From Streptosporangium sp. NBC_01756 (lineage in GTDB: Bacteria; Actinomycetota; Actinomycetes; Streptosporangiales; Streptosporangiaceae): DNA of 64,000 bases. Below the pieces are notes generated by a model. The model saw only the letters and a list, made by a program, of their open reading frames with translations. It did no database searches and was not told the origin of the DNA. The stretch is from assembly GCF_035917975.1 (NCBI RefSeq), contig NZ_CP109130.1, positions 6,448,001-6,512,000 on the forward strand, written 5' to 3'. Positions 1 through 64,000 of the stretch are shown here, in pieces (position 1 is the stretch's first letter; the number at the start of each line of letters is the position of its first letter). The position numbers and the translations under genes were made by a program.

Positions 1-1
1 G

Positions 2-169
2 GTCGCCGACGGTCCCGCGCTGAGGCTCCGCCGCACCCGCGCGGGCGACGCCTGGGAGGCCCGGCAGGGCGCCCCGGCGAGCGCCGGTCCCGGAGTCATG
101 CTCGGCATGCCCTCGATCGGCCGCCCGGCTCCGCTCCCCGAGGCCTCCGGCTGCTCCATCCCCTCCTGA
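2..169 (+). CDS. C-terminal end of an unidentified protein (partial)
   Basis: An open frame enters from the left edge and closes at a TGA at 167-169, giving the last 55 residues. The tail is rich in Arg, Pro and Ala and ends CSIPS. I recognise no domain, and the true start lies outside the window. The only support is an uninterrupted frame with high-GC codon use, so the frame itself is likely but not certain. Confidence 0.4.
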   Translation, partial: VADGPALRLRRTRAGDAWEARQGAPASAGPGVMLGMPSIGRPAPLPEASGCSIPS

Positions 170-599
170 GCTTCGGCACCGGGGGCTGAGCTCCCGGGGG
201 ACGGCCACACCCGGAGCCGGAGCCCGGATGGAGATCCCCGGGGCCGCCGCCGTCCCGGGTGGCTCCGCGCCACGGCCTCCCGAGCGGCGCGCCGGAAGCT
301 GGTCCGGATGTTTTCGTGAACCGGATGCGAGCCGGCTCGCCGCGCTTCGGGGCGATGGGGCGTGGCCGGTCCCGCGGTGCCGCCGTTCATCGGAAACCCC
401 GACGGGAGCGGCGATCCCGGCACCGGAACGGTTCTCGCCGGAGCGGGTGCGTACGGCAGCGCCGCAGATCTCCTAAATGATGATATTTCGTGATTCAGTT
501 GTTGTTGCTGTGCGAGCACTTCCCTGCTGTGACTACTGTGGTTCCGCACCCTCGGAAGCCGTGGAGGTTTCCCCCCGAGAACCGCAGGGAGTTTTTCTC
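170..599. other. 430-base gap, no supported gene
   Basis: Short frames in this stretch have no ribosome-binding site and no recognisable product. The last 120 bases before the next gene are less GC-rich (around 478-540) and probably hold its promoter. I see no convincing -35/-10 pair, RNA gene or repeat. Confidence 0.5.
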
Positions 600-1163
600 A
601 TGCACGTCCCCCCTCAATCTCCGCTCGGTCCCGGAGAGCCAGAGATCCTCACCGGCCCCGGTGACGGGCCGAACCCCCGCCGCAGGAAAAGCAGGAGAAA
701 CGGCCCGGCCATAGCCGCTTTCTCCGTCCTCGCCGCCGCCCTGCTGGGTGGAGGCGCCTTCTTCGCCCTCACGAACGACGGTGCGGACGGACCCGGCGCC
801 GCGCAGGTGTCGCAGCCACCGCAGAGCGCCCAGGACGCATCATCGGATCCCGGATCGGGCGAGAGCGCCGAGCAGGCCGGGAAGCAGAAGCCCGACCAGA
901 AGTCGGATGTCGCGTCCGGCCGGCAGAACACGTCCGGCGGAGACACCGGCACCGGCACCGGCACCGGAACCGGCACGCGCGCCGACGCCAACGCGGGCAA
1001 GGCGGCCGAGAAGGACTCGGGCGGTTCGGGCACCGGCAGGCAGACGGCCGACAAGCCGGCCAAGGAGCAGCAGAGCAGCCCGCAGCAGTCGGACGAAGGC
1101 CAGGTCGACTCCCGTAGTGACGGCGCCACCGGATACGTGGCTCCTTACGAAGGCGGGAACTGA
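600..1163 (+). CDS. membrane-anchored low-complexity protein
   Basis: A 187-residue protein of unknown function. Residues 1-35 are a Pro/Arg-rich cytoplasmic tail ending in RRRKSRRN. Residues 36-57 form one hydrophobic transmembrane segment. The remaining 130 residues are a Ser/Gly/Gln/Asp/Lys-rich, probably disordered, extracellular stretch that includes a run of GT dipeptides around base 950-975. I chose the ATG at 600 because AGGGAG sits about ten bases upstream; the same frame is open back to 477, but that part lacks a ribosome-binding site. The architecture is common in actinomycetes as a cell-wall-spanning anchor or a regulator-like protein. No catalytic domain is visible and the function is unassigned. 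Confidence 0.7.
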   Translation: MHVPPQSPLGPGEPEILTGPGDGPNPRRRKSRRNGPAIAAFSVLAAALLGGGAFFALTNDGADGPGAAQVSQPPQSAQDASSDPGSGESAEQAGKQKPDQKSDVASGRQNTSGGDTGTGTGTGTGTRADANAGKAAEKDSGGSGTGRQTADKPAKEQQSSPQQSDEGQVDSRSDGATGYVAPYEGGN

Positions 1164-1275
1164 CGATCCCGCACCGGCCGTACCTCTCGGTCCGTGAGGC
1201 GCCGGTGCCCATGACCCGGGGCACATTGATTCCACTCAAGGGTCCGTGAGGCCGTCGGCCGAGGCACGACAGGGA

Positions 1276-1309
1276 CGCGGGGCACGGTGAACTCTCACCG
1301 CGCCCCGCG
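1276..1309. terminator. hairpin, first of a duplicated pair
   Basis: A 15-bp stem with one mismatch and an ACTC loop (arms 1276-1290 and 1295-1309) lies 110 bases after the membrane-anchored protein gene. It has no U-tract, as is usual for actinobacterial terminators. Its core recurs 70 bases downstream. Confidence 0.5.
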
Positions 1310-1340
1310 TCGGCAGTACGAGAACGCCGCGAACCTGATC

Positions 1341-1375
1341 GCGGGCACGCACGGCGAACTCTCGCCGTGCCCCGC
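1341..1375. terminator. hairpin, second of a duplicated pair
   Basis: A perfect 9-bp stem GCACGGCGA/TCGCCGTGC with the same ACTC loop (1349-1370) is flanked by GCGGG/CCCGC, which extends the stem with a 3-base bulge. It is a diverged copy of the hairpin at 1276. The pair probably insulates the downstream dioxygenase-like gene. Confidence 0.5.
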
Positions 1376-1458
1376 GTCGCCGTCCGGGCGGTCTCCCCGC
1401 CGTGGAACGGCGAGCGGCCTGTGGAGGACGGCCCGCCGGTCTGGATTAGTCTGGCGGG

Positions 1459-2133
1459 GTGCTTGTCGCCGCGGCCGTGTGCCCGCACCCTCCCCTGTTG
1501 GTCCCCGAGCTGGCCGGTGCCGCGGCCGCGGAGCTCGACGGGCTCCGCGCGGCCTGCGCGGCGGCGGTCGGGGCGTTGCGCGACGCCGGTCCCGACGTGC
1601 TCCTCGTGGTGGGCGGCGCCGACCAGGACGTCACCTACGGTGCGGACGCCGCCGGGAGCCTGGCGCCCTGGGGCCTCGACGTCCGGACCGGGCGGGGAGA
1701 GCCGGTCCTGCCGCTGTCGTTGTCGATCGGCCGCTGGCTGCTCGAAAGGGAACGGCTGACCGCTTCGGCGTTCCACGCGGTCTCCTTCGACGCCGCCCCC
1801 GCGGAGTGCGCGGCCCTCGGCGAGCGGCTGGCGGCGGCCGGACGCGTGGCGATGCTCGTCATGGCCGACGGGTCGGCCTGCCTCACCGAGAAGTCACCGG
1901 GTTACCTCGACCCTCGCGCGCAGCCGTACAACGCCGCGATCGTCGAGGCGCTCGCCCGGGCCGAGGCTCCGGCGCTCGCGGAGCTCGACCCCGGCGAGGC
2001 CGCCGGGCTGTGGGTCGCCGGACGCGCCGCCCTGCAGGTCCTCGGCGGAGCGGCGAGTCCCCTGAACGGAGAGATCCTCTACGACGGCGCCCCCTACGGC
2101 GTCGGCTACTTCGTCGCCCGCTGGGCGGGATGA
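1459..2133 (+). CDS. class III extradiol dioxygenase-like (LigB superfamily) protein
   Basis: A 224-residue protein that begins VAAAVCPHPPLLVPEL, the signature opening of the LigB/class III extradiol dioxygenase subunit B-like fold, and continues with LLVVGGADQ. The family binds non-haem iron and cleaves aromatic rings, but this small actinobacterial version is usually annotated only by fold and its substrate is unknown. The GTG start at 1459 is preceded by TAGTCT at 1447-1452 with a 6-base gap, the arrangement of a leaderless transcript. Homologues often sit near miaA and dapF, which here lie 10 kb away. A hairpin at 2156-2189 separates it from the convergent protease gene. Confidence 0.8.
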   Translation: MLVAAAVCPHPPLLVPELAGAAAAELDGLRAACAAAVGALRDAGPDVLLVVGGADQDVTYGADAAGSLAPWGLDVRTGRGEPVLPLSLSIGRWLLERERLTASAFHAVSFDAAPAECAALGERLAAAGRVAMLVMADGSACLTEKSPGYLDPRAQPYNAAIVEALARAEAPALAELDPGEAAGLWVAGRAALQVLGGAASPLNGEILYDGAPYGVGYFVARWAG

Positions 2134-2155
2134 TCCCCGCGCCGCTGCCGCGGCG

Positions 2156-2189
2156 GTCTGGCGGTGGTCCGCGACGGCCACCGCCAGAC
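2156..2189. terminator. bidirectional terminator
   Basis: A perfect 12-bp inverted repeat (GTCTGGCGGTGG at 2156-2167, partner at 2178-2189) with a 10-base loop lies between two convergent genes. The leftward subtilase gene stops 8 bases away, and the stem can serve both strands. Confidence 0.7.
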
Positions 2190-2196
2190 ACCGGGT

Positions 2197-5100
2197 TTAC
2201 CGCGGGTGGGCCGCCGAGCGAAGGGTGAAGGACTTGAGCGTGGTCTGCTCGACCCGGTTACCGGCGATGTCCCAGGCCTCGGCCTTGAGACTGACGGTGC
2301 CGGTGCCGGTGGTGCGGTCGACCTCCGGGTAGGTGGCGGTGGCGGTGAAGGTGCCGTCCTTCTTCTGCTTGACCTGAACGGGGGTCCACTGTTTGCCGTC
2401 GTCGGTGCTGGCCCACAGCTTCAGCCCGGCGATCTTCGGCATTTTCTCCAGTGCGGGTCCGTGGCTGACGTTGACGGTGAATGTGTGCTTTCTGCCCGCC
2501 CGAACGGCGTTGTCCGCGCCGAAGCTGGAGCCGAGGTCGTAGGCGACGTACACCAGGGATTCGGGCCGGCACGGGTCATTCGAGATGACGCCGCAGATGT
2601 GGCCCGGCTGCACGGTGTCCTTGGTGGGCTTCGCCGAGGTGAAGGTCCACGCGACGTCCGTCTGCGCGTCGGTCGCCGTCAGCCGGTAGGTGGCGGCCTC
2701 GGCCGGCAGCGTGTACGCCGGGAATCCGCGGACCAGTGCCAGCGGGATCTCCACGCCATCCCGGGACAGCCGGTACGTGTAACGGAATATGCCGTACATG
2801 TCGTCGTGCTGCTGGAGGCCGTCGTTCTGCCTGACGGTGTGGAAGAAGGGGAACAGGATGTTGCCGCGGCGGCACACGTCACACGGCGTGTTCAGCCCCA
2901 GGGTCGCGGGATACGGCGCGGCAGGGTCGGGGATCCGGTAGACCTTGTCCGGAGCCGTGTAGCCGCCGGGTGTGCGCGGTCCGGCGAACATGCGCTGCCT
3001 GGTACGGATCGGCTGGTCGTACACATCGAGGGCGCTGATCGTCTCGCGGGGAGAGCCCGGCAGGCCCGCGGAGCTGAAGTTCAGGCGAAGGATCTCCGCG
3101 GAGAGCGGTCCGATGTAGTCCCGCCGGGTGTTCGGCCCGGCGGACACCCGGTGCCCGCCGTCCTCGATGGACTCCGCCAAAAGGAGCGCGTCGTCCTGTT
3201 TCCAGCTGAACCTCCAGTCGTTGAACTCGGTGGTGGGGCCGGAGGCGGTGTGCTCCACGTCGACCTGGGCGAGTTGCCTGTCGGTGTAAGTGCGGTGCAG
3301 CGAGTCGGTGATCCGGCCTTCCTCGTACTGCTTGAACGCGTAGGTGTACGGCGTGTCCTGAGTCCCGGTCACCCGGACCGACACCGGCTTCTTGGCGATC
3401 CGGTCGCGCAGGGCAAGGCCCTCACGGGCGGAGAGGGACACATTCGGGATGCCGATGTCCTTCGCCGGGCCGGTGAACGGCTGCTGCGTGATGTTCAGTG
3501 GCACGGGGCAGCGCGCCATCGTCTCGGACGGGAGCGAAGGGAACGCCACCAGCCCGGCGGCACCGGCGTCGCGCACCGCCTGCAGCCGCTCGATCTGTAC
3601 TCCGCACGTGGGGCCGAAGACGTCCTCGGCCATGCCGGCTTCCATCAACGCCAGCTTGCCCTTGAGGTCGAGGCCCGCGAGGTCCTCCGGCCGTCCCGCT
3701 CCCACGTTCACCATGGGCAGGTCCTGGACACCGGTGAACGGAGTCCAACCCGGGAAGCCGTTCTGGTCCTCGATCACCGTGCCGTCAGGGTTCTTCATCG
3801 TCGCCCAGTGCACAGGGGAGAAGACCCGCAGGTCGAGTTTCGGCTTACCCGTGACGGCCAGGTGCACCTCGGCCTGACCGAGGGTCTGCTGGTAGACGAA
3901 CCGGAACCGGCCCTTGGTGACCCGCTCCGTCGGGGTGGCCCACACCTCGTCCCACGACAGATGTGAAAGCCCGCCGGCGAAGGTCACACCATCGGTGGTG
4001 GTCCGCTGGTACGCCTCCGTGATGCTGTTGTTCAGCCGCTCCGCGGGCCTGGGGGTGGTGAAGCGGACCTGGCCGGCCTTGCGGAGATCGAGGGTGATCG
4101 TGGTGTCCTCGGTGACATCCACCTCGGGGTCGCTCAGCCAACCCCAGTTCATCCTGGAGTCGTCGTCGACCCACTGTGCCAGCTGCATGACGCTGTACGT
4201 CCCCCGAGGAACCCGGACGGCGACGACGCCGGTGTCGACCACGTAGGCCGAGCCGGCGTTGCCGTACGGACCGGTCACGTCGATCGTGTCCATCGAGATC
4301 GGGGTGAGGGGGGCGCCGTCTCTGCCGATGGTCTTGACGGTGAGGGTCACCTTCGGTGCTTCCCGGTACAGGCCGACCGGCGTGGTGATCCTGATGCCGT
4401 CCGTCTCCGCGACGACGGCGCCGGTGAAGGTGCCGTAGTCGAGGCCGGCCGGGTTGAGCGTGACCGTCGCGGTGGCGGTGCCGCCCACGGGCACCGCGAG
4501 CGTCTGATCGGCCGAGAGCGCCCCTTCGAGCGGCTTGCCGCCGGTGCTCAGCGTGGGCGTCAGGGTGAGGGTGACCGGCTGGTCTCCCAGGTTGGCGTAG
4601 GTGACCTGCCTGGTCACCGGATCCTTCCCGTCGGGGTCGGCGCCGAAGTCCAGGTTCGGGGTGGTCGCGAGCACCTTCTGGCTGGTCGCCCGAGCCACGT
4701 CGACCCGGCCCGCACCCTGCTCGTAGACGGTGAACCCGTCATCCTTGGCCGTGCTCATCAGTGCCGCCTTGTACTGCGCGGCCGTCCAGTCCGGGTGCTG
4801 CTGGGCCAGGATCGCGGCCGAGCCGGCCACATGCGGGGTCGCCATCGAGGTGCCGCTGGCGGAGGTGTAGTACTCGTCCGCGGGCGACCCCATGCTGGTC
4901 CCTGCGGATCGGGCCGCGACGATGTCGACACCCGGCGCGGCGATGTCCGGCTTGAGCGCGCCGTCCAGCCGCGGGCCGCGGCTGGAGAAGTCCGCCAGCG
5001 TGTCGGTCTTGCTGGTGGCTGCCACCGTCAGCGCCGCGTCGGCTGCGCCGGGCGCGTCGATCGTCTGCGGGGTCGGGCCGCTGTTACCGGCGGCGATCAC

Positions 5101-6213
5101 GAACAGCGCGCCGGTGCTCGCGGTCAGCTCGTTGACCGCCTGGCTCATCGGGTCGCCGCCGTCGGTGGCGCCCGCGCCGATGCTCATGCTGACGATCTTG
5201 GCGCCGTTGGAGGTGGCCCACTCCATGCCGTCGATGACCCAGGACGAATCCCCGTTGCCCGCGTTGTCGAGGACCTTGCCGACCAGCAGCCGGGCGCCGG
5301 GCGCGACCCCCTTGTTCCTGCCGCCGGACGCGCTGCCGGAGCCGGCGATGGTCGAGGCGACGTGCGTGCCGTGGCCGTGCCCGTCGGCCAGCTCCTGGCC
5401 GGGCACGAACGACTGCGAGGCCGCGATCCGATCCGCCAGGTCGGGATGCTTGGTGTCCACGCCCGTGTCGAGCACGGCCACCTTCACCCCGGTGCCGTCC
5501 AGGCCGGCGGCCCAGGCCTGCGGAGCGCCGATCAGCGGCACGCTGTCCGCCAGGGTGAGGTGCACCTTCCGGTCCAGCCAGAGCTTGGCGACGCCCTTGG
5601 CCAGGGCACGGGAGGCCAGGCCCTGCTCGGGGGCGGCCGCGCCGCGTACCTCGGTCCAGAACTGCCCGGCTCCGGCCTTGTCGACGCGGAGCCCGGCACC
5701 GCTGATGCTCGGCAGATCCGCGGTGGCGGTCGTGGCCGGCAGCGCGTCGGCGGCCGACCGTGCGGCCCGCTGTCCCTTCGGGTACTGCACCAGCACCGGG
5801 ACCTGCTTGCTCTGCGCGTCGGTGTAGCCGTTCTCGGCGAGGTACTTGACGTTGAACAGCTCCCGGTCCACCCGTCCCGACTCCACCGCAGGCAGCGCGT
5901 CGGTGGGGTAGACGTAGACGCCGCCGGGGCCGGTCTTGGTGAGGAAGCCCGGATGGACTCCGTCGGGGCGGGCGGCGGGCTTGACGTCGATGGAGTAGGG
6001 GCCGTCGCCGTTGTCTCCGAGCGTCACGGTGTCACCGGTGATCAGCGTGATCTCGTGGGGCCCGGGGGCGACGCCGTCCAGGGTGACGGTGTCCTTCGCG
6101 GGCGGGGTCTGGGCGGTGCCGGGGTCGGCGTACGTCGCCGTGACCGGCACCATCGTCGCGACTGTGATCGCGGCGACGACGGATATGCGTAACCGTCGCT
6201 TCGAGCGTGGCAT
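2197..6213 (-). CDS. secreted S8 family serine protease (subtilase), 1338 aa
   Basis: A large exported subtilisin-like endopeptidase. The N-terminus (MPRSKRRLRIS followed by a hydrophobic stretch and A-x-A-like end) is a Sec signal peptide. A propeptide of roughly 200 residues precedes the catalytic domain. The triad is visible: Asp249 in VAVLDTGVD, His284 in DGHGHGTHVA and Ser456 in SGTSMATPHVAG, with the oxyanion Asn377 in AAGNSG. About 850 residues follow, including a possible PA-like insertion and beta-rich domains of unknown role. The ATG at 6213 is chosen because GAGGAG stands six bases upstream; a start at 6255 lacks one. It lies 38 bases after a 36-residue peptide gene on the same strand and downstream of a LAL regulator, so co-expression is likely. 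The natural substrate is unknown. Confidence 0.93.
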   Translation of the reverse strand: MPRSKRRLRISVVAAITVATMVPVTATYADPGTAQTPPAKDTVTLDGVAPGPHEITLITGDTVTLGDNGDGPYSIDVKPAARPDGVHPGFLTKTGPGGVYVYPTDALPAVESGRVDRELFNVKYLAENGYTDAQSKQVPVLVQYPKGQRAARSAADALPATTATADLPSISGAGLRVDKAGAGQFWTEVRGAAAPEQGLASRALAKGVAKLWLDRKVHLTLADSVPLIGAPQAWAAGLDGTGVKVAVLDTGVDTKHPDLADRIAASQSFVPGQELADGHGHGTHVASTIAGSGSASGGRNKGVAPGARLLVGKVLDNAGNGDSSWVIDGMEWATSNGAKIVSMSIGAGATDGGDPMSQAVNELTASTGALFVIAAGNSGPTPQTIDAPGAADAALTVAATSKTDTLADFSSRGPRLDGALKPDIAAPGVDIVAARSAGTSMGSPADEYYTSASGTSMATPHVAGSAAILAQQHPDWTAAQYKAALMSTAKDDGFTVYEQGAGRVDVARATSQKVLATTPNLDFGADPDGKDPVTRQVTYANLGDQPVTLTLTPTLSTGGKPLEGALSADQTLAVPVGGTATATVTLNPAGLDYGTFTGAVVAETDGIRITTPVGLYREAPKVTLTVKTIGRDGAPLTPISMDTIDVTGPYGNAGSAYVVDTGVVAVRVPRGTYSVMQLAQWVDDDSRMNWGWLSDPEVDVTEDTTITLDLRKAGQVRFTTPRPAERLNNSITEAYQRTTTDGVTFAGGLSHLSWDEVWATPTERVTKGRFRFVYQQTLGQAEVHLAVTGKPKLDLRVFSPVHWATMKNPDGTVIEDQNGFPGWTPFTGVQDLPMVNVGAGRPEDLAGLDLKGKLALMEAGMAEDVFGPTCGVQIERLQAVRDAGAAGLVAFPSLPSETMARCPVPLNITQQPFTGPAKDIGIPNVSLSAREGLALRDRIAKKPVSVRVTGTQDTPYTYAFKQYEEGRITDSLHRTYTDRQLAQVDVEHTASGPTTEFNDWRFSWKQDDALLLAESIEDGGHRVSAGPNTRRDYIGPLSAEILRLNFSSAGLPGSPRETISALDVYDQPIRTRQRMFAGPRTPGGYTAPDKVYRIPDPAAPYPATLGLNTPCDVCRRGNILFPFFHTVRQNDGLQQHDDMYGIFRYTYRLSRDGVEIPLALVRGFPAYTLPAEAATYRLTATDAQTDVAWTFTSAKPTKDTVQPGHICGVISNDPCRPESLVYVAYDLGSSFGADNAVRAGRKHTFTVNVSHGPALEKMPKIAGLKLWASTDDGKQWTPVQVKQKKDGTFTATATYPEVDRTTGTGTVSLKAEAWDIAGNRVEQTTLKSFTLRSAAHPR

Positions 6214-6251
6214 GAGTCTCCTCGGGAGGGGGGTGAGGTAGGGCCGGTGGT

Positions 6252-6362
6252 TCACAGTTCGACCCAGCCGTTATCGGAGTCGGGCAGCTCAGCCGGCTCG
6301 GGGACGCTCTCGTCCTCCTCATTGGGATCCGGCTCGGCATGCTGTGGGTTGATCTCGGACAT
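6252..6362 (-). CDS. 36-residue acidic peptide gene upstream of the subtilase
   Basis: An ATG-initiated frame that encodes MSEINPQHAEPDPNEEDESV at its start and ends in DNGWVEL. It contains 8 Glu, 4 Asp, no Lys, Arg or Cys, and one Trp near the C-terminus. It lies between the LAL regulator gene (57 bases upstream) and the subtilase gene (38 bases downstream), all on one strand. There is no clear Shine-Dalgarno sequence, but two palindromes fill the space before it. I do not recognise a family. It could be a peptide signal, a protease substrate or inhibitor, or a translated leader. The orderly composition and position argue for a real gene; the short length and missing ribosome-binding site argue against. 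Confidence 0.5.
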   Translation of the reverse strand: MSEINPQHAEPDPNEEDESVPEPAELPDSDNGWVEL

Positions 6363-6381
6363 GCCACAAGGGTCACGGGTG

Positions 6382-6415
6382 AGGTGGGCGCCTACCTATG
6401 GGGTAAACACCCCAT
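6382..6415. promoter_or_regulatory. two adjacent palindromes, putative operator
   Basis: AGGTGGGCGCCTACCT (6382-6397) is a palindrome with one mismatched pair. It abuts the perfect inverted repeat ATGGGGT-AAAC-ACCCCAT (6398-6415). Both fall in the 57 bases between the LAL regulator stop and the peptide gene. There is no U-tract, so an operator is more likely than a terminator. LAL regulators such as PimM bind GGG-rich palindromes, which makes autogenous or downstream control plausible but unproved. Confidence 0.45.
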
Positions 6416-6418
6416 CAA

Positions 6419-9310
6419 TTAGCCGGCCCCGTCACGCAGGTGGTGAGCGAGCGCGGTCCGCGAGTGCAGCCCGAGCTTGCGCAGTGCCGCGCCGAGGTGC
6501 TTGTCGACGGTCTTGACCGACAGGAACAGCTCCCGGGCGATCTCCTTGTTCGACAGCCCGGTCGCGGCCAGCCTGGCCACCTCGTCCTCGCGGGGCGACA
6601 GTGTGGAGCCGTAGCCGCGCGGGCCGCTGCGGTGCCGGGCGGGCGAGGAGACGCCCTGACGGCGGGCCAGCAGCGCGGCGCGGTCCAGGTCCCAGCGCGC
6701 TCCGAGCCGGCCGTACTCGGTGAGGGTCTGCTGGAGTAGATCCTCGGCGCGCCGGTCGCCGAGACGGAACAGGCAGCCGGCTGCCTGCTCTCTGGCCTGG
6801 GCGGCCTCGTACGGACAGCAGAGGCGGTCGTACGCCTCCGCGGCGGTCAGGAGTTGGTCGGCGGCGGCCTGCCAACGCGCGGTCCCGGCCATGATCAGTC
6901 CTCGGGCCTGGGCCAGCGCGGCCGGTGCGAGTGGCGCGTCCAGCCCGCGTAAGCGCTGCTCGACGCGGCTCACCAGCTCTTCGGCCTTCCCCAGCCGGCC
7001 CGTGACGACGAGAGCCTCCACCAGGGCGGGCACGGTGCGTACTGAGACAGGCCAGAGCCCCCTGGCCTCCCATACCGCGCAGGTCGCTTCAGCCCTCTCG
7101 AGCACCGCCGCGCCACCGCCCTGTGTCGCGGTCAGCCGGATGTATGCACTCATCGGCAGCGGCAGCAGGTCGATCGCGCCCATGGCCAGGCACCGATCCA
7201 CCACATCGTCGAGCTGGCGCCGGGCGGCGTCGAGCTCGCCGCGTGCGAGAGCCAGGCAGGCGGCGATCGCGTCCACGAGGGCGCGATCGCGCGGGTGGTC
7301 GGTGAGCCGATCCATCAGGAAGGCCACCTCCTCTGCCAGGCCATCCCAGGCACCCCGGGAGTAAGCGAGCACCGCAAGCCCTTTGCGGCAAAATATCTCC
7401 GCCATTCGGGTGGCGTCGCAGCCCGCCGCCCCGCGCATCGCCGCGGTCAGCAGATGCTCGGCCATCTCATGGTGTCCGGCGTAGCAGGCATCCATCCCGA
7501 GCGAGCTGTAGGCGATCACCTCCCGGCGGTGCACCGGGGCCCCGCCGGTCTGCTCCAGCATGCGAGAGGCCAGTGTGGCCCAGCGCGGATCCCCCATCGC
7601 CGTCAGCACCATGGCGACCTTGCCGAGGATGAAGACCGTCAGGGCGGGCTCGTCGATCGCGGGCAGTTGTTCCAGGGCCCGCTCCAGCCAGGCCATGTGT
7701 TCGGCCAGGGGTACGTTCGGCGTCGTAGGCAGGCCTAGTCCCACCATCGCGTGCACGGCGAGAGCGGGCTGGCCGTCGAGGTACTGCACTGCTTCGGCGA
7801 AGACCTGCCATTGTTGTTCTGGTTTGTCCGCAGTCCTCTCGAGGTTCACGGCGAGCAGGAAGAGCAGTTCCCCCCGCACTGACCGGGGCAGCTCACGTTC
7901 CAGTGCGTCGCTGAGCAGGCCGACGACGTTCACTTCCTGCCGGGCGTCGATGGCGGCCCATCCCACTTTCACCGTGAGCCGGCTCCGTCGTCCGTCATCC
8001 AGCGGGGCGTGGCGCAGTACCGCTTCCAGTAGGCGCACGGCCTCGGAGTCGTCGCCGAGTGCGATCGCCCGGTCGGCGGCCTTCTCCGCCGCCGCCACCC
8101 AGTCCTGGACCAGGCCGGCGTGGCGGAGGTGGTGGGCCACCTGCCCCAGCGGTACCGGGTTCAGTTCCCGGACGGCCGAGGCGGCGCGGCTGTGCAGGTC
8201 CTGCCGCCGTGACAGCGGGATGCTGTCATAGATGGCCTGTACGGCCAGCAGATGCCGGAACCCGACCTTTCCCGACTGCTCAAGGAGCAGGCCGCGCTCC
8301 AGCGCCTCGTCCAGACCGTCGAGCGCTTCCTGTCGCGACACCCGGCCGGTGGCGACCAGCGCAGGCACCGGGACCAGTACTTGGAGCACGGCGGCGGCCT
8401 CGACCGTGGCCCGCGCGGTGGCTGTCAGGCGGCTCACTCGCTCCAGGACCGAGTCCCGCACCCCGGTGGGCACGTCCAGCTCGTCGATGGTCTTGCGCGC
8501 CCACCCGCTGCCCCGCCGTACCAGGGTGCCCCGCGACCGCAGGAGAGCGAGCAGTTCCTGGATGGCGAACGGCAGCCCTGAGGTGCGTTCGCATAGATAA
8601 GCGGCGAAATCCTCTGAAACGCGTACCGCGCCCAGGACCGAGGCCGCCAGCTCGCTGGTCGCGGCCGCGTCGAACGGCGGCAGCACGACCTGCACGCGGG
8701 TCACAGAGGCGGGCAGCCGGGCGGTCAGAGCCCTGACACCGGGGTCGACCTCCTCGCCGCGGAAGGTGAGTATCAAGCAGAGCCCGGCGGGTGGCTCGGA
8801 GAGTAGGTAGCCGAGGAACTCGGCGGTCTGCTCGTCGGCCCAGTGCATGTCCTCCAGTACCAGCACCACCGGACCGAGAGAGCCGAGTAACTCGGCCAAT
8901 CCGCGGAAGACCAGGTGTCGCTCGCCGACCCTGTCGCCCAGTGGCTCGGGCATCGCGGGGAGCAGATGGGCGAGTTCGGGCAGCAGCGGACGCAGCGCCC
9001 CCGTCACCGATGACAGGCCGGCGGCGGTCAGATACTCGCCGCCGCCGCGGAGCGCCTCGACGACGGGCCCGAGGGGGAACGGTTCGCGGATGTGCACGCA
9101 GCCGCCGGTCAGCACGGGCCGATCGGCGAGCTCCGGCCTGGAGGCCAACTCGGCCACCAGGCGGGTTTTGCCTATTCCCGCCTCGCCCTCGATCACGAGC
9201 ACGGCCGGTGGGCGGGCCAGGGCCGGCAACAGCCGCTGGAGTTCATCATCCCTGCCCACCAGGGTCGGTGAGACGATCTGTCCGGTGGCCTCAACGTTTC
9301 GGGGGTTCAC
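6419..9310 (-). CDS. LAL-type LuxR family transcriptional regulator
   Basis: A large ATP-binding regulator of about 963 residues. An N-terminal AAA-type ATPase module carries Walker A ([11 protein letters not shown]) and a Walker B-like [12 protein letters not shown]. The long middle part is TPR-like. The C-terminal LuxR helix-turn-helix reads [20 protein letters not shown] then [15 protein letters not shown]. Such proteins act as signal- or nucleotide-dependent activators of neighbouring genes. An in-frame TTG at 9370 has no ribosome-binding site, so the GTG at 9310 with CGAGG eight bases upstream is preferred. The peptide and subtilase genes follow on the same strand, the most likely targets. 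The inducer is unknown. Confidence 0.9.
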
Positions 9311-9539
9311 GTCACCGACCTCGTGCTCGCGACGGCCGCTCGCCCGGTGGCCGGCCGACTCATTATCCAAGGCAGTTTAGGCACCGACCGGATCTTTTGT
9401 TACGGCCGGTCCGGACTAGCCGTTTCTCGCCATGGATCACGGCCGTCGCGCGCCTGTCCATGGTCGGTCGCGGGCTGCGTCAGGGGCTCGGGGTGGGCGG
9501 TACGGCGCCTGGCCCCGATCCGCTGACCTCGTACGGTGG

Positions 9540-10472
9540 TCAGCCGCGTCTGGGGACCGGCACCCGCATCAGGTCCCTGGCCGGCACCACTTCACCGTCG
9601 AAGCTGCGACGGACCTCCTCCAGGAACGACGGTTCGTCCGCCGGGCCGTACCTCTCGGAGAAATGCGTCAGTACCAGTTGCCGCACCCCGCACTCGGCGG
9701 CGACCCGGCCGCAGTCGAACGCGGTCAGGTGACCGTACTCCTTGGCCAGCGCGGCCTCCGAGGACAGGAACGTCGATTCGATCACCAGCAGGTCCACGCC
9801 CGCGGCCAGGGCGAACACCCCGTCGCACAGCCGGGTGTCCATGACGAACGCCGCGCTCTGGCCGGGGCGGGGTTCGCTGCACTCCTCCAGCCGGACCGTT
9901 GTCCCGTCGGGAGCGGTCACCGTGCCGGTGCGCTGCAGCTCGCCGACCGACGGGCCCCGGATGCCCCGCTCGGCGAGGAGGGAGGGGACCATGCGGCGGC
10001 CGTCCGGCTCGTCGAGGCGGTAGCCGTAGGACTCGACGGGGTGGGAGAGCGGTCGTGCGGTGAGGGCCACCGGGCCCGCGTCGAAGGTGGCGACCGGTCC
10101 GGAGACGGGACATTCGACGATCACCGAGGTGTCGGCGAAGGCACTGGCGTGGCGCAGGCGGCGCCAGTAGGTCTCACCGGCGGCGGGGTAGGCCGCCCGG
10201 ACCTCGTGGGTGACGCCGTCCCTGGCGATGCGCTGGACGACTCCGGGAACACCCAGGCAGTGGTCGCCGTGGAAGTGGGTGACGCAGATCCAGGTGATGT
10301 CGTGGGAGCCCACGCCCGCCCGGATCATCTGCCGCTGGGTGCCCTCGCCGGGGTCGAACAGGAAGCCCTGACCGTCCCATCGCAGGAGATATCCGTTGTG
10401 GTTACGGTGGCGGGTGGGCACCGCGCTTGAGGTGCCGAGGACGACGAGTTCGCGAAGGGACACAGTCGACAT
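9540..10472 (-). CDS. rnz: ribonuclease Z
   Basis: A 310-residue metallo-beta-lactamase-fold endoribonuclease that processes tRNA precursor 3' ends. The start matches the family: [15 protein letters not shown], then [11 protein letters not shown], and the zinc motif THFHGDH (His66, His68, Asp70, His71). A further upstream in-frame start (10535) would add 21 residues not typical of the family and lacks a ribosome-binding site. The ATG at 10472 shares the CATG tetranucleotide with the divergent ogt start. No Shine-Dalgarno sequence precedes it, so it may be leaderless or initiate weakly. It belongs to RNA maturation and has no functional link to ogt that I can see. Confidence 0.92.
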
Positions 10473-11001
10473 GGTAGGAACCGTGGCGTTCGGGAGCGTC
10501 CCGACACCGCTGGGGGACATGACGGTCGCCGTCACGGAGGACGGTGTCGCGGCCGTCGGTTGGAACGCCCGGCCGGAGGGGCTCCGGGCCCGCGTCCTCG
10601 CGGGGCACGGGCTGGTCGAGGTGGACGAGCCCGGCCGGACGGCGGTGGCGCTCGGTGAGCTCGCCGAATACTACGCTGGCAGGCTGCGGGCCTTCGGCGT
10701 TCCGGTGGACTGGAGGCTGACCTCTCCCACGCAGCGCAGGGTGCTCGGCACGCTGTACGAGACGGTGAAGTACGGCCAGGCCGTGACCTACGGCGAACTG
10801 GCCGCGCGGAGCGGGACGGGCGTCCCCGCGCGGGCGATCGGGTCGATCATGGGCGCCAACCCCCTCCCCGTCATCGTCCCCTGCCACCGGGTGGTCGCCG
10901 GGAACGGCCTGGGCGGGTTCAGCGGGGGAGAGGGTGTGGAGTCCAAGCGGTGGCTGCTGACCATGGAGGGATACCTGCAGCCGACCCTGGACTGGGACTG
11001 A
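10471..11001 (+). CDS. ogt: methylated-DNA--protein-cysteine methyltransferase
   Basis: A 176-residue suicide DNA-repair protein that removes alkyl groups from O6-alkylguanine. The acceptor motif is VIVPCHRVV with Cys138, followed by GLGGFSGG, and the helix-turn-helix [11 protein letters not shown] is present. I start it at the ATG at 10471 because GAAGGGA lies about ten bases upstream; the same frame is open to 10396, inside rnz, without support. The length is typical. It diverges from rnz with overlapping start codons, so the promoter must lie inside the rnz coding sequence on the opposite strand. Confidence 0.93.
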
Positions 11002-11021
11002 GCGCGGCAGCACGGAAACCA

Positions 11022-11038
11022 CCCGGGCCGGGCCCGGG
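11022..11038. terminator. compact GC palindrome between convergent genes
   Basis: CCCGGGCC-G-GGCCCGGG is a perfect 8-bp inverted repeat with one central base. It lies between the ends of ogt and the leftward antitoxin-like gene. A one-base centre cannot form a hairpin with the full stem, so the terminator role is tentative. Confidence 0.35.
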
Positions 11039-11062
11039 CGGTCCGCGTCGGATCACACCGGT

Positions 11063-11383
11063 CTAGCCGGGGTACGGAGGCGTGCCGGTTCCCTCGGGCC
11101 GCTGCGGCGGCCGGGTCGCGTCGGTGCCTTCCGGCGGAGTCGTTCCGCCAGAGGGCTGGGACGTGCCGGGCCTGTCGGGCGTCTGGGGTCTGTCGATCTT
11201 GCCGTCCAGCGTGTCCGCCTGCTTTCTGGCCATCTCGGCGGCACTGTCGATCTGCTGGTCGTATTTGCCGCCCGTCTTCTCCTTGGCCAGCTGCGCTGCC
11301 TTGTCGATGCCCTGGTTGGCGAGTTGCTCGGCTTTGTCGCCGTGCTCGCCGAGCATGCTCTTGACCTTGTCGAATAGCGACAT
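11063..11383 (-). CDS. MT0933/Rv0909-like antitoxin family protein
   Basis: A 106-residue protein. Its first 55 residues (MSLFDKVKSMLGEHGDKAEQ through DKAAQLAKEKTGGKYDQQID) are the Lys/Gln-rich helical pattern of the Rv0909/MT0933-like antitoxin family. The second half is a Pro/Thr/Gly-rich tail. No toxin gene adjoins it, so the assignment rests on the family name; many members are solitary and may be general stress proteins. A TATAAA-like box lies in the AT-rich region upstream on the reverse strand (around 11,470). Confidence 0.75.
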   Translation of the reverse strand: MSLFDKVKSMLGEHGDKAEQLANQGIDKAAQLAKEKTGGKYDQQIDSAAEMARKQADTLDGKIDRPQTPDRPGTSQPSGGTTPPEGTDATRPPQRPEGTGTPPYPG

Positions 11384-11577
11384 AGGTGGATCCCCCGATC
11401 ACCATCATGCATTCCGTAGGGCAAGAAGAACCATCTCCGTCCTTCTTAGGGGCGCGTGTCCGTTTTATAGTCTGTGGAAACAAAAATTCGCCTCAAAAGA
11501 GGGTCTCTCCCTGGCATCCCCGCGTGCTCCGGCCGGCGGGCCGTCCGGTGCGGGAGATCGCCGTTCCCCCGCACCCC

Positions 11578-11616
11578 CTGGTAGTTGACACACTTGTTCC
11601 GTGCGTCAACTACCAG
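11578..11616. repeat. 12-bp perfect inverted repeat enclosing the miaA start codon
   Basis: CTGGTAGTTGAC (11578-11589) and GTCAACTACCAG (11605-11616) pair perfectly around a 15-base loop. The loop contains the GTG start codon (11601-11603) of miaA. It could be a dyad operator across the start, or an mRNA hairpin presenting the start codon in its loop if transcription begins upstream. Confidence 0.6.
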
Positions 11617-12506
11617 TCATCGCCGTCGTCGGGCCCACGGCGGCCGGAAAGTCCGATCTCGCAGTGGACCTCGCCCTCCGGCTGGGAGGTGAGGTCGTCA
11701 ACACCGACTCCATGCAGCTCTACCGGGGGATGGACATCGGAACGGCGAAGCTGTCCGTGGCCGAGCGCCGCGGGGTTCCCCATCACCTGCTCGACATCTG
11801 GGACGTGACCAGGACCGCGAGCGTGGCCGAATACCAGGCGCTGGTCCGGCCGCTGATCGACGACCTGCGGGCCCGGGAGGTCGTGCCGATCCTGGTGGGC
11901 GGCTCCGGGCTCTACGTGCGTGCGGCCCTCGACGACCTGGAGTTTCCCGGCACCGATCCGGAGATCCGTGCCCGGCTGGAGGCGGAGCTTGAGCGTACGG
12001 GCCCGGCACCGCTGTACGAACGCCTCCGCGAGTGCGACCCCAGGGCCGCCGAGGTGATCCTGCCCGGCAACGGCCGCAGGATCGTCCGTGCGCTGGAGGT
12101 CGTCGAGTTCTCCGGGCGGCCGTTCTCGGCGACGATGCCGTCCTACGACGCGGTCTACGACAGCGTGCAGATCGGCGTGGAGGTGCCGAGAGAGGTGCTG
12201 GACGACCGGGTCGCCACAAGGGTGGAACGCATGTGGGAGGCCGGACTGGTGGACGAGGTCCGGGAGCTCGCCGCGAGAGGACTCGCCGCAGGCCGTACGG
12301 CCAGCCGGGCACTCGGCTACGCCCAGGTGCTGAGGTTCCTCGACGGGGAGTGGACCGAACGGCAGGCGATGGACGAGACGGTCCGCGCGACGCGCCGGTT
12401 CGTCCGCCGCCAGGAGTCGTGGTTCCGCCGAGACCCCCGGGTGGTCTGGCTCCCTCAGCAGGCCCCCGACCTCCTCGACCGGGCGCTCGCGAGGGTGCGC
12501 CGCTGA
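11601..12506 (+). CDS. miaA: tRNA dimethylallyltransferase
   Basis: A 301-residue enzyme that adds a dimethylallyl group to A37 of tRNAs reading UNN codons. The P-loop GPTAAGKS is at residues 11-18, followed by VNTDSMQLYRGMDIGTAK and the GGSGLYVRA motif; the C-terminal RRQESWFRRDP is conserved. It starts at a GTG with no Shine-Dalgarno, placed in the loop of a 12-bp inverted repeat. dapF follows after 48 bases on the same strand, a common actinobacterial pairing. Confidence 0.96.
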   Translation: MRQLPVIAVVGPTAAGKSDLAVDLALRLGGEVVNTDSMQLYRGMDIGTAKLSVAERRGVPHHLLDIWDVTRTASVAEYQALVRPLIDDLRAREVVPILVGGSGLYVRAALDDLEFPGTDPEIRARLEAELERTGPAPLYERLRECDPRAAEVILPGNGRRIVRALEVVEFSGRPFSATMPSYDAVYDSVQIGVEVPREVLDDRVATRVERMWEAGLVDEVRELAARGLAAGRTASRALGYAQVLRFLDGEWTERQAMDETVRATRRFVRRQESWFRRDPRVVWLPQQAPDLLDRALARVRR

Positions 12507-12554
12507 TCACGACGCTGGGCGAGGGGTCCCGACCGGCGCGGCTAGAGTCGGGAT

Positions 12555-13361
12555 ATGCGATTCGTAAAGGGACACGGAACCGAGAACGACTTCATCATCC
12601 TGCCCGACCCCGACGGTGAGCTGGACCTGCCCGCCACGCTGGTGGCCGCGGTGTGCGACCGGCGGGTCGGGCTCGGCGCCGACGGAGTGCTGCATGTGAT
12701 GCGGACGAAGCTCAGCCCGGAGGTGGCCGACCAGGCGGGAGAGGCCGAGTGGTTCATGGACTACCGCAACGCCGACGGCGGCATGGCCGAGATGTGCGGC
12801 AACGGGATACGGGTCTTCGCCCGTTACCTGGTCGAGGCGGGGCTGGTCGATGCGGGCGAGTTCGGGGTGGCGACCCGGGGCGGGGTCAAGCGCGTCCGCC
12901 TGATGGAGAGCGGCGACGTGAGCGTGGACATGGGACGCCCCAGGATACTGGGCCGCAGCCGTACGGTCGTGGCCGGCCAGGAGTACGAAGGCCTCCGCAT
13001 CGACATGGGAAACCCGCACCTGGCCTGCGTCATCGGTGACCCGGTGGTCCAGCTCGACCTGGGCTACCAGCCCGTCTTCGACCCCGAGGTGTTCCCCAGC
13101 GGGGTGAACATCGAACTGTTCAACCCGGTCGGTCCGCGCCGGGTCGTGATGCGGGTCTTCGAGCGGGGCTCGGGGGAGACGCGGTCCTGCGGCACCGGCG
13201 CGGTCGCCTCCGCGGTGGCGGCCGCGGAGCTGGCGGGAGAGACCACCGGCACCTGGGCCGTGGATGTGCTGGGCGGCAGCCTCACCGTCACGCTCGACGA
13301 GCACACCAGCCACCTGGCGGGTCCCGCCGTCCTGGTCGCATCGGGAGAAGTCACCCTCTAA
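12555..13361 (+). CDS. dapF: diaminopimelate epimerase
   Basis: A 268-residue PLP-independent epimerase that converts LL- to meso-diaminopimelate for lysine and peptidoglycan synthesis. The two catalytic cysteines are present: Cys81 in AEMCGNGIRVFARY and Cys212 in TRSCGTGAVASA. The start RFVKGHGTENDFI is typical. TAGAGT at 12543-12548 lies six bases before the ATG, so the gene probably has its own leaderless promoter despite its closeness to miaA. Confidence 0.96.
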   Translation: MRFVKGHGTENDFIILPDPDGELDLPATLVAAVCDRRVGLGADGVLHVMRTKLSPEVADQAGEAEWFMDYRNADGGMAEMCGNGIRVFARYLVEAGLVDAGEFGVATRGGVKRVRLMESGDVSVDMGRPRILGRSRTVVAGQEYEGLRIDMGNPHLACVIGDPVVQLDLGYQPVFDPEVFPSGVNIELFNPVGPRRVVMRVFERGSGETRSCGTGAVASAVAAAELAGETTGTWAVDVLGGSLTVTLDEHTSHLAGPAVLVASGEVTL

Positions 13362-13420
13362 CGGCTCGCATGAGCCAAGTCGTTTGGGGCATGCCCGCCG
13401 ACCTGGCAGACTGACGTCCC

Positions 13421-15697
13421 ATGGACGTGGACATCTGGGCCTGGGTCGGCGACACCCAGCGGCAACTGCACGAAGCCGGGCACACCGGTCTGGCCATGGC
13501 GATCGGTGACGTGCCCGGGCAGGCGCTGGAGGGCCGCTACGCGCAGCTCGACGTGCTGGCGCCGGCCATCGCGCAGCAGGCGGAGAACTTGGAGCTGCCC
13601 TGGCTTGAGTTCTACGCCCGCTACTGGCACCTGATCGGCCGGGTCGGCGACCGCGCCCAGGGCGCGGTCGCGATGGCCGACGCGGAGACGCTGGTCGAGT
13701 TCGCCCGGCGCGAAGACGTCCGTGACTGCCCGGCGGCCCCCGGCGCCGTCATCGCGCTGGTCGTCGCCCAGCTCAACACCGACGGACCCGGCTACGCGGC
13801 CGAGCGGCTGGCGGCCCTGTCCGCCACCGGGGTCGAGCCTGAGTCACTGGCCTTCTCCGCCGTCGCCGAACAGTACGTCGCCGCCCTGGTGGACGCCGGC
13901 CGCGTCGACGAGGCGATCACTCACGCCGAGTCCGCCGTGGCGAAGCTGGGCGCCGTCGGCCGTGAGGCGAGCTGGGAGCTGGGGGCGGCCTCGGCCCGTG
14001 CCCTCCTCGCCGCCGGACGCGCGGAGGACGCGCTCACCGCGCTCACCGCCGCAGCCGACTTCAAGCCGGACGACCCGGTGGCCAAGGAGCACCGTGACGG
14101 TGTGCTGCGCGCGCTCGTGCTCGCGAGTCTGGACCGGGTGCAGGAGGCCGTCGACGCCCTTCCCGATCTCGACGTGGTCGGCGACCACCCGCGCGACTGG
14201 GTCGAGTGGGCGCACGCCATCGGCAGGCTCGCCGGATCCGCGCAGATCACCAACAGCTGGCAGCTCGGCCGGGTGCTCAAGCAGTGGGTCGACTACTTCG
14301 CCATGATGGGCGGTTACCGCGCCCGGGTCGAGCTCGCGCTCATCGCCGGTGAGCTGGCCGTCGCCAGGCAGGGGGTGTGGCAGGCCCGGTCGCTGGCCGA
14401 CCTCGCCGAGTCCGCCGCCGGGGAGCTCAAGAACCCCGGTGACATCGCCGAGCGGATCGCCGCACTACGCGCCGGTGCCGACGCGGTCACCCCGCAGGCC
14501 GCCCCCGGCCCCACGGCCGAGCTGGTCGGCTACTTCGACGCCGCCGACGGCTTCAACGCCGACCCCGAGCGCTGGGTGGGCTGGCTGACCCCGCTGTCCG
14601 GACAGGACCTCGAGGCCACCCGGCGGCACACCACCACGCTGGGCTTCCTCGGTTTCCCCGCCAAGGGCGCCGACATCTACTGGACCATGCTGGTCGCCTC
14701 CGGCGACATCGAGACCGCCGACCCGCAGGATGTCTCCTATCTCACCGGCCTGCTGATCGAGGCCCGCCAGGACGAGCGGCTGGAGCAGATGGCCGAGCGG
14801 CTCCCCGCCGCCCAGCGCCACCTGGCCCTGGGCCGTCTGCACCGTGCGCGGGAGCGCTGGGAGCAGGCCGCGGAAGAGGGTGAGGCGGCGGTCAACGCCG
14901 GTGCGGGTGCCGAGGCGAGCCGCCTGTGGTCCAGTGCCGTCCAGCAGAACGGTGACAACGCCAAGGGCGCACAGATCCTGCGCGGGCTCATCGACGCCGA
15001 GGACACCGAGCCCGAGGACGTCTGGCGCATGATCACCATGGCGACGGCCGCCGAGGACTGGGAGACCGTCCGGGTGGGCGCCGCCAAGGTCGGCATGCCG
15101 CTCCAGTCGGCCGAGGGGCCGATCGAGGAGGAGATGGGCCTGGTGCGCGTCATCCTGCCCGCTCCCGACGGCAGCCAGCGCGCGGTCATCAGTCTCCGGA
15201 CCGGTCCCGCCACCGCCCGGCTGGCCATCCCGCAGCCTCCTGGCATGGACTACAACGCCGGTGACCTGGTCGTCTTCGACCCGCAGCTGCTGGAGCCGGT
15301 CCCGGAGAGCGCGGAGGAGCAGGAGAACTTCATCCCGCCGTTCGCCGCGGTGAGCATGCTCCGCCCAGGTGGCTACACCAGCTGGTTCTTCGACGGGGCG
15401 GCTCCCAGCGAGGCCGACTGGACCGAGTTCAACGAGGTCCTGGCCGAGCGCGGCTGGCCGATGTGGGTCTACAGCGACGAGAACTACACCGTGAGCCACC
15501 CGACCTCGGGTGAGCGGCTGCAGGGGGTGTTCGGCTGGATCGCGGTCCCGCCGGATGTCACGCCGGTCGAGGTCGACGCGCTGCTCGACGACGCCACCGA
15601 GCGCTGGGTGCACCCGCTGGCCTGGCTCGACCTGGCCAAGGCCGTTGACGTCGAGGTGGAGCGGCACGAGCGCATCACCAAGGAGTACGGCCTGTAG
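13421..15697 (+). CDS. TPR-like repeat protein of unknown function
   Basis: A 758-residue Ala-rich, acidic, helical protein without signal peptide or membrane segment. Repeated motifs such as EQYVAALVDAGRVDEAI, ARALLAAGRAEDALTALT and LGRLHRARERWEQAAEEGEA resemble tetratricopeptide helices. The last 200 residues (from about 560) are beta-rich and Trp-containing, with no family I recognise. CAGACT at 13407-13412 lies eight bases upstream of the ATG, so the transcript may be leaderless. A strong hairpin follows the stop. It is probably a scaffold, but no partner can be named. Confidence 0.75.
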   Translation: MDVDIWAWVGDTQRQLHEAGHTGLAMAIGDVPGQALEGRYAQLDVLAPAIAQQAENLELPWLEFYARYWHLIGRVGDRAQGAVAMADAETLVEFARREDVRDCPAAPGAVIALVVAQLNTDGPGYAAERLAALSATGVEPESLAFSAVAEQYVAALVDAGRVDEAITHAESAVAKLGAVGREASWELGAASARALLAAGRAEDALTALTAAADFKPDDPVAKEHRDGVLRALVLASLDRVQEAVDALPDLDVVGDHPRDWVEWAHAIGRLAGSAQITNSWQLGRVLKQWVDYFAMMGGYRARVELALIAGELAVARQGVWQARSLADLAESAAGELKNPGDIAERIAALRAGADAVTPQAAPGPTAELVGYFDAADGFNADPERWVGWLTPLSGQDLEATRRHTTTLGFLGFPAKGADIYWTMLVASGDIETADPQDVSYLTGLLIEARQDERLEQMAERLPAAQRHLALGRLHRARERWEQAAEEGEAAVNAGAGAEASRLWSSAVQQNGDNAKGAQILRGLIDAEDTEPEDVWRMITMATAAEDWETVRVGAAKVGMPLQSAEGPIEEEMGLVRVILPAPDGSQRAVISLRTGPATARLAIPQPPGMDYNAGDLVVFDPQLLEPVPESAEEQENFIPPFAAVSMLRPGGYTSWFFDGAAPSEADWTEFNEVLAERGWPMWVYSDENYTVSHPTSGERLQGVFGWIAVPPDVTPVEVDALLDDATERWVHPLAWLDLAKAVDVEVERHERITKEYGL

Positions 15698-15733
15698 GGA
15701 CGGTTCCGGCGGCCGAAGGTCCCGGACACATCG

Positions 15734-15767
15734 CACCGCTCATGAGGGAACCCCCTCATGGGCGGTG
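15734..15767. terminator. terminator after the TPR gene
   Basis: A 15-bp stem with one G-U pair (arms 15734-15748 and 15753-15767) and an AACC loop starts 37 bases after the TPR gene stop and precedes the SDR gene. Confidence 0.75.
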
Positions 15768-15837
15768 TGCTCTCCATCTCTAGAATCTCATTCTGTCATT
15801 CTGTGCGGTGGGTTCCGCGCCGAGGAGGAGGATCTGG

Positions 15838-16596
15838 ATGCTGGACCGATTCCGGTTGGACGGCAAGGTCGCGATCGTCACCGGAGCGTCCTCGGGGCTC
15901 GGCGTCGCGTTCGCGCGCGGCCTGGCCGAGGCGGGGGCGGACATCGTCATCGGTGCGCGCCGCAAGGAACGCCTTGAGGAGACCCGCGCCCTGGTCGAGG
16001 AGACCGGCAGGCGATGTGTCGCCGCGGTGACCGACGTGACCCGCCCGGAGGACTGCCGGTCGCTGGTCGAGACGGCGGTCGCGGAGCTGGGCGCGGTGGA
16101 CATTCTGATCAACAACGCCGGTGTCGGTACCGCGGTGCCCGCGCTCAAGGAGACTCCCGAGCAGTTCCGGCAGGTGGTGGAGATCAACCTGTACGGCACC
16201 TACTGGATGGCCCAGGCCTGTGCCCGGGTCATGCGGCCCGGCTCCTCCATCGTCAACGTCGGCAGTGTCCTGGGGGAGACGACGGCGGGCCTGCCGCAGG
16301 CCGCCTACAGTTCCTCCAAGGCGGCGGTCGTCGGGCTCACCCGTGACCTGGCCCAGCAGTGGACCGGTCGGCGCGGCATCCGGGTCAACTGCGTCGAGCC
16401 CGGCTTCTTCGCCTCGGAGATGACCGAGCAGTACGCCGAGGGATACCTGGCGCGGCAGCTTGAGCACCGTGTGCTGATGGGGCGCCCCGGCGATCCGGCC
16501 GAGCTCGTCGCGGCGGCGATCTTCCTTGCCTCCGACGCGGGATCCTACGTGACCGGGGCCGTGATCCCAGTGGACGGCGGAATCCTCGTCACCTGA
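15838..16596 (+). CDS. SDR family NAD(P)-dependent oxidoreductase
   Basis: A 252-residue classical short-chain dehydrogenase. The cofactor motif TGASSGLG is at residues 15-22 and NNAG near 92-95. The catalytic residues are Ser143, Tyr157 and Lys161 in YSSSK, and the C-terminal GSYVTGAVIPVDGG is typical. The ATG at 15838 is chosen for the GAGGAGGA upstream; an earlier in-frame start has none. The substrate cannot be told from sequence. It seems monocistronic. Confidence 0.92.
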   Translation: MLDRFRLDGKVAIVTGASSGLGVAFARGLAEAGADIVIGARRKERLEETRALVEETGRRCVAAVTDVTRPEDCRSLVETAVAELGAVDILINNAGVGTAVPALKETPEQFRQVVEINLYGTYWMAQACARVMRPGSSIVNVGSVLGETTAGLPQAAYSSSKAAVVGLTRDLAQQWTGRRGIRVNCVEPGFFASEMTEQYAEGYLARQLEHRVLMGRPGDPAELVAAAIFLASDAGSYVTGAVIPVDGGILVT

Positions 16597-16678
16597 AACG
16601 CGGTCTCCTTTCGCCATCCCTTTCGATACATGGGGTAATTTGCCACTTCATGGGTAATGAATGCACGTGAGAGGTGGC

Positions 16679-17350
16679 ATGGCGCAGTCGGCGCTGGTAA
16701 GAGGTGCGGTCGTCGCGACGGTCGCGTTCACATTGGCCGGTTGCGGCCTCGAAGGTCAGGGCGGCGGCGACCAGGCCGCCGGAACGGGGCAGTCCGCTGC
16801 CTCCGCACTCAAGGACCTCAAGAAACTCGAGGTCAAGGGGCGCGCCCCGATGACCGGATTCGACCGGGACGAGTTCGGTCCCGCCTGGACGGATGTCGAC
16901 CACAACGGCTGCGACACCCGCAACGACATCCTCAAACGCGATCTCAAGGACGAGACCTTCAAGCAGGGAACCCACGACTGCATCGTGCTGACCGGGGTCC
17001 TCGACGATCCGTACAGCGGCAAGACCATCTCGTTCACCCGCGGTCAGAAGACGAGTACGGCGGTGCAGATCGACCACGTGGTCGCCCTGGCCGACGCGTG
17101 GCAGAAGGGCGCCCAGCAACTGCCGGAGAGCAGGCGCAAAGAACTGGCCAACGATCCACTGAACCTGCTGGCCACCGACGGCCCGCTGAACGGTCAGAAG
17201 GGCGCCGGTGACGCGGCCACCTGGCTGCCGCCGCGCCGCGCCTACCGGTGCACCTATGTCTCACGCCAGATCGAGGTGAAGGTCAAGTACGACCTGTGGG
17301 TGACGTCCGCGGAGAAGGACGCCATGCAGACCGTGCTCGACTCCTGCTGA
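16679..17350 (+). CDS. HNH (DUF1524/GmrSD C-terminal-like) lipoprotein
   Basis: A 223-residue exported protein. The signal sequence ends in the lipobox FTLAGC (Cys22), so it is predicted to be lipid-anchored outside the membrane. The mature part has the His-containing QIDHVVALADAW and NDPLNLLATDGPLNGQKGAGDAATWLPP, the HNH-type core of extracellular DUF1524-like nucleases. Two cysteine pairs could form disulphides. A role in degrading external DNA is plausible but not shown. The ATG at 16679 follows GAGAGGTGG; 16661 is possible but less well placed. Its stop abuts the end of the convergent PepSY gene with no gap. Confidence 0.87.
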   Translation: MAQSALVRGAVVATVAFTLAGCGLEGQGGGDQAAGTGQSAASALKDLKKLEVKGRAPMTGFDRDEFGPAWTDVDHNGCDTRNDILKRDLKDETFKQGTHDCIVLTGVLDDPYSGKTISFTRGQKTSTAVQIDHVVALADAWQKGAQQLPESRRKELANDPLNLLATDGPLNGQKGAGDAATWLPPRRAYRCTYVSRQIEVKVKYDLWVTSAEKDAMQTVLDSC

Positions 17351-17731
17351 TCAGTCGTCGGAACCGTGCCCGTGCCCGTGCCGGTCCTCATGCTCGCGCT
17401 CGTACTTGACGATCTTTCCGGTGCTGGCCGACACGTAGACCTCGTACTCCCGGCCGCCCTTGCGCAGTTCGACCTTCCAGACCCGCCGGCCGTGCTCCCA
17501 CTCACGCTCGACCTCGGTCACGCGTGCGCCGGGGACGCGCTTCCTGGCGATCTGGACGGCCCTGCTGGAGGAGATGCCCGCTACGGCCGGTGCGGCGACG
17601 GCGGCGGCGGACACGGTCGTGGTGGTGGTGGCGGTCGCCGCCTGGCTCGCGGCGAGGGAGATACCGCCCCCGCCGACCAGGAGAGCGGCGGTTCCGATGG
17701 ACGCGACGGTGATTCTGGTGATCTGTTTCAT
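17351..17731 (-). CDS. secreted PepSY-domain protein
   Basis: A 126-residue protein. A signal peptide of about 28 residues and an Ala/Thr linker are followed by one PepSY domain (ISSSRAVQIARKRVPGARVTEVEREWEHGRRVWKVELRK split around residue 70; ASTGKIVKYERE near the end). The tail is His/Asp-rich (HGHGHGSDD) and could bind metal. It follows the histidine kinase gene, and an OmpR-type direct repeat CTTAGCG-N4-CTTAGCG lies 34 bases before its start, with TATCTC as a possible -10. It is therefore the likely target of the adjacent two-component system. PepSY domains are known as protease-inhibitory or sensing modules. Confidence 0.87.
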   Translation of the reverse strand: MKQITRITVASIGTAALLVGGGGISLAASQAATATTTTTVSAAAVAAPAVAGISSSRAVQIARKRVPGARVTEVEREWEHGRRVWKVELRKGGREYEVYVSASTGKIVKYEREHEDRHGHGHGSDD

Positions 17732-17764
17732 GGCTCCAGCTTCGCCGCGATCGAGATAGGGCCG

Positions 17765-17782
17765 CGCTAAGCCTCCGCTAAG
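17765..17782 (-). promoter_or_regulatory. direct-repeat operator upstream of the PepSY gene
   Basis: On the reverse strand CTTAGCG-GAGG-CTTAGCG, two identical heptamers with an 11-base period, overlaps the end of the kinase gene and ends 33 bases before the PepSY start. This is the usual layout of an OmpR/PhoB-family binding site. A near-identical pair occurs at 19751 in front of the response-regulator gene. Confidence 0.6.
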
Positions 17783-19020
17783 AAGAGCGTCACGCTCGCG
17801 CCGCCCGTCTCGGAGGCGCTCAGGGAGAGGGAACCGCCCGACGACTCCGCCGTACGGCGGGCGATGTCGAGACCGAGCCCGGTGGATCCGGCGCCGCTCT
17901 CCCCACGCTCCAGCAGGGCGGGCGTGGGGAAGCCGGGCCCGGAGTCGGCCACGGTCAGCAGTGCGCCGCCGCGGGCGGGCTCCAGCCGTACGGCGAAGGA
18001 GACCCCCTCGGGAGTGTGCGCGAAGACGTTGCCGAGCAGCGCGTCCACGCAGGCCGCGAGATCACCCGCGGCGACCCCGACCCGCAGCGGGCCGGAGGCC
18101 AGCTGGAGCGTGAAACGGCGGGACTGGTCCTCGGCGAGCACCGACCAGAAGGCGACCCGGGCCTCGGTCACCGCCGCCGCGTCACAGCGGTCCTGATCCT
18201 GCGTCCGCCGCCTGGCTTCGATGATCACCGAGGTGACGGCCCGTTCCAGGGCGTCCACCCGGGCCTCGATCCGGGCGGCCTCCTCGGGGTCGCCCAGGGA
18301 CTCGGCCTCCAGCCGCAACCCGGTCAGCGGGGTGCGCAGCCGGTGGGACAGGTCGGCCGCGTTCTCCCGCTCCTCGGCGAGCAAGCCGGTGATGCGCTCG
18401 GCGAGATGGTTCAGCGCGAGTCCGACCGCGTGGACCTCCGGGGGACCATCCGGCACGGTCCTCGCGGACAGGTCGCCGGCGGCAAGCCGGTGCGACACCC
18501 GGGCCAGCGAGGAGACCGGCCGGATCACCGCACGGGCGAGCCGGTCGGCGACGCCGATCCCCAGCCCGATCAGGGCGAGGCCGAGAGCCGCCAGTCCGGC
18601 CCACACCCGGGGCACGCCTTCGGCCAGGTCGGCGTCGGCGAGGTAGACCCGGACCACGGCCGTGCCGCCGGGCGCTCCCTGGACCGCGACCAGGATCTCC
18701 CGTCCATCGGGGACCGCCGCGGTGACGCTGCGGCCCCGGGCGGCGAGCTCGACGGCGGCGGACCGCGGGGCAGGCGCACCGATCATCCGGCCGTCTGGGA
18801 GGAAGACCGTCACCGGGTGCGCCGCCCGCTCGGCGGTGAGCCGCAGGGCCTCGGTGCCGACGGTGCCCACCGCCACCGCGACCGAGTCGGCCTCGCTCCC
18901 CGCCCGGCTCACCGCTCCGCTTTCGGCCACCGTACGGACCAGCAGCGCGAGCGGGACCAGCAGGGCGATCAGGACCAGGGAGGTGGTCGCCGCCACCAGC
19001 AGGGCCAGCCAGCGCCTCAT
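17767..19020 (-). CDS. two-component sensor histidine kinase
   Basis: A 417-residue membrane kinase. One transmembrane helix is at residues 8-30, an extracellular sensor of about 105 residues follows, and a second helix is near 138-158. Then come a HAMP domain (to about 210), the dimerisation helix with the phospho-acceptor His226 in DLSHRLRTPLTGL, and the ATPase domain with DSGPGFP and STGLGLDIARR. Its start overlaps the stop of the response-regulator gene by 4 bases, so the two are translationally coupled. The signal is unknown; the downstream PepSY gene suggests cell-envelope or peptide stress. Confidence 0.94.
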   Translation of the reverse strand: MRRWLALLVAATTSLVLIALLVPLALLVRTVAESGAVSRAGSEADSVAVAVGTVGTEALRLTAERAAHPVTVFLPDGRMIGAPAPRSAAVELAARGRSVTAAVPDGREILVAVQGAPGGTAVVRVYLADADLAEGVPRVWAGLAALGLALIGLGIGVADRLARAVIRPVSSLARVSHRLAAGDLSARTVPDGPPEVHAVGLALNHLAERITGLLAEERENAADLSHRLRTPLTGLRLEAESLGDPEEAARIEARVDALERAVTSVIIEARRRTQDQDRCDAAAVTEARVAFWSVLAEDQSRRFTLQLASGPLRVGVAAGDLAACVDALLGNVFAHTPEGVSFAVRLEPARGGALLTVADSGPGFPTPALLERGESGAGSTGLGLDIARRTAESSGGSLSLSASETGGASVTLFLAEA

Positions 19021-19697
19021 GCCGGAGCGGCCAGTCGCACCCCGACACCGCGCACGGTCTGCAGGTAGCGGGGTTCCGCGGAGGTCTCACCCAGCTTGCG
19101 GCGGAGCCAGGAGAGGTGGACGTCCACCGTCTTGTCCGCTCCGCCGTACGGGATCTGCCAGACATGGGTGAGCAGCTCACGCTTGGTGATCACCTCACCC
19201 GGCCGCGCGGCCAGGTAGTGGAGCAGCTCGAACTCCTTGGGGCTGAGGTCCAGCACCGCGCCGTCCAGGGTGGCCTCCCGGGTGCGCGGGTCCACCCGCA
19301 GACCCCCGACCGTCACCGAGCTGTCGGCACGGCTCTCGCCGGTCCGCCGGAGCACCGCCCGGATCCGGGCGTCGAGCTGGGCGGCGCTGAACGGTTTGAC
19401 CACGTAGTCGTCGGCTCCCGCATCCAGCAGCCTGACCATCTCCGCATCGCCGTCCCTCGCCGTCGCCACGATCACCGGGATCCGGCTCACCGCGCGGAGC
19501 ATGCGCAGCAGGTCGAGCCCGTCGAGATCGGGCAGGCCGAGGTCGAGCACGACGAGGTCGGGACGTTCCTCGACCGCCAGCCGGAGACCGTCGAGGGCGG
19601 CGGAGGCGGATGACACGGCGTGGCCCCGGTCACGCAGGCCCCGGGTCAGCGAGGTGCGGATCGCGGCGTCGTCTTCGATGAGCAGCACATTGGACAT
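19017..19697 (-). CDS. OmpR-family response regulator
   Basis: A 226-residue regulator. The receiver domain has the acidic pair ED at 8-9 and the phospho-acceptor Asp52 in VVLDLGLPD, with the conserved Lys in DDYVVKPFSAAQL. The C-terminal winged helix includes LSPKEFELLHYLAARPGEV and KTVDVHLSWLRRKLG. The ATG at 19697 is clear. It leads the kinase gene with a 4-base overlap. Operator-like repeats at 19751-19768 lie between it and the divergent secreted-protein gene, which suggests autoregulation. Confidence 0.95.
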   Translation of the reverse strand: MSNVLLIEDDAAIRTSLTRGLRDRGHAVSSASAALDGLRLAVEERPDLVVLDLGLPDLDGLDLLRMLRAVSRIPVIVATARDGDAEMVRLLDAGADDYVVKPFSAAQLDARIRAVLRRTGESRADSSVTVGGLRVDPRTREATLDGAVLDLSPKEFELLHYLAARPGEVITKRELLTHVWQIPYGGADKTVDVHLSWLRRKLGETSAEPRYLQTVRGVGVRLAAPA

Positions 19698-19750
19698 TTG
19701 CCGCTACGTTAGCCCGGCTGAGACCTGCGGCATAAGTTCGTTATCGAGGC

Positions 19751-19768
19751 CTTAACCGGGTCTTAGCG
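19751..19768. promoter_or_regulatory. direct-repeat operator between the regulator gene and a divergent gene
   Basis: CTTAACC-GGGT-CTTAGCG has the same 11-base period and second heptamer as the site before the PepSY gene. On the reverse strand a GATAAC box follows a few bases downstream and could be the -10 of the response-regulator gene. The site could also serve the secreted-protein gene at 19791. Confidence 0.55.
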
Positions 19769-19790
19769 TCCGGAGTGCGAAAGTGGACGC

Positions 19791-20282
19791 GTGCGCCGAC
19801 CCCTCCCTCTCGCCATGGCCGGATGGCTGATCACCGGATCTCTCGCGACCGGAGCGGGGGTCGCGGTGATCAACCTGCTGGGCGAGCCGCTCACGTCCGC
19901 CGCGCACCGCCCCCTCTCCTCCGCCGAGATCGGTGAGGCGCTCGCCCGCACCACCCCGGCGGCGGTGCGCCACCCGACGTCCACCCCCCGTCCGGCGTCC
20001 ACGCCCACCGCCTCTCCGGCCGCAGAGGACGCAGAGGACGCAGAGGACGCAGAGGACCGGAGCCGGTTGATCGGCACCGAAGGCGGGACCGTGATCGCCT
20101 GGTGCGAAGCAGGGCTGGTGGCTCTGCGATCCTGGAGCCCCGGAGAGGGCTTCCAGGTCAAGAGCGTCGACCGAGGGCCGGACGAGCGCGCCCGTGTCGA
20201 GTTCGAGTCGGATGAGACCAAGGTCAAGGTCGAGGTGCGCTGCTCGCCGTCCGGCTCCCCGATCCACACGGTCGACGACTGA
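19791..20282 (+). CDS. secreted protein of unknown function
   Basis: A 163-residue protein. The N-terminus (RRPLPLAMAGWLITGSLATG) is a signal peptide or anchor. A Thr/Pro/Ala linker contains four AED repeats. The C-terminal 65 residues (GTVIAWCEAGLVALRSWSPG) carry two cysteines and a compact beta-rich pattern. I do not recognise the family; similar small proteins are found next to actinobacterial two-component systems. The GTG at 19791 lies 22 bases after the direct-repeat operator, so it may belong to the same regulon. Confidence 0.7.
   Translation: MRRPLPLAMAGWLITGSLATGAGVAVINLLGEPLTSAAHRPLSSAEIGEALARTTPAAVRHPTSTPRPASTPTASPAAEDAEDAEDAEDRSRLIGTEGGTVIAWCEAGLVALRSWSPGEGFQVKSVDRGPDERARVEFESDETKVKVEVRCSPSGSPIHTVDD
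20022..20057 (+). repeat. four tandem 9-base repeats (GCAGAGGAC)
   Basis: Four perfect in-frame copies encode AED-AED-AED-AED in the linker of the secreted protein. A tract like this is prone to slippage by whole units, which would change linker length without breaking the frame. Confidence 0.85.
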
Positions 20283-20285
20283 CAG

Positions 20286-20320
20286 CATTGACATCCCCCT
20301 CCCCGAAGGGCGGGGATTCC
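20286..20320. repeat. hairpin resembling an IS200/IS605-type end; also a terminator
   Basis: CATTGACATCCCCCTCCCCG followed by AAGGGCGGGGATTCCCAGC forms a stem with ATCCCC/GGGGAT arms. The wording closely resembles the conserved right-end hairpin of TnpB-carrying IS605/IS1341 elements in actinobacteria. No transposase gene is next to it, so it is either a solo remnant or simply the terminator between two convergent genes. Confidence 0.4.
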
Positions 20321-20358
20321 CAGCCTGCGGGACCGCGTGACGACGGGAGGCGACAGGG

Positions 20359-21291
20359 TCAGCGGACGCGGCCTCGGGGCTTCAGCCGGGTCGTCGGGAG
20401 GGCGGGGGCCGGCAGCGGGGCGTCTCCTGCGCCGCGGACGGTGCCGAAGGCCCCGCCCTCCGCCCACTCCTGCCGGAAGGCGACGATCTCGTCATGGTCG
20501 CGGCCGATGAAGTTCCACCACATCACGATCTCCTCCTCGAACGGCTCGCCGCCGAGCAGCAGCAGGCGTCCCTGCCCGGCCAACCGGAGATCCGGCCGTC
20601 CCGAGCCGAGATACAGCAGCGTCCCGCGGTCCAGCCGGGCACCGGCCACCTCGACATCGCCGGACAGCAGGAGGGCCGCGTGCTCGAAACCGGGATCCAG
20701 CGGCAGGACGGCGTCACCGGAGATCGTGACCTCGGCGCCGAGCAGCGGCGTGTAGGCGCGGGCCGGCGAGGTGACACCGCCCAGTGAGCCCATGATCACG
20801 GTGACCCGAGCGTCCCCTTCGGTCAGGACCGGCAGGTCGGCGTGGTGCTCGAAGTGCGGGGCCACCTGCCGGTCACCGTCCGGCAGGGCCACCCAGAGCT
20901 GCACTCCGTGCAGCAGTGCCTCAGCCGACTCCTCCGCGTGGGAGATGCCACGCCCGGCCGTCATCAGGTTGAGCTGGCCCGGCCGTACCTCCTGCCGGCT
21001 TCCGACGCTGTCGCGGTGCAGCACTTCCCCCGAGAGCAGCCAGGTGACCGTCTGCAGCCCGGTGTGCGGGTGCGGCGGCACCCGCATGGCGGCCGCCTCG
21101 GGGCCGTAGTCGTCGATGAAACACCATGCGCCGACCATCCGCCGCTCCCGGTTGGGCAGCGTGCGCGTGACCGTCATCGCCCGCGGCCCGCCCAGCGCCA
21201 CCGCGTGCCCGGTCAGCCGCTCGACGACCGGTCCGGGGGCGGGGGCGGCGGCGCACAGGGTCTCCTGCGGGGCTGTCTCCAGGTTGCTCAC
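20359..21291 (-). CDS. pirin family protein
   Basis: A 310-residue cupin of the pirin family. The N-terminal domain holds the metal-binding pattern MRVPPHPHTGLQTVTWLLSG and GQLNLMTAGRGISHAEES, followed by a second cupin-like domain and GGEPFEEEIVMWWNF. Family members bind iron and some act as quercetinases or redox co-regulators; the role here is unknown. It converges on the secreted-protein gene and seems to be a single-gene unit. Confidence 0.9.
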   Translation of the reverse strand: MSNLETAPQETLCAAAPAPGPVVERLTGHAVALGGPRAMTVTRTLPNRERRMVGAWCFIDDYGPEAAAMRVPPHPHTGLQTVTWLLSGEVLHRDSVGSRQEVRPGQLNLMTAGRGISHAEESAEALLHGVQLWVALPDGDRQVAPHFEHHADLPVLTEGDARVTVIMGSLGGVTSPARAYTPLLGAEVTISGDAVLPLDPGFEHAALLLSGDVEVAGARLDRGTLLYLGSGRPDLRLAGQGRLLLLGGEPFEEEIVMWWNFIGRDHDEIVAFRQEWAEGGAFGTVRGAGDAPLPAPALPTTRLKPRGRVR

Positions 21292-21643
21292 CCCCTGACT
21301 TTACGGTGCGCGCGGGACACGCCCGGCAGGCCGCCCGGCGGCACCCCGCGCCGCTCTCCGGCCGGGCTTCTCGTCGGCCGCATCCCCGCGCACCCAGGAG
21401 TTCGCAGGTCTTCGGGACGAAGATCAGGTCTTCCCGCATGCCCGGCCCTCTTCCGACAGGGGCAGGCGGCATGGGAACGTCCCGGCTGGAACACGCCCTC
21501 GCTCCGCTCGCGTCGCGCACCGTGGATCGGAGGCACCGATCCTCCCCAGCCGTCAGGGTATGGACGGACTTTTCCTGCGCCGAGCCCGGTGGGCGTGCGG
21601 TACTAGGATCCGCCCTCTATAAAGAGGGAGTAAAGGAGAAAAG
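21292..21643. other. 352-base intergenic region with promoters
   Basis: The region lies between divergent genes (pirin leftward, SPFH rightward). GGATCGG-AGGCA-CCGATCC (21524-21542) is a perfect 7-bp hairpin. A TATAAA at about 21617 lies shortly before the SPFH gene, and AAGGAGAAAAG is its strong ribosome-binding site. Short frames here have no support as genes. Confidence 0.5.
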
Positions 21644-22573
21644 ATGAACGCACAGAAGGCCGGCGCGAGACGGCCGCTGGTGAGGTGGTTCCTGCTGGCG
21701 GTCGCCGCGGTGGTGGTGCTCGGTTTGGTGCTCAGCGGCTGCTCCCGGGTCAGCACCCAGCCCGACGAGATGGTCCTGCACTACGCGGGAGGCACCTTCG
21801 AGGCCATCAAGTTCGAGAGGTGCATCAACCCCTCCAGCGGTGCCACGATCCTCGGTCCCGGTGACACGTCCTACTCCTATCCGTTCGGCCAGCGGACCTT
21901 CGACTTCTCCGGGGTCGAGGACGCCGAGTCCAAGCCGTTGTCCGTCGTGTCGAAGGACAACGTCGAGATGACGGTGTCCGGGGTGGCGACGTTCACGCTG
22001 AACACCGACTGCAAGACGCTCCAGTACTTCCACGAGAAGATCGGGCTGAAGTTCCGCGCCTACTACGAGGACGGCGAGTCCGCGGGATGGCGGCGGATGC
22101 TCAACACCTACATGCGGCTGCCGCTGGACCGGGCCATGGACGCCGCGTCGCAGGAGTTCGAGTGGCGGGGGCTGTTCAACGACCCGAAGGTGAAGCAGGA
22201 GTGGGAGACGCGGGTCGGAGTGCTCGCCCGGCAGTTCATCAAGGAGACGGCCGGGGCCGACTATTTCTGCAACCAGAACTACACCGGCAGCGGTGAGTGC
22301 GGCGACATCTCCCTGACCATCCAGAAGCCCGAGCCGCCGGATGAGCTGGTGAGCGCCCTCGCCTCCGAGCAGGCCGCGAAGGCCGAGAACGTGGCCCAGG
22401 CCCAGCGCAACGCCAAGGTCCGCACCGAGATCGAGTCCATCAAGGACCTCGTCAAGGTCCTCGGTCCGCAGGGCGCCGTGCTCTGGCAGGCCATCCAGAA
22501 GGGCCAGGTCTCGGTGGTCCCGGTGCCTCAGGGCAGCAACCTCAACATCACCCCGCAGTCCCCGACCCGCTAG
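21644..22573 (+). CDS. SPFH/band 7-like lipoprotein
   Basis: A 309-residue protein. A positively charged N-terminus and hydrophobic helix end in VLSGC (Cys33), a lipobox. The following 180 residues contain VVSKDNVEMTVSGVATFTLN, typical of the SPFH (stomatin/prohibitin) domain. Residues 230-280 form an Ala/Gln/Lys/Glu-rich coiled coil (ASEQAAKAENVAQAQRNAKV). SPFH proteins build membrane scaffolds. Here a lipobox replaces the usual plain membrane anchor, which would place the domain outside the cell. AAGGAG six bases before the ATG sets the start. Partners are unknown. Confidence 0.8.
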   Translation: MNAQKAGARRPLVRWFLLAVAAVVVLGLVLSGCSRVSTQPDEMVLHYAGGTFEAIKFERCINPSSGATILGPGDTSYSYPFGQRTFDFSGVEDAESKPLSVVSKDNVEMTVSGVATFTLNTDCKTLQYFHEKIGLKFRAYYEDGESAGWRRMLNTYMRLPLDRAMDAASQEFEWRGLFNDPKVKQEWETRVGVLARQFIKETAGADYFCNQNYTGSGECGDISLTIQKPEPPDELVSALASEQAAKAENVAQAQRNAKVRTEIESIKDLVKVLGPQGAVLWQAIQKGQVSVVPVPQGSNLNITPQSPTR

Positions 22574-22642
22574 CCGTACGGCCGGCGTCACCCATCCGAA
22601 ACGTCACCCCGCAGGCCCGACCCGTTGGCCGTACGGCCGACA

Positions 22643-23491
22643 TCATCCATCCGAGGAGGGCCGTACGGGATCCCCGTCCGGCCCGTCCCACGACCGGACG
22701 GGGGGCGCCGGCGGCCGGTCCCGCACACTCCCGTTCACCAGACCGGCAGGACTGGGGCCCAGTTCGGCTCCGAAGTCACGCGCGATCCTCCGCATGCCGT
22801 CGGCGAGCTTCTCCCGGTCGAGCGCGTCGATCCGTTCGGCCGGGCCGGACACCGACATCGCGGCGACCATCCGCGCCCCGTCGTGCACCCCTACAGCCAG
22901 GCAGTGCACGCCGAACTCCTCCTCGCCCAGGTCCATCGCATATCCCCGCATCCGCACCCGCTCAAGTTCGGTGAGCATGGCGGGCAGGTCGGTGATCGTG
23001 TTCTCGGTCCGCCGGGGCATGCCGGTCCGCATCACCAGCGAGGACACCTCCGCGTCCGCCCGGTCGGCCATCAGCACCTTCCCCACCGCGGTGCTGTGCG
23101 GCAGCACCCGCCTGCCGACCTCGGCGAACATCCGCAGCCGCCGGGGCGAGGGCACCTGGGCGACATAAATCACGAAGTCGCCCTCCAACACCGCCAGATT
23201 GGCCGTCTCACCGGACAGCTCCACCATCCGCGTCAGGTACGGCTGCGCCCAGGTGCCCACCATCCGCTCGGCGACCCCGCCGAGCCGTACCAGCGCGCCG
23301 CCCAGCGCGTAACGGCGGTCGGACTCCTGGCGGACGTACCCCCGGTCGAGCAGGGCGCGCAGCAGCCGGTGGATCGTCCCGTACGGCAGGCCGGTCCTGG
23401 CCGCGATCTCCGAGAGTCCGGCCTCCCCGCCCCGTTCGGCCAGCGCCTCCAGTACGTCCAGCGCCCGGTCGACCGACTGGACCCCACTCAT
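22643..23491 (-). CDS. IclR family transcriptional regulator
   Basis: A 282-residue repressor or activator. The N-terminal winged helix includes VDRALDVLEALAERGG and GLPYGTIHRLLRALLDRGYV; the C-terminal effector domain includes LPHSTAVGKVLMADR and CLAVGVHDGARMVAAMSVSG. Its start overlaps the stop of glcF by 4 bases, so it is the last gene of the glycolate operon. IclR-family members often sense glyoxylate or related acids. The palindromes before aceB (29254-29289) fit the IclR pattern and are the best candidate target. Confidence 0.92.
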   Translation of the reverse strand: MSGVQSVDRALDVLEALAERGGEAGLSEIAARTGLPYGTIHRLLRALLDRGYVRQESDRRYALGGALVRLGGVAERMVGTWAQPYLTRMVELSGETANLAVLEGDFVIYVAQVPSPRRLRMFAEVGRRVLPHSTAVGKVLMADRADAEVSSLVMRTGMPRRTENTITDLPAMLTELERVRMRGYAMDLGEEEFGVHCLAVGVHDGARMVAAMSVSGPAERIDALDREKLADGMRRIARDFGAELGPSPAGLVNGSVRDRPPAPPVRSWDGPDGDPVRPSSDG

Positions 23492-24726
23492 ACGACCCTC
23501 CGCAGGCCCCGCAGGGAGGCGTCCAGAACCTGGGCGAGGTGCGCGACGGGGAGCGCCTCGGCGCCCCGGCGGCGGATGGCCGAGGTGATCTGCATGGTGC
23601 AGCCGGGGTTGGCCGAGACCAGGAGGTCGGCACCGGTGGCCAGCACCCGTTCCGCCTTTCGGTCCCCGAGTTCACGGGCGGCCTCGGGCTGGAACAGGTT
23701 GTAGGTTCCCGCGGAACCGCAGCAGATGGCCGACTCGGCGATCTCTCTCACCGCCAGCTCGGGGATGGCGGCGAGCAGGTGACGGGGCTGGGACCGGATC
23801 CCCTGCGCATGGGCCAGGTGGCAGGCGTCGTGGTAGGCCACCGTGAGCGGCAGCGGATGCCGAACGGCCGCCGGGCCGAGTTCGGCGAGATACTCCGCCA
23901 GGTCGACGGTCCTGATCGCTCGTGCCCGGTCGGCCCACTCGCCCTTGAGGATCTCCGCGTACTCCTTCATGGTCGACCCGCACCCCGCCGCGTTGACCAC
24001 CACCGTGTCCACACCCGCCCGCTCGAAGGTGGCGATCGTCCGCCGGGCGAACCGCTCGGCCTGCCCCTGCTGCCCGGAGTGCAGCGAGAGCGCGCCGCAG
24101 CAGCCCTGCGAGGGCGGGATCACCACCTCGCACCCCTCCATCGCGAGCACCCGGGCGGTGGCGGCGTTGACCTGCGGGAAGAACTCGCCCTGCACGCATC
24201 CGGTGAGCATCCCGACGGTGGCCCGGTGCCTGCCTCTCGCAGTGACCCGGTGCGGCAGCCGCACCCGCGCCGAGACCGGGGGAGCGAGGTCGGCCATCGC
24301 CGCCATCGACGGGTTGATCCGCTCCAACCTCGGTGCGATCCTCCGGCGCAGCCCACCGCTGAGCCGCAACGGCAGCCGCATCGCCCGCAGCCGCCGGGGA
24401 TAGGGGAAGAGCTGGAAGACCACGGCCCGCAACGCCCGGTCGTCCGGCTCCCTCACGTGTTTCCGCTCCACCTCGGCCCGGGTCTGCTCGATCAGCCGGT
24501 CGTAGCGGACCCCGGAGGGACAGGCCGTCACGCAGGCCATGCATCCCAGGCACGCGTCGAAGTGCCCGGCCATCTCCGGAGTCAGCGCAGTGCCCTCGAC
24601 ATGCTGCTTCATCAGATGGATCCGGCCGCGTGGGGAGTCCATCTCCTCGCCCCACAGGACGTACGTCGGGCACGTCGGCAGGCAGAAACCGCAGTGCACG
24701 CAGTCATTGATCAGCTCGGGGTCCAT
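23488..24726 (-). CDS. glcF: glycolate oxidase iron-sulfur subunit
   Basis: A 412-residue subunit of glycolate oxidase that carries electrons from the flavin subunits to the membrane pool. Two 4Fe-4S motifs are visible: CVHCGFCLPTCP (Cys9, 12, 15, 19) and CLGCMACVTACP. Two CCG-type heterodisulphide-reductase domains follow, with SQGCCGALSLHSG and ESAICCGSAG. Its start directly abuts the glcE stop, and iclR overlaps its end. Confidence 0.93.
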   Translation of the reverse strand: MDPELINDCVHCGFCLPTCPTYVLWGEEMDSPRGRIHLMKQHVEGTALTPEMAGHFDACLGCMACVTACPSGVRYDRLIEQTRAEVERKHVREPDDRALRAVVFQLFPYPRRLRAMRLPLRLSGGLRRRIAPRLERINPSMAAMADLAPPVSARVRLPHRVTARGRHRATVGMLTGCVQGEFFPQVNAATARVLAMEGCEVVIPPSQGCCGALSLHSGQQGQAERFARRTIATFERAGVDTVVVNAAGCGSTMKEYAEILKGEWADRARAIRTVDLAEYLAELGPAAVRHPLPLTVAYHDACHLAHAQGIRSQPRHLLAAIPELAVREIAESAICCGSAGTYNLFQPEAARELGDRKAERVLATGADLLVSANPGCTMQITSAIRRRGAEALPVAHLAQVLDASLRGLRRVV

Positions 24727-26046
24727 TCAGATCCCTCCCACAGACCGGCCAGGAGACATCCTCCTGCCGGGGTCGAACCGTTCCTTGACCCGCCGCATCA
24801 GCGGCAGCGCGCCGACCGGACCCCAGCGGTCGAGCCGGCCGGTGATCTCCTGCGGAGCGGTGAGCACGGTCAGCCTGCCACCCAGGTCGCCGAGGTCGTC
24901 ACGGAGACGGGACACATACTCGGTGAGGGCCGCTCCGCTCAGGTCCGCGGGCAACGCGATCTGCAGGACCGCGGCCGCGACCGACCCGCGCACGTGCGCG
25001 GGCAGTCCCGCGGCCGCCACCGCCCGCAGCGCGCCGCCCACGCGGGACGGCGGGACGCGCAACTCCAGCAGCACGTCCTGGCCGGGAGGGACCCCCCACC
25101 AGCCGGGAGGTTCCGTCGTGGTCCTCGCCGTCCCGTACTCCTCCATCAGTGTCTGTACGGCCCCTGCCCGGGTGCCGGCCGCCGTCCCCTCGACCAGGAC
25201 GGACACCATGGGCCCGATCCGGGCGTCGGGCCAGTCGACCTCGATCGCGCTCGGCTCGACCTGGGACGCCGCGAGCCCGGCGACGAGCGCGCCGAGGCCC
25301 GGCGGGACGTTCGTCCGCGCGGCGGCGGGTGTGTCCGGACCCGGCATGAGGCCCGTCCGCCCGGCGGCTCCGGCCTCGGGCGGTGCGACGGTGATCCAGC
25401 GGCGGTCGTCCGGGACGGGGTGGAGGCGGAAGGTGGCCTCGGTGATGACGCCGAGCGTGCCGTAGGAGCCGGTGAACAGCTTGCCGAGGTCGTAGCCCGC
25501 GACGTTCTTGACGACCTTGCCGCCTGACCTGGCGGTCGTGCCGTCCGCCAGCACGACCGTGATGCCGATCAACAGGTCGCGGGCCGTGCCGTACCGGAAC
25601 CTGCGGGGGCCGGCGACCGCGGTGGCGAGCGTGCCGCCGACGGTGGCGCCGTCGACGGGGACATCGAGGGAGAGTTGCTGGCCCTCGGCGGCGAGGGTCT
25701 CGGCGAGGGCGTCCATGGTGACGCCCGCCTGGACACGGACGACCAGGTCGCCGGCGGCGTGTTCCAGCACCTGGTTCAGACAGCAGGTGTCGATCAGCAG
25801 GTCACAGCGCTCCGGCGGGTTGCCCCAGTGCAGCTTCGTACCGCCGCCGACCGGGGTCACGGCGAGATCGTGTCCGGCCGAGACCCGCATCAGCGCGGCG
25901 ACCTCGTCGGTCGTCTCCGGCAGCGCCACCCAGCGGGGCATGACTCCGGCCGCGTCGTCACCGGGGCCCGCCTCCCGGACCGTCACGCCCGTCTCGCGCA
26001 GCGCGTCCGTCGGAAACGCTCCGCCCATTTCGTACAGCGCGTCCAT
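24727..26046 (-). CDS. glcE: glycolate oxidase FAD-binding subunit
   Basis: A 439-residue FAD-binding oxidoreductase of the FAD_binding_4 family. The flavin-binding region reads LAVTPVGGGTKLHWG and LDVPVDGATVGGTLATAVAG; GGKVVKNVAGYDLGKLFTGS is the usual GlcE signature. Its start overlaps the glcD stop by one base (TGATG) and glcF follows at once. The three subunits together oxidise glycolate to glyoxylate. Confidence 0.93.
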   Translation of the reverse strand: MDALYEMGGAFPTDALRETGVTVREAGPGDDAAGVMPRWVALPETTDEVAALMRVSAGHDLAVTPVGGGTKLHWGNPPERCDLLIDTCCLNQVLEHAAGDLVVRVQAGVTMDALAETLAAEGQQLSLDVPVDGATVGGTLATAVAGPRRFRYGTARDLLIGITVVLADGTTARSGGKVVKNVAGYDLGKLFTGSYGTLGVITEATFRLHPVPDDRRWITVAPPEAGAAGRTGLMPGPDTPAAARTNVPPGLGALVAGLAASQVEPSAIEVDWPDARIGPMVSVLVEGTAAGTRAGAVQTLMEEYGTARTTTEPPGWWGVPPGQDVLLELRVPPSRVGGALRAVAAAGLPAHVRGSVAAAVLQIALPADLSGAALTEYVSRLRDDLGDLGGRLTVLTAPQEITGRLDRWGPVGALPLMRRVKERFDPGRRMSPGRSVGGI

Positions 26047-27503
26047 CAGAACTGTTCCGCCTGTCCTGACTCGACCAGCGGGTGCACACCTCTGCGCACT
26101 CCCGGGACCTCACCGCACAGGCGCGGGGTGGGGAAGATCTTGCCCGGGTTCGACAGGCCGCGGGGGTCGAAGGCGCAGCGCACCAGTTGCATGGTGTCGA
26201 GATCCTTGTCGGAGAACATTCTCGACATATATCGGGATTTGTCGACGCCTACGCCGTGCTCACCGGTGATGGACCCGCCATGCTCGATACAGAGGTCGAG
26301 GATCTTCCCCGAGACCAGCTCCGCCCGCTCGCCCGCGCCGGCCTCCGCGTCGTCGAACAGCACCAGCGGATGCAGGTTGCCGTCCCCGGCGTGGAAGACG
26401 TTGGCCACCCGGATGCCGTACTCCTTCGACAGCAGGTCGATCCGGCCCAGCACCTCGGGTAGCGCCGTCCTGGGGACGACCCCGTCCTGCACGATGTAGG
26501 CGGGGCTGATCCGGCCCACCGCGGCGAAGGCCGACTTACGGCCCTTCCAGATGGCCGCGCGCTCGGCCGGGTCGGCGGCGACCCGCAGTTCGAACGCGCC
26601 GTTCTCCCGGCAGATCCGCGTCACCGCCTCGAACTGGTGGATCACCTCCGCGTCCGGGCCGTCCAGCTCCACGATGAGCACCGCCCCCGCCCCCTCGGGG
26701 TAGGCACAGGCCACGGCGGCCTCGGCCGCCTCGATCGCCAGGGCGTCCATCATCTCGATCGCGGCGGGCACGATGCCGCCGCCGATGATCGCCGACACCG
26801 CCTGACCGCCCTGCTCGATGCCGTCGAACGCTGCGAGCAGGGTCGTCACGGTCTCCGGCGCCCGGGTCAACCGTACGGTGATCTTGGTGGCGACGCCGAG
26901 CGTGCCCTCCGAGCCGACGAACGCGCCCAGCAGGTCGTATCCGGGATCGGTGTCCGACAGTTCGACGATGTCGCCGTCGGGGGTGACGATCTCCAGGGCG
27001 AGCACGTGGTTGACCGTGAAGCCGTACTTCAGGCAGTGCGCGCCGCCCGAGTTCTCCGCCACGTTGCCGCCGATCGTGCAGACCTGCTGGCTGGAGGGGT
27101 CGGGGGCGTAGTAGTAGCCCAGGTCGCGCACCGCTTCGGTGATCGCCAGATTGGTGACCCCGGGCTCCACCACGGCACGCCGGTTCGCCACGTCGACGGA
27201 GAGGATCCGCCGCATCCTGGAGGTGACGATCAGCACTCCGTCGGTCCGCGGCAGCGCTCCGCCGGACAGTCCCGTCCCCGCGCCCCTGGCCACGAACGGC
27301 ACGTCGTAGGTGTTGCAGACACCGACCACGGCCGCGATCTGCTCGGCGGTCTCCGGCAGCACCACGACGCCGGGAGTGGCCCGATGATGGGTCAGCCCGT
27401 CGCACTCGTAGGTGCGCAGCCGTACCGGATCGGTGATCACCGCTGTGTCGCCGAGCAGTCCCCGGAAGTGCCGGGCCAGCTCGTCGAGTGTCCTCGTCCC
27501 CAT
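26046..27503 (-). CDS. glcD: glycolate oxidase catalytic FAD subunit
   Basis: A 485-residue FAD-linked oxidase. The flavin motif PFVARGAGTGLSGGALP, CTIGGNVAENSGGAHCLKYG and the C-terminal GEHGVGVDKSRYM are all family hallmarks. The ATG at 27503 is preceded by GGGAGGAGGAG and is preferred over the GTG five codons upstream. The gene opens the glcDEF-iclR operon. A terminator separates it from aceB upstream, so it probably has its own promoter in the 154-base gap. Confidence 0.94.
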   Translation of the reverse strand: MGTRTLDELARHFRGLLGDTAVITDPVRLRTYECDGLTHHRATPGVVVLPETAEQIAAVVGVCNTYDVPFVARGAGTGLSGGALPRTDGVLIVTSRMRRILSVDVANRRAVVEPGVTNLAITEAVRDLGYYYAPDPSSQQVCTIGGNVAENSGGAHCLKYGFTVNHVLALEIVTPDGDIVELSDTDPGYDLLGAFVGSEGTLGVATKITVRLTRAPETVTTLLAAFDGIEQGGQAVSAIIGGGIVPAAIEMMDALAIEAAEAAVACAYPEGAGAVLIVELDGPDAEVIHQFEAVTRICRENGAFELRVAADPAERAAIWKGRKSAFAAVGRISPAYIVQDGVVPRTALPEVLGRIDLLSKEYGIRVANVFHAGDGNLHPLVLFDDAEAGAGERAELVSGKILDLCIEHGGSITGEHGVGVDKSRYMSRMFSDKDLDTMQLVRCAFDPRGLSNPGKIFPTPRLCGEVPGVRRGVHPLVESGQAEQF

Positions 27504-27617
27504 CACTCCTCCTCCCACCTGCGCGGGAGCTCGGCGGCGTGCTCACCTCCCCGACCAGCCGGCTGATCGGGGACGTCACCCCTCCCTGTCGCATTCTCGC
27601 TCACCACCGGGGAGAAT

Positions 27618-27651
27618 GGGCGCGGGGAGTCCCGCCGAGGGCTCCGCGCCC
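27618..27651 (-). terminator. terminator after aceB
   Basis: GGGCGCGG (27618-27625) pairs with CCGCGCCC (27644-27651), an 8-bp stem that begins seven bases past the aceB stop on the reverse strand. It separates aceB from glcD, though readthrough cannot be excluded. Confidence 0.55.
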
Positions 27652-27657
27652 CCGGAC

Positions 27658-29244
27658 TCAGGGCATCCGCGCGTAGGCGGGAAGGGTCAGGAAATCCGCG
27701 AAATCGTCGTCCAGGGCGACCTCCTTGAACAGGGCGGTCGCCTGGGCGTAGCGGGCCTCGTCGTAGCCCGGCTCTGCCTTGATCTTCGTGAGCTCCTCGT
27801 CGATGATCCGCTCCACGAGCTCCTTCGTGACGACGGTCCCGGTGTCGGCGAGCTCGATGTCGTTGTGGATCCACTGCCAGATCTGGGAGCGGGAGATCTC
27901 GGCGGTGGCGGCGTCCTCCATCAGGTTGTGGATCGCCACCGCCCCCAGGCCGCCCATCCATGCGGCCAGGTAGCGGAGCGCCACGTCCACGTTGTTGCGC
28001 AGGCCCGCCTCGGTGATGTCGCCGGGTGTCTTGGAGACCGACAGCAGGTCGGCGGCGGAGACCGAGACGTCCTCGCGCAGCCGGTCGAGCTGGTTCGGCC
28101 GGGTTCCGAGAACGCCGTCGAAGACGTCCCGGCAGATCGGGACCAGATCGGGGTGGGCGACCCAGGAACCGTCGAAGCCGTCACCGGACTCGCGGGACTT
28201 GTCGGCGGTGACCTTCTCCAGGGCGATCTTGTTGATCTCGGGGTCGCGGCGCGAGGGGATGAACGCGGCCATGCCGCCGATGGCGTGGGCGCCGCGCTTG
28301 TGGCAGGTGCGGACCAGAAGCTCGGTGTACGCGCGCATGAACGGGGCGGTCATGGTCACCGCGTTGCGCTCGGGCAGCAGGAACTCCCGGCCCCGGGTGC
28401 GGAACTTCTTGATCACGCTGAACAGGTAGTCCCAGCGGCCGGCGTTGAGACCGGCGGAGTGGTCGCGGAGCTCGTAGAGGATCTCCTCCATCTCGAACGC
28501 GGCCGGATAGGTCTCGATCAGGACGGTCGCGCGGATCGTGCCCTGCGGGATGCCGAGCAGGTCCTGGGCCCTGACGAAGACGTCGTTCCAGAGGCGGGCC
28601 TCCAGGTGCGACTCCATCTTCGGTAGATAGAAGTAGGGGCCCTTGCCCTTGGCGATCTGACGGGCCGCGCAGTGGAAGAAATAAAGGCCGAAGTCGACGA
28701 GAGAGGCGGAGAACGGGACGCCGTCAAGCGTGAGGTGCTTCTCCTCCAGGTGCCAGCCGCGCGGGCGGACCACGATGGTGGCGAGTTCTTCGTCGTGCTT
28801 GAGCGCGTAGTTCTTCTCCCCGGCGGAGAAGTCGATCGTCCGGTCCAGTGCGCTCCGCAGGTTGAGCTGGCCGTTGACGGTGTTCTCCCAGGTGGGGGCG
28901 TTGGCGTCCTCGAAGTCTGCCAGCCAGACCTTGGCACCGGAGTTCAGTGCGTTGATCGTCATCTTCCGGTCGACCGGGCCGGTGATCTCCACTCGGCGGT
29001 CCGCCAGGGCGGGTGCGGGCGGGACGACCTGCCACTCCGACTCGCGCACGTGCCTGGTCTCGGGCAGGAAGTCCAGAGTGCCGCCGGCCGACAGCTCCGC
29101 CTGGCGTGCCTGGCGGGCGTCCAGCAGCTCAAGGCGCCGGGCGCCGAACTCGCGCTGAAGGGTGGCGACGAAGGCCAGCGCCTCCGGCGTGAGGATCTCG
29201 TCGAACCGGTCATGCGAGGGGCCGGTGATCTCAACGCCGTCCAT
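27658..29244 (-). CDS. aceB: malate synthase A
   Basis: A 528-residue enzyme that condenses glyoxylate with acetyl-CoA to malate. Typical motifs are present: [47 protein letters not shown] and, near the C-terminus, [12 protein letters not shown]. The ATG at 29244 follows AAGGAAG; an earlier GTG at 29259 overlaps that site. With glcDEF it completes glycolate to glyoxylate to malate. No isocitrate lyase gene is in the window, so this copy seems dedicated to glycolate or glyoxylate use. Two IclR-like palindromes overlie its promoter. Confidence 0.96.
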
Positions 29245-29253
29245 GGGCTTCCT

Positions 29254-29289
29254 TTCCACATTATGGAAAATAGCTTCTGAATTATGGAA
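29254..29289 (-). promoter_or_regulatory. double IclR-like operator over the aceB promoter
   Basis: On the reverse strand TTCCATAATTCAGAA (29275-29289) and TTCCATAATGTGGAA (29254-29268) are related 15-mers starting 21 bases apart, two helical turns. The second is a perfect 5-bp dyad TTCCA/TGGAA and the first a partial one. CATAAT within the upstream copy could be the -10, with GTGACC about 18 bases further upstream as -35. The TTCCA-N5-TGGAA pattern suits IclR-family repressors. Confidence 0.6.
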
Positions 29290-29474
29290 TTTACGCTACT
29301 GGATGGTCACTGCCCGGTCAAAGACCGGGGTACCCCTCAGGGCGGAGTGGGGGAGTTCCCCGATGAGCCGGGAGTCCTGTTCGGTCACAGTTGAGTCGGC
29401 TCCCTCCGTAGAGGGAGTCGGAAACGGGCCGTGAGAGGGAGGCGGAGAACCTCCTGGAAACCGAGGATTGGGCC

Positions 29475-30164
29475 ATGAAGAAGAAAGTGATCGTCGGGGG
29501 AGCGCTCCTGGGCTCCGTCCTCGTGCTCTCCGGCTGCCGGGTCGACCTCGACTTCGGCGACCGGCGGCAGGAGGTCGTCTCCTATGACGTCTCCGGCAAG
29601 CTGACGGCGCTGGACCTGCACGCCGACTCCGGGGACGTCGTCGTCAACGAGTCGGACCGGTCCGGGGTCCGGGTGACCGAGACGATCCACTGGAGCGGCG
29701 ACAAGAAGGACAGGCCCAAGACCGAGCATCCCGTGGACGATGGCACGCTCACGCTGCGCCAGGACTGCTCCGACTGCTCGGTCGACTACAAGGTCGAGGT
29801 CCCCAAGGGTCTCAAGGTCACGACGAAGGCCGACTCCGGCGATGTCACGCTGCGCTCGCTGACCGGCGAGGTGAACGCCGCCGCCGACTCCGGCGACATC
29901 GCGGCCAACGGCCTGGGCGCCAAGCGTCTTGTCGTCGACGCCGGGTCGGGTGACATCGAGGTGAGGTTCACCGCCGTACCGGATCACGTCGAGATCGAGA
30001 CAGGCTCGGGGGACATCATGCTGCGGCTGCCGAAGGCCGGCTACAACGTGGCGGCCGAGACCGGTTCGGGTGACAAGAACGTCAAGGTCACCAACGATCC
30101 CTCCGCCTCCAGCACCGTCTCGGCGCGGACGGGCTCCGGCGATGTCGAGGTCGTGCCCTCCTGA
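29475..30164 (+). CDS. DUF4097-type beta-repeat lipoprotein
   Basis: A 229-residue exported protein. The signal sequence ends in VLSGC (Cys21), a lipobox. The mature part contains seven repeats of the (D/G)SGD(V/I/K) motif, starting at ADSGDVVVNE and ending at GSGDVEVV, spaced about 20-30 residues apart, the pattern of the DUF4097 beta-helix family. Its function is unknown; related proteins take part in envelope-stress sensing in other bacteria. It diverges from aceB. GAGGATT lies ten bases before the ATG. Confidence 0.85.
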   Translation: MKKKVIVGGALLGSVLVLSGCRVDLDFGDRRQEVVSYDVSGKLTALDLHADSGDVVVNESDRSGVRVTETIHWSGDKKDRPKTEHPVDDGTLTLRQDCSDCSVDYKVEVPKGLKVTTKADSGDVTLRSLTGEVNAAADSGDIAANGLGAKRLVVDAGSGDIEVRFTAVPDHVEIETGSGDIMLRLPKAGYNVAAETGSGDKNVKVTNDPSASSTVSARTGSGDVEVVPS

Positions 30165-30322
30165 GTCGTAGGGAGCGGGCCGGCGCGACTCCGACCGGAG
30201 GCCGATGTCTCCTTTTGGCGTGAAACGACCGATAACCAGATGAGACGCGGGCGTTCCCGTGGCACCATCTGAGGGAAGAGACCCGAGGGGTTCAGGCGTT
30301 CCACTCTTTAGAGAGGACGCAT

Positions 30323-31780
30323 ATGAACCACGCATCTGAATGGAGCAACGACATAGACACTCGTGAGCCGCTGGACATCGACCAGTTCGACGACCTGCCC
30401 GAGATCGGTGAGATGGATCTGGCCGAACGCCAGGCGCTGCGCCGGGTCGTGGGACTCTCCACAGAGCTTGAGGACGTCACCGAGGTCGAATACCGCCAGC
30501 TGCGACTTGAGCGGGTCGTCCTGGTCGGCGTCTGGACCTCGGGTACGGCGACCGACGCCGAAAACTCACTGCTCGAACTGAAGCTTCTCGCCGAGACCGC
30601 CGGTTCGGAGGTGCTGGAAGGTGTGATCCAGCGCCGCCAGAAGCCCGACACGGCCACCTACATCGGTTCGGGCAAGGCCCAGGAGCTCGCCGACATCGTC
30701 TCCGCCACCGGCGCCGACACCGTCGTGTGCGACGGTGAGCTGAGCCCCGGCCAGCTCCGTCAGCTCGAAGAGATCGTCAAGGTCAAGGTCATCGACCGGA
30801 CCATGCTGATCCTCGACATCTTCGCCCAGCACGCGAAGAGCCGCGAGGGCAAGGCACAGGTGGAGCTCGCCCAGCTCAACTACCTGTTGCCGCGCCTGCG
30901 CGGCTGGGGTGGCAACCTGTCCCGGCAGGTCGGCGGACGCGCCGCGGGCGGCGTCGGCATGGGCGGTCGCGGCCCCGGTGAGACCAAGATCGAGCTGGAC
31001 CGCCGCCGGATCCGTGAGCGGATGGCCAAGCTGCGCCGCCAGATCGTCGAGATGACCACCGCGCGCGAGACCAAGCGGTCGCGGCGGCTGGAGCGCGAGG
31101 TCCCGGCCGTGGCCATCGCCGGTTACACCAACGCGGGCAAGTCCTCGTTGCTGAACCGGCTTACCGGCGCCGGCGTGCTGGTCGAGGACGCCCTGTTCGC
31201 CACGCTGGACCCCACCGTCCGCAGAGCCCACACGCCCGACGGCCGGTTGTTCACCCTGGCCGACACCGTCGGATTCGTCCGGCACCTGCCGCACCAGCTC
31301 GTCGAGGCCTTCCGCTCCACGCTGGAGGAGGTCGGCGACGCCGACCTGATCCTGCACGTGGTCGACGGCTCGCACCCCGACCCGGAGTCGCAGCTCGCCG
31401 CCGTGCGAGAGGTCATCTCCGACATCGAGGACGCCCGGAACATCCCGGAGATCGTGGTCATCAACAAGTCCGACGCCGCCGACCCGGTGGTGCTGGCCCA
31501 GTTGACCGCGCGCGAGAAGCACACCGTCGTGGTCTCGGCCCGTACCGGCGCCGGGATCGACGAGTTGATGGCCGTCATCGAGCGCGAACTGCCCCGCTTC
31601 GACCAGGAGGTCCGGCTGCTCGTGCCGTACCAGCGCGGCGATCTGATCTCCCGGGCGCACAAGGAGGGCGAGGTCCTGGGCGTCGAGCACACCGGGGACG
31701 GCACGATTCTGCACGCCAGGGTCCTGCCCGGGCTCTTCGCCGAACTGGAGAAGACCGCCAAGCCGGTCGAGACCGTCTGA
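30323..31780 (+). CDS. hflX: GTPase HflX
   Basis: A 485-residue ribosome-associated GTPase that splits stalled ribosomes under stress. The N-terminal HflX domain has TATYIGSGKAQELADIV; the glycine-rich linker is GRAAGGVGMGGRGPGETKIE. The G domain carries AGYTNAGKSSLLNRLTG (G1), DTVGFVRHLPHQLVEAF (G3) and NKSD (G4). AGAGGA seven bases before the ATG sets the start. The miaA-dapF block, which often precedes hflX in actinobacteria, lies about 17 kb upstream. Confidence 0.96.
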   Translation: MNHASEWSNDIDTREPLDIDQFDDLPEIGEMDLAERQALRRVVGLSTELEDVTEVEYRQLRLERVVLVGVWTSGTATDAENSLLELKLLAETAGSEVLEGVIQRRQKPDTATYIGSGKAQELADIVSATGADTVVCDGELSPGQLRQLEEIVKVKVIDRTMLILDIFAQHAKSREGKAQVELAQLNYLLPRLRGWGGNLSRQVGGRAAGGVGMGGRGPGETKIELDRRRIRERMAKLRRQIVEMTTARETKRSRRLEREVPAVAIAGYTNAGKSSLLNRLTGAGVLVEDALFATLDPTVRRAHTPDGRLFTLADTVGFVRHLPHQLVEAFRSTLEEVGDADLILHVVDGSHPDPESQLAAVREVISDIEDARNIPEIVVINKSDAADPVVLAQLTAREKHTVVVSARTGAGIDELMAVIERELPRFDQEVRLLVPYQRGDLISRAHKEGEVLGVEHTGDGTILHARVLPGLFAELEKTAKPVETV

Positions 31781-31802
31781 CGACGGTCGTCGCGGCCCGC
31801 CT

Positions 31803-31840
31803 CGCCGTACGACGCTCCCCTTCCGGGGGAAGGTACGGCG
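31803..31840. terminator. bidirectional terminator between hflX and the phosphatase gene
   Basis: CGCCGTAC (31803-31810) and GTACGGCG (31833-31840) form the outer stem, with CCCC/GGGG pairs inside. It sits between convergent genes 22 bases after the hflX stop and 10 bases after the leftward gene's stop. Confidence 0.7.
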
Positions 31841-31849
31841 GGGTGTGGC

Positions 31850-33424
31850 CTACACGCGGCGGAAGGCCACGAGCGCCACGTCGTCCTCCCGGGCGCCGAA
31901 CTGTTCGATGAGCCGGTCGCAGAAGACCTCGAGGTCGGACTCCACGACCTCCGCCAGTTGCCGCACGACCTCCAGGCTCTCGTCGAGCAGCTTGTCGCGG
32001 TCCTCGATGAGCCCGTCGGTGAACATCAGCACCGCCCCTCCCTCCGGCAGGGTCAGCCGGTCGACCCGGTAGGTCTCCTCGGCCACGCCCAGCAGCAGGT
32101 TGCCCAGCCGGTGGTAGCGGGGCTCCCCGCCGCCGATGAGCAGAAGAGGGATGTGACCCGCGTTGGCGACCTCCATCTCCCCGGTCTCCGGGTTGAGGAG
32201 GACCAGGCATACGGTGGCGGTCATGCCGGGGTGATAGCGCCGCAGCACGTCGTTGAGCAGAGCCATGGACACCCCCAGATCGACCGTGCCGATCAGGGAG
32301 GCGCGCAGCGCGTGGCGGATCTCCGCCATGACCGTCGCGGCGAGCAGGGAGTGCCCCTGGACGTCGCCGATGGCGATGAGCACCCGGTCTCCCAGCTGCA
32401 GCACCTCGTAGAAGTCCCCGCCGACCTCGATGTTGTCGATGGCCGGCTGGTACCGCCAGCTGATCACGAGGCCGGGCGTCTCCGGGATCCGCGCGGGCAG
32501 GAGACTCCGCTGCAGGGTGAGAGCGATCGCGTGCTCCTCGGCGTAGGCGCGCAGGGCGTCCACCGCCAGGGCCAGGGCCTGGCCGAGCTGACGCAGGATG
32601 TTGAGCTCGTCCCCGTCGAGAGGAGGGACGGTCTCCGTTCCGAGGTAGACGGCCGGTCGGCCGACCTTGGTGCGGCAGATGACACCCGAGACGTCGCTCC
32701 GAAGGTCGGCGTCGGGCAGCAGCCGCACCCAGTCGGCGGCGGGGACGGTGAAGACCTCCGTCCCCGCCGCCTTCCCCAGGGACATCGCACCCAGGGTGAG
32801 CAGGGTGTCCGGGGCCGCGGGCCTGGGGACGGCGGTGTTCTCCGGAGGCCTGGCGGTGAACCTGCGGATCCGGCCGTCCGGTGGGAGCGCGAGCGCACCC
32901 GCCCGCCTGCCCAGGATCCGGGTCGCGCCTTCGACGGCCGTGGTGAGGAGCTCGTCGAAGGTGTCGGCGGAGTTCATCGCGAGGGTGACCTCGGTGAGGG
33001 CCGCCAGCCGCTCGGCCATCCGCTCCGCCCGCTGCCGGGCGCGGTAGTAGCGCAGCGTGGCCTCGACCGTCGCCGCGAACTCGTCCGGCTCGACCGGCTC
33101 GGCCAGGTAGGCGTCGGCGCCGCGCTCGAGCCCCTGAGCCCGGTCCGCGGGGGTGATCGCCGCTCCGGAGATCTGAATGACCGGTATCGAGGAGGTCGAC
33201 GGGTCCGCCTTGATCTGCTCGCAGACCTCGTAGCCGCTGATGTCGGGCAACCGTACGTCGAGGACGACCAGGTCCGGCCGGAGCTCTTTGACCTTGACGA
33301 GTGCCTCCAGGCCGCCGGTGGCCTGCACCACCTGATGTCCCGATCGCCGTAGCCAGCTGGACAGGATGTAGAGCTTGGTCGGGGTGTCGTCCACGACCAG
33401 CACAGTCGCCGACCTCTCACCCAT
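31850..33424 (-). CDS. receiver-GAF-SpoIIE protein phosphatase (RsbU/RsbP-like)
   Basis: A 524-residue signalling phosphatase. The receiver domain (residues 1-125) has the pair DD12-13 and phospho-acceptor Asp56 in LVVLDVRLPD. A GAF-like region spans about 135-295. The PP2C-type SpoIIE domain follows, with EVGGDFYEVLQLGDRVLIAI, GDVQGHSLLAA and the C-terminal VLMFTDGLIEDRD. Such enzymes dephosphorylate STAS anti-anti-sigma proteins, here controlled by receiver phosphorylation. Its start overlaps the end of the hybrid kinase gene by 8 bases, so that kinase may be its phospho-donor. It is the last gene of the stressosome operon. Confidence 0.92.
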   Translation of the reverse strand: MGERSATVLVVDDTPTKLYILSSWLRRSGHQVVQATGGLEALVKVKELRPDLVVLDVRLPDISGYEVCEQIKADPSTSSIPVIQISGAAITPADRAQGLERGADAYLAEPVEPDEFAATVEATLRYYRARQRAERMAERLAALTEVTLAMNSADTFDELLTTAVEGATRILGRRAGALALPPDGRIRRFTARPPENTAVPRPAAPDTLLTLGAMSLGKAAGTEVFTVPAADWVRLLPDADLRSDVSGVICRTKVGRPAVYLGTETVPPLDGDELNILRQLGQALALAVDALRAYAEEHAIALTLQRSLLPARIPETPGLVISWRYQPAIDNIEVGGDFYEVLQLGDRVLIAIGDVQGHSLLAATVMAEIRHALRASLIGTVDLGVSMALLNDVLRRYHPGMTATVCLVLLNPETGEMEVANAGHIPLLLIGGGEPRYHRLGNLLLGVAEETYRVDRLTLPEGGAVLMFTDGLIEDRDKLLDESLEVVRQLAEVVESDLEVFCDRLIEQFGAREDDVALVAFRRV

Positions 33425-35108
33425 CGTTGTGGCCCAGCACGGTCCGTACGGCCTCCAGGAGGCTCTCCCTGCGCAGCCCGTGCTTGGAGATCACGGTGCT
33501 GACTTCCTGCGGGTAGTGACTGGACGTCGCCACGGTCACCACGACCACGGGTACCTCGCGCAGCCGCTCGTCCCTGGCCATCCGGTGGATCAGGGCGGCC
33601 CCGTCGAGCCGGGGCATCAGCAGGTCCACCAGCGCGAGGTCCGGGGGGTTCTCCGCCATCATCTGCAGCGCGACCAGTCCGTCGGGTGCCTCGTCGACAT
33701 GGACGGCGAAACCGGTGAGCATCCGTCGGACGGCGGCGCGGAAGTCGTCGTCGTCGTCCGCGACGAGCACCCGGCCGACCACCGGTGCGCCGTCCTCGCG
33801 GTGCGGCAGCCGCAGGGTCACCGTGGTGCCTGCCTCGCCCGTGCTGGCCAGCTGGAGTGTGCCTCCCAGTGCCTGGGCGAGGCGGCGGGCGTACGGCAGT
33901 CCGAGCCCGGTGCCCTTCGCCCGGGCCTGGATGGGGCCCGGAACCTGGAAGAACTCCTCGAAGACGCGCTCCAGATGCTCCTCGGGGACGCCGATCCCGG
34001 TGTCGGTCACCGTGAAGACCATCTCGTGGGTGGTGGTGTCGAGGTTCACCTCAAGCCTGACCTCGCCCGTCTCGGTGAACTTCAGCCCGTTGGAGAGCAG
34101 GTTGCGCAGGATCCGGGTGAGCATCACCTCGTCCACGAACACCTCCGCCGCGCTCTCCGCGACCTCCACCGAGAGCGTGACCCGGTCGGTGCCGCTGGTG
34201 GGGTGCAGCGTCATGCGCAGCCGTTCGGCCAACGCGAACAGATCCACCGTGGACGGCTGCGGGTCGAGCCGTCCCGCTTCGGCCTTGGCCATGTCGAGCA
34301 ACTCGCTCACCAGCGACAGGAGGGTCTCCGCCGAGGAGCCGATGAGCTGGATCTGGTGGTGTTGCTCCTCTGCCAGGGGGTCGCCGCCGGGACCCACCAG
34401 GAGGCGGACCAGACCGATGATCGAGTTGAGCGGGGTGCGCAGCTCGTGGCTGACCGTCGCCCAGAACCGGTCCTTGGCGAGGCTGGACTCCCGGAGCTGC
34501 GCGGACTTCTCGTCCAGCTCCGCGTACAGCGCCACGACACCCCTGTTGGTCTCCTCCAGCTCCTCCGAGAGCTGGTTGTACAGGGCGAGCACCCCCTGGT
34601 TGGTCTCCTGCAGTTCGGTGTTGAGCTGCAGGACCTCCTCCAGTGTGGCGGCGAGCTCGTGGTTCTGCTGACGCAGCTCCTCAAGAGCGGTGGCGGGGGT
34701 CAGCTTGGCGAGTCTGGCGCGGATCTCTTCCAGAGGGGGCCGGAAGGCACTGGACGGGAGCCGTTTGACCATGTGTATCCGTCCTCTGGCGAGGTCAAGC
34801 TCGATCGTGTCGACGAGAAGTCTCGCCAGCGTCACGCCGTCGCCCGGATGGAAGCCGGCCACCGCCGGCATGGCGATGGTGATGATCAGGCTGTCCTGCC
34901 CGAGCAGGAAGACGGCGGACGCGTTGACGCCCTCGCCGAGAATTTCCCGCCCGATCTCACTCAGCGCCGTGGCCACCCGGATCTGGTCCTGGGGCTCCAG
35001 CCCGACCGCCTCGGCGACCTCGCGGCCCAGCTTGCGCATGGCGAACACGTCCTGGTCGTGCTGGACGCGGATCCGAATCAGCTCGTCTCCGGTCATGGCG
35101 CCTGTCAT
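33417..35108 (-). CDS. hybrid histidine kinase with N-terminal RsbT-like domain
   Basis: A 563-residue cytoplasmic protein. Residues 8-130 resemble the anti-sigma ATPase fold (QIRVATALSEIGREILGEG). A coiled coil follows (about 150-240, EELRQQNHELAATLEEVLQL). The dimerisation domain carries WATVSHELRTPLNSII, the ATPase domain DTGIGVPEEH and GTGLGLPYARR, and a C-terminal receiver has VLVADDDDDF and LALVDLLMPRLDGA. There is no membrane segment. The ATG at 35108 overlaps the upstream stop as ATGA and is preceded by TGAGG; the frame stays open for 89 codons upstream without a start signal. The combination suggests that stressosome status feeds a phosphorelay to the next gene. Confidence 0.9.
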   Translation of the reverse strand: MTGAMTGDELIRIRVQHDQDVFAMRKLGREVAEAVGLEPQDQIRVATALSEIGREILGEGVNASAVFLLGQDSLIITIAMPAVAGFHPGDGVTLARLLVDTIELDLARGRIHMVKRLPSSAFRPPLEEIRARLAKLTPATALEELRQQNHELAATLEEVLQLNTELQETNQGVLALYNQLSEELEETNRGVVALYAELDEKSAQLRESSLAKDRFWATVSHELRTPLNSIIGLVRLLVGPGGDPLAEEQHHQIQLIGSSAETLLSLVSELLDMAKAEAGRLDPQPSTVDLFALAERLRMTLHPTSGTDRVTLSVEVAESAAEVFVDEVMLTRILRNLLSNGLKFTETGEVRLEVNLDTTTHEMVFTVTDTGIGVPEEHLERVFEEFFQVPGPIQARAKGTGLGLPYARRLAQALGGTLQLASTGEAGTTVTLRLPHREDGAPVVGRVLVADDDDDFRAAVRRMLTGFAVHVDEAPDGLVALQMMAENPPDLALVDLLMPRLDGAALIHRMARDERLREVPVVVVTVATSSHYPQEVSTVISKHGLRRESLLEAVRTVLGHNDG

Positions 35109-36115
35109 GCCCATGGCCTCAGGGCGATCACGCACGCGTCGTCCCTGCGGGTTCCCGCGTCGCGCAGCAGCGTGGCGGCGACGACGGAGGGGGTCCGCGC
35201 GACGAGGCCGGGATAGGAGGTGATGTCCCAGCGGTCCGACAGCCCGTCGGAGTGGAGAACGATCACGCTGTCCGGCGGTGCGTTGTATTCGTACTGGCGC
35301 AACGTGCGGGCCGCGTAACCGGCTATGCCCGGCACCGAGATCATCCCCTGGCGCCCTTCGGGGTGCGTGATCCACGCCGAGACGTTGCCCAGACCGGCGA
35401 AGCTCACCGTGCCCGCCGTCCGGTCGATGCGGGCCACGGCGACGGCGCCCCCCCGCGTCGTGCCGAGGCCGCGATGGATCCGTTCCAGGACGGCGACGGG
35501 GCCGAGGTCCACGTGCTCAAGGAACAGGCGTGACGCCTCCTGTGAGGCGTGTGCGGCCGCGCTGCCATGGCCGAGGCCGTCACAGAGCATCACGTTCGTC
35601 GTGGTGCCGTCGTCGGTGCTCGCGAACGCGTCGCCGCAGACGACCTCCTCGCCGATCGGGCGGGTCAGGCCGCTCAGCCGCGACGCGGGGTGCGGGGCGT
35701 CGCGTGCGGTGAAGTACATGTCGAGCACGGTTCCCCGGCCGGGCATGGAGTGAACCTCGTATCCACTCGTCATCCGTGCGATGCCGCCGAGGCCGATGCC
35801 GAGCGTGCCCGTCGTGGAGTAGCCGTCGCGCAGGGCGCGGGAGACGTCGCGCATGCCGGGACCCCGGTCGATTGCGATGACCTCGACCGCCGAGTCCAGT
35901 TCGGGATGCGGCCGGACCAGCATGACGCCCTCGACGGCGTGTTTCACCATGTTCGACGCGGCCTCGCTCACCGCGACGGCCACCCGGCCGGCGTCCTCCT
36001 CGTCGAATCCCCGTTCCTCGGCGAGCGTGACGGCGGCACGGCGGAGGGCGCCGATCGCACTGGCGTCCTCGGCCCTTACCCAGTTGTCGTCCTGAGAGCG
36101 GATCACCTTGCCCAT
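35105..36115 (-). CDS. RsbT-like ATPase fused to SpoIIE phosphatase (RsbX-like)
   Basis: A 336-residue two-domain protein. The first 135 residues are an anti-sigma-type ATPase domain (AVAVSEAASNMVKHAVEG, IDRGPGM, GTLGIGLGGIARM). The rest is a small PP2C phosphatase (VMLCDGLGHGSAAAHASQEA, VIVLHSDGLSDRWD). B. subtilis RsbX resets the stressosome by dephosphorylating RsbR and RsbS; this protein is the likely equivalent with an added kinase-like domain. It overlaps rsbT by 13 bases and the hybrid kinase by 4. Confidence 0.9.
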   Translation of the reverse strand: MGKVIRSQDDNWVRAEDASAIGALRRAAVTLAEERGFDEEDAGRVAVAVSEAASNMVKHAVEGVMLVRPHPELDSAVEVIAIDRGPGMRDVSRALRDGYSTTGTLGIGLGGIARMTSGYEVHSMPGRGTVLDMYFTARDAPHPASRLSGLTRPIGEEVVCGDAFASTDDGTTTNVMLCDGLGHGSAAAHASQEASRLFLEHVDLGPVAVLERIHRGLGTTRGGAVAVARIDRTAGTVSFAGLGNVSAWITHPEGRQGMISVPGIAGYAARTLRQYEYNAPPDSVIVLHSDGLSDRWDITSYPGLVARTPSVVAATLLRDAGTRRDDACVIALRPWA

Positions 36116-36504
36116 TTCGTCACCGTGACCAGCGTCCCCTCGCCGGGAGCCGACTGCAGGTCGAACTCGTCGACCAGGCGGCGGGAGCCGCTGAGCCCGA
36201 GGCCGAGGCCGCCACCGGTGGTCCAGCCGTCGACGAGTGCCTGCTGGATGTCGGGGATGCCGGGCCCGTTGTCGCTGAACGCCAGCCGCAGGCCCTGCCG
36301 GAGGCCGGTGCTCACGATCTCGATCAGCACCTGCCCCCCGCCCGCGTAGACCAGTGCGTTACGGGCCAGTTCGCTGGCGGCGGTCACCACCTTCGTCTGG
36401 TCGACCAGAGAGAGCCCGACGTTGACGGCGGCGGTTCTGACGTGCTGGCGCACCAGGACGACGTCGCCGTTGGTCTTGATGGGCAGTTCGGTGGAGGTCG
36501 TCAC
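36103..36504 (-). CDS. rsbT: serine/threonine kinase RsbT
   Basis: A 133-residue GHKL kinase. The motifs ASELARNALVYAGGGQVLIE (N box), FSDNGPGIPD (G1) and GGGLGLGLSGSRRL (G2) match the family. In the stressosome RsbT is held by RsbS, phosphorylates RsbS and RsbR on stress and is then released to activate a PP2C phosphatase. It overlaps rsbS by 4 bases (ATGA), so stoichiometry is probably coupled. Confidence 0.94.
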   Translation of the reverse strand: MTTSTELPIKTNGDVVLVRQHVRTAAVNVGLSLVDQTKVVTAASELARNALVYAGGGQVLIEIVSTGLRQGLRLAFSDNGPGIPDIQQALVDGWTTGGGLGLGLSGSRRLVDEFDLQSAPGEGTLVTVTKWAR

Positions 36505-36881
36505 CGGGCGGCCGTGACGATCTGCGCGCCTTCGAGGTGGTTCAGCAGGGCGACGCCCTTTTCGAGGTTGAGGGCGGTGCGCACACCACCCAGCGAGAGA
36601 CCCAGCTCCACGAGCGTGATCGCCACCGCCGGGCGCATGCCGACGACGACGGTCTCGGCGTCGAGCATGCGGGAAATCGCGGCGATGGTGGCCAGCATGC
36701 GACCGATGAACGAGTCGACGATCTCCACGGCCGTGATGTCGATGATCACACCCCGGGCGCCGGTCGCGACCACCCGGTCTGCCAGATCCTCCTGGAGCGC
36801 GAGCACGCTCTGGTCCTGCAGGTCGATCTGGATGGAGACGATGAGGATGTCTCCGAGCTTGAGGACGGGTACGCGATCCAT
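36501..36881 (-). CDS. rsbS: stressosome STAS protein RsbS
   Basis: A 126-residue single STAS-domain protein that begins MDRVPVLKLGDILIVSIQID. Ser57 in EIVDSFIGRML corresponds to the serine that RsbT phosphorylates. The ATG at 36881 shares a base with the rsbR stop (TGATG) and defines the start; the frame is open much further upstream inside rsbR without meaning. It forms the core of the stressosome with RsbR. Confidence 0.94.
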   Translation of the reverse strand: MDRVPVLKLGDILIVSIQIDLQDQSVLALQEDLADRVVATGARGVIIDITAVEIVDSFIGRMLATIAAISRMLDAETVVVGMRPAVAITLVELGLSLGGVRTALNLEKGVALLNHLEGAQIVTAAR

Positions 36882-37756
36882 CAGCCCTCCACAGTCCGTA
36901 CGGCGATGCGGGTCGCTCTGTTCTTGACGAACTCGACGCCGCTCTGCCGGAGCGCGTGCGCGAGCGCGTCGGCGAGCGAGGCCTTGGTCACGATGTCGCC
37001 GAACTCGATTCCGAGGGTGACGATGGTGTGGGCGATCTGCGGGCGGATCCCGGAGATCACGCATTCCGCGCCCATCAGCCGCGCCGCCACCACTGTCTTG
37101 AGCAGGTGCTGGGCGACCTGGGTGTCCACCGCGGGCACACCGGTGATGTCGATGACCGCATGCTCGGAACCGGTGTCCACCAGTGTCTGCAGCAGTTTCT
37201 CCATCACCACCTGGGTCCTGGCCGAGTCGAGCGTGCCGACCAGCGGCACCGCGACGATGCCCTCCCAGAGCTTGACCACCGGGGTGGAGAGCTCCAGGAG
37301 CTGCTCGGCCTGGTCGATGATGACCTTTTCCCTGGCGGTGGCGTAGGTCTCCATCGTGAAGAGCCCGAGCTCGTCGACGAGCTGGGAGAACCAGATGAAA
37401 CCTCGCAGTGCCTCGGGGGAGCCGTCGTTCTCCACGATTTCGTACAGCGACTCCTTGAGCCCGAACACCACGACGGCGGTCTCGGTCGGCGTGAATCCCC
37501 GGCGGGCACGGGTCCGGGACAGTTCGGCGAGCAAGCCGCGCAGATCGCTGGAGTCGCTGGAGTCGCTGAGCGAGCGGCGGAGTGCCTGGTAGATCTCGCG
37601 GAGCTGTCCGACCATGTCGACACGGTCCACCTGGCCGCTCGTGGAGGAACCGGCGATCTCCAGCCATCGCTTGAAGATGGGTTCCTCGTTCTCCCGGAGG
37701 AGTACTTCGATGCGATGCCGACCGGCATCCGCGTAGACGGACAAGGCAACTCCCAT
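36881..37756 (-). CDS. rsbR: stressosome protein RsbR
   Basis: A 291-residue protein. The N-terminal half is a helical globin-like sensor domain (RIEVLLRENEEPIFKRWLEI to VDELGLFTMETYATAREKV). The C-terminal STAS domain contains the two conserved threonines expected of RsbRA proteins: Thr175 in PLVGTLDSART and Thr212 in VPAVDTQVAQHLL. A short SDSSDSSD tract encoded by repeated bases lies near residue 65. AGG lies nine bases before the ATG. It opens the operon, so the operon promoter should lie in 37757-37900. Confidence 0.93.
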   Translation of the reverse strand: MGVALSVYADAGRHRIEVLLRENEEPIFKRWLEIAGSSTSGQVDRVDMVGQLREIYQALRRSLSDSSDSSDLRGLLAELSRTRARRGFTPTETAVVVFGLKESLYEIVENDGSPEALRGFIWFSQLVDELGLFTMETYATAREKVIIDQAEQLLELSTPVVKLWEGIVAVPLVGTLDSARTQVVMEKLLQTLVDTGSEHAVIDITGVPAVDTQVAQHLLKTVVAARLMGAECVISGIRPQIAHTIVTLGIEFGDIVTKASLADALAHALRQSGVEFVKNRATRIAVRTVEG

Positions 37757-38102
37757 ATGTGTGACCTGTGTACAGCTCGCACGAAAGATTACACCAAACG
37801 TCCTGCTTAGAGCCTATTTTGCAGGTCGGTAGACGGCCTCCACCGGTGAATCCGACAGCCCCGGCCTCACGTGCGGTTCAGGGGGTTCGGCCTTCCTCCA
37901 GAGACCTCTCCCGGCGTGGGGCGGGGTGGCCTCCGCCCCTTTCTCCGGGAACCGTCCGCCCGTTCGGGCGGGACGCCGGACTCCGGCCGCGCCGTGCGCT
38001 TCCGCCGGCCGCTCGGTGCCGTGGAGACCGTCGAAGATCGGGCGGTCCTCCTGGGTCGGGCGACGGAGCGTCCTGGTTACAGGCTAGGCAGATTCTGCGA
38101 CT

Positions 38103-38132
38103 CCTTTCAATGGACAGGCTTGTCCTGAAAGG
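38103..38132. repeat. bulged 12-bp hairpin
   Basis: CCTTTCA-AT-GGACA (38103-38116) pairs with TGTCCTGAAAGG (38121-38132) around a GGCT loop, with a two-base AT bulge. It may be a terminator or part of a small RNA. No gene adjoins it closely. Confidence 0.5.
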
Positions 38133-38238
38133 GATTCATGGGATGCACTGGCAATGTACGAAAACCGACAAAAGCCTTAAAAGTGACAGTGGTCGGCCAG
38201 GGTTTGGGTTGCTACCATAAGGCAAATCTACCGAGATG

Positions 38239-38472
38239 TTAGGGTGCAAGTTGTCTCGGAGGCTGCTGTTGCAGGCGGGAAAATAGGGCCTTGAGCTGCC
38301 CGAACACGCTCGGGGTCCAGTGCGGCCATCCAGTCGGTGCGCCAGAGGTGGTGAGGGCGGAGCGGCGTTCTTCCCAATTAGCCTGTACAGCGAGCTCGCT
38401 TGTGAAATAACGTAACTGAACTGAAATCGCCTGATCATGATCCCGGCGATACTGTCGCCGCACCACGAACAC
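38239..38472 (-). CDS. doubtful small gene, about 77 residues
   Basis: A reverse frame from a GTG near 38472 to a TAA at 38239 encodes FTSELAVQANWEERRSALTT and ends in FSRLQQQPPRQLAP. The residue composition looks more protein-like than the other frames here, and the region is lower in GC than its surroundings. There is no ribosome-binding site, the start is uncertain and I recognise no family. It may be a remnant of a longer gene. Confidence 0.2.
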   Translation of the reverse strand: MFVVRRQYRRDHDQAISVQLRYFTSELAVQANWEERRSALTTSGAPTGWPHWTPSVFGQLKALFSRLQQQPPRQLAP

Positions 38473-38619
38473 GCGGATGAGAGCAGGAGACCCCCCAATG
38501 TCGTCCGGACTCACAGCGGACCCGGTGGGCATGGAGTCCGGCAACGGCTGGGCTCGTTCATCGTGTCCGGAAGCGGTCTCCCTTCCGATGTCTTTACCTG
38601 CGCACAAGGCGGTGATGCG

Positions 38620-39828
38620 ATGACAGTCCGCCTTCTGACCAACATCGGCCGGCTCTGGACCGGTAACGACGTGTGCAGCAACGCCGCGATCCTGGTCCAC
38701 AACGACCGGATCGCCTGGGTCGGCCGCGCCGCCGACCTGCCCCAGAGCGTGCCCGGCGTGGTGGACGACATCGTCGATGTCGACCACGTCGAGAACCTGG
38801 GCGGCGCGCTGGTCACACCCGGTCTGATCGACGCCCACACCCATCCGGTCTACGCGGGCAACCGTTACGCCGAGATGGCGATGCGCTCCGGGGGCTCCAC
38901 GCCGTCCGCGATCACCGCGGCCGGTGGCGGCATCGGCTCCACCGTCACGGTGACCCGGGGCACCGACCCGTGGACCCTGTGCAACGGCGTCCGCGAGCGC
39001 CTGCGTGACTGGCTGCTCGGCGGCACCACCACTGTGGAGGCCAAGACCGGCTACCACCTCACCAGAGACGGCGAACTGGCCGACGTACGGCTCCTGCGCG
39101 AGCTCGAAAAAGAGCCGATGATGCCGCGCGTGCACGTCACCTTCATGGCCGCGCACGTCGTCCCGCCGGAATACTTCGGCCGCCAGCGTGACTACGTCGA
39201 GGCCGTGGGCGCCTGGTGCGCCGACGCGGCCGCCGCGGGCGCCGACAGCGTCGACGTCTACTGCGACGAAGGCCACTTCACCACCGACGAGGCCCGTTGG
39301 GTGCTCGCCTCCGGCCGCAACGTCGGCCTGCTGCCCCGGGTGCACGCCGGTGCCTACAGCCGTCGCGGCGCCGTACAGCTCGCAGCCGAGCTCGGCTGCG
39401 CCTCCGCCGACCTGCTCCACCACACCTCCGACGAGGACATCTCGGTCCTGGCCCGCTACGGCGTCCCCGCGGTGGTCTGCCCGGGAACGGCCCTCCAGCG
39501 CGGCAGCCTGCCCCCGGTCCGCCGGATGATGGCCCAGGGCGTCACGATCGCCCTCGGCAGTGACCACAACCCCGGACATTGCGGGATCACCTCGATGTCC
39601 CTGGTCATCAGCCTCGCCGTAGCCGCCTTCGGCATGAGCGTCAATGACGCGCTCCGTGCCGCCACCCTCGGCGGAGCCACCGTCCTCGGCGTCCCCGACC
39701 GCGGCGTCCTCGCCCCCGGCCGCCTGGCCGACATCGTCCAGTGGGACGCCGACCACGAAGGTGCCTTCGCCTGGGCCTTCGGTCTCAAGCCCCGCCGCGT
39801 CTGGCGTGGCGGCACTCCCGTCCAGTAG
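38620..39828 (+). CDS. hutI: imidazolonepropionase
   Basis: A 402-residue amidohydrolase that opens the imidazolone ring in histidine degradation. The metal motif is LVTPGLIDAHTHPVYAGNRY; later motifs are TTTVEAKTGYHL, MAAHVVPPEY, DVYCDEGHF and GSDHNPGHC. The ATG at 38620 is preceded by AAGGCGGTG, while the open frame back to 38437 lacks support. No other hut gene is in the window, so it may be transcribed alone or be the detached end of a hut cluster. Confidence 0.94.
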   Translation: MTVRLLTNIGRLWTGNDVCSNAAILVHNDRIAWVGRAADLPQSVPGVVDDIVDVDHVENLGGALVTPGLIDAHTHPVYAGNRYAEMAMRSGGSTPSAITAAGGGIGSTVTVTRGTDPWTLCNGVRERLRDWLLGGTTTVEAKTGYHLTRDGELADVRLLRELEKEPMMPRVHVTFMAAHVVPPEYFGRQRDYVEAVGAWCADAAAAGADSVDVYCDEGHFTTDEARWVLASGRNVGLLPRVHAGAYSRRGAVQLAAELGCASADLLHHTSDEDISVLARYGVPAVVCPGTALQRGSLPPVRRMMAQGVTIALGSDHNPGHCGITSMSLVISLAVAAFGMSVNDALRAATLGGATVLGVPDRGVLAPGRLADIVQWDADHEGAFAWAFGLKPRRVWRGGTPVQ

Positions 39829-39934
39829 GGCGCCTCTCCAGCGAGGCGGCGCTGCCGGGCGGCATGTCGCACGGAGAGCGGCCGGAGATCGTTCCGGCCC
39901 TGGTCAGGCGGCACTTTCTGGGTAATCTCTATAC

Positions 39935-40801
39935 ATGTCGCCATCGGTCGCCGTCGTCACGGACTCCACCGCGTATCTTCCCCGGGACGAGGTCGTCCGC
40001 CTGGGGATCACCGTGGTGCCGCTCCAGGTCGTGGTGGGCGGCCGGGCGCTCGACGACGTGGTGGAGATCGACGGCGTGGGGATGAACGACGCGCTCAGGG
40101 AGTGGGCTCCGGTGACGACCTCCCGGCCCGCTCCCCAGCGCTTCGCGGACGCCTACGACGAGGCGGCGGCGCGGGGAGCGGTCGCCGTCGTCTCCATCCA
40201 CCTGTCGGGAGAGATGTCGGGAACGGTCGAGGCAGCCCGAGTCGGAGCCGAGGACGCGCTGATCCCGGTCGAGGTCATCGACAGCAGGTCGATCTCCATG
40301 GGCCTGGGATTTCCCGTTCTCGCCGCGGCCGAAGCCGCGGCGAGAGGCGCGACTCCGACCGAGGTGACCGATGCCGCCCGCCGGTGCATCCGCTCCAGCC
40401 GCAGCTTCTTCTATGTGGACACCCTGGAGTACCTGCGCAGGGGAGGCCGTATCGGGGCGGCGGCGACCCTGCTCGGATCCGCCCTGATGATCAAACCGCT
40501 GCTGCACATAGCGGATGGGGTGATCGTCCCTCTGGAGAAGGTCCGCACCTCCGCCCGGGCCATCGCCCGCCTTGAGGACCTCGCCGTCCAGGCCGCCGGG
40601 ACCGGCCCGGTGAACGTCGCCGTCCAGCATCTCGCCGCCCGATCCCGTGCCGAGGCACTGGCCGCGCGTCTGCCCCGGCGTCTCCCCGGACTCGGCGAGG
40701 TCACCGTGGTCGAGGTCGGCGCGGTCATCGGTGCGCACGCCGGCCCCGGCATGCTCGGCCTGACGGTCTCCCCCTCCGTCCGGCTCGCTGACTTATCTTG
40801 A
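39935..40801 (+). CDS. DegV family fatty-acid-binding protein
   Basis: A 288-residue DegV protein that binds a single fatty acid, in some species the FakB role for a fatty-acid kinase. The opening VAVVTDSTAYLPRD, the motif VSIHLSGEMSGTVEAA, SRSISMGLGF and the FFYVDTLEYLRRGGRIG segment are diagnostic. No FakA-like kinase is nearby. TAATCT at 39923-39928 lies six bases before the ATG, so the transcript is probably leaderless. Confidence 0.92.
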   Translation: MSPSVAVVTDSTAYLPRDEVVRLGITVVPLQVVVGGRALDDVVEIDGVGMNDALREWAPVTTSRPAPQRFADAYDEAAARGAVAVVSIHLSGEMSGTVEAARVGAEDALIPVEVIDSRSISMGLGFPVLAAAEAAARGATPTEVTDAARRCIRSSRSFFYVDTLEYLRRGGRIGAAATLLGSALMIKPLLHIADGVIVPLEKVRTSARAIARLEDLAVQAAGTGPVNVAVQHLAARSRAEALAARLPRRLPGLGEVTVVEVGAVIGAHAGPGMLGLTVSPSVRLADLS

Positions 40802-40823
40802 CGTTCCGACGGCCTGACGTGGC

Positions 40824-40864
40824 CTGTCCACAGCTTCACCGCATGCTCGGACAGGTTGTCCACA
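40824..40864 (+). promoter_or_regulatory. two DnaA-box-like nonamers upstream of comEA
   Basis: CTGTCCACA (40824-40832) and TTGTCCACA (40856-40864) resemble the actinobacterial DnaA box, close to TTATCCACA/TTGTCCACA. Two boxes are too few for an origin, but could titrate DnaA or regulate comEA. They may also be chance. Confidence 0.3.
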
Positions 40865-40916
40865 GAGCCGGACTCGGTCGGTAACCAGGCGCCGACGCCG
40901 CCATAGCGTCCTGGAC

Positions 40917-41819
40917 GTGCGGACCACAGATCAGGCCACCGAGCGTTTCCGGGCCGAGTCACGGCTGCGGGTGCTGACGGCGGCCGACGCCCCCACAGCC
41001 GTACCGGACCTCCCTCGACGTCCGGCCCATCGGGTCGGCCCCGCCCACCCTGCCGGCCCCGCCCACCCTGATGGAGCCATCCGGCCTGATGGCCCGGTCG
41101 GATCCGACGGTCCGGCGGCATGGATGCGCTCCGCACCCGTTCCGCCGTCCTTCGAAGCTCTCCGCGCGGTCGTCGCCACTCAGGGCACCGCGTTCGCCCC
41201 CGGCCGCCCGGGAGTGCGCCTGCTCCTTGTCATCGCCCTCATCGCGGTCGTCGCCGGTGGCGTCTACGCCTGGCGAGCCCAGCCTGAGCCCGAGCCTCTC
41301 GCCCCGCCTCCACTCGTCTCCGGTTCTCCGCTCCCGGCATCGGCCTCCGCTCTTTCCCCACAGCCAGGTCCTCCACAGTCCGGTTTCCCACGGTCCGTCG
41401 GCGGCGCCGAGGTCACCATCCATGTCACCGGAAAGGTCCACCGGCCCGGGGTGCTGACCCTGCCCGCCGGTTCCCGGGTCACCGATGCGATTCAGGCCGC
41501 CGGAGGGCTCCGCAAGAGGGCTGCCGCCGGTCCTCTCAACCTCGCCCGCAGGCTCGTCGACGGCGAGCAGATCGTCGTGGGCGCCCCCGGCCCCGTGGCG
41601 GCACCCGTCACGGCCGACCCCGCCGCGGTCGTCCTCGATCTCAATACCGCCACCCCGCAGCAGCTCGAACAGCTGCCGGGCGTCGGTGAGGTGCTCGCTC
41701 ACCGCATCGTCGAATACCGCGACGGCCACGGCGGTTTCCGCACCGTCGAGCAGCTCCGTGAGGTCAGCGGTATCGGCGAGCGGAAGTACGCCGAGATGAA
41801 GGACAGGGTTCACGTCTGA
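40917..41819 (+). CDS. comEA: ComEA family DNA-binding protein
   Basis: A 300-residue membrane-anchored DNA receptor. A long Pro/Ala/Gly N-terminal part holds pseudo-repeats (HPAGPAHPDG). One transmembrane helix (VRLLLVIALIAVVAGGVYAW) is near residues 100-120. An SLBB domain (VTIHVTGKVHRPGVLTLPAG) and a helix-hairpin-helix pair follow (LNTATPQQLEQLPGVGEVLA; REVSGIGERKYAEMKD). TAGCGT seven bases before the GTG suggests a leaderless start. Its stop overlaps the comEC start by one base. Function in DNA uptake is known from other bacteria; competence is not established in most actinomycetes. Confidence 0.92.
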   Translation: MRTTDQATERFRAESRLRVLTAADAPTAVPDLPRRPAHRVGPAHPAGPAHPDGAIRPDGPVGSDGPAAWMRSAPVPPSFEALRAVVATQGTAFAPGRPGVRLLLVIALIAVVAGGVYAWRAQPEPEPLAPPPLVSGSPLPASASALSPQPGPPQSGFPRSVGGAEVTIHVTGKVHRPGVLTLPAGSRVTDAIQAAGGLRKRAAAGPLNLARRLVDGEQIVVGAPGPVAAPVTADPAAVVLDLNTATPQQLEQLPGVGEVLAHRIVEYRDGHGGFRTVEQLREVSGIGERKYAEMKDRVHV

Positions 41820-44215
41820 TGTGGTGCTTTCGAGGGCCGCCGTCGGAAGAACGACAGGATGCGAACGGCGCGGCGCCGCTTCGGCGCGTGCACGCCCTCC
41901 ATCTGGTTCTGCCCGCCCTTGCCTCATGGGCGACCGCTCTCGCCCTTCTGGGCTGTCCACCGCTGGTGAGCGCCGCGGTGGCCGGGGTCGCAGCCGTGGG
42001 CGCGCTCTCAGCGACCGTGATGATTCCCGCCGATGGGATCGCCGGTTGGCGTAATGCGGTGATCGGGGTGCTGGGGTGTGTGGCGGCCGTCGCCGGGACG
42101 GTGGCCCTGCACGTGCACGCGATCAGCACGGGGCCGGTGGCCGAGATGGCGGAGAGGAGGGCTTCGGCGACGGTGGAGGCGGTGGTGACGGACGACCCCC
42201 GGGAGCTGGCGCAGCACGGAGGACCGCATCGGCGGGAGAGTTTCGTGGTGCCCGCGCGGATCGAGGCGGTGGGGATCGGGCCGGCCAGGACGACCGTGCG
42301 GGTCCCCGTGGTGATGCTCGCCTCCGGAGGCGAGTGGAGATCCCTGCTGCCCAGCCAGCGAATCGCCGTCCAGGGGCGCTTCGGGCCGGCCGGCTCCGGC
42401 GAGCTGCTCGCGGCGGTGATGCTGGTGCGGGGGCCGCCGCGGGTGTTGAGCGGACCCTCATGGGTGCAGAGCACAGCGGGAGCGCTCCGGTCGGGGCTGC
42501 GGGAGGCCGCCGGCGTGCTGCCGCCGTTGCAGAGCGGCTTGTTGCCGGGACTTGTGGTCGGCGACGTCTCCCATCTGGACAGACAGGTGAAAGCCGATTT
42601 CAAGGCCGCCGGGCTCAGCCACCTCACCGCTGTCTCCGGTGCCAATCTGGCGATCGTGGCGGGGGCGGCGGTCGCGCTGGCCCGGACCGCGGGGCTGCCT
42701 CTCGCGGTCCGGGCGGCACTGGCGGTGCTCGCCATGCTCACCTTCGCGATCGTCGCCCGCCCGTCGCCCAGCGTGCTCCGTGCCCTTCTGATGGGCACCG
42801 TCGCCGCGACGGCGCTCGGCACGGGCCGATCGCGCGACGGCGTGGCGGCCCTGTCGGCGACCGTTCTGGGGCTGATCCTCTTCGACCCCGTCCTCGCCCG
42901 GTCCTACGGCTTCGCCCTGTCGGTCTGCGCCACCGGTGGCATCCTGGTCCTCGCACCCCGCTGGCGAGACCGGCTGGCGACGCGGATGCCCCGCTGGGTC
43001 GCCGAGGCGATCGCCGTGCCCGCGGCGGCCCAGGCGGCCGTCACCCCGGTGCTGGTCCTGATGTCCGGGCAGCTCGCCCCGGTGGCGATCCCCGCCAATC
43101 TGCTCGCGGGCCCCGCCGTCGCACCCGCGACCCTGCTCGGCTCCGTCGCGGCGCTGGTCGCCCCCCTGCATATGGGGTTCGCCCAGGTGCTGGTCCGCCC
43201 GGCGGGGCTCGCCACCGGATGGATCATCATGGTGGCGGAACGCGCCGCCGGGCTCCCACTCGCGGTCATTCCGTGGCCGGGGGGTGTCATCGGCCTGGCC
43301 GTCCTGGCGGTCACGGCTCCGATCGCCATCCTGGCGCTGCGCCGTCGGTGGTCGCGCAGGGTCGTCCTGGCGGTGACGGCAGGGGTGATTCTCGCCGTCA
43401 CCACGGTCGCGCCGATCGTGGCTCGCTGGCCGCCCAGAGGCTGGTTGCTGGTCGCGTGCGACGTCGGCCAGGGAGACGCGCTGCTGGTCGCGGCGGGACC
43501 GGGCCGTGCGGTGGTGGTGGACGCGGGGCCCGACCCGGTGCTGATGGACCGGTGCCTGCGGTCCATGGGTGTCAGCGAGGTGCCACTGGTCGTTCTCACC
43601 CACCCGCACTTCGACCACGTCGGTGGATTGGACGGAGTCTTCCGAGGGCGCCGGGTGGGAGCGGTGGTGGTCACCCCGCACCGGGTCGCCGAGCGGGAGA
43701 GCAGCAGGTTGAGCAACGATCTCGCCCGTCGCAGGGTCGCCGAGTGGGCGGCGCTGCCGGGTGCGAGCTGGCGCTTCGGTCCCTCCGAACTCACGGTCAT
43801 CGCCCCGCCGGACGGGAGGCCCCCGGAGGGTGGAGGGGAAGGGGCGGTCGTCAACAACGCCAGTGTCGTGCTCCATGTGCGCTGGGCCGCCGGTGCGGCC
43901 CTGCTCAGTGGCGACATCGAGACCGAGGCCCAGAGGGAGCTGCTGCGACGGGGCCTACCCCAGGTCGATGTTCTGAAAATCCCTCATCACGGATCAAATG
44001 GGCATGATCCAGACTTCTTTGCAGCGTCAGGTGCCCGTGCCGCCTTGATCAGTGTCGGAGCCGACAACGACTACGGCCATCCCGCCCCGTCGACCATGGC
44101 CCGGCTGAACATGCTCGGTGTCCGGGCCTACCGGACCGACCTGGCGGGGGACCTCGCCGTGGTGGCCCGGGACGGAGGTCTGGCCGTCGTCACCCGAGGT
44201 CCGGCCGGCCGGTGA
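41819..44215 (+). CDS. comEC: ComEC/Rec2 family DNA-uptake channel protein
   Basis: A 798-residue polytopic membrane protein. An N-terminal OB-like external domain lies between the first helices. The Competence domain has LPGLVVGDVSHLDRQVKADF and SHLTAVSGANLAIVAG, with about ten helices. The C-terminal metallo-beta-lactamase domain carries LLVACDVGQGDALLV, VVLTHPHFDHVGGLDG and DVLKIPHHGSNGHD. The ATG shares its A with the comEA TGA, so the two are co-translated. The intact metal motif argues for an active nuclease domain. Confidence 0.94.
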   Translation: MWCFRGPPSEERQDANGAAPLRRVHALHLVLPALASWATALALLGCPPLVSAAVAGVAAVGALSATVMIPADGIAGWRNAVIGVLGCVAAVAGTVALHVHAISTGPVAEMAERRASATVEAVVTDDPRELAQHGGPHRRESFVVPARIEAVGIGPARTTVRVPVVMLASGGEWRSLLPSQRIAVQGRFGPAGSGELLAAVMLVRGPPRVLSGPSWVQSTAGALRSGLREAAGVLPPLQSGLLPGLVVGDVSHLDRQVKADFKAAGLSHLTAVSGANLAIVAGAAVALARTAGLPLAVRAALAVLAMLTFAIVARPSPSVLRALLMGTVAATALGTGRSRDGVAALSATVLGLILFDPVLARSYGFALSVCATGGILVLAPRWRDRLATRMPRWVAEAIAVPAAAQAAVTPVLVLMSGQLAPVAIPANLLAGPAVAPATLLGSVAALVAPLHMGFAQVLVRPAGLATGWIIMVAERAAGLPLAVIPWPGGVIGLAVLAVTAPIAILALRRRWSRRVVLAVTAGVILAVTTVAPIVARWPPRGWLLVACDVGQGDALLVAAGPGRAVVVDAGPDPVLMDRCLRSMGVSEVPLVVLTHPHFDHVGGLDGVFRGRRVGAVVVTPHRVAERESSRLSNDLARRRVAEWAALPGASWRFGPSELTVIAPPDGRPPEGGGEGAVVNNASVVLHVRWAAGAALLSGDIETEAQRELLRRGLPQVDVLKIPHHGSNGHDPDFFAASGARAALISVGADNDYGHPAPSTMARLNMLGVRAYRTDLAGDLAVVARDGGLAVVTRGPAGR

Positions 44216-44369
44216 GCGGCACTTGCCGGTCATGACGACAGGTGACACCGGTCGGGCCGAAAGCGACGAGGGAGCCTGGGGCGGCCGGCCGGGGCCGGGA
44301 TCGGGATCGGGGTGGATGCGCGCGGTCGCGTCATTTCCGTATCCGCATGGAAGATGTTCGGCGCGTATG

Positions 44370-44396
44370 TCGTACGTTGTACCGTACAAGGTACGA
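44370..44396. promoter_or_regulatory. 27-bp near-perfect palindromic operator
   Basis: TCGTACGTTGTAC-C-GTACAAGGTACGA is a dyad of 13-bp arms with one mismatch around a single base. It lies 98 bases upstream of the NTF2-like gene. Length and symmetry fit a TetR-family site or a pair of overlapping sites (inner TTGTAC-C-GTACAA). No regulator gene is adjacent. Confidence 0.65.
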
Positions 44397-44494
44397 TTCA
44401 CGTTGAGTCGCCGAGGACGGGTCCGCGTGCCTCTCCATGCGAGCCCCCGCCCTGGCGTATCGGACAACGTGTGCAGGCAACGAAGGAGTGGACA

Positions 44495-44962
44495 GTGACG
44501 GAAGCCCAGAAATCCCCATTCGGCGGCGGTGCCTTCACCCCGACGGCGGAAGATCGGCGGAGCGTCGAAGCCTGGTTCGCCGAGTACGACGCCCACAGTG
44601 CGAAGGCCGATGTCGAGCGCATGGCCGACATGGCGATGTTCCCTCTCAACGTGGTGACCGACAGCGCCGACGGTGAGGGTCTGGCGGCCCAGTGGACGCG
44701 TGAGCGGTTCATGCGCACGATGGCCGGAGTGATGGGAGGCGGCGGGCAGGGCGACATCCAGATGGAGTCCACCCGTACACCGCACTTCCTGACCAAGCAC
44801 CTGGTCGTCGTCGTCACCGATGCGACGGTGACGGCGAACGGCGAGCCGTACGGCATGCGTTACGCGGATCTGCTGGTGAAAGCCGATGGCCGATGGGTCT
44901 TCCAGACCATGGTGCAGGGAGGGTGGGCCGAGGCGTGGAAGGAGACCCGGCAGGGCGCCTGA
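44495..44962 (+). CDS. NTF2-like/DUF4440-type protein
   Basis: A 155-residue protein of the NTF2-like fold: FTPTAEDRRSVEAWFAEYDA, then RMADMAMFPLNVVTD, and the closing RYADLLVKADGRWVFQTMVQ are typical of this superfamily of small enzymes and binding proteins. The substrate is unknown. The GTG at 44495 follows AGGAG by eight bases; upstream frame to 44312 crosses the operator and is not coding. The strong palindrome upstream suggests repression by a TetR-type regulator encoded elsewhere. Confidence 0.75.
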   Translation: MTEAQKSPFGGGAFTPTAEDRRSVEAWFAEYDAHSAKADVERMADMAMFPLNVVTDSADGEGLAAQWTRERFMRTMAGVMGGGGQGDIQMESTRTPHFLTKHLVVVVTDATVTANGEPYGMRYADLLVKADGRWVFQTMVQGGWAEAWKETRQGA

Positions 44963-45235
44963 CATCCAGGCGCGTTCCCGGTGCGCCGGCTTCCCATCCG
45001 CTGTCCCTGTGCTGTCGCCGGTTTCCCGTGCGGTGGTCAGACCGCGATCTTGGCCGGACCGCGGAACCTGGTGTCCCGGGTTGGCGGCGTAGACCGACTG
45101 GCTGCAGCGCACAGTGATACATGACGGGACCTTCAACCCGTTGATTGCTCCACATCTGCCGTGCGGCGCCTGTGGTCGGATTGAGAATGGCTTGCTGCCG
45201 GCGATCCGGTCGCCGGCACGTGGCATGCTGCTGAC

Positions 45236-46207
45236 ATGGTGGCAACCGACCCGGCATCTGTGACCCTGGTAATCGGCGACGAGGAGTTGCTGGCCGACCG
45301 TGCGGTGGGGGAGGTGATCGCGGCGGCACGGGTGGCTGACCCGGGCACCGAGGTGCACGATCTCATCGGTGGGAAGGTCGAGCTGGGGGAGCTGACCCGG
45401 CTGACCTCGCCCTCACTGTTCGGTGACAGATCCGTGGTGGCGATCCGCTCGGCCCAGGATCTGGCCAAGGACGTCATCGCGGAGATCGTCTCCTATACCG
45501 CCCATCCGGCCGAGGAGACCGTGATCGTCCTCGTCCATCCCGGTGGGGTCAAAGGGAAGGCCCTGGTCGACGGGGTCAAGAAGGCCGGTGCCCGAGTGGT
45601 CACCGTCACCAAGCTCACCAAACCGGCCGAACGGCTCGTCTTCGTCAAGGCAGAGCTGAAGCGGGCGGGGCGGAGCATCGGGACTGACGCGGCCACCGCC
45701 CTACTCGACGCGGTCGGCAACGACCTGCGGGAACTCGCCGCCGCCTGCAGCCAACTCGCCTTCGACACCCCGGGCAAGACCATCGACGAGGCGGCTGTCG
45801 CCCGCTACCACCGGGGCCGGGCCGAGGTCAGCGGTTTCACCGTGGCGGACTCGGCCGTCGAAGGCCGCCTGGGTGACGCCCTTGAGCAACTCCGCTGGGC
45901 GCTCGCCACCGGAACGGCTCCCGTGCTGCTGGTGAGCGCGCTCGCCGGGGGGCTGCGGTCGCTGGCCAAGGTGGGCGGCGCCCCACGCAACCTGCGGGGT
46001 GGACAGCTCGCCAGTCACCTCGGGATGCCGCCCTGGAAGATCGACCGGGTTCAGCGGCAGCTGAACGGCTGGGGCCCCAATGGCATCGCCCGGGCGATCC
46101 AGGCCGCTGCCGCAGCGGACGAACAGGTCAAGGGGGGTGGCGCCGATCCCGCCTATGCCCTGGAGCACATGATTCAGACCGTTGTCGCCAGCCGTACGGG
46201 TCGTTAG
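45236..46207 (+). CDS. holA: DNA polymerase III subunit delta
   Basis: A 323-residue clamp-loader subunit that opens the sliding clamp. Features are VTLVIGDEELLADRAVGEVI at the start, SLFGDRSVVAIRSA, and the C-terminal helical collar (GMPPWKIDRVQRQLNGWGPN). CATGCT lies six bases before the ATG, consistent with a leaderless message. It follows comEC by about 1 kb, a conserved neighbourhood. A broken transposase begins at its stop. Confidence 0.93.
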   Translation: MVATDPASVTLVIGDEELLADRAVGEVIAAARVADPGTEVHDLIGGKVELGELTRLTSPSLFGDRSVVAIRSAQDLAKDVIAEIVSYTAHPAEETVIVLVHPGGVKGKALVDGVKKAGARVVTVTKLTKPAERLVFVKAELKRAGRSIGTDAATALLDAVGNDLRELAAACSQLAFDTPGKTIDEAAVARYHRGRAEVSGFTVADSAVEGRLGDALEQLRWALATGTAPVLLVSALAGGLRSLAKVGGAPRNLRGGQLASHLGMPPWKIDRVQRQLNGWGPNGIARAIQAAAAADEQVKGGGADPAYALEHMIQTVVASRTGR

Positions 46208-46500
46208 CACTCCGTTCGCGGACGAGTGTGGCGCGGGCGGCGCTGATTTTGCTGGGGCCGGCGGTGATGTGCTGCAGGGCGCGTCAGCGTTGGGCGAGGA
46301 GGGCGAAGCCGCGTTCGCCGAGGCGGCGCAGTGTGTTGCGGGTGTGGGTGTCGACATCGAGGATGTTGCCGTCGGCGGGTTGGTGGACCGGGACGCGGAT
46401 GCCGATTCCGGCCCCATCGTAGCCGGGTCGGCCAGAAGGGGCAGGCCGTGGGCGCAGGCGGGATGCAGGAGCGGTAGGACGTGAATGCGGGCGGCGATGA
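46205..46500 (-). pseudogene. degenerate IS5/DDE_Tnp_4-like transposase fragment
   Basis: Read leftward, the frame GYDGAGIGIRVPVHQPADGN, then LGERGFALLAQR, stop, RALQHITAGPSKI matches the C-terminal third of actinobacterial IS5-family DDE transposases. A TGA at 46284-46286 replaces the Trp expected in AQRWRALQ. A missing base just before GYDG (near 46425) shifts the frame relative to the upstream LPLLADP. The N-terminal two thirds are absent. It runs into the holA stop, so insertion or decay took place exactly at the end of holA. Confidence 0.65.
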
Positions 46501-46619
46501 TGTCGTGGACCTATCTCGGTTCGCGCTCATCGACGCTGCTTGATGGCGGAAACCTCAGATGCGCAAATCGTTCTCGCTGAGATCGCCTCGGTGGCAAGCG
46601 ACCAAGACGATCAAGAAAA

Positions 46620-46664
46620 CACGAAGGCCCAGGACGGCGTAGCGCCTGTTCAAGGGCCTTCGTG
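46620..46664 (-). terminator. strong terminator with U-tract (leftward)
   Basis: CACGAAGGCCC (46620-46630) and GGGCCTTCGTG (46654-46664) make a perfect 11-bp stem. On the reverse strand the stem is followed by TTTTCTT, a real U-tract, uncommon in this GC-rich window. It probably ends leftward transcription from the lipoprotein gene at 46841 or of a lost gene. Confidence 0.7.
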
Positions 46665-46678
46665 CAGCTGTGCGGCCG

Positions 46679-46717
46679 GAGGTACGCGAGACCTCAACCT
46701 TCTGATCCGCAGTTCAG
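46679..46717 (-). other. tRNA-like fragment, possible attachment-site remnant
   Basis: On the reverse strand AACTGCGGATCAGAAGGTTG is followed at once by GAGGT-CTCGCGT-ACCTC, a 5-bp stem with a 7-base loop, the shape of a T-arm. The first part resembles an anticodon arm with flanks. The loop lacks the TTC consensus, and no acceptor stem or D-arm can be built, so it is not a working tRNA. It may be a decayed tRNA 3' half left by an integrated element. Confidence 0.25.
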
Positions 46718-46840
46718 AGCAGGCACTTTGCCGATGACGGCGCGCACGGATCAGATGGTGAATACGGTGCGGTGAAGTGTGACACCTCGCCAGACAGTTA
46801 GGTAACTTCGGCCCTTAAACCTCTCTGGCGCGGGGCAGCG

Positions 46841-47179
46841 CTAGAGGCACTTGTCTATCTCTTCCTGGACCTGCTTCTCCTTCGCGCCAAAGGCTTTGAA
46901 GTCATTGTCGATGTTCACCTTGCCATCAATGATGCCTTGCAATGTGGCCTGGTCGCCGTGCTTCATCAAGACACCGACCATGCAGTCCATGGTTGAAGTC
47001 GGAATATCCTTCGATTCCGGCTTCTCCTTCATCTTGTCGATCAAAGTGGCCTTGTCGACGTTCCCGGCACCAGCACTTCCCGCAGTGCTGTCCCCACCGC
47101 CGCAGGCAGAGACCGTCGACACCAGGGCCAGAGCCGTGAGGGCCATCGCGGCGGAACGGACGATACTCGAAATATGCAT
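46841..47179 (-). CDS. small lipoprotein of unknown function
   Basis: A 112-residue exported lipoprotein: signal helix AMALTALALVSTVSAC with a lipobox Cys, then a Gly/Ser linker and a Lys/Asp-rich helical domain. Two further cysteines (DCMVGVL and the terminal DKCL) could form a disulphide. AAGG about ten bases before the ATG at 47179 sets the start. The gene is less GC-rich than its neighbours and sits among transposase remnants, which suggests acquisition. No family is recognised. Confidence 0.75.
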   Translation of the reverse strand: MHISSIVRSAAMALTALALVSTVSACGGGDSTAGSAGAGNVDKATLIDKMKEKPESKDIPTSTMDCMVGVLMKHGDQATLQGIIDGKVNIDNDFKAFGAKEKQVQEEIDKCL

Positions 47180-47397
47180 AAAAGAACCTTCCAATTAATG
47201 AGGGCATGGCGAAAGAACGCCTTGAGACGTTAGGCACATCAACGATGTATCGCAGTGCCTGATCGATCACCGATCCATCAGGAACCCGGCGACAGACGCG
47301 TCGGGTGATTTAGCTCGGTGGAGAAGCTTGCTGATGATCATAGTACGACAACCGAAGATCGTAATATTTACTGAAGGTGTCCGGCTCGTGACGTAGG

Positions 47398-47729
47398 GTG
47401 GCCGTGATGACTTGGGTCCGCGGCTTCGTGACCGGGCACCTGGCCACCACCGAAGCGGTCGCGGTGCTGGATGAGTCCGGGCAGGGGAAGAAGGGCACCG
47501 CCATGGCCAGGGTGAAACGCCAGCACATCCGCTGCGCAGGCCGGGTCTCCAATGCGATCAATGTCGTGTACCGCAGCTATGCGTCCCCTGCCGGGCACGC
47601 ACTGGTCGGCGCCCGCTCCTGTTCGCCCAAGGAGTAGGCAGACGGCATCAAACGCCGTCAGGCGGCCGAGTGCCCTTCGCAGCCAAGCCGGAACCGGGCA
47701 GCCGAATCCTCGCCGACCTGCACGAGTGA
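47398..47729 (+). pseudogene. degenerate IS701-like transposase fragment
   Basis: The frame WVRGFVTGHLATTEAVAVLD, then ESGQGKKGTAMARVKRQHIR and CAGRVSNAINVVYRSYASPA, is the catalytic-core region of IS701-family transposases, including the family's DE-x-G-x-x-KKG and CAGRV-N motifs. It is cut by a TAG at 47635, after which homology continues (IKRRQAAECP) and shifts frame to FAAKPEPGSRILADLHE before a TGA. The 5' and 3' ends are missing. It cannot make an active enzyme. Confidence 0.7.
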
Positions 47730-48000
47730 GGATGATCGCCACAGGCGGTCTACGTAATGATCGTCAAGGGTTACCGTCCTCGGCTCGCTCTCCTCGTCGA
47801 GATCGAGGAGGTCTTCTACTACGGGCCGCAGTACGGCCTGGCGCCTGTACGACTGACGAGCCACGGAGGGGCACGCGTGTCCCGGCGCTCTGTTCACGGT
47901 GCTGTCAGGAGGTTCAAGAGGAGTCATGCGGGCCGGAATGGTCCGATCGGTGGATCCACAGAACGGCGACCTGGGAGGCCTACCGGGCGGAACGCCAGAA
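47730..48000. other. 271 bases without a supported gene
   Basis: The stretch lies between the IS701 remnant and the rpsT terminator. Frames on both strands are open but lack start signals or recognisable content. It is probably decayed mobile DNA. Confidence 0.4.
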
Positions 48001-48028
48001 CGCCGCACCCCTTTAAAGGGGTGCGGCG
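48001..48028 (-). terminator. perfect palindromic terminator of rpsT
   Basis: CGCCGCACCCCTTT and its exact complement AAAGGGGTGCGGCG form a 28-base palindrome that starts 17 bases beyond the rpsT stop. Confidence 0.85.
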
Positions 48029-48044
48029 TCCGGAAGAGCCTGAA

Positions 48045-48317
48045 CTACTTGGCGGCCGACAGCTCGCCGACGCGCTGGGCGATCGCCGACTTGCGGTTGG
48101 CGGCCTGGTTCTTGTGAATCACGCCCTTGCTGGCCGCCTTGTCCAGCTGACGGGAGGCGACGCGCTGCAGCGCGACGGCCTCGTCGACGTTGCCCTGGTC
48201 GGCGGCCTCGCGGAACTTGCGGACCGCCGTCTTCAGGGAAGACTTGACAGCCTTGTTACGCAGCCGGGCCTTTTCGTTCTGCCGGTTGCGCTTGATCTGG
48301 GACTTGATGTTCGCCAC
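48045..48317 (-). CDS. rpsT: 30S ribosomal protein S20
   Basis: A 90-residue ribosomal protein. The sequence [20 protein letters not shown] through [16 protein letters not shown] is diagnostic. It starts at a GTG with GAGG nine bases upstream; the open frame up to 48377 is not used. It is transcribed opposite to the flanking holA and lepA, as is usual in actinobacteria. Confidence 0.97.
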
Positions 48318-48465
48318 GAAGAAGCCTCGGTGAATGTCGTCGGAGTGGGGCGCGCGGGCAGAGAGGGCGCGCCACACGCAGTTGAACAGGCTACCGTCTG
48401 TCCGGACGGTCGCTCAAATCGACTGCCTGGACAGAGGGATGCCTAGTTAGTCTAACGTGCCGCTC

Positions 48466-49467
48466 TCATGCGTGTGACCAGAAACGCTCGTATTCGGTCC
48501 AGTCTTCCGCCGTCGCCGCGAAGTCGACGTACAGCGCCAGCCCGAACCGCTCGCGGGGCCGGCCATGGGCGGTCAACGCCAGCCGAGCGCCCTCGGCCGC
48601 GGTCGCGACGCTCTCCGCTCCGTCGACCCAGGGCACGCCGTGGTCGTGATAGGCCGGGGCGCCGAGCAGCAGGGTCTTGTCCGATGGCACGAGCTCCAGC
48701 GCGATGGTGCCCTGCCGTACGACGTGACCGCCGTAGAGCAGCTCGGAGGGGAGGAAGGAGTCGTAGGTCATGATCGCGACCTGGTCGGTGCGGGCCACGA
48801 CCTCCTTGAAGTAGTCGGGTGACCAGTACTTGTCGTGGCCGATGACGGCGCGGACGGCCGGGCGCGTCAGCGGGAACGGTTCGATCTGCGGAGTGGAACT
48901 GGAGACCAGGCCGTCACCCACGACTGCGCGTGTCCGGGACAGCAGATCGAGGAAGTCGGTGTCGCCACTGCCGATCGGCTCGAAGTTGTAGTGCACTCCG
49001 TCGAAGCCCAGCGCCATGACACGGCTCACGCTGTCCAGCACGTTTTGCCTGGAGGCCGGGTCGTCGAGGTTCAGGACGCCGTCGACCTTCTGGCCGAGCC
49101 AGGCCGATACCCGGATGTCCGGCAGCTCCGCATGCCACCATTTCAAGAAATCGTCAGCTTTGGGGTATTTCGCCGTGGGCAGCCTCCCATCGGAGGAGAA
49201 AGGCCCCGAGTGGACGTACACATCCTTGATCCCCGTCTTGCGGAGCCGTACGGCGAGGCCCTTCACGTCGGCGGCGTTCTTGCGGCCGTCAACCCATGCG
49301 TGGCCGAGCCAGAGGGCATCGTGACCGGTGGTTTTCGCCCACGAAGCGGGTGTCCCGGTAAACTGGATGGTGAGAGTGGCCGCGGCCACTCCTGGCAGCA
49401 CAAGGAGCACGGCGGCCACCATCGCGAGAAACCGCAGGCTGCGCCGTGCTCTGGTCCGGGCAATCAC
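48466..49467 (-). CDS. exported GH18-like (chitinase-fold) protein
   Basis: A 333-residue protein. Residues 11-31 form a signal peptide or anchor. The rest has the glycosyl-hydrolase 18 barrel pattern: [20 protein letters not shown], then [18 protein letters not shown], where Glu163 occupies the catalytic position of the DxxDxDxE motif though the acidic residues before it are partly replaced. A late Trp (EYERFWSHA) fits the barrel end. Substrate is unknown; it may bind or cut a cell-wall or external glycan. The GTG start is 75 bases from the divergent lepA start. Confidence 0.75.
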
Positions 49468-49541
49468 CCGGACATGTCACCATGGAAGACGGCTGGTATG
49501 CCAGTCGTCGATCGTCATCAATCCCGTCGAAACGGACACCG

Positions 49542-51380
49542 GTGCGCATTCAGCCTGGCCAGACCGATCCCGCGGTGATCCGCAACTTCTGCATCATCGC
49601 GCACATCGACCATGGCAAGTCGACGCTTGCCGACCGCATGCTGCAGATCACCGGCGTGGTCGACGATCGCTCCATGCGCGCCCAGTATCTCGACCGTATG
49701 GACATCGAGCGCGAGCGCGGCATCACCATCAAGTCGCAGGCGGTCCGGCTGCCGTGGAAGATGGACGACACCGACTACGTCCTCAACATGATCGACACTC
49801 CCGGCCACGTCGACTTCACCTACGAGGTGTCCCGCTCGCTCCAGGCGTGTGAGGGAGCGATCCTGCTGGTGGACGCCGCGCAGGGCATCGAGGCGCAGAC
49901 CCTGGCGAACCTCTATCTGGCCATGAACAACGACATGACGATCATCCCGGTGCTCAACAAGATCGACCTGCCGGCCGCCCAGCCGGAGAAGTACGCCGCG
50001 GAGATCGCCCACCTCATCGGCTGCGAGCCGGAGGACGTGCTCAAGGTCTCCGGCAAGACCGGCGTGGGCGTCCGGGAGCTGCTCGACCACGTGGTGCGGA
50101 ACATCCCGGCCCCGGTCGGCGACGCCGACGCGCCCGCCCGTGCGCTGATCTTCGACTCCGTCTACGACACCTACCGCGGCGTCATCACCTACGTCCGGGT
50201 CATGGACGGTCACCTGGGCAAGCGCGAGCGCATCCTGATGATGTCCACCGCCGCGGCCCACGAGACCCTGGAGATCGGCGTCATCTCGCCGGAGCCGAAG
50301 ATCGCCGAAAAGGGGCTCGGCGTGGGCGAGGTGGGCTACCTCATCACCGGGGTGAAGGACGTCCGCCAGTCGCGGGTCGGCGACACCGTCACCTCCGTCG
50401 GGCGCCCGGCCACCGAGGCGCTCAGCGGTTACGAGCACCCCAAGCCGATGGTCTTCTCCGGGCTTTACCCGATCGACGGCGACGACTATCCCGAGCTCCG
50501 CGAGGCTCTGGACAAGCTCCAGCTCAACGACGCCGCCCTGGTCTACGAGCCGGAGACCTCCGCGGCCCTGGGCTTCGGCTTCCGCTGCGGCTTTCTCGGC
50601 CTGCTCCACATGGAGATCGTCCGCGAGCGGCTGGAACGCGAGTTCAACCTCTCGCTCATCTCCACCGCGCCCAACGTGGTCTACCGGGTGATCATGGAGG
50701 ACGGCAAGGAGGTCACGGTGACCAACCCGTCGGAGTTCCCGACGGGCAAGGTCGACAAGGTCTTCGAGCCGATGGTGAAGTCCACGGTGCTGGTCCCCTC
50801 GGAGTTCATCGGGGCCATCATGGAGCTCTGCCAGAACCGCCGGGGAAACCTGCAGGGCATGGACTACCTGTCCGAGGACCGCGTCGAGATCCGCTACACC
50901 ATGCCGCTCGGTGAGATCATCTTCGACTTCTTCGACCAGCTCAAGTCCCGGACCCGCGGCTACGCGTCGCTGGACTACGAGCCCTCGGGCGAGCAGGAGT
51001 CCGATCTGGTGAAGGTCGACATCCTGCTCCAGGGGGAGGCGGTGGACGCCTTCAGCGCCATCGTCCACCGGGAGAAGTCCTACGGCTACGGCGTCGAGAT
51101 GGCCAAGAAGCTCCGGGAGCTCATCCCGAGGCAGCAGTTCGAGGTCCCGATCCAGGCCGCCATCGGCGCCCGTGTCATCGCCCGGGAGAACATCCGCGCC
51201 ATCCGCAAGGACGTCCTCGCCAAGTGCTACGGCGGCGACATCTCCCGTAAGCGCAAGCTGCTGGAGAAGCAGAAGGAAGGCAAGAAGCGGATGAAGATGG
51301 TCGGCCGCGTCGAGGTGCCCCAGGAGGCCTTCGTCGCCGCGCTGTCCACCGAGTCCTCCACCGACAAGGCCAAGAAGTAG
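49542..51380 (+). CDS. lepA: elongation factor 4 (LepA)
   Basis: A 612-residue translational GTPase that assists ribosome function under stress. Motifs are [15 protein letters not shown] (G1), [12 protein letters not shown] (G2), [12 protein letters not shown] (G3), NKIDLP (G4) and the LepA-specific C-terminal [20 protein letters not shown]. The start is uncertain: GTG at 49542 gives [16 protein letters not shown], a family-like short lead, while ATG at 49482 would add 20 residues. Neither has a good ribosome-binding site. The family length (about 600-620) suits the GTG. Confidence 0.95.
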
Positions 51381-51396
51381 CCCGACTGGTCCGCGA

Positions 51397-51442
51397 TGCC
51401 CCGTACCGCGGGCCGGTGAGCTTCGGCCCCCGGTACGGGGCA
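51397..51442 (+). terminator. terminator between lepA and hemW
   Basis: TGCCCCGTACCG (51397-51408) and CGGTACGGGGCA (51431-51442) pair perfectly over 12 bp, 17 bases after the lepA stop. hemW then has its own leaderless-type promoter. Confidence 0.8.
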
Positions 51443-51470
51443 CCGCGGCCGGAGCGGCAGACTGGGTGTC

Positions 51471-52682
51471 GTGCCATCCACACTTCCCGACGGTGACCCC
51501 GTACCGGCCTCGGGCCGGCTCCCCGACAGCGCGCTCCACGGGCTCGGCGGGCGGCCCTTCGGCTTCTACGTCCACGTGCCCTTCTGCGTGACCCGCTGCG
51601 GTTACTGCGACTTCAACACCTACACGGCGTCCGAACTGGGCCCGGGCGCCTCGCACAAGGACTACGCCGACACCGCCGTCGACGAGGTACGGCGGGCGCG
51701 TGCCAACCTCGGCGACGTGGAACTGCCGGTCGAGACCGTGTTCTTCGGCGGAGGCACCCCCACCCTGCTGCCTGCGGCGGACCTGGTCCGGATCCTGGGC
51801 GCGATCGAGGAGGAGTTCGGGCTCGCCCCGGGCGCCGAGGTGACCACCGAGGCCAATCCCGAGTCCGTGGACCCGTCCTACCTGGCCGAGCTCCGGGCCG
51901 GTGGGTTCACCCGGATGAGCTTCGGCATGCAGAGCGCCCGCGAGCACGTGCTCGCGGTGCTGGACCGCCGGCACACGCCCGGCCGCCCGGCGAGCGCCGT
52001 GCGGGAGGCGAGGGAGGCCGGGTTCGACCACGTCAACCTCGACCTGATCTACAGCACGCCGGGGGAGAGCGACGACGACTGGCGTGCCTCGCTGACGGCG
52101 GCGATCGAGGCCGGGCCCGACCACGTGTCGGCCTACTCGCTGATCGTCGAGGACGGCACCAGGCTGGCCGCCAGGATCCGGCGCGGCGAGCTGCCCATGC
52201 CCGACGACGACGTGGCCGCCGACCGTTACCTCATCGCCGACGCGATGCTCGCCGAGGCCGGGTTCGAGTGGTACGAGGTGTCCAACTGGGCGACCTCGGA
52301 GGCCGGGCGCTGCCGTCACAACCTGCTCTACTGGACCGGTGGCGACTGGTGGGGCGTCGGCCCCGGCGCGCACAGCCATGTCGGCGGCACCCGGTGGTGG
52401 AACGTCAAGCATCCGGCGGCCTACGCCCAGCGTCTGGCCGCCGGCACCTCGCCCGCGCACGCGCGCGAGGTGCTGACCCCGCAGGACAGGGCGGTGGAGC
52501 GGCTGATGCTGGAGCTCAGGCTGGTCCGGGGCTTCCCGCTCAAGGAGCTCGAACGGCCGCCGGTGGTGGCCCGGGCACTGGCCGACGGGCTGCTGGAGGT
52601 GGAACCGTTCAAGGCAGGCCGCGCGGTGCTGACACTGCGCGGCCGTCTCCTGGCCGACGCCCTGGTCCGCGACCTCACCTGA
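51471..52682 (+). CDS. hemW: radical SAM haem chaperone HemW
   Basis: A 403-residue radical SAM protein formerly annotated as coproporphyrinogen III oxidase (HemN-like). The cluster motif FCVTRCGYCDF holds Cys39, Cys43 and Cys46; FFGGGTPTLL and NLDLIYSTPGE follow. HemW lacks the extra HemN residues and acts as a haem chaperone. CAGACT at 51458-51463 lies seven bases before the GTG. It converges on the DUF4870 gene. Confidence 0.93.
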   Translation: MPSTLPDGDPVPASGRLPDSALHGLGGRPFGFYVHVPFCVTRCGYCDFNTYTASELGPGASHKDYADTAVDEVRRARANLGDVELPVETVFFGGGTPTLLPAADLVRILGAIEEEFGLAPGAEVTTEANPESVDPSYLAELRAGGFTRMSFGMQSAREHVLAVLDRRHTPGRPASAVREAREAGFDHVNLDLIYSTPGESDDDWRASLTAAIEAGPDHVSAYSLIVEDGTRLAARIRRGELPMPDDDVAADRYLIADAMLAEAGFEWYEVSNWATSEAGRCRHNLLYWTGGDWWGVGPGAHSHVGGTRWWNVKHPAAYAQRLAAGTSPAHAREVLTPQDRAVERLMLELRLVRGFPLKELERPPVVARALADGLLEVEPFKAGRAVLTLRGRLLADALVRDLT

Positions 52683-52694
52683 GACCGTCCGCGC

Positions 52695-53471
52695 TCACCT
52701 GAGGAAGCGGATGCTCAGCGGGTAGCGGTAGTTCTCCCCCCGGTTGGCCGCGACGGCGGCGATGATCATGAAGACGATCGAGCCGATCCAGACCACCGGC
52801 ATCAGGAGGAAGCCGATCAGCATGAACGCCAGGATCCAGGAGACCACGTAGGCGATCACCAGGGTGAGCTGGAAGTTGAGCGCCTCGGCCGCCTGGTCCC
52901 GCACGTAGGGGGACTCGTCCTTCTTGGCGAGATACAGCACCAGCGGGCCGATGAACCAGGTCAGCAGCCCCAGCAGATGGGCGAGCGTGGCCATGGTGGT
53001 GTCGTCGCTCCCGGGCCGGGGGCCGTACGTCCCCGGAGGCGCCGGATGCCCGTAGCCGGGCGGACGCCCGTAGCCGGGGGGCGGGCCGTACCCGCCGTAC
53101 GGCCCGGGAGGCTGGTAGGCACCCGGGTAGCCGTGCCCACCCGGGCCGTACGGCTGGGCACCCTGGTAGCCGTGCCCGCCCGTTCCGTACGGTGGGGCGG
53201 GTGGCGGATAGCCCTGGCCGGCCTGCGGATGATCGTGGCCGCCCGTTCCGTACGGCGGAGCGGCGGGTGCAGGGTGCCCCTGGCCGGGCTGGAAGGGGCC
53301 GGAGGGCTCATAGGCGCCCGGGTAGCCCTGGCCGCCCGTCCCGTACGGCGGGGCGGGCGGGGGATGACCCTGGCCGGGCTGGGAGGCGCCGGACCGAGGT
53401 GGTCGATCGATGCGCCTGGTGTGCTCCTCGGCTGCGGGGTCCTGTCGTGGATCCTCGGGACGGTCGCTCAT
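52695..53471 (-). CDS. DUF4870 membrane protein with Pro/Gly/Tyr-rich N-terminus
   Basis: A 258-residue protein. Residues 1-150 are low-complexity repeats of GTGG(Q/H)GYP and PPPAPPYG type. The C-terminal 105 residues form the DUF4870 (Tic20-like) domain: TMATLAHLLGLLTWFIGPLV, LAKKDESPYVRDQAAEALNF and three to four helices. The function is unknown; the domain is thought to be a small multi-pass membrane unit. The DNA of the N-terminal part is internally repetitive (about 53050-53400). Confidence 0.85.
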   Translation of the reverse strand: MSDRPEDPRQDPAAEEHTRRIDRPPRSGASQPGQGHPPPAPPYGTGGQGYPGAYEPSGPFQPGQGHPAPAAPPYGTGGHDHPQAGQGYPPPAPPYGTGGHGYQGAQPYGPGGHGYPGAYQPPGPYGGYGPPPGYGRPPGYGHPAPPGTYGPRPGSDDTTMATLAHLLGLLTWFIGPLVLYLAKKDESPYVRDQAAEALNFQLTLVIAYVVSWILAFMLIGFLLMPVVWIGSIVFMIIAAVAANRGENYRYPLSIRFLR

Positions 53472-53498
53472 GGCCCCTCCTGACGGGGTGCGGCGTGG

Positions 53499-54314
53499 TC
53501 AGTCGTTCTCGCCCGGAGCGGTTACGAAGTCGATCAGCTCCTCGACCGGGCCGAGGAGTTCCGGCTCCAGGTCGGCATAGGTGGTGACCGATCCGAGAAT
53601 ACGGCGCCAGGCGTCTCTGGGCTCCAGGTCCCAGCCTAGGGCGGCGATGACGCCCTCTTTCCAGGGGAGGCCGCGCGGGACCGGCGGCCAGGAGGCGATC
53701 TTCAGTACGGAGGGTCTGACCGCCTGCCAGACGTCCACGAACGGATGCCCCACGATCAGCACGTGTGGCGAGGAGACCTGGGAGGCGATCCGGCTCTCCT
53801 TCGAGCCGGGGACCAGATGGTCGACGAGCACGCCCAGACGGCGGTCGGGACCCGGCCCGAACTCCGCCACGATCGAGGGCAGGTGGTCGATCCCCTCGAG
53901 ATACTCCACGACCACGCCTTCGACCCGGAGGTCGTGGCCCCAGACCTTCTCCACGAGGGCGGCGTCGTGCACGCCCTCCACGTAGATCCGGCTCTCCTTC
54001 GCCACCCGGGCCCGCAGGCCCTCCACCGCGATGGAGCCCGAGGCGCTCCTCCGGGGAGCCTGCGGCGCGGCGGCGGGCCGTACCAGCGTCACCACCTTGC
54101 CCTCCAGGAGGAAGGCGGCGGGCTCCAGCGGGAACAGCCGCCGCCGCCCGAACCGGTCCTCCAGCGTGACGGCTTCCTTGTCACAGGCCACCACGGCGCC
54201 GCAGAAGCCGCCACCGGCGTCCTCCACGACCAGGTCGAGCTCGGCGGGGACCTGGGGGATCTTCCCCTTGAGAGGGCGTCGCCAGTTCTCCGCAAGCACG
54301 TCACGCTCGTACAT
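53499..54314 (-). CDS. DUF3097 family protein
   Basis: A 271-residue cytoplasmic protein conserved in actinobacteria between hemW and hrcA. It opens with YERDVLAENWRRPLKGKIP and carries the central YVEGVHDAALVEKVWGHDLR and VVEYLEGIDHLPSIVAEF segments, which resemble a TOPRIM-like fold (my inference). Its function is unknown. It diverges from hrcA. Confidence 0.85.
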   Translation of the reverse strand: MYERDVLAENWRRPLKGKIPQVPAELDLVVEDAGGGFCGAVVACDKEAVTLEDRFGRRRLFPLEPAAFLLEGKVVTLVRPAAAPQAPRRSASGSIAVEGLRARVAKESRIYVEGVHDAALVEKVWGHDLRVEGVVVEYLEGIDHLPSIVAEFGPGPDRRLGVLVDHLVPGSKESRIASQVSSPHVLIVGHPFVDVWQAVRPSVLKIASWPPVPRGLPWKEGVIAALGWDLEPRDAWRRILGSVTTYADLEPELLGPVEELIDFVTAPGEND

Positions 54315-54649
54315 CAGCCACCGCCCGCTCTCTCATCTCGGATCAAGGGGACGGTAGCAAAAAGCCGCGATCACCCGCCGTGCGGCCGCGGCCTGACGCT
54401 GCGGGCCGCAGGGCCGTCGAGGTGCGCCGTAGCCCGGTACGTCCGAGGTGGTCCCGCCGGGGGGCATGTCATAAATTGTGAGTCTTACCGCTTGGGTGGC
54501 GATAGGGGTTGCTTGACAACCGCTCGACTCTGTCATCCTGACGTCGTGTTATCGCACCCCGCGGGCAAGGGCCGTACACTTGGCACTCGGGAACACAGAG
54601 TGCCAGACCTGGCGTTTCGCGTTCGGGTGCGGGCAAGGAGGTGAGCGCG
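54315..54649. promoter_or_regulatory. divergent promoter region of DUF3097 and hrcA
   Basis: The 335-base stretch contains TTGACA (54513-54518) and, nearer the gene, TACACT (54575-54580) just before the CIRCE element, the probable -10 of hrcA. AAGGAGGTGA (about 54636-54645) is an almost complete anti-SD match and places translation at the TTG at 54650. Confidence 0.5.
54580..54606 (+). promoter_or_regulatory. CIRCE element (HrcA operator)
   Basis: TTGGCACTC-N9-GAGTGCCAG matches the CIRCE consensus TTAGCACTC-N9-GAGTGCTAA with the inner 8 bp perfectly paired. It lies 43 bases before the hrcA start and directly after a TACACT -10-like box, so HrcA should repress its own operon with dnaJ. Confidence 0.85.
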
Positions 54650-55663
54650 TTGGTCGACGACCGCAAGTTGGCGGTGCTCCGCGCCATCGTCGAGGACTAC
54701 GTGTCCACCAACGAGCCGGTGGGTTCCAAGGCCCTCGTCGAACGGCACAACCTGGGTGTCTCGCCCGCGACCATCCGTAACGACATGGCGGTGCTGGAGG
54801 AGCAGGGCTACATCGCCCAACCCCACACCAGCGCCGGCAGGGTCCCCACCGACAAGGGTTACCGGCTGTTCGTCGACCGGCTTTCGCAGGTGAAGCCGCT
54901 GTCGAGCGCGGAGCGGAAGGCCATCGAGACCTTCCTCGCCGGAGCCATGGACATCGACGACGTCGTGATGCGCACGGTGCGGCTGCTGGCGCAGCTCACC
55001 CGTCAGGTCGCCGTCGTGCAATATCCCACCCTGACGAACTCCGCGGTCCGCCACGTCGAGCTGGTCCCGCTGAGTGAGCGCCGGCTGATGTTCGTGCTCA
55101 TCACCAACACGGGACGGGTCGAGCAGCGCGTGGTCGAACTGCCCGACGTGGTCGACGAGACCCGCGTCGCCCATCTGCGCGCGACTCTCAACGCCTGCCT
55201 GGACGGCTGCGGGCTGGCCCGTGTCCCGGACATGGTCGCCGACCTGCCCGCCCGGCTTCCGGCGGAGGACCGGCCGCTCGCGGCCACGGTCCTGTCGGTG
55301 CTGCTGGAGTCCCTGGTGGACCGGCATGATGAAAAGATTGTCTTCGCCGGGGCCGCCAACCTCGCGGGAGCCGACTTCACCGTCGGACTCCGCGATGTGC
55401 TGGAGGCTCTGGAAGAGCAGGTCGTGCTCATGCGCCTGCTCGGTGAGACCTCGGACCTTTCGGCTCTGACGGTGCGGATCGGCTCGGAGAACCCCTACAC
55501 GGGTCTCCAGGGCACATCGCTCGTCGCCGCCGGATACGGTTCGGGGGACAAGCAACTGGCCCGGCTCGGTGTGCTGGGTCCGACGCGAATGGACTACCCG
55601 GTCACGATGGGCGCGGTGCGCGCGGTGGCACGCTACGTCAGCCAGATCCTGGCTGCATCCTAA
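54650..55663 (+). CDS. hrcA: heat-inducible transcriptional repressor HrcA
   Basis: A 337-residue winged-helix repressor. The DNA-binding part reads [20 protein letters not shown], then [20 protein letters not shown] and [20 protein letters not shown]. The TTG at 54650 is chosen because AAGGAGGTGA lies eight bases upstream; the GTG at 54641 sits inside that Shine-Dalgarno. A CIRCE operator precedes it. dnaJ follows after 12 bases and is surely co-transcribed. Confidence 0.96.
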
Positions 55664-55675
55664 GAGGTCAACTAA

Positions 55676-56818
55676 GTGGCTAAGAGCGACTACTACGGCA
55701 CCCTCGGGGTGCGCCGCGACGCCAGTGCGGAAGAGATCAAGAAGGCATACCGCCGCCTGGCTCGAGAGTTGCATCCCGACGTGAACCCCGACCCTGAGAC
55801 CCAGGAGCGGTTCAAGGACATCACACAGGCATACGAGGTGCTGTCCGACGCCAACAAGCGTCAGATGTACGACATGGGCGCCGATCCGTTCGCCTCGGGT
55901 GCCGGCGCCGGTGCCGGGGGCTTCGGGGCGGGCTTCCCGTTCAGCGACATCATGGACGCCTTCTTCGGCGCAGCCGGCGGCGGCGGTGGCCGCGGTCCGC
56001 GGTCACGTGCCCGACGGGGTCGCAACGCGACCATCCGGGTGGAGCTCGACCTGAGCGAGTCGGCCTTCGGCACCACCCGCGAGCTGGTGGTGGACACCGC
56101 CGTGCTCTGCGAGGTCTGCACGGGCTCCGGCGCCGCGGCCGGCACCCATCCTGACACCTGTGACATGTGCCATGGCCGCGGTGAGGTCTCCCAGGTCACG
56201 CGGTCCTTCCTGGGGCAGGTCATGACCTCCCGTCCCTGCCCCCAGTGCGGCGGGTTCGGTTCGATCATCCGCAACCCCTGCCAGGAGTGCTCCGGTGACG
56301 GCCGGGTCCGCACCCGGCGGACCATCAAGGTCCGCATCCCGGCCGGGGTGGAGGACGGCACCCACATCCAGCTCGCCGGCGAAGGCGAGATCGGTCCGGG
56401 TGGCGGCCCGCCCGGCGACCTGTTCCTGGAGATCGTTGAGCGCTCGCACGAGATCTTCGAACGCCGGGGTGACGATCTGCACTGCACCGTGCAGATCCCG
56501 ATGACCGCGGCCTCGCTGGGCACCATTCTGACCATGGAGACGCTCGACGGTCCGGAGGAGCTCGACATCCGGCCGGGCACCCAGTCCGGGCAGACCATCC
56601 CGCTCTACGGCCGGGGCGTCCAGCACCTCAACGAGAACGGCCGCGGGGATCTGCTGATCCATGTCAACGTGGAGACACCCGCCCGCCTCGACCCGGCCCA
56701 GGAAGAGCTCATGCGCGAGCTCGCCAAGCTCCGGGGCGAGGAGCGCCCGCCCGGCAAGTTCGCCCCCGGCCAGCAGGGGTTCTTCTCCCGGCTGCGGGAC
56801 GCTTTCAATGGCCGCTGA
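55676..56818 (+). CDS. dnaJ: chaperone protein DnaJ (DnaJ2 type)
   Basis: A 380-residue Hsp40 co-chaperone. The J domain has HPD at 33-35. A Gly/Phe/Ala linker follows. Four zinc-finger repeats are [24 protein letters not shown] and CQECSGDG, then the client-binding domains. The GTG at 55676 follows AGAGG. It is under HrcA control with hrcA. Confidence 0.97.
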
Positions 56819-56851
56819 CAGGGGCGCCCGCCGGCACGGCTCCAACGGCCG

Positions 56852-57583
56852 ATGACGGCTCCGGTCTTCCTGGCCGAGGCGGCCGATCTGGCCCGTACGG
56901 AGTTCACGTTCGGCGGGCCGGAAGGACGGCACGCCGCGGCCGTACGGCGGCTGCGGGCCGGAGAACGGCTGGACCTGACCGATGGCGCGGGCACCGTGGC
57001 CGAGTGCGTGGTCCGCGATGCGGGCAAGGACTCCCTCCGTGTCGAGGTGCTCCGCCGTTACGAGGTTCCGGTCCCGCAGCCACGCCTGGTCGTGGTGCAG
57101 GGCCTGCCCAAGGGCGACCGGGGCGAGCTGGCTGTGGAGATGATGACCGAGGCGGGGGTCGACGTGATCGTTCCCTGGGCCGCGGCCCGGTCCGTGACCC
57201 GGTGGAAGGGCGACCGGGCGGCCAAGTCGCTCGATCGCTGGCGCTCCACGGCGAGGGAGGCGGGCAAGCAGTCTCGACGGTTTCACCTACCCGAGGTGAC
57301 CGGACCCGTGACCACCGCCGGAGTGGCCGCGTTGCTGTCGTCGGCCGCCCTGGGGATCGTGCTGCACGAGGAGGCGTCCTCCGCGCTCTCCGCCCTGGAG
57401 CTTCCCGGCGCCGGCGACATCGTCGTGGTGGTCGGACCTGAGGGCGGGGTCGCGGAAGAGGAGATCCTCGCGTTCCGGGAGGCGGGAGCCGTACCGGCGC
57501 TGCTCGGTCCGACGGTGCTGCGCACCTCGACGGCCGGGGTCGCCGCGGCGGCCGTGCTTCAGACGCGCACCGGCCGCTGGTGA
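56852..57583 (+). CDS. rsmE: 16S rRNA m3U1498 methyltransferase
   Basis: A 243-residue SPOUT methyltransferase. A PUA-like N-terminal domain (GPEGRHAAAVRRLRAGERLD) is followed by the SPOUT domain with VVVGPEGGVAEEEILAFREA and the knot-forming GPTVLRTSTAGVAAAAVLQT. It follows dnaJ by 33 bases on the same strand, the usual order. Confidence 0.95.
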   Translation: MTAPVFLAEAADLARTEFTFGGPEGRHAAAVRRLRAGERLDLTDGAGTVAECVVRDAGKDSLRVEVLRRYEVPVPQPRLVVVQGLPKGDRGELAVEMMTEAGVDVIVPWAAARSVTRWKGDRAAKSLDRWRSTAREAGKQSRRFHLPEVTGPVTTAGVAALLSSAALGIVLHEEASSALSALELPGAGDIVVVVGPEGGVAEEEILAFREAGAVPALLGPTVLRTSTAGVAAAAVLQTRTGRW

Positions 57584-57587
57584 TCTC

Positions 57588-58250
57588 CTAGCGGCCGGAG
57601 GAGACGGAGGTCGGCGCCTCCGTCGGCATCGGTGGCGCCGGTTCGTCGGGCGGCGGGCACTCCTCGACCGGGCAGGGGGTCTCCGAAGGGGTGACGGAAT
57701 CCGATGGCTTCGAGGTCGGTGTCTCCTTGCACTCCTCCGTGAGCTCCTCCGGCTCGCCCGGTGTGCTCTCGGGGAGCGTCGTGGGGCAGGTGACGGACGG
57801 CGTGGGTTTCGGGGTGGGTTTCGGAGTCGGCTTCGGCGTGGCCCTGGGGCTCGGTCCGGTGCTCTTGGCGTGGGTGGGGAGCGGTGCGGGTGCCGTGGTG
57901 CCCGACCCCGACCTGGTGCCGACCGGGAGGGGGTTGTGATTGTTCGAGGGAGCCCGCGAGGTGGCGGACAGGTCAGGTGCGGTCGACTGGGTGTAGGTGA
58001 TTTCCTTGCTGTTCACCGTCTGGCTCACCTGCTCGCGGAATGTCGGCACCACCATGACCACGGTGGCCGCGACCAGGACGGCCCCGGCGACAGAGGCTCC
58101 GGCGCGCCACCACATCAGGCCGCGGAGCCCGCGTCTTTCCACGCGGGCGCGGATGATCTCCAGTCCGTCGGGGGAGGGAACGACCGAGTTCGCCTCCGCA
58201 CTGAGGACACGGCGGAGCAGCTCGCCGTACTCGTCGGGGGAGTCGGTCAT
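57588..58250 (-). CDS. membrane protein downstream of an ECF sigma factor
   Basis: A 220-residue protein whose start overlaps the sigma gene stop by 4 bases (ATGA). An N-terminal 45-residue cytoplasmic part (DEYGELLRRVLSAEANSVVP) precedes one transmembrane helix (about 50-70). About 145 external residues follow, very rich in Pro, Thr and Ser, with PKPT repeats and four cysteines (TCPT, EECK, PCPVEEC). The position suggests a partner or anti-sigma of the sigma factor, but no zinc-binding HxxxCxxC motif is seen, so the role is inferred only from context. Confidence 0.7.
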   Translation of the reverse strand: MTDSPDEYGELLRRVLSAEANSVVPSPDGLEIIRARVERRGLRGLMWWRAGASVAGAVLVAATVVMVVPTFREQVSQTVNSKEITYTQSTAPDLSATSRAPSNNHNPLPVGTRSGSGTTAPAPLPTHAKSTGPSPRATPKPTPKPTPKPTPSVTCPTTLPESTPGEPEELTEECKETPTSKPSDSVTPSETPCPVEECPPPDEPAPPMPTEAPTSVSSGR

Positions 58251-58852
58251 GACAGTTGCTCCAGTGAGGTCCGTAAGGCGGCCATGCCACGAGCGGTGTG
58301 GCTCTTGACCGCGCCCTTGCTGATGCCCATGGCGTGGGCGATCTGCGCTTCTGAAAGGTCTCCGTAATAGCGCAGGACCAGTGCCTCGCGCTGACGTGCG
58401 GGCAGCCCGCGCAGTGCCTCGATGACGGCGGACCGCTCGAACTCCCCGATCGCGCCGTTCTCGGCGCTCGGTGCGTCCGGCATGCCCTTGGGAGCGTACT
58501 TCTCCACGACTGCCCGGTGCCGAAGCACCGAGCGGGATCGGTTGACGACCGATTGGCGCAGGTAGGCGAGTGCCTTGTCGGTGTCACGCAGGCGACGCCA
58601 GGCGCCATGGATGGCGACGAACGCGTCCTGCACGACCTCCTCCGCGGTTGCCATATCACGGACGAGTAGCACAGCGAGACGCACGAGCGACCGGTAATGC
58701 GCGCTGTACAGCGCGGTAACGGCCATGTCGGCATCCCACCCGACGGGCACCGCCCCCAGCGACCTGTCGGCCACGAGGGTCTCGGTGGTCACATCAGTGG
58801 GACGCTCGGCCTTCCCAGAGGGTTTACGCTCTTCCGGTTCATTAGGGGGCAT
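58247..58852 (-). CDS. ECF RNA polymerase sigma factor (SigE family type)
   Basis: A 201-residue sigma factor. Region 2 includes ALYSAHYRSLVRLAVLLVRD and EEVVQDAFVAIHGAWRRLRD; region 4 includes LPARQREALVLRYYGDLSEA and ISKGAVKSHTARGMAALR. The start is unsure: ATG at 58852 is preferred, ATG at 58882 adds ten residues and neither has a clear ribosome-binding site. It is coupled to a membrane protein gene. ATCCACC/GGTGGAT (58926-58946) lies in the upstream region. Confidence 0.92.
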   Translation of the reverse strand: MPPNEPEERKPSGKAERPTDVTTETLVADRSLGAVPVGWDADMAVTALYSAHYRSLVRLAVLLVRDMATAEEVVQDAFVAIHGAWRRLRDTDKALAYLRQSVVNRSRSVLRHRAVVEKYAPKGMPDAPSAENGAIGEFERSAVIEALRGLPARQREALVLRYYGDLSEAQIAHAMGISKGAVKSHTARGMAALRTSLEQLS

Positions 58853-58925
58853 GACCCAGTCGTGTCCTCGCCAGGCGGCCATATCGTGCGAATCGTAATG
58901 GGCTGTGGTTGTTGAAGTTTTGCAT

Positions 58926-58946
58926 ATCCACCATATCCGGGTGGAT
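58926..58946. promoter_or_regulatory. 7-bp inverted repeat between sigma factor and HIT genes
   Basis: ATCCACC-ATATCCG-GGTGGAT is a perfect dyad in the divergent promoter region. It may be an operator for the sigma gene or a hairpin in its leader. Confidence 0.4.
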
Positions 58947-59008
58947 CTTTCTTTGCTGGCGATGCACCATCACCGATTGGCAACGTCAGGGGAGGATAGG
59001 GTGCCTGC

Positions 59009-59362
59009 ATGGTGAGCGAAGCCGACTGCCTGTTCTGCAAGATCGTGGCCGGAGAGATCCCCGCGAAGATCGTCCATGAGACCGATCGCACGCTGGCCTT
59101 CCGCGATGTCAACCCGCAGGCGCCCACGCACGTGCTCGTGGTCCCCAAGGACCATTACCCGGACGCGGCCGCGCTGGCCGCGGCCGACCACGGACTCGCC
59201 GACGACGTGCTCAAGGCCGCACATGCGGTCGCCGAGCAGGAGGGCGTCGCCGACTCGGGATACCGCCTGGTCTTCAACACCGGGCCCGGGGCGGGCCAGA
59301 CCGTCTTCCACGTGCACGGACACGTGCTGGGCGGGCGTGGTCTGACCTGGCCGCCCGGGTAA
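59009..59362 (+). CDS. HIT family nucleotide-binding protein
   Basis: A 117-residue HIT hydrolase. It begins CLFCKIVAGEIPAKIVHETD and has the histidine triad HVHGHVLGG near the C-terminus. It is of the HINT type that hydrolyses aminoacyl or purine nucleotide phosphoramidates. TAGGGT six bases before the ATG indicates a leaderless message. phoH follows 92 bases downstream, a conserved order. Confidence 0.94.
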   Translation: MVSEADCLFCKIVAGEIPAKIVHETDRTLAFRDVNPQAPTHVLVVPKDHYPDAAALAAADHGLADDVLKAAHAVAEQEGVADSGYRLVFNTGPGAGQTVFHVHGHVLGGRGLTWPPG

Positions 59363-59454
59363 AAACCGGTAAGCGCGACAGCGTCGATCACGGATACGAT
59401 GGCGGAGTAGTTCCGCGCCGATACCTGGAGGCGAACAGGCCGAAAGGCCCGCCT

Positions 59455-60518
<1,064 letters not shown>

Positions 60519-60522
<4 letters not shown>

Positions 60523-60566
60523 CGAGCGGGCCGCGGAGTGAGCGGGAAGCGGTGAGCGACCAGTGA
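60519..60566 (+). CDS. minicistron A, 15 residues
   Basis: ATG at 60519 overlaps the phoH stop (ATGA) and encodes [15 protein letters not shown], then TGA. It lies in the first copy of a 44-bp direct repeat. The stop again overlaps the next start (GTGA). It is probably a coupling device and not a functional peptide. Confidence 0.45.
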
Positions 60567-60656
60567 GCGCGGAGCGAATCCGACGCGGTGAGTGGAGCGG
60601 GTCGCGAGGTATGAGCGGGCCGCGGAGTGAGCGAGAAGCGGTGAGCGACCAGTGAG
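60524..60656 (+). repeat. 44-bp direct repeat pair between phoH and ybeY
   Basis: Copies at 60524-60567 and 60613-60656 begin GAGCGGGCCGCGGAGTGAGC and end AGCGGTGAGCGACCAGTGAG, with one mismatch. The second copy ends at the ybeY start, so the repeat carries GGTGAG plus a GTG(A) start. Duplication of the ybeY initiation region explains the tandem minicistrons. Confidence 0.9.
60563..60655 (+). CDS. minicistron B, 30 residues
   Basis: GTG at 60563 overlaps the stop of minicistron A as GTGA. It encodes [16 protein letters not shown] followed by [14 protein letters not shown], so its second half repeats peptide A. Its TGA at 60653-60655 overlaps the ybeY GTG start at 60652 (GTGA). GGTGAG lies seven bases before the start. 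The chain would let ribosomes pass from phoH to ybeY by re-initiation. Confidence 0.45.
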
Positions 60657-61134
60657 TGTCGAGGTCAACAACGAATCCGGGGTGGAGGTCGACGAGGGGC
60701 TCATCGTCTCCCTGGCCGGATATGTGCTGGGACGGATGGGCATCAACCCGCTCGCCGAGCTGTCGATCCTGATCGTGGACGAAGACGCCATGGCGGTGCT
60801 GCACGAGCAGTGGATGGGGGAGCCCGGCCCGACGGATGTGCTCTCCTTCCCGATGGACGAGCTGCGTCCGGGCCCGGGCTCCGGAGCCCGGCAGGAGGGT
60901 GACGCCCCCACCGACCCCGCGCTCCTCGGCGACGTGGTGCTCTGCCCGCAGGTGGCTGCCAGGCAGGCGTCCGAGGCCGGGCACAGCACCGAGGCGGAGT
61001 TGGAGTTGCTGTGCACGCACGGCATTCTCCATCTGCTCGGTTACGACCACGCGGAGCCCGATGAGCACAAGGAGATGTTCGGCCTGCAGGGCGAACTCCT
61101 GGAATCGTGGCGGGAGGTGCGCACCCAACGGTGA
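60652..61134 (+). CDS. ybeY: endoribonuclease YbeY
   Basis: A 160-residue metal-dependent RNase for 16S rRNA 3' maturation and ribosome quality control. The zinc motif [11 protein letters not shown] places His123, His127 and His133; [12 protein letters not shown] is conserved. The GTG start is coupled to minicistron B by GTGA. The CBS membrane gene begins inside its last codons (GTGA at 61131). Confidence 0.95.
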
Positions 61135-62435
61135 ACTTCGCCAACGGGTGGTTGTTCTCAGCCATCGTCCTCGTCGTGATCGGCGGGCTGATAGCCAGCG
61201 CGGAGACGGCTCTGGCCCGCATCTCGCGCGTACGCGCTGAGGAGTTCGGCCGTGACGGACGCCGGGGCGCGGGGCGCCTGCAGGCGATCGTCGCCGATCC
61301 ACCGCGCTATCTCAACCTGCTGCTTCTGCTCAGACTGAGCTGCGAACTGATCGCCACGGTGATCGCCACGCTGCTCTTCATCGACTGGCTCGACGACCAG
61401 GGATGGGCCTACGCCGCCGCGGCCGCGGTCATGATCGTGGTCAGTTACGTCATCGTCGGCGTCTCTCCCCGCACGCTGGGCCGTCAGCACGCCGAGCCGA
61501 TCGCCCTCGCCAGCGCCCCTCTCGTGTACGGCCTGACCCGTATCTTCGGCCCGCTCCCCAAGCTGCTCATCCTGCTCGGCAACGCGGTGACGCCCGGCAA
61601 GGGTTTCCGGGAGGGGCCGTTCACCTCCGAGGCCGAGCTGCGCGACCTGGTCGACCTGGCCGAGGAGCGCAGGGTCATCGAGCCGGACGAACGGGAAATG
61701 ATCCACTCGGTCTTCGAGCTCGGGGACACCCTGGTCCGCGAGGTCATGGTGCCCCGCACCGACATGGTGTTCATCGAACGCGGCAAGACGTTGAACCAGT
61801 CCCTGTCGCTCGCCCTGCGTAGCGGGTTCTCCCGGATCCCCGTGGTCGGTGAGAACGAGGACGACGTCATCGGCATCGCCTATCTCAAGGACATCGTGCG
61901 CCGGGTGCAGGAGACCGGTGACGGCGGCCAGGCCGAACAGGTCGAGACGATCATGCGTCCGGCCACCTACGTGCCGGAGAGCAAACCCATCGACCAGCTC
62001 CTCCGTGAGATGCAGGCCCGCCAGATCCACCAGGCCATCGTCATCGACGAGTACGGCGGGACGGCCGGCCTGGTCACCATCGAGGATGTCCTCGAAGAGA
62101 TCGTGGGTGAGATCACCGACGAATACGACCAGGAGGCTCCCCGGGTGGAGCCGCTGGACGACGGCTCGGTCCGGGTGACGGCCAGGCTTCCCGTGGGCGA
62201 CCTGGCGGACCTGTTCGGCATCGAGCTCGAGGTGGACGACGTCGAGACCGTCGGCGGTCTGCTGGCGCACGCGCTGGGCAGGGTGCCGATCGCCGGTTCC
62301 GAGGCGGTGGTGGAGGGACTCAGCCTGACGGCGGAGAGCCTCGCCGGGCGCCGTAACCGGATCGGCACGGTTCTCGTCAGGCGGACCGTCACCGCCGAGT
62401 CCGACTCGGTCGGAGCCTCGTCAGAACAGGATTGA
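61131..62435 (+). CDS. CNNM/CorC-type hemolysin family membrane protein
   Basis: A 434-residue protein. A DUF21/CNNM membrane domain with three to four helices (residues 1-140) is followed by a CBS pair ([20 protein letters not shown] and [20 protein letters not shown] to [20 protein letters not shown]) and a CorC_HlyC domain (about 325-410). The family is linked to magnesium or cobalt efflux; hemolysis is not implied. The GTG at 61131 overlaps the ybeY TGA and has GGGAGG twelve bases upstream; a GTG at 61107 is possible. Confidence 0.92.
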
Positions 62436-62833
62436 CCCCATAGGGCGATGAACGACGCCGATTGACTGATCCGGTGCGGGGACACGGCGAGCCGCGGGAA
62501 AGCCGGCCGCGTCGACGAGTTCCAAACGTTCCGCAACCGATCTGCAAGCGGTGCCTGTCATTCTCGCATTACGGCACCCGGTCGCGCGGGAGCCGGTGGA
62601 GATCGTCTTCGATGCCGGGGGGTCAGTGGCACCAGGGATGGCTCCGTGGGGGGAAGAGCGCCAAGGTGGCCGTCATCCGGTCCCGCGTCGCTCACTTAAG
62701 GGTGTTCTCAAGCGCATAACGCGGTTGAGAACACCCTTTACGTGTTTCTCGATGATTGCCGCTTTTGCCGATGGGGAAGAAAGCGGAGCGGCGGGGACAG
62801 GATTCCTCGCACGTGACATTCGGGGGAACGGTC
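62436..62833. other. 398-base gap with a strong inverted repeat
   Basis: No convincing gene lies here; an open frame beginning at 62551 (PVILALRHPVAREPVEIVFD) has no start signal or recognised content, though it could be a remnant. The distinctive feature is the 14-bp inverted repeat at 62698-62738. Confidence 0.45.
62698..62738 (+). terminator. 14-bp perfect hairpin
   Basis: AAGGGTGTTCTCAA (62698-62711) and TTGAGAACACCCTT (62725-62738) pair perfectly around a 13-base loop that contains CGC and GCG. It lies 260 bases after the CBS gene and 95 before the lipoprotein gene. It may be a terminator (followed by TACGTGTTTCTC) or a regulatory dyad for the lipoprotein gene. Confidence 0.65.
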
Positions 62834-63499
62834 ATGAGGCGAGGGGTCCGAACGGCCATCGCGGTGGGCGCCTGCGGGGTTCTGGCCGGTGTGTCGGCGG
62901 CGTGCGGTGCCGGGATGAACTACAGCGAAAAGACGGGAAAAGACGCCGGTGCGGAGCTGGTGCGGCTGCGGGGGCTGTTACCGAAGGCGCAGGAACTACC
63001 GGACGGATTCTCCGCCCAGCCCGGTGAGGCGTGGAAGTCTCCTTTCCGCCCGGCCGGTCGCGACTGCCGGCTCGTCTTCGCCATGGCGGGGGGCAGCGCC
63101 CCGCAGTGGGCGCCGGAGAGCCGGGTGGACGCGACCTACGCCGGTGAGGAGCTGGGTGAGCTGGCCGGTGTCGGTCTGGCGTCCTACACCGTCGACGGCG
63201 CCGAGCATCGCTTCGAGGAACTGACCGAGGCCCTGAACGGCTGTCCGGTCGCCCGGAGTTCCCGGCCGGGCAGGGGCACCTCCCTGAGGGTGTCCAGTCT
63301 GGAGCTGGAGGCCTTCGGCGACGACGTGCAGGCCAAACGGCTACGCGGCCGGCTGGACGGATACCCCTACGAGATGCACGTGGTCTTCGCCCGGGTCGGG
63401 GGGACCCTGGTCTCGCTGGTGCACACCGGGCTCGCGGACGTCGATGTCAGGCGCACCCAGCAGTTCGCCCGGTTCCTCGTGGAGCGGGCGACCCCCTGA
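62834..63499 (+). CDS. lipoprotein of unknown function
   Basis: A 221-residue exported protein. The signal sequence ends in GVSAAC (Cys24), a lipobox. The mature part (LPKAQELPDGFSAQPGEAWK to the closing VRRTQQFARFLVERATP) has the mixed pattern of sensor-domain-like actinobacterial lipoproteins, with two cysteines (RDCRLV, NGCPVA). The ATG at 62834 follows GGGGGAACGG. Function unknown. Confidence 0.75.
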   Translation: MRRGVRTAIAVGACGVLAGVSAACGAGMNYSEKTGKDAGAELVRLRGLLPKAQELPDGFSAQPGEAWKSPFRPAGRDCRLVFAMAGGSAPQWAPESRVDATYAGEELGELAGVGLASYTVDGAEHRFEELTEALNGCPVARSSRPGRGTSLRVSSLELEAFGDDVQAKRLRGRLDGYPYEMHVVFARVGGTLVSLVHTGLADVDVRRTQQFARFLVERATP

Positions 63500-63587
63500 C
63501 CAGGGCCGGGCCTCATTCCGGTCGGCGGTACGGGACGGCAGGCAGGTCGATGGGGGCCGGAGGCCGGATGCTGGCTACCCTTGCGCT

Positions 63588-63920
63588 GTGAGTGACGCGA
63601 CCCTCGACCCCGAGGACAACAAGATCATCGTTCTGGCTCGGTCCGCCCGTGCCCGTAACGGCGCCGCCGAGGGTGCCGCCGTACGCGACGAGACCGGCCG
63701 GACCTATGCGGCGACGAACGTGGCACTGCCGTCGCTGACGCTCTCGGCGCTGCAGGTCGCCGTGGCGATGGCCGTCTCCAGCGGCGCGGAGTCCCTGGAG
63801 GCGGCGGCGCTGGTCACCGCGGGGGCCGGACCGGCCGACGCGGACGCGCGGGCGGTCCGCGAAATGGGCGGTACGACGCTGCTCGTGGCCGACCCCAGCG
63901 GCACCGTGCGTCAGAGCTGA
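63588..63920 (+). CDS. cytidine deaminase-like protein lacking zinc ligands
   Basis: A 110-residue protein. AAEGAAVRDETGRTYAATNV and ALQVAVAMAVSSGAESLEAA follow the cytidine deaminase fold and gene position before era. It contains no His and no Cys, so the catalytic HAE and PCxxC motifs are absent and deamination is not possible. TACCCT six bases before the GTG at 63588 indicates a leaderless start. It could be a structural or regulatory pseudoenzyme; the same degenerate form is often found at this place in actinobacteria. Confidence 0.8.
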   Translation: MSDATLDPEDNKIIVLARSARARNGAAEGAAVRDETGRTYAATNVALPSLTLSALQVAVAMAVSSGAESLEAAALVTAGAGPADADARAVREMGGTTLLVADPSGTVRQS

Positions 63921-63946
63921 GGCCGGCATCGGCGACAATGGTTGAC

Positions 63947-64000
63947 GTGAGTTCCTCAGCTGCTGATTTCCATGCCGGTTTCGCCTGCTTCGTCGGCCGG
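63947..64000 (+). CDS. era: GTPase Era (start only)
   Basis: The first 18 codons are present before the window ends: SSSAADFHAGFACFVGR matches the lead-in to the Era P-loop (usually FACFVGRPNAGKST). The GTG at 63947 has GACAAT at 63934-63939 seven bases upstream, a leaderless arrangement; an in-frame ATG at 63938 is the alternative. The order ybeY, CBS protein, deaminase-like, era supports the call. Confidence 0.8.
   Translation, partial: MSSSAADFHAGFACFVGR

Follow-up and report, generated by a model that had tools for sequence, protein, structure and literature searches.

Many actinobacteria carry a LAL regulator gene beside a gene encoding a tiny acidic protein. The end of this protein is conserved and predicted to dock on the LAL, which suggests a so far undescribed control of secreted proteases and other enzymes. 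The short protein is most likely the dedicated partner of the LAL, as indicated by its conserved C-terminus, by its occurrence next to related regulators and by the diversity of the genes found on its other side.

Organization of the locus

The analysed window, a 64,000-nucleotide stretch of the Streptosporangium sp. NBC_01756 chromosome, carries on its minus strand the genes for a LAL regulator (positions 6419..9310; 963 aa), a short acidic peptide (6252..6362; 36 aa, MSEINPQHAEPDPNEEDESVPEPAELPDSDNGWVEL) and a subtilase of the S8 family (2197..6213; 1338 aa) with a signal-like N-terminus. The order and common strand agree with the original prediction, as does the 38 nt gap between the peptide and subtilase genes; the gap separating the LAL and peptide genes is 56 nt, rather than 57. 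The peptide has a computed net charge of -12, lacks Lys, Arg and Cys residues, and terminates with DNGWVEL (codons at 6255..6275, minus strand, at the end of the gene), in keeping with the composition, end and charge of about -12 previously attributed to it. A GAGGAG sequence resembling a ribosome-binding site (6218..6223, minus strand) can be read ahead of the subtilase ATG. The Peptidase_S8 domain of the subtilase (residues 240-502, 4708..5496, minus strand; Pfam E-value 6.6e-66) contains catalytic D, H and S motifs recognized by eye, and is preceded by approximately 200 residues, which leave room for a propeptide.

A family of short acidic peptides

Peptides of the family are acidic, range from 27 to 68 residues in length and end with the pattern [F/W/Y]-x-[P/E]-[L/V/A]-stop, mostly in the extended form [D/E]-G-[W/F/Y]-x-[P/E]-[L/V/A], the end being free. 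A short acidic ORF with this ending lies downstream of the LAL gene in 56 of 69 related LAL loci, and at two further loci the peptide is displaced or interrupted by the contig end. The LALs accompanied by the peptide belong to two related clades, and none of the 38 LALs of a separate clade has a motif peptide. At the remaining 11 of the 69 LALs, all outside the 38-member clade, no peptide was recognized; one of these loci (L224) features a variant ending in GAHEPL, and another (L102) the motif without a stop codon. Among ORFs located after LAL genes, the motif ends 57 of 306 in the sense orientation versus 2 of 359 in the antisense orientation (Fisher p 2e-18), as counted with a motif rule set after many of these loci had been seen; none of the 113 sense ORFs following LALs of the 38-member clade carries it.

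The motif table was built from 112 loci, of which 107 were counted, as L117, L124, L130, L131 and L233 have no usable LAL C-terminus. The duplicates L097, L099, L100 and L106 had been dropped beforehand, and loci with weaker LAL matches (L132-L174) were left out. One ORF scan, of 80 loci, was limited to those where the LAL C-terminus could be located. The alignment behind the searches for LAL loci was made from 15 peptide-bearing loci, and the LAL and S8 searches kept only the best candidates per genome (5, 2 and 4), so that each genome has at least the number of pairs counted.

Purifying selection is acting on the last ten peptide codons. The pooled pN/pS is 0.22 over these codons and 0.65 over the rest, as calculated from 24 overlapping pairs that share loci, some of them read from the longest possible start, which brings non-coding codons into the N-terminal part. 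The motif counts, the pN/pS values and the conservation in relatives confirm that the ORF is a real peptide gene, as originally proposed; its frame, the loss of which in relatives had been named as grounds for abandoning the proposal, is conserved.

The window peptide and six others yielded no match in Pfam or NCBIfam (7 peptides), and the window peptide none in plasmid records. In tblastn searches of 149 genomes, including its own, the window peptide had one true match beyond the window (94%, in genome G002). Matches in seven other genomes, located in frames of 132-691 codons, were taken as low-complexity chance hits. The view that the peptide is private to two genomes, which rested on tblastn alone, was overturned by paralogous LAL-S8 pairs. 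A Rosetta-stone test found the motif at the end of none of 107 LALs. EPDP occurs in the window peptide, and Pro alternates with Asp/Glu in several other members. No hydrophobic N-terminal signal is evident by eye in the peptides. C-termini are very similar among paralogues of one genome (L090-L094 and L255).

A dyad upstream of the peptide gene

A dyad, TGGGGTGTTTACCCCAT, is found at 6398..6414 (minus strand) and is a putative LAL operator. A dyad precedes the peptide ATG at 33 of 55 loci, lying at -43 to -46.5 in 24 loci and at -55/-56 in 9, and occurs at these spacings in none of 189 control ATGs; as defined, it is absent at the other 22 peptide loci. Only three exact copies are present in the 9.0-Mb genome, each ahead of a motif peptide, and searching this genome with the dyad alone turned up another peptide-subtilase pair. 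With one mismatch allowed, the same genome contains 6 sites, versus 2 for the reversed control pattern; a new match at 1123543 has no peptide and was taken as chance. Exact searches of 90 genomes gave 8 matches, of which all but those in G108 and G097 were inspected, versus 3 for the reversed control. Closer to the peptide gene, a GACCCT hexamer resembling a -10 element (nAnnnT; 6369..6374, minus strand) can be read 7-12 nt upstream of the ATG, and would give a leaderless mRNA. A consensus scan revealed no sigma-70 site, and standard promoter and terminator scans did not exceed shuffled sequences.

Genes flanking the LAL-peptide pair

A large gene closely follows the peptide gene in many loci, and its identity varies while LAL and peptide remain paired. 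The neighbours include subtilases of two distant lineages, Kelch proteins, GH3 proteins and LacI/sugar-ABC genes. Six loci (L216, L218, L219, L221, L225 and L234) have the peptide beside the LAL but lack a subtilase match over a distance of 2.5 kb, and a secreted-protein gene was not found close behind the peptide. Pfam gave no peptidase match for the exported Kelch/CarboxypepD_reg proteins at L123 and L257; they were not counted as non-proteases, because the L257 protein may, from a motif in its sequence, be a sedolisin-type protease. The aromatic class of the peptide requires 4 changes on the LAL tree versus 7 on the subtilase tree (41 loci; the counts are small). The peptide thus follows the regulator more closely than it follows the protease. 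The earlier assignment of the peptide to the LAL is borne out by the 56 of 69 loci and by the aromatic class, which follows the LAL tree, and the suggestion that the gene set makes up a single circuit is upheld as probable.

Predicted structure of the regulator

The LAL matches AAA_16 (3.9e-22) and, at its C-terminus, the LuxR-type HTH GerE (6.1e-18). The N-terminus is the STAND ATPase, with a P-loop in which the GEAGIGKTR block is conserved; an N-terminal XRE-type HTH is absent, the HTH being of the C-terminal LuxR type. The TPR-like middle part, between the ATPase core and the HTH, is all-helical in AlphaFold2 models of two relatives (L071 and L206). Foldseek searches with the L071 model gave matches to TPR proteins and STAND proteins, with the STAND anti-phage protein Avs3 (8dgc) first and PH0952 (6MFV) second, at low full-length TM-scores (0.22 and 0.23 of the query).

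These two AlphaFold2 models are of read-through fusions of LAL and peptide, from regulators that are 38% identical. In both, the final aromatic-x-x of the peptide forms a beta strand, covering WVE and WEP in the same register. Block means of the tail pLDDT range from 24 to 36, and the end rises to 65 in L071 (residues 1011-1015) and to 50-59 in L206 (residues 991-1002); values of 50-65 are modest, and come from the best of five models of tethered chains whose motif is conserved in the input alignment. The last residues of the peptide are thus predicted to dock on the LAL.

LAL residues 259-275 (8486..8536, minus strand) are predicted to fold as a beta hairpin, as judged from the strands in the L071 model, and may be the place where the peptide C-terminus docks. 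This segment is missing or different in the 16 LALs inspected from the 38-member clade. The hairpin need not be the peptide site, since peptide-less LALs within the two clades (L096, L204, L207 and others) retain it and a Trp-bearing hairpin at that position may be common in such ATPases. Among the LAL columns, that of residue 267, which sits in the turn of the hairpin, scores highest for changing in step with the aromatic class of the peptide, according to an ad hoc score based on few independent transitions and with L229 left out of the F group. Its apparent coevolution is a weak clue, as the next-ranked columns (459, 205 and 688) lie elsewhere.

Proposed mechanism and alternatives

The data as a whole are best explained by a dedicated LAL-peptide pair, with a promoter under the LAL, a docking peptide and, as the likeliest outcome, negative feedback; we consider this explanation moderately probable. 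The LAL would bind the dyad and activate the promoter, the transcript starting at or near the peptide ATG. The peptide would be made first, followed in most loci by a large exported protein such as a subtilase. Remaining in the cytosol, the peptide would dock on the LAL with its final four residues in a beta strand, perhaps on the hairpin (residues 263-273), the acidic disordered part serving as a tether. The peptide is probably a feedback ligand, which would keep the STAND regulator resting after its own promoter has fired, as MalY does with MalT. Regulation may also have the opposite sign, that of positive feedback.

Some of these features would suit a pheromone of the RRNPP kind, in which the peptide would be exported and its C-terminal residues, freed perhaps by the subtilase, would re-enter the cell to bind the LAL in a form of quorum sensing. 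The regulator gene adjoins the peptide gene, the receptor is of the TPR type, conservation is focused on the peptide C-terminus and a secreted subtilase is present at many loci, a setting comparable to Rap-Phr and PlcR-PapR. Such a pheromone is unlikely, however, given peptides with no evident signal, very similar C-termini of same-genome paralogues (L090-L094 and L255), which would cross-talk, and six pairs with no subtilase match beside them. To a similarly low degree, the peptide could be a leader peptide, of the regulatory sort represented by MgtL and TnaC: translation of an acidic, Pro-rich ORF at the mRNA 5' end would sense ribosome stability, or stall at the stop codon, and thereby set downstream expression. 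This proposal fits the position of the peptide as the first ORF downstream of the dyad, perhaps on a leaderless mRNA, the EPDP and related Pro-Asp/Glu alternations, and the L255 locus, where a dyad-peptide-subtilase unit is retained and about 9 kb around it contain no match to a LAL. It fits less well with the many members in which the alternation is missing, with the aromatic class, which follows the LAL and not the subtilase, and with the same six loci, where the sequence close behind the peptide revealed no gene for a secreted protein.

A role of the peptide as an inhibitor, chaperone or substrate of the exported protease, in line with the self-inhibition raised in the original prediction, is now regarded as very unlikely. 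The peptide gene does adjoin a protease gene at many loci, and the dyad, peptide and subtilase stay together both in L255 and in L072, where the LAL lies behind them, an arrangement which still favours a link with the protease. Nevertheless, an export signal is not evident in the peptide, the window subtilase has room for its own propeptide, and the motif is common to two distant subtilase lineages and to loci with GH3 or LacI/sugar-ABC neighbours, which set the inhibitor reading back; the six LALs without a subtilase and the 4 versus 7 changes point the same way. Finally, a short, low-complexity ORF with no family match might have arisen between two genes as a by-product of high GC content, with no selection on it. 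This reading is at odds with the placement of the dyad and is judged refuted by the motif counts and the purifying selection. We therefore retain the LAL-peptide feedback pair as the preferred explanation.

Comparison with known systems and significance

The closest known parallels to the proposed feedback pair include MalT of E. coli with inhibitory partners such as MalY, the gene for which is not known to lie beside malT. MalT, like the LAL, is a transcription-controlling STAND ATPase with a TPR-type sensor, and is restrained by a dedicated protein, as is inferred here; MalY is a full-size protein, in contrast to the acidic peptides of 27-68 residues described here, which have a conserved, free C-terminus and are encoded beside their regulators. 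MalY binds MalT at one of its oligomerisation interfaces and reinforces the autoinhibition mediated by ADP (PMC10427625). In Streptomyces, the NOD/TPR regulator AfsR recognises a box within the afsS promoter, which it activates, and AfsS in turn has a regulatory role (PMC10936776). The DNA-binding domain is of the SARP type in AfsR and a LuxR HTH in the LAL. The gene for AfsS, a small protein, adjoins afsR. PH0952 (PDB 6MFV) is likewise a STAND protein with a TPR sensor, but is archaeal, and the available portion of its description mentions no partner peptide.

In RRNPP systems (Rap-Phr, PlcR-PapR), the active part lies at the peptide C-terminus and the receptor is a TPR protein; the DNA-binding receptors have an N-terminal XRE-type HTH, and the propeptide mostly carries an N-terminal export signal. 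As in these systems, the peptide gene adjoins the receptor gene; here, in contrast, the receptor would be a LAL of the STAND type, its LuxR HTH lying at the C-terminus, and the peptide shows no evident signal for export. The source abstract describes RRNPP systems for Firmicutes and their mobile elements, whereas the present pairs occur in actinobacteria. Among the matches listed in open-licence PMC text, at the level of titles and the start of abstracts, no such peptide or system is described.

Actinobacteria have large numbers of LAL regulators, most of which have no known ligand. STAND proteins are relatives of the NLR immune receptors. If the proposed pairing is true, the co-encoded peptide, with its four-residue C-terminal key, would offer the whole LAL clade a concrete candidate ligand that is easy to synthesise, and STAND proteins would gain a short-peptide mode of control; a gene family absent from Pfam and NCBIfam is also indicated. 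A broader and rather doubtful reading is STAND-based peptide sensing in Actinomycetota, in which the C-terminal tetrapeptide of a signal-less acidic precursor would be read by the cognate LAL, within or between cells, the LAL controlling the precursor and exported proteases or other enzymes. If this were true, the pairs would represent a widespread class of peptide signalling outside RRNPP, absent from the searched family libraries.

Organization of the LAL–peptide–subtilase locus

The locus is encoded on the reverse strand and comprises a LAL regulator (9310–6419; Pfam AAA_16 and LuxR HTH), a 36-codon acidic peptide ORF (6362–6252; no Pfam match) and a subtilase of 1338 residues (6213–2197; Pfam Peptidase_S8 and a sub-threshold PA domain). 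The gene order on one strand and the 38-nt gap between peptide and subtilase are as given in the original prediction, while the LAL–peptide gap measures 56 nt instead of 57. The open subtilase frame extends 5' to a GTG (6255–6213; 1352 aa) overlapping the stop codon of the peptide, so translational coupling of the two genes is possible at this locus. Both the LAL and the subtilase can be assigned to known families by sequence. None of seven peptides searched matched a Pfam or NCBIfam model.

A family of acidic peptides with a conserved end

In a tblastn search of 149 genomes, the window peptide was matched in one other genome (94% identity), the remaining matches being noise. Paralogous LALs and subtilases adjoin each other, and the same genome, a single 9.0-Mb contig, contains at least three further LAL–S8 pairs, with a fifth LAL adjoining another subtilase. 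A short acidic ORF is present in all 19 LAL-to-protease gaps displayed, the window's own included. These peptides mostly start with MSE, MSD or MPE, and their ends include PDDGWVEV, LPEGFEPL, TPDGFEPV, PDDGYVPL and EDGWVPL.

Overall, 107 usable loci, derived from relatives, named genomes and a class-wide profile search (394 genomes), were scored for ORFs of 20–95 codons ending in [FWY].[PED][LVA] at most 850 nt from the LAL stop, a rule set after many of the counted loci had been viewed. Since the profile was built from 15 LALs adjoining peptides, the named-genome and class-wide searches are biased towards the two related LAL clades that carry the peptide. Motif-ending ORFs accounted for 57/306 in the sense orientation versus 2/359 in the antisense orientation (Fisher p 2e-18). 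In the LAL tree (FastTree, midpoint root), the motif is absent from a clade of 38 rows and present in 56 of the other 69 (class search 25/31, named genomes 9/14, relatives 22/24). The remaining two relatives are L072, in which the motif is displaced, and L086, cut by the contig end. No peptide was recognised in 11 of the 69 rows, including L102, L224, which has the variant end GAHEPL, and L128, a very long branch; L242, a motif-bearing row, is a long branch too, and its motif may be due to chance.

Peptides are 27–68 residues long (median 41), with a net charge of -5 to -18. Among 56 distinct peptides, the aromatic residue at position -4 is W in 26, F in 15 and Y in 15; at position -2, 52 peptides have P and 4 have E; at position -1, 38 have L, 16 V and 2 A. 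The conserved end is under purifying selection, pN/pS being 0.22 in the last ten codons versus 0.65 elsewhere (24 pooled, overlapping pairs). The L219 peptide is intact, and its distance from the LAL is ~550 nt longer than in relatives.

Some loci depart from this pattern. In L205 (G149:C1:707200-716200), the tail EPADGEHWEPL occurs twice in tandem, 44–158 and 215–353 nt after the LAL stop, as if partially duplicated. In L102 (Actinomadura harenae), EEWVDA is found 3' of the LAL with no stop codon after it, possibly a decaying copy.

A dyad upstream of the peptides

A dyad with the consensus TGGG-N6-8-CCCA, a putative LAL operator, lies between the LAL stop and the peptide ATG or overlaps that stop; in the window it is TGGGGTGTTTACCCCAT (6414–6398). 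Of 55 peptide loci, 33 have it: in 24 its centre lies -43 to -46.5 from the chosen ATG and in 9 it lies at -55/-56, the two positions differing by one helical turn. No dyad was found within 80 nt of any of the 189 ATGs following LALs of the 38-row clade. A consensus scan revealed no standard promoter. Many loci, as judged by eye, feature an nAnnnT hexamer directly 5' of the ATG, which suggests a leaderless peptide mRNA; in L230–L232 the hexamer is replaced by a ribosome-binding-like site.

When one mismatch was allowed, the window's genome contained 6 sites, compared with 2 for a reversed control pattern. Four are at LAL–peptide loci, one is probably due to chance, and one, at 4680763, was previously unrecognised. 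The latter (L255, G000:C1:4671000-4690900) is followed by a peptide, MPKRAPDDRDEHEQDADSGPAPELDDSWVDV, and by a subtilase 45% identical to that of the window, with no LAL match within ~9 kb. As the dyad search alone led to this unit, L255 is a blind success of the motif, and it shows that a peptide can be retained without an adjacent LAL; the unit is perhaps run in trans by a LAL of this clade encoded elsewhere in the genome. In 90 genomes, the exact dyad occurs at 8 sites (control 3), and all 6 sites inspected are peptide loci.

Peptides vary with the LAL more than with the protease

Among the loci in the subtilase tree, the gene 3' of the peptide belongs to one large S8 lineage in 37/42 and to a distant S8 lineage in 5/42 (L093, L103, L107, L222 and L226; L103 and L222 carry CarboxypepD_reg domains). 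Other neighbours include exported Kelch/CarboxypepD_reg proteins (L123 and L257, the latter on a Streptomyces plasmid), a gene without Pfam match (L089), GH3 glycosidases 209–303 nt from the peptide (L216, L225) and LacI regulator and sugar-ABC genes (L218, L221, L234). L219 has an ABC gene, and its next ORF has no match. The dyad as defined was not recognised at L216, L218, L219, L221, L225 and L234, all from the family of Jiangella. In L072 (G039), where the LAL is found on the far side of the subtilase, the unit of dyad, peptide (ending in DDGWVDA) and subtilase is nevertheless unbroken.

For the same 41 loci, the aromatic class, i.e. the residue at position -4, changes 4 times on the LAL tree versus 7 times on the subtilase tree. 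Moreover, L093, which pairs a window-type LAL with a distant subtilase, has a window-type motif, and L084, with a distant LAL and a window-like subtilase, has a distant-type motif. These comparisons indicate that the peptide is tied more closely to the LAL and its promoter than to the protease. The L093 subtilase (G000:C1:1420000-1434000), encoded behind the fifth LAL–peptide pair of the window's genome, is apparently frameshifted right after the signal sequence; its peptide is intact.

Predicted docking of the peptide on the LAL

Where LAL and peptide share a reading frame, as they do at some loci, natural DNA translated through the stops (as Gln) yields a tethered fusion. In the AlphaFold2 model of L071 (41-row alignment; mean pLDDT 85), pLDDT is 27–36 in blocks 961–1010 and averages 65 at residues 1011–1015, with a strand at 1012–1014 (WVE of DGWVEV). 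In Jiangella L206, whose LAL is 37–38% identical to that of L071, pLDDT (38 rows) is 24–33 in blocks 951–990, 50 at 991–1000 and 59 at the last two residues, and a strand is predicted in the same register at 999–1001 (WEP of RWEPL). As a strand requires a partner, both models place the predicted peptide C-terminus on the LAL.

One clue to the docking partner is LAL residue 267 (window numbering), the top column for parallel change with aromatic class by an ad hoc score that reflects few independent transitions. In W-type loci it is Gly in 13/14 of one clade and 13/13 of the other; 15 F types (F-type L229 left out) have Glu (8), Ser (6) or Lys (1), and 14 Y types include 9 with Asp and 2 with Gly. 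Residue 267 is at the turn of a predicted hairpin that is kept in peptide-less LALs of the two clades and is absent or different in 16 displayed LALs of the 38-row clade.

A model for the LAL–peptide system

We propose that the LAL, which resembles MalT and PH0952 in being a STAND switch, would bind the dyad and induce expression of the peptide gene and usually also of a gene for an exported enzyme. By eye, no signal sequence is evident in the peptide, which to that extent would be cytosolic; it would bind the LAL through its free C-terminus. Negative feedback on the LAL is the likeliest outcome by analogy with MalY, by which MalT is kept in a resting form (PMC10427625). The peptide could also be a co-activator of the LAL or a pheromone-like signal; the window LAL, with an ATPase at the N-terminus and a C-terminal LuxR HTH, is not a receptor of the RRNPP type.

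Secreted protease genes also adjoin peptide-less LALs outside the peptide clades, with S8 matches in L056, L064 and L130 and trypsin-like genes, judged by eye, in L058 and L110. LAL control of proteases may thus be wider than this system. Among the matches listed, open PMC text contained no report of such a peptide or system. The LAL–peptide pair, known here from sequence and models, may be likened to the known regulator–partner pairs MalT–MalY, AfsR–AfsS and Rap–Phr.
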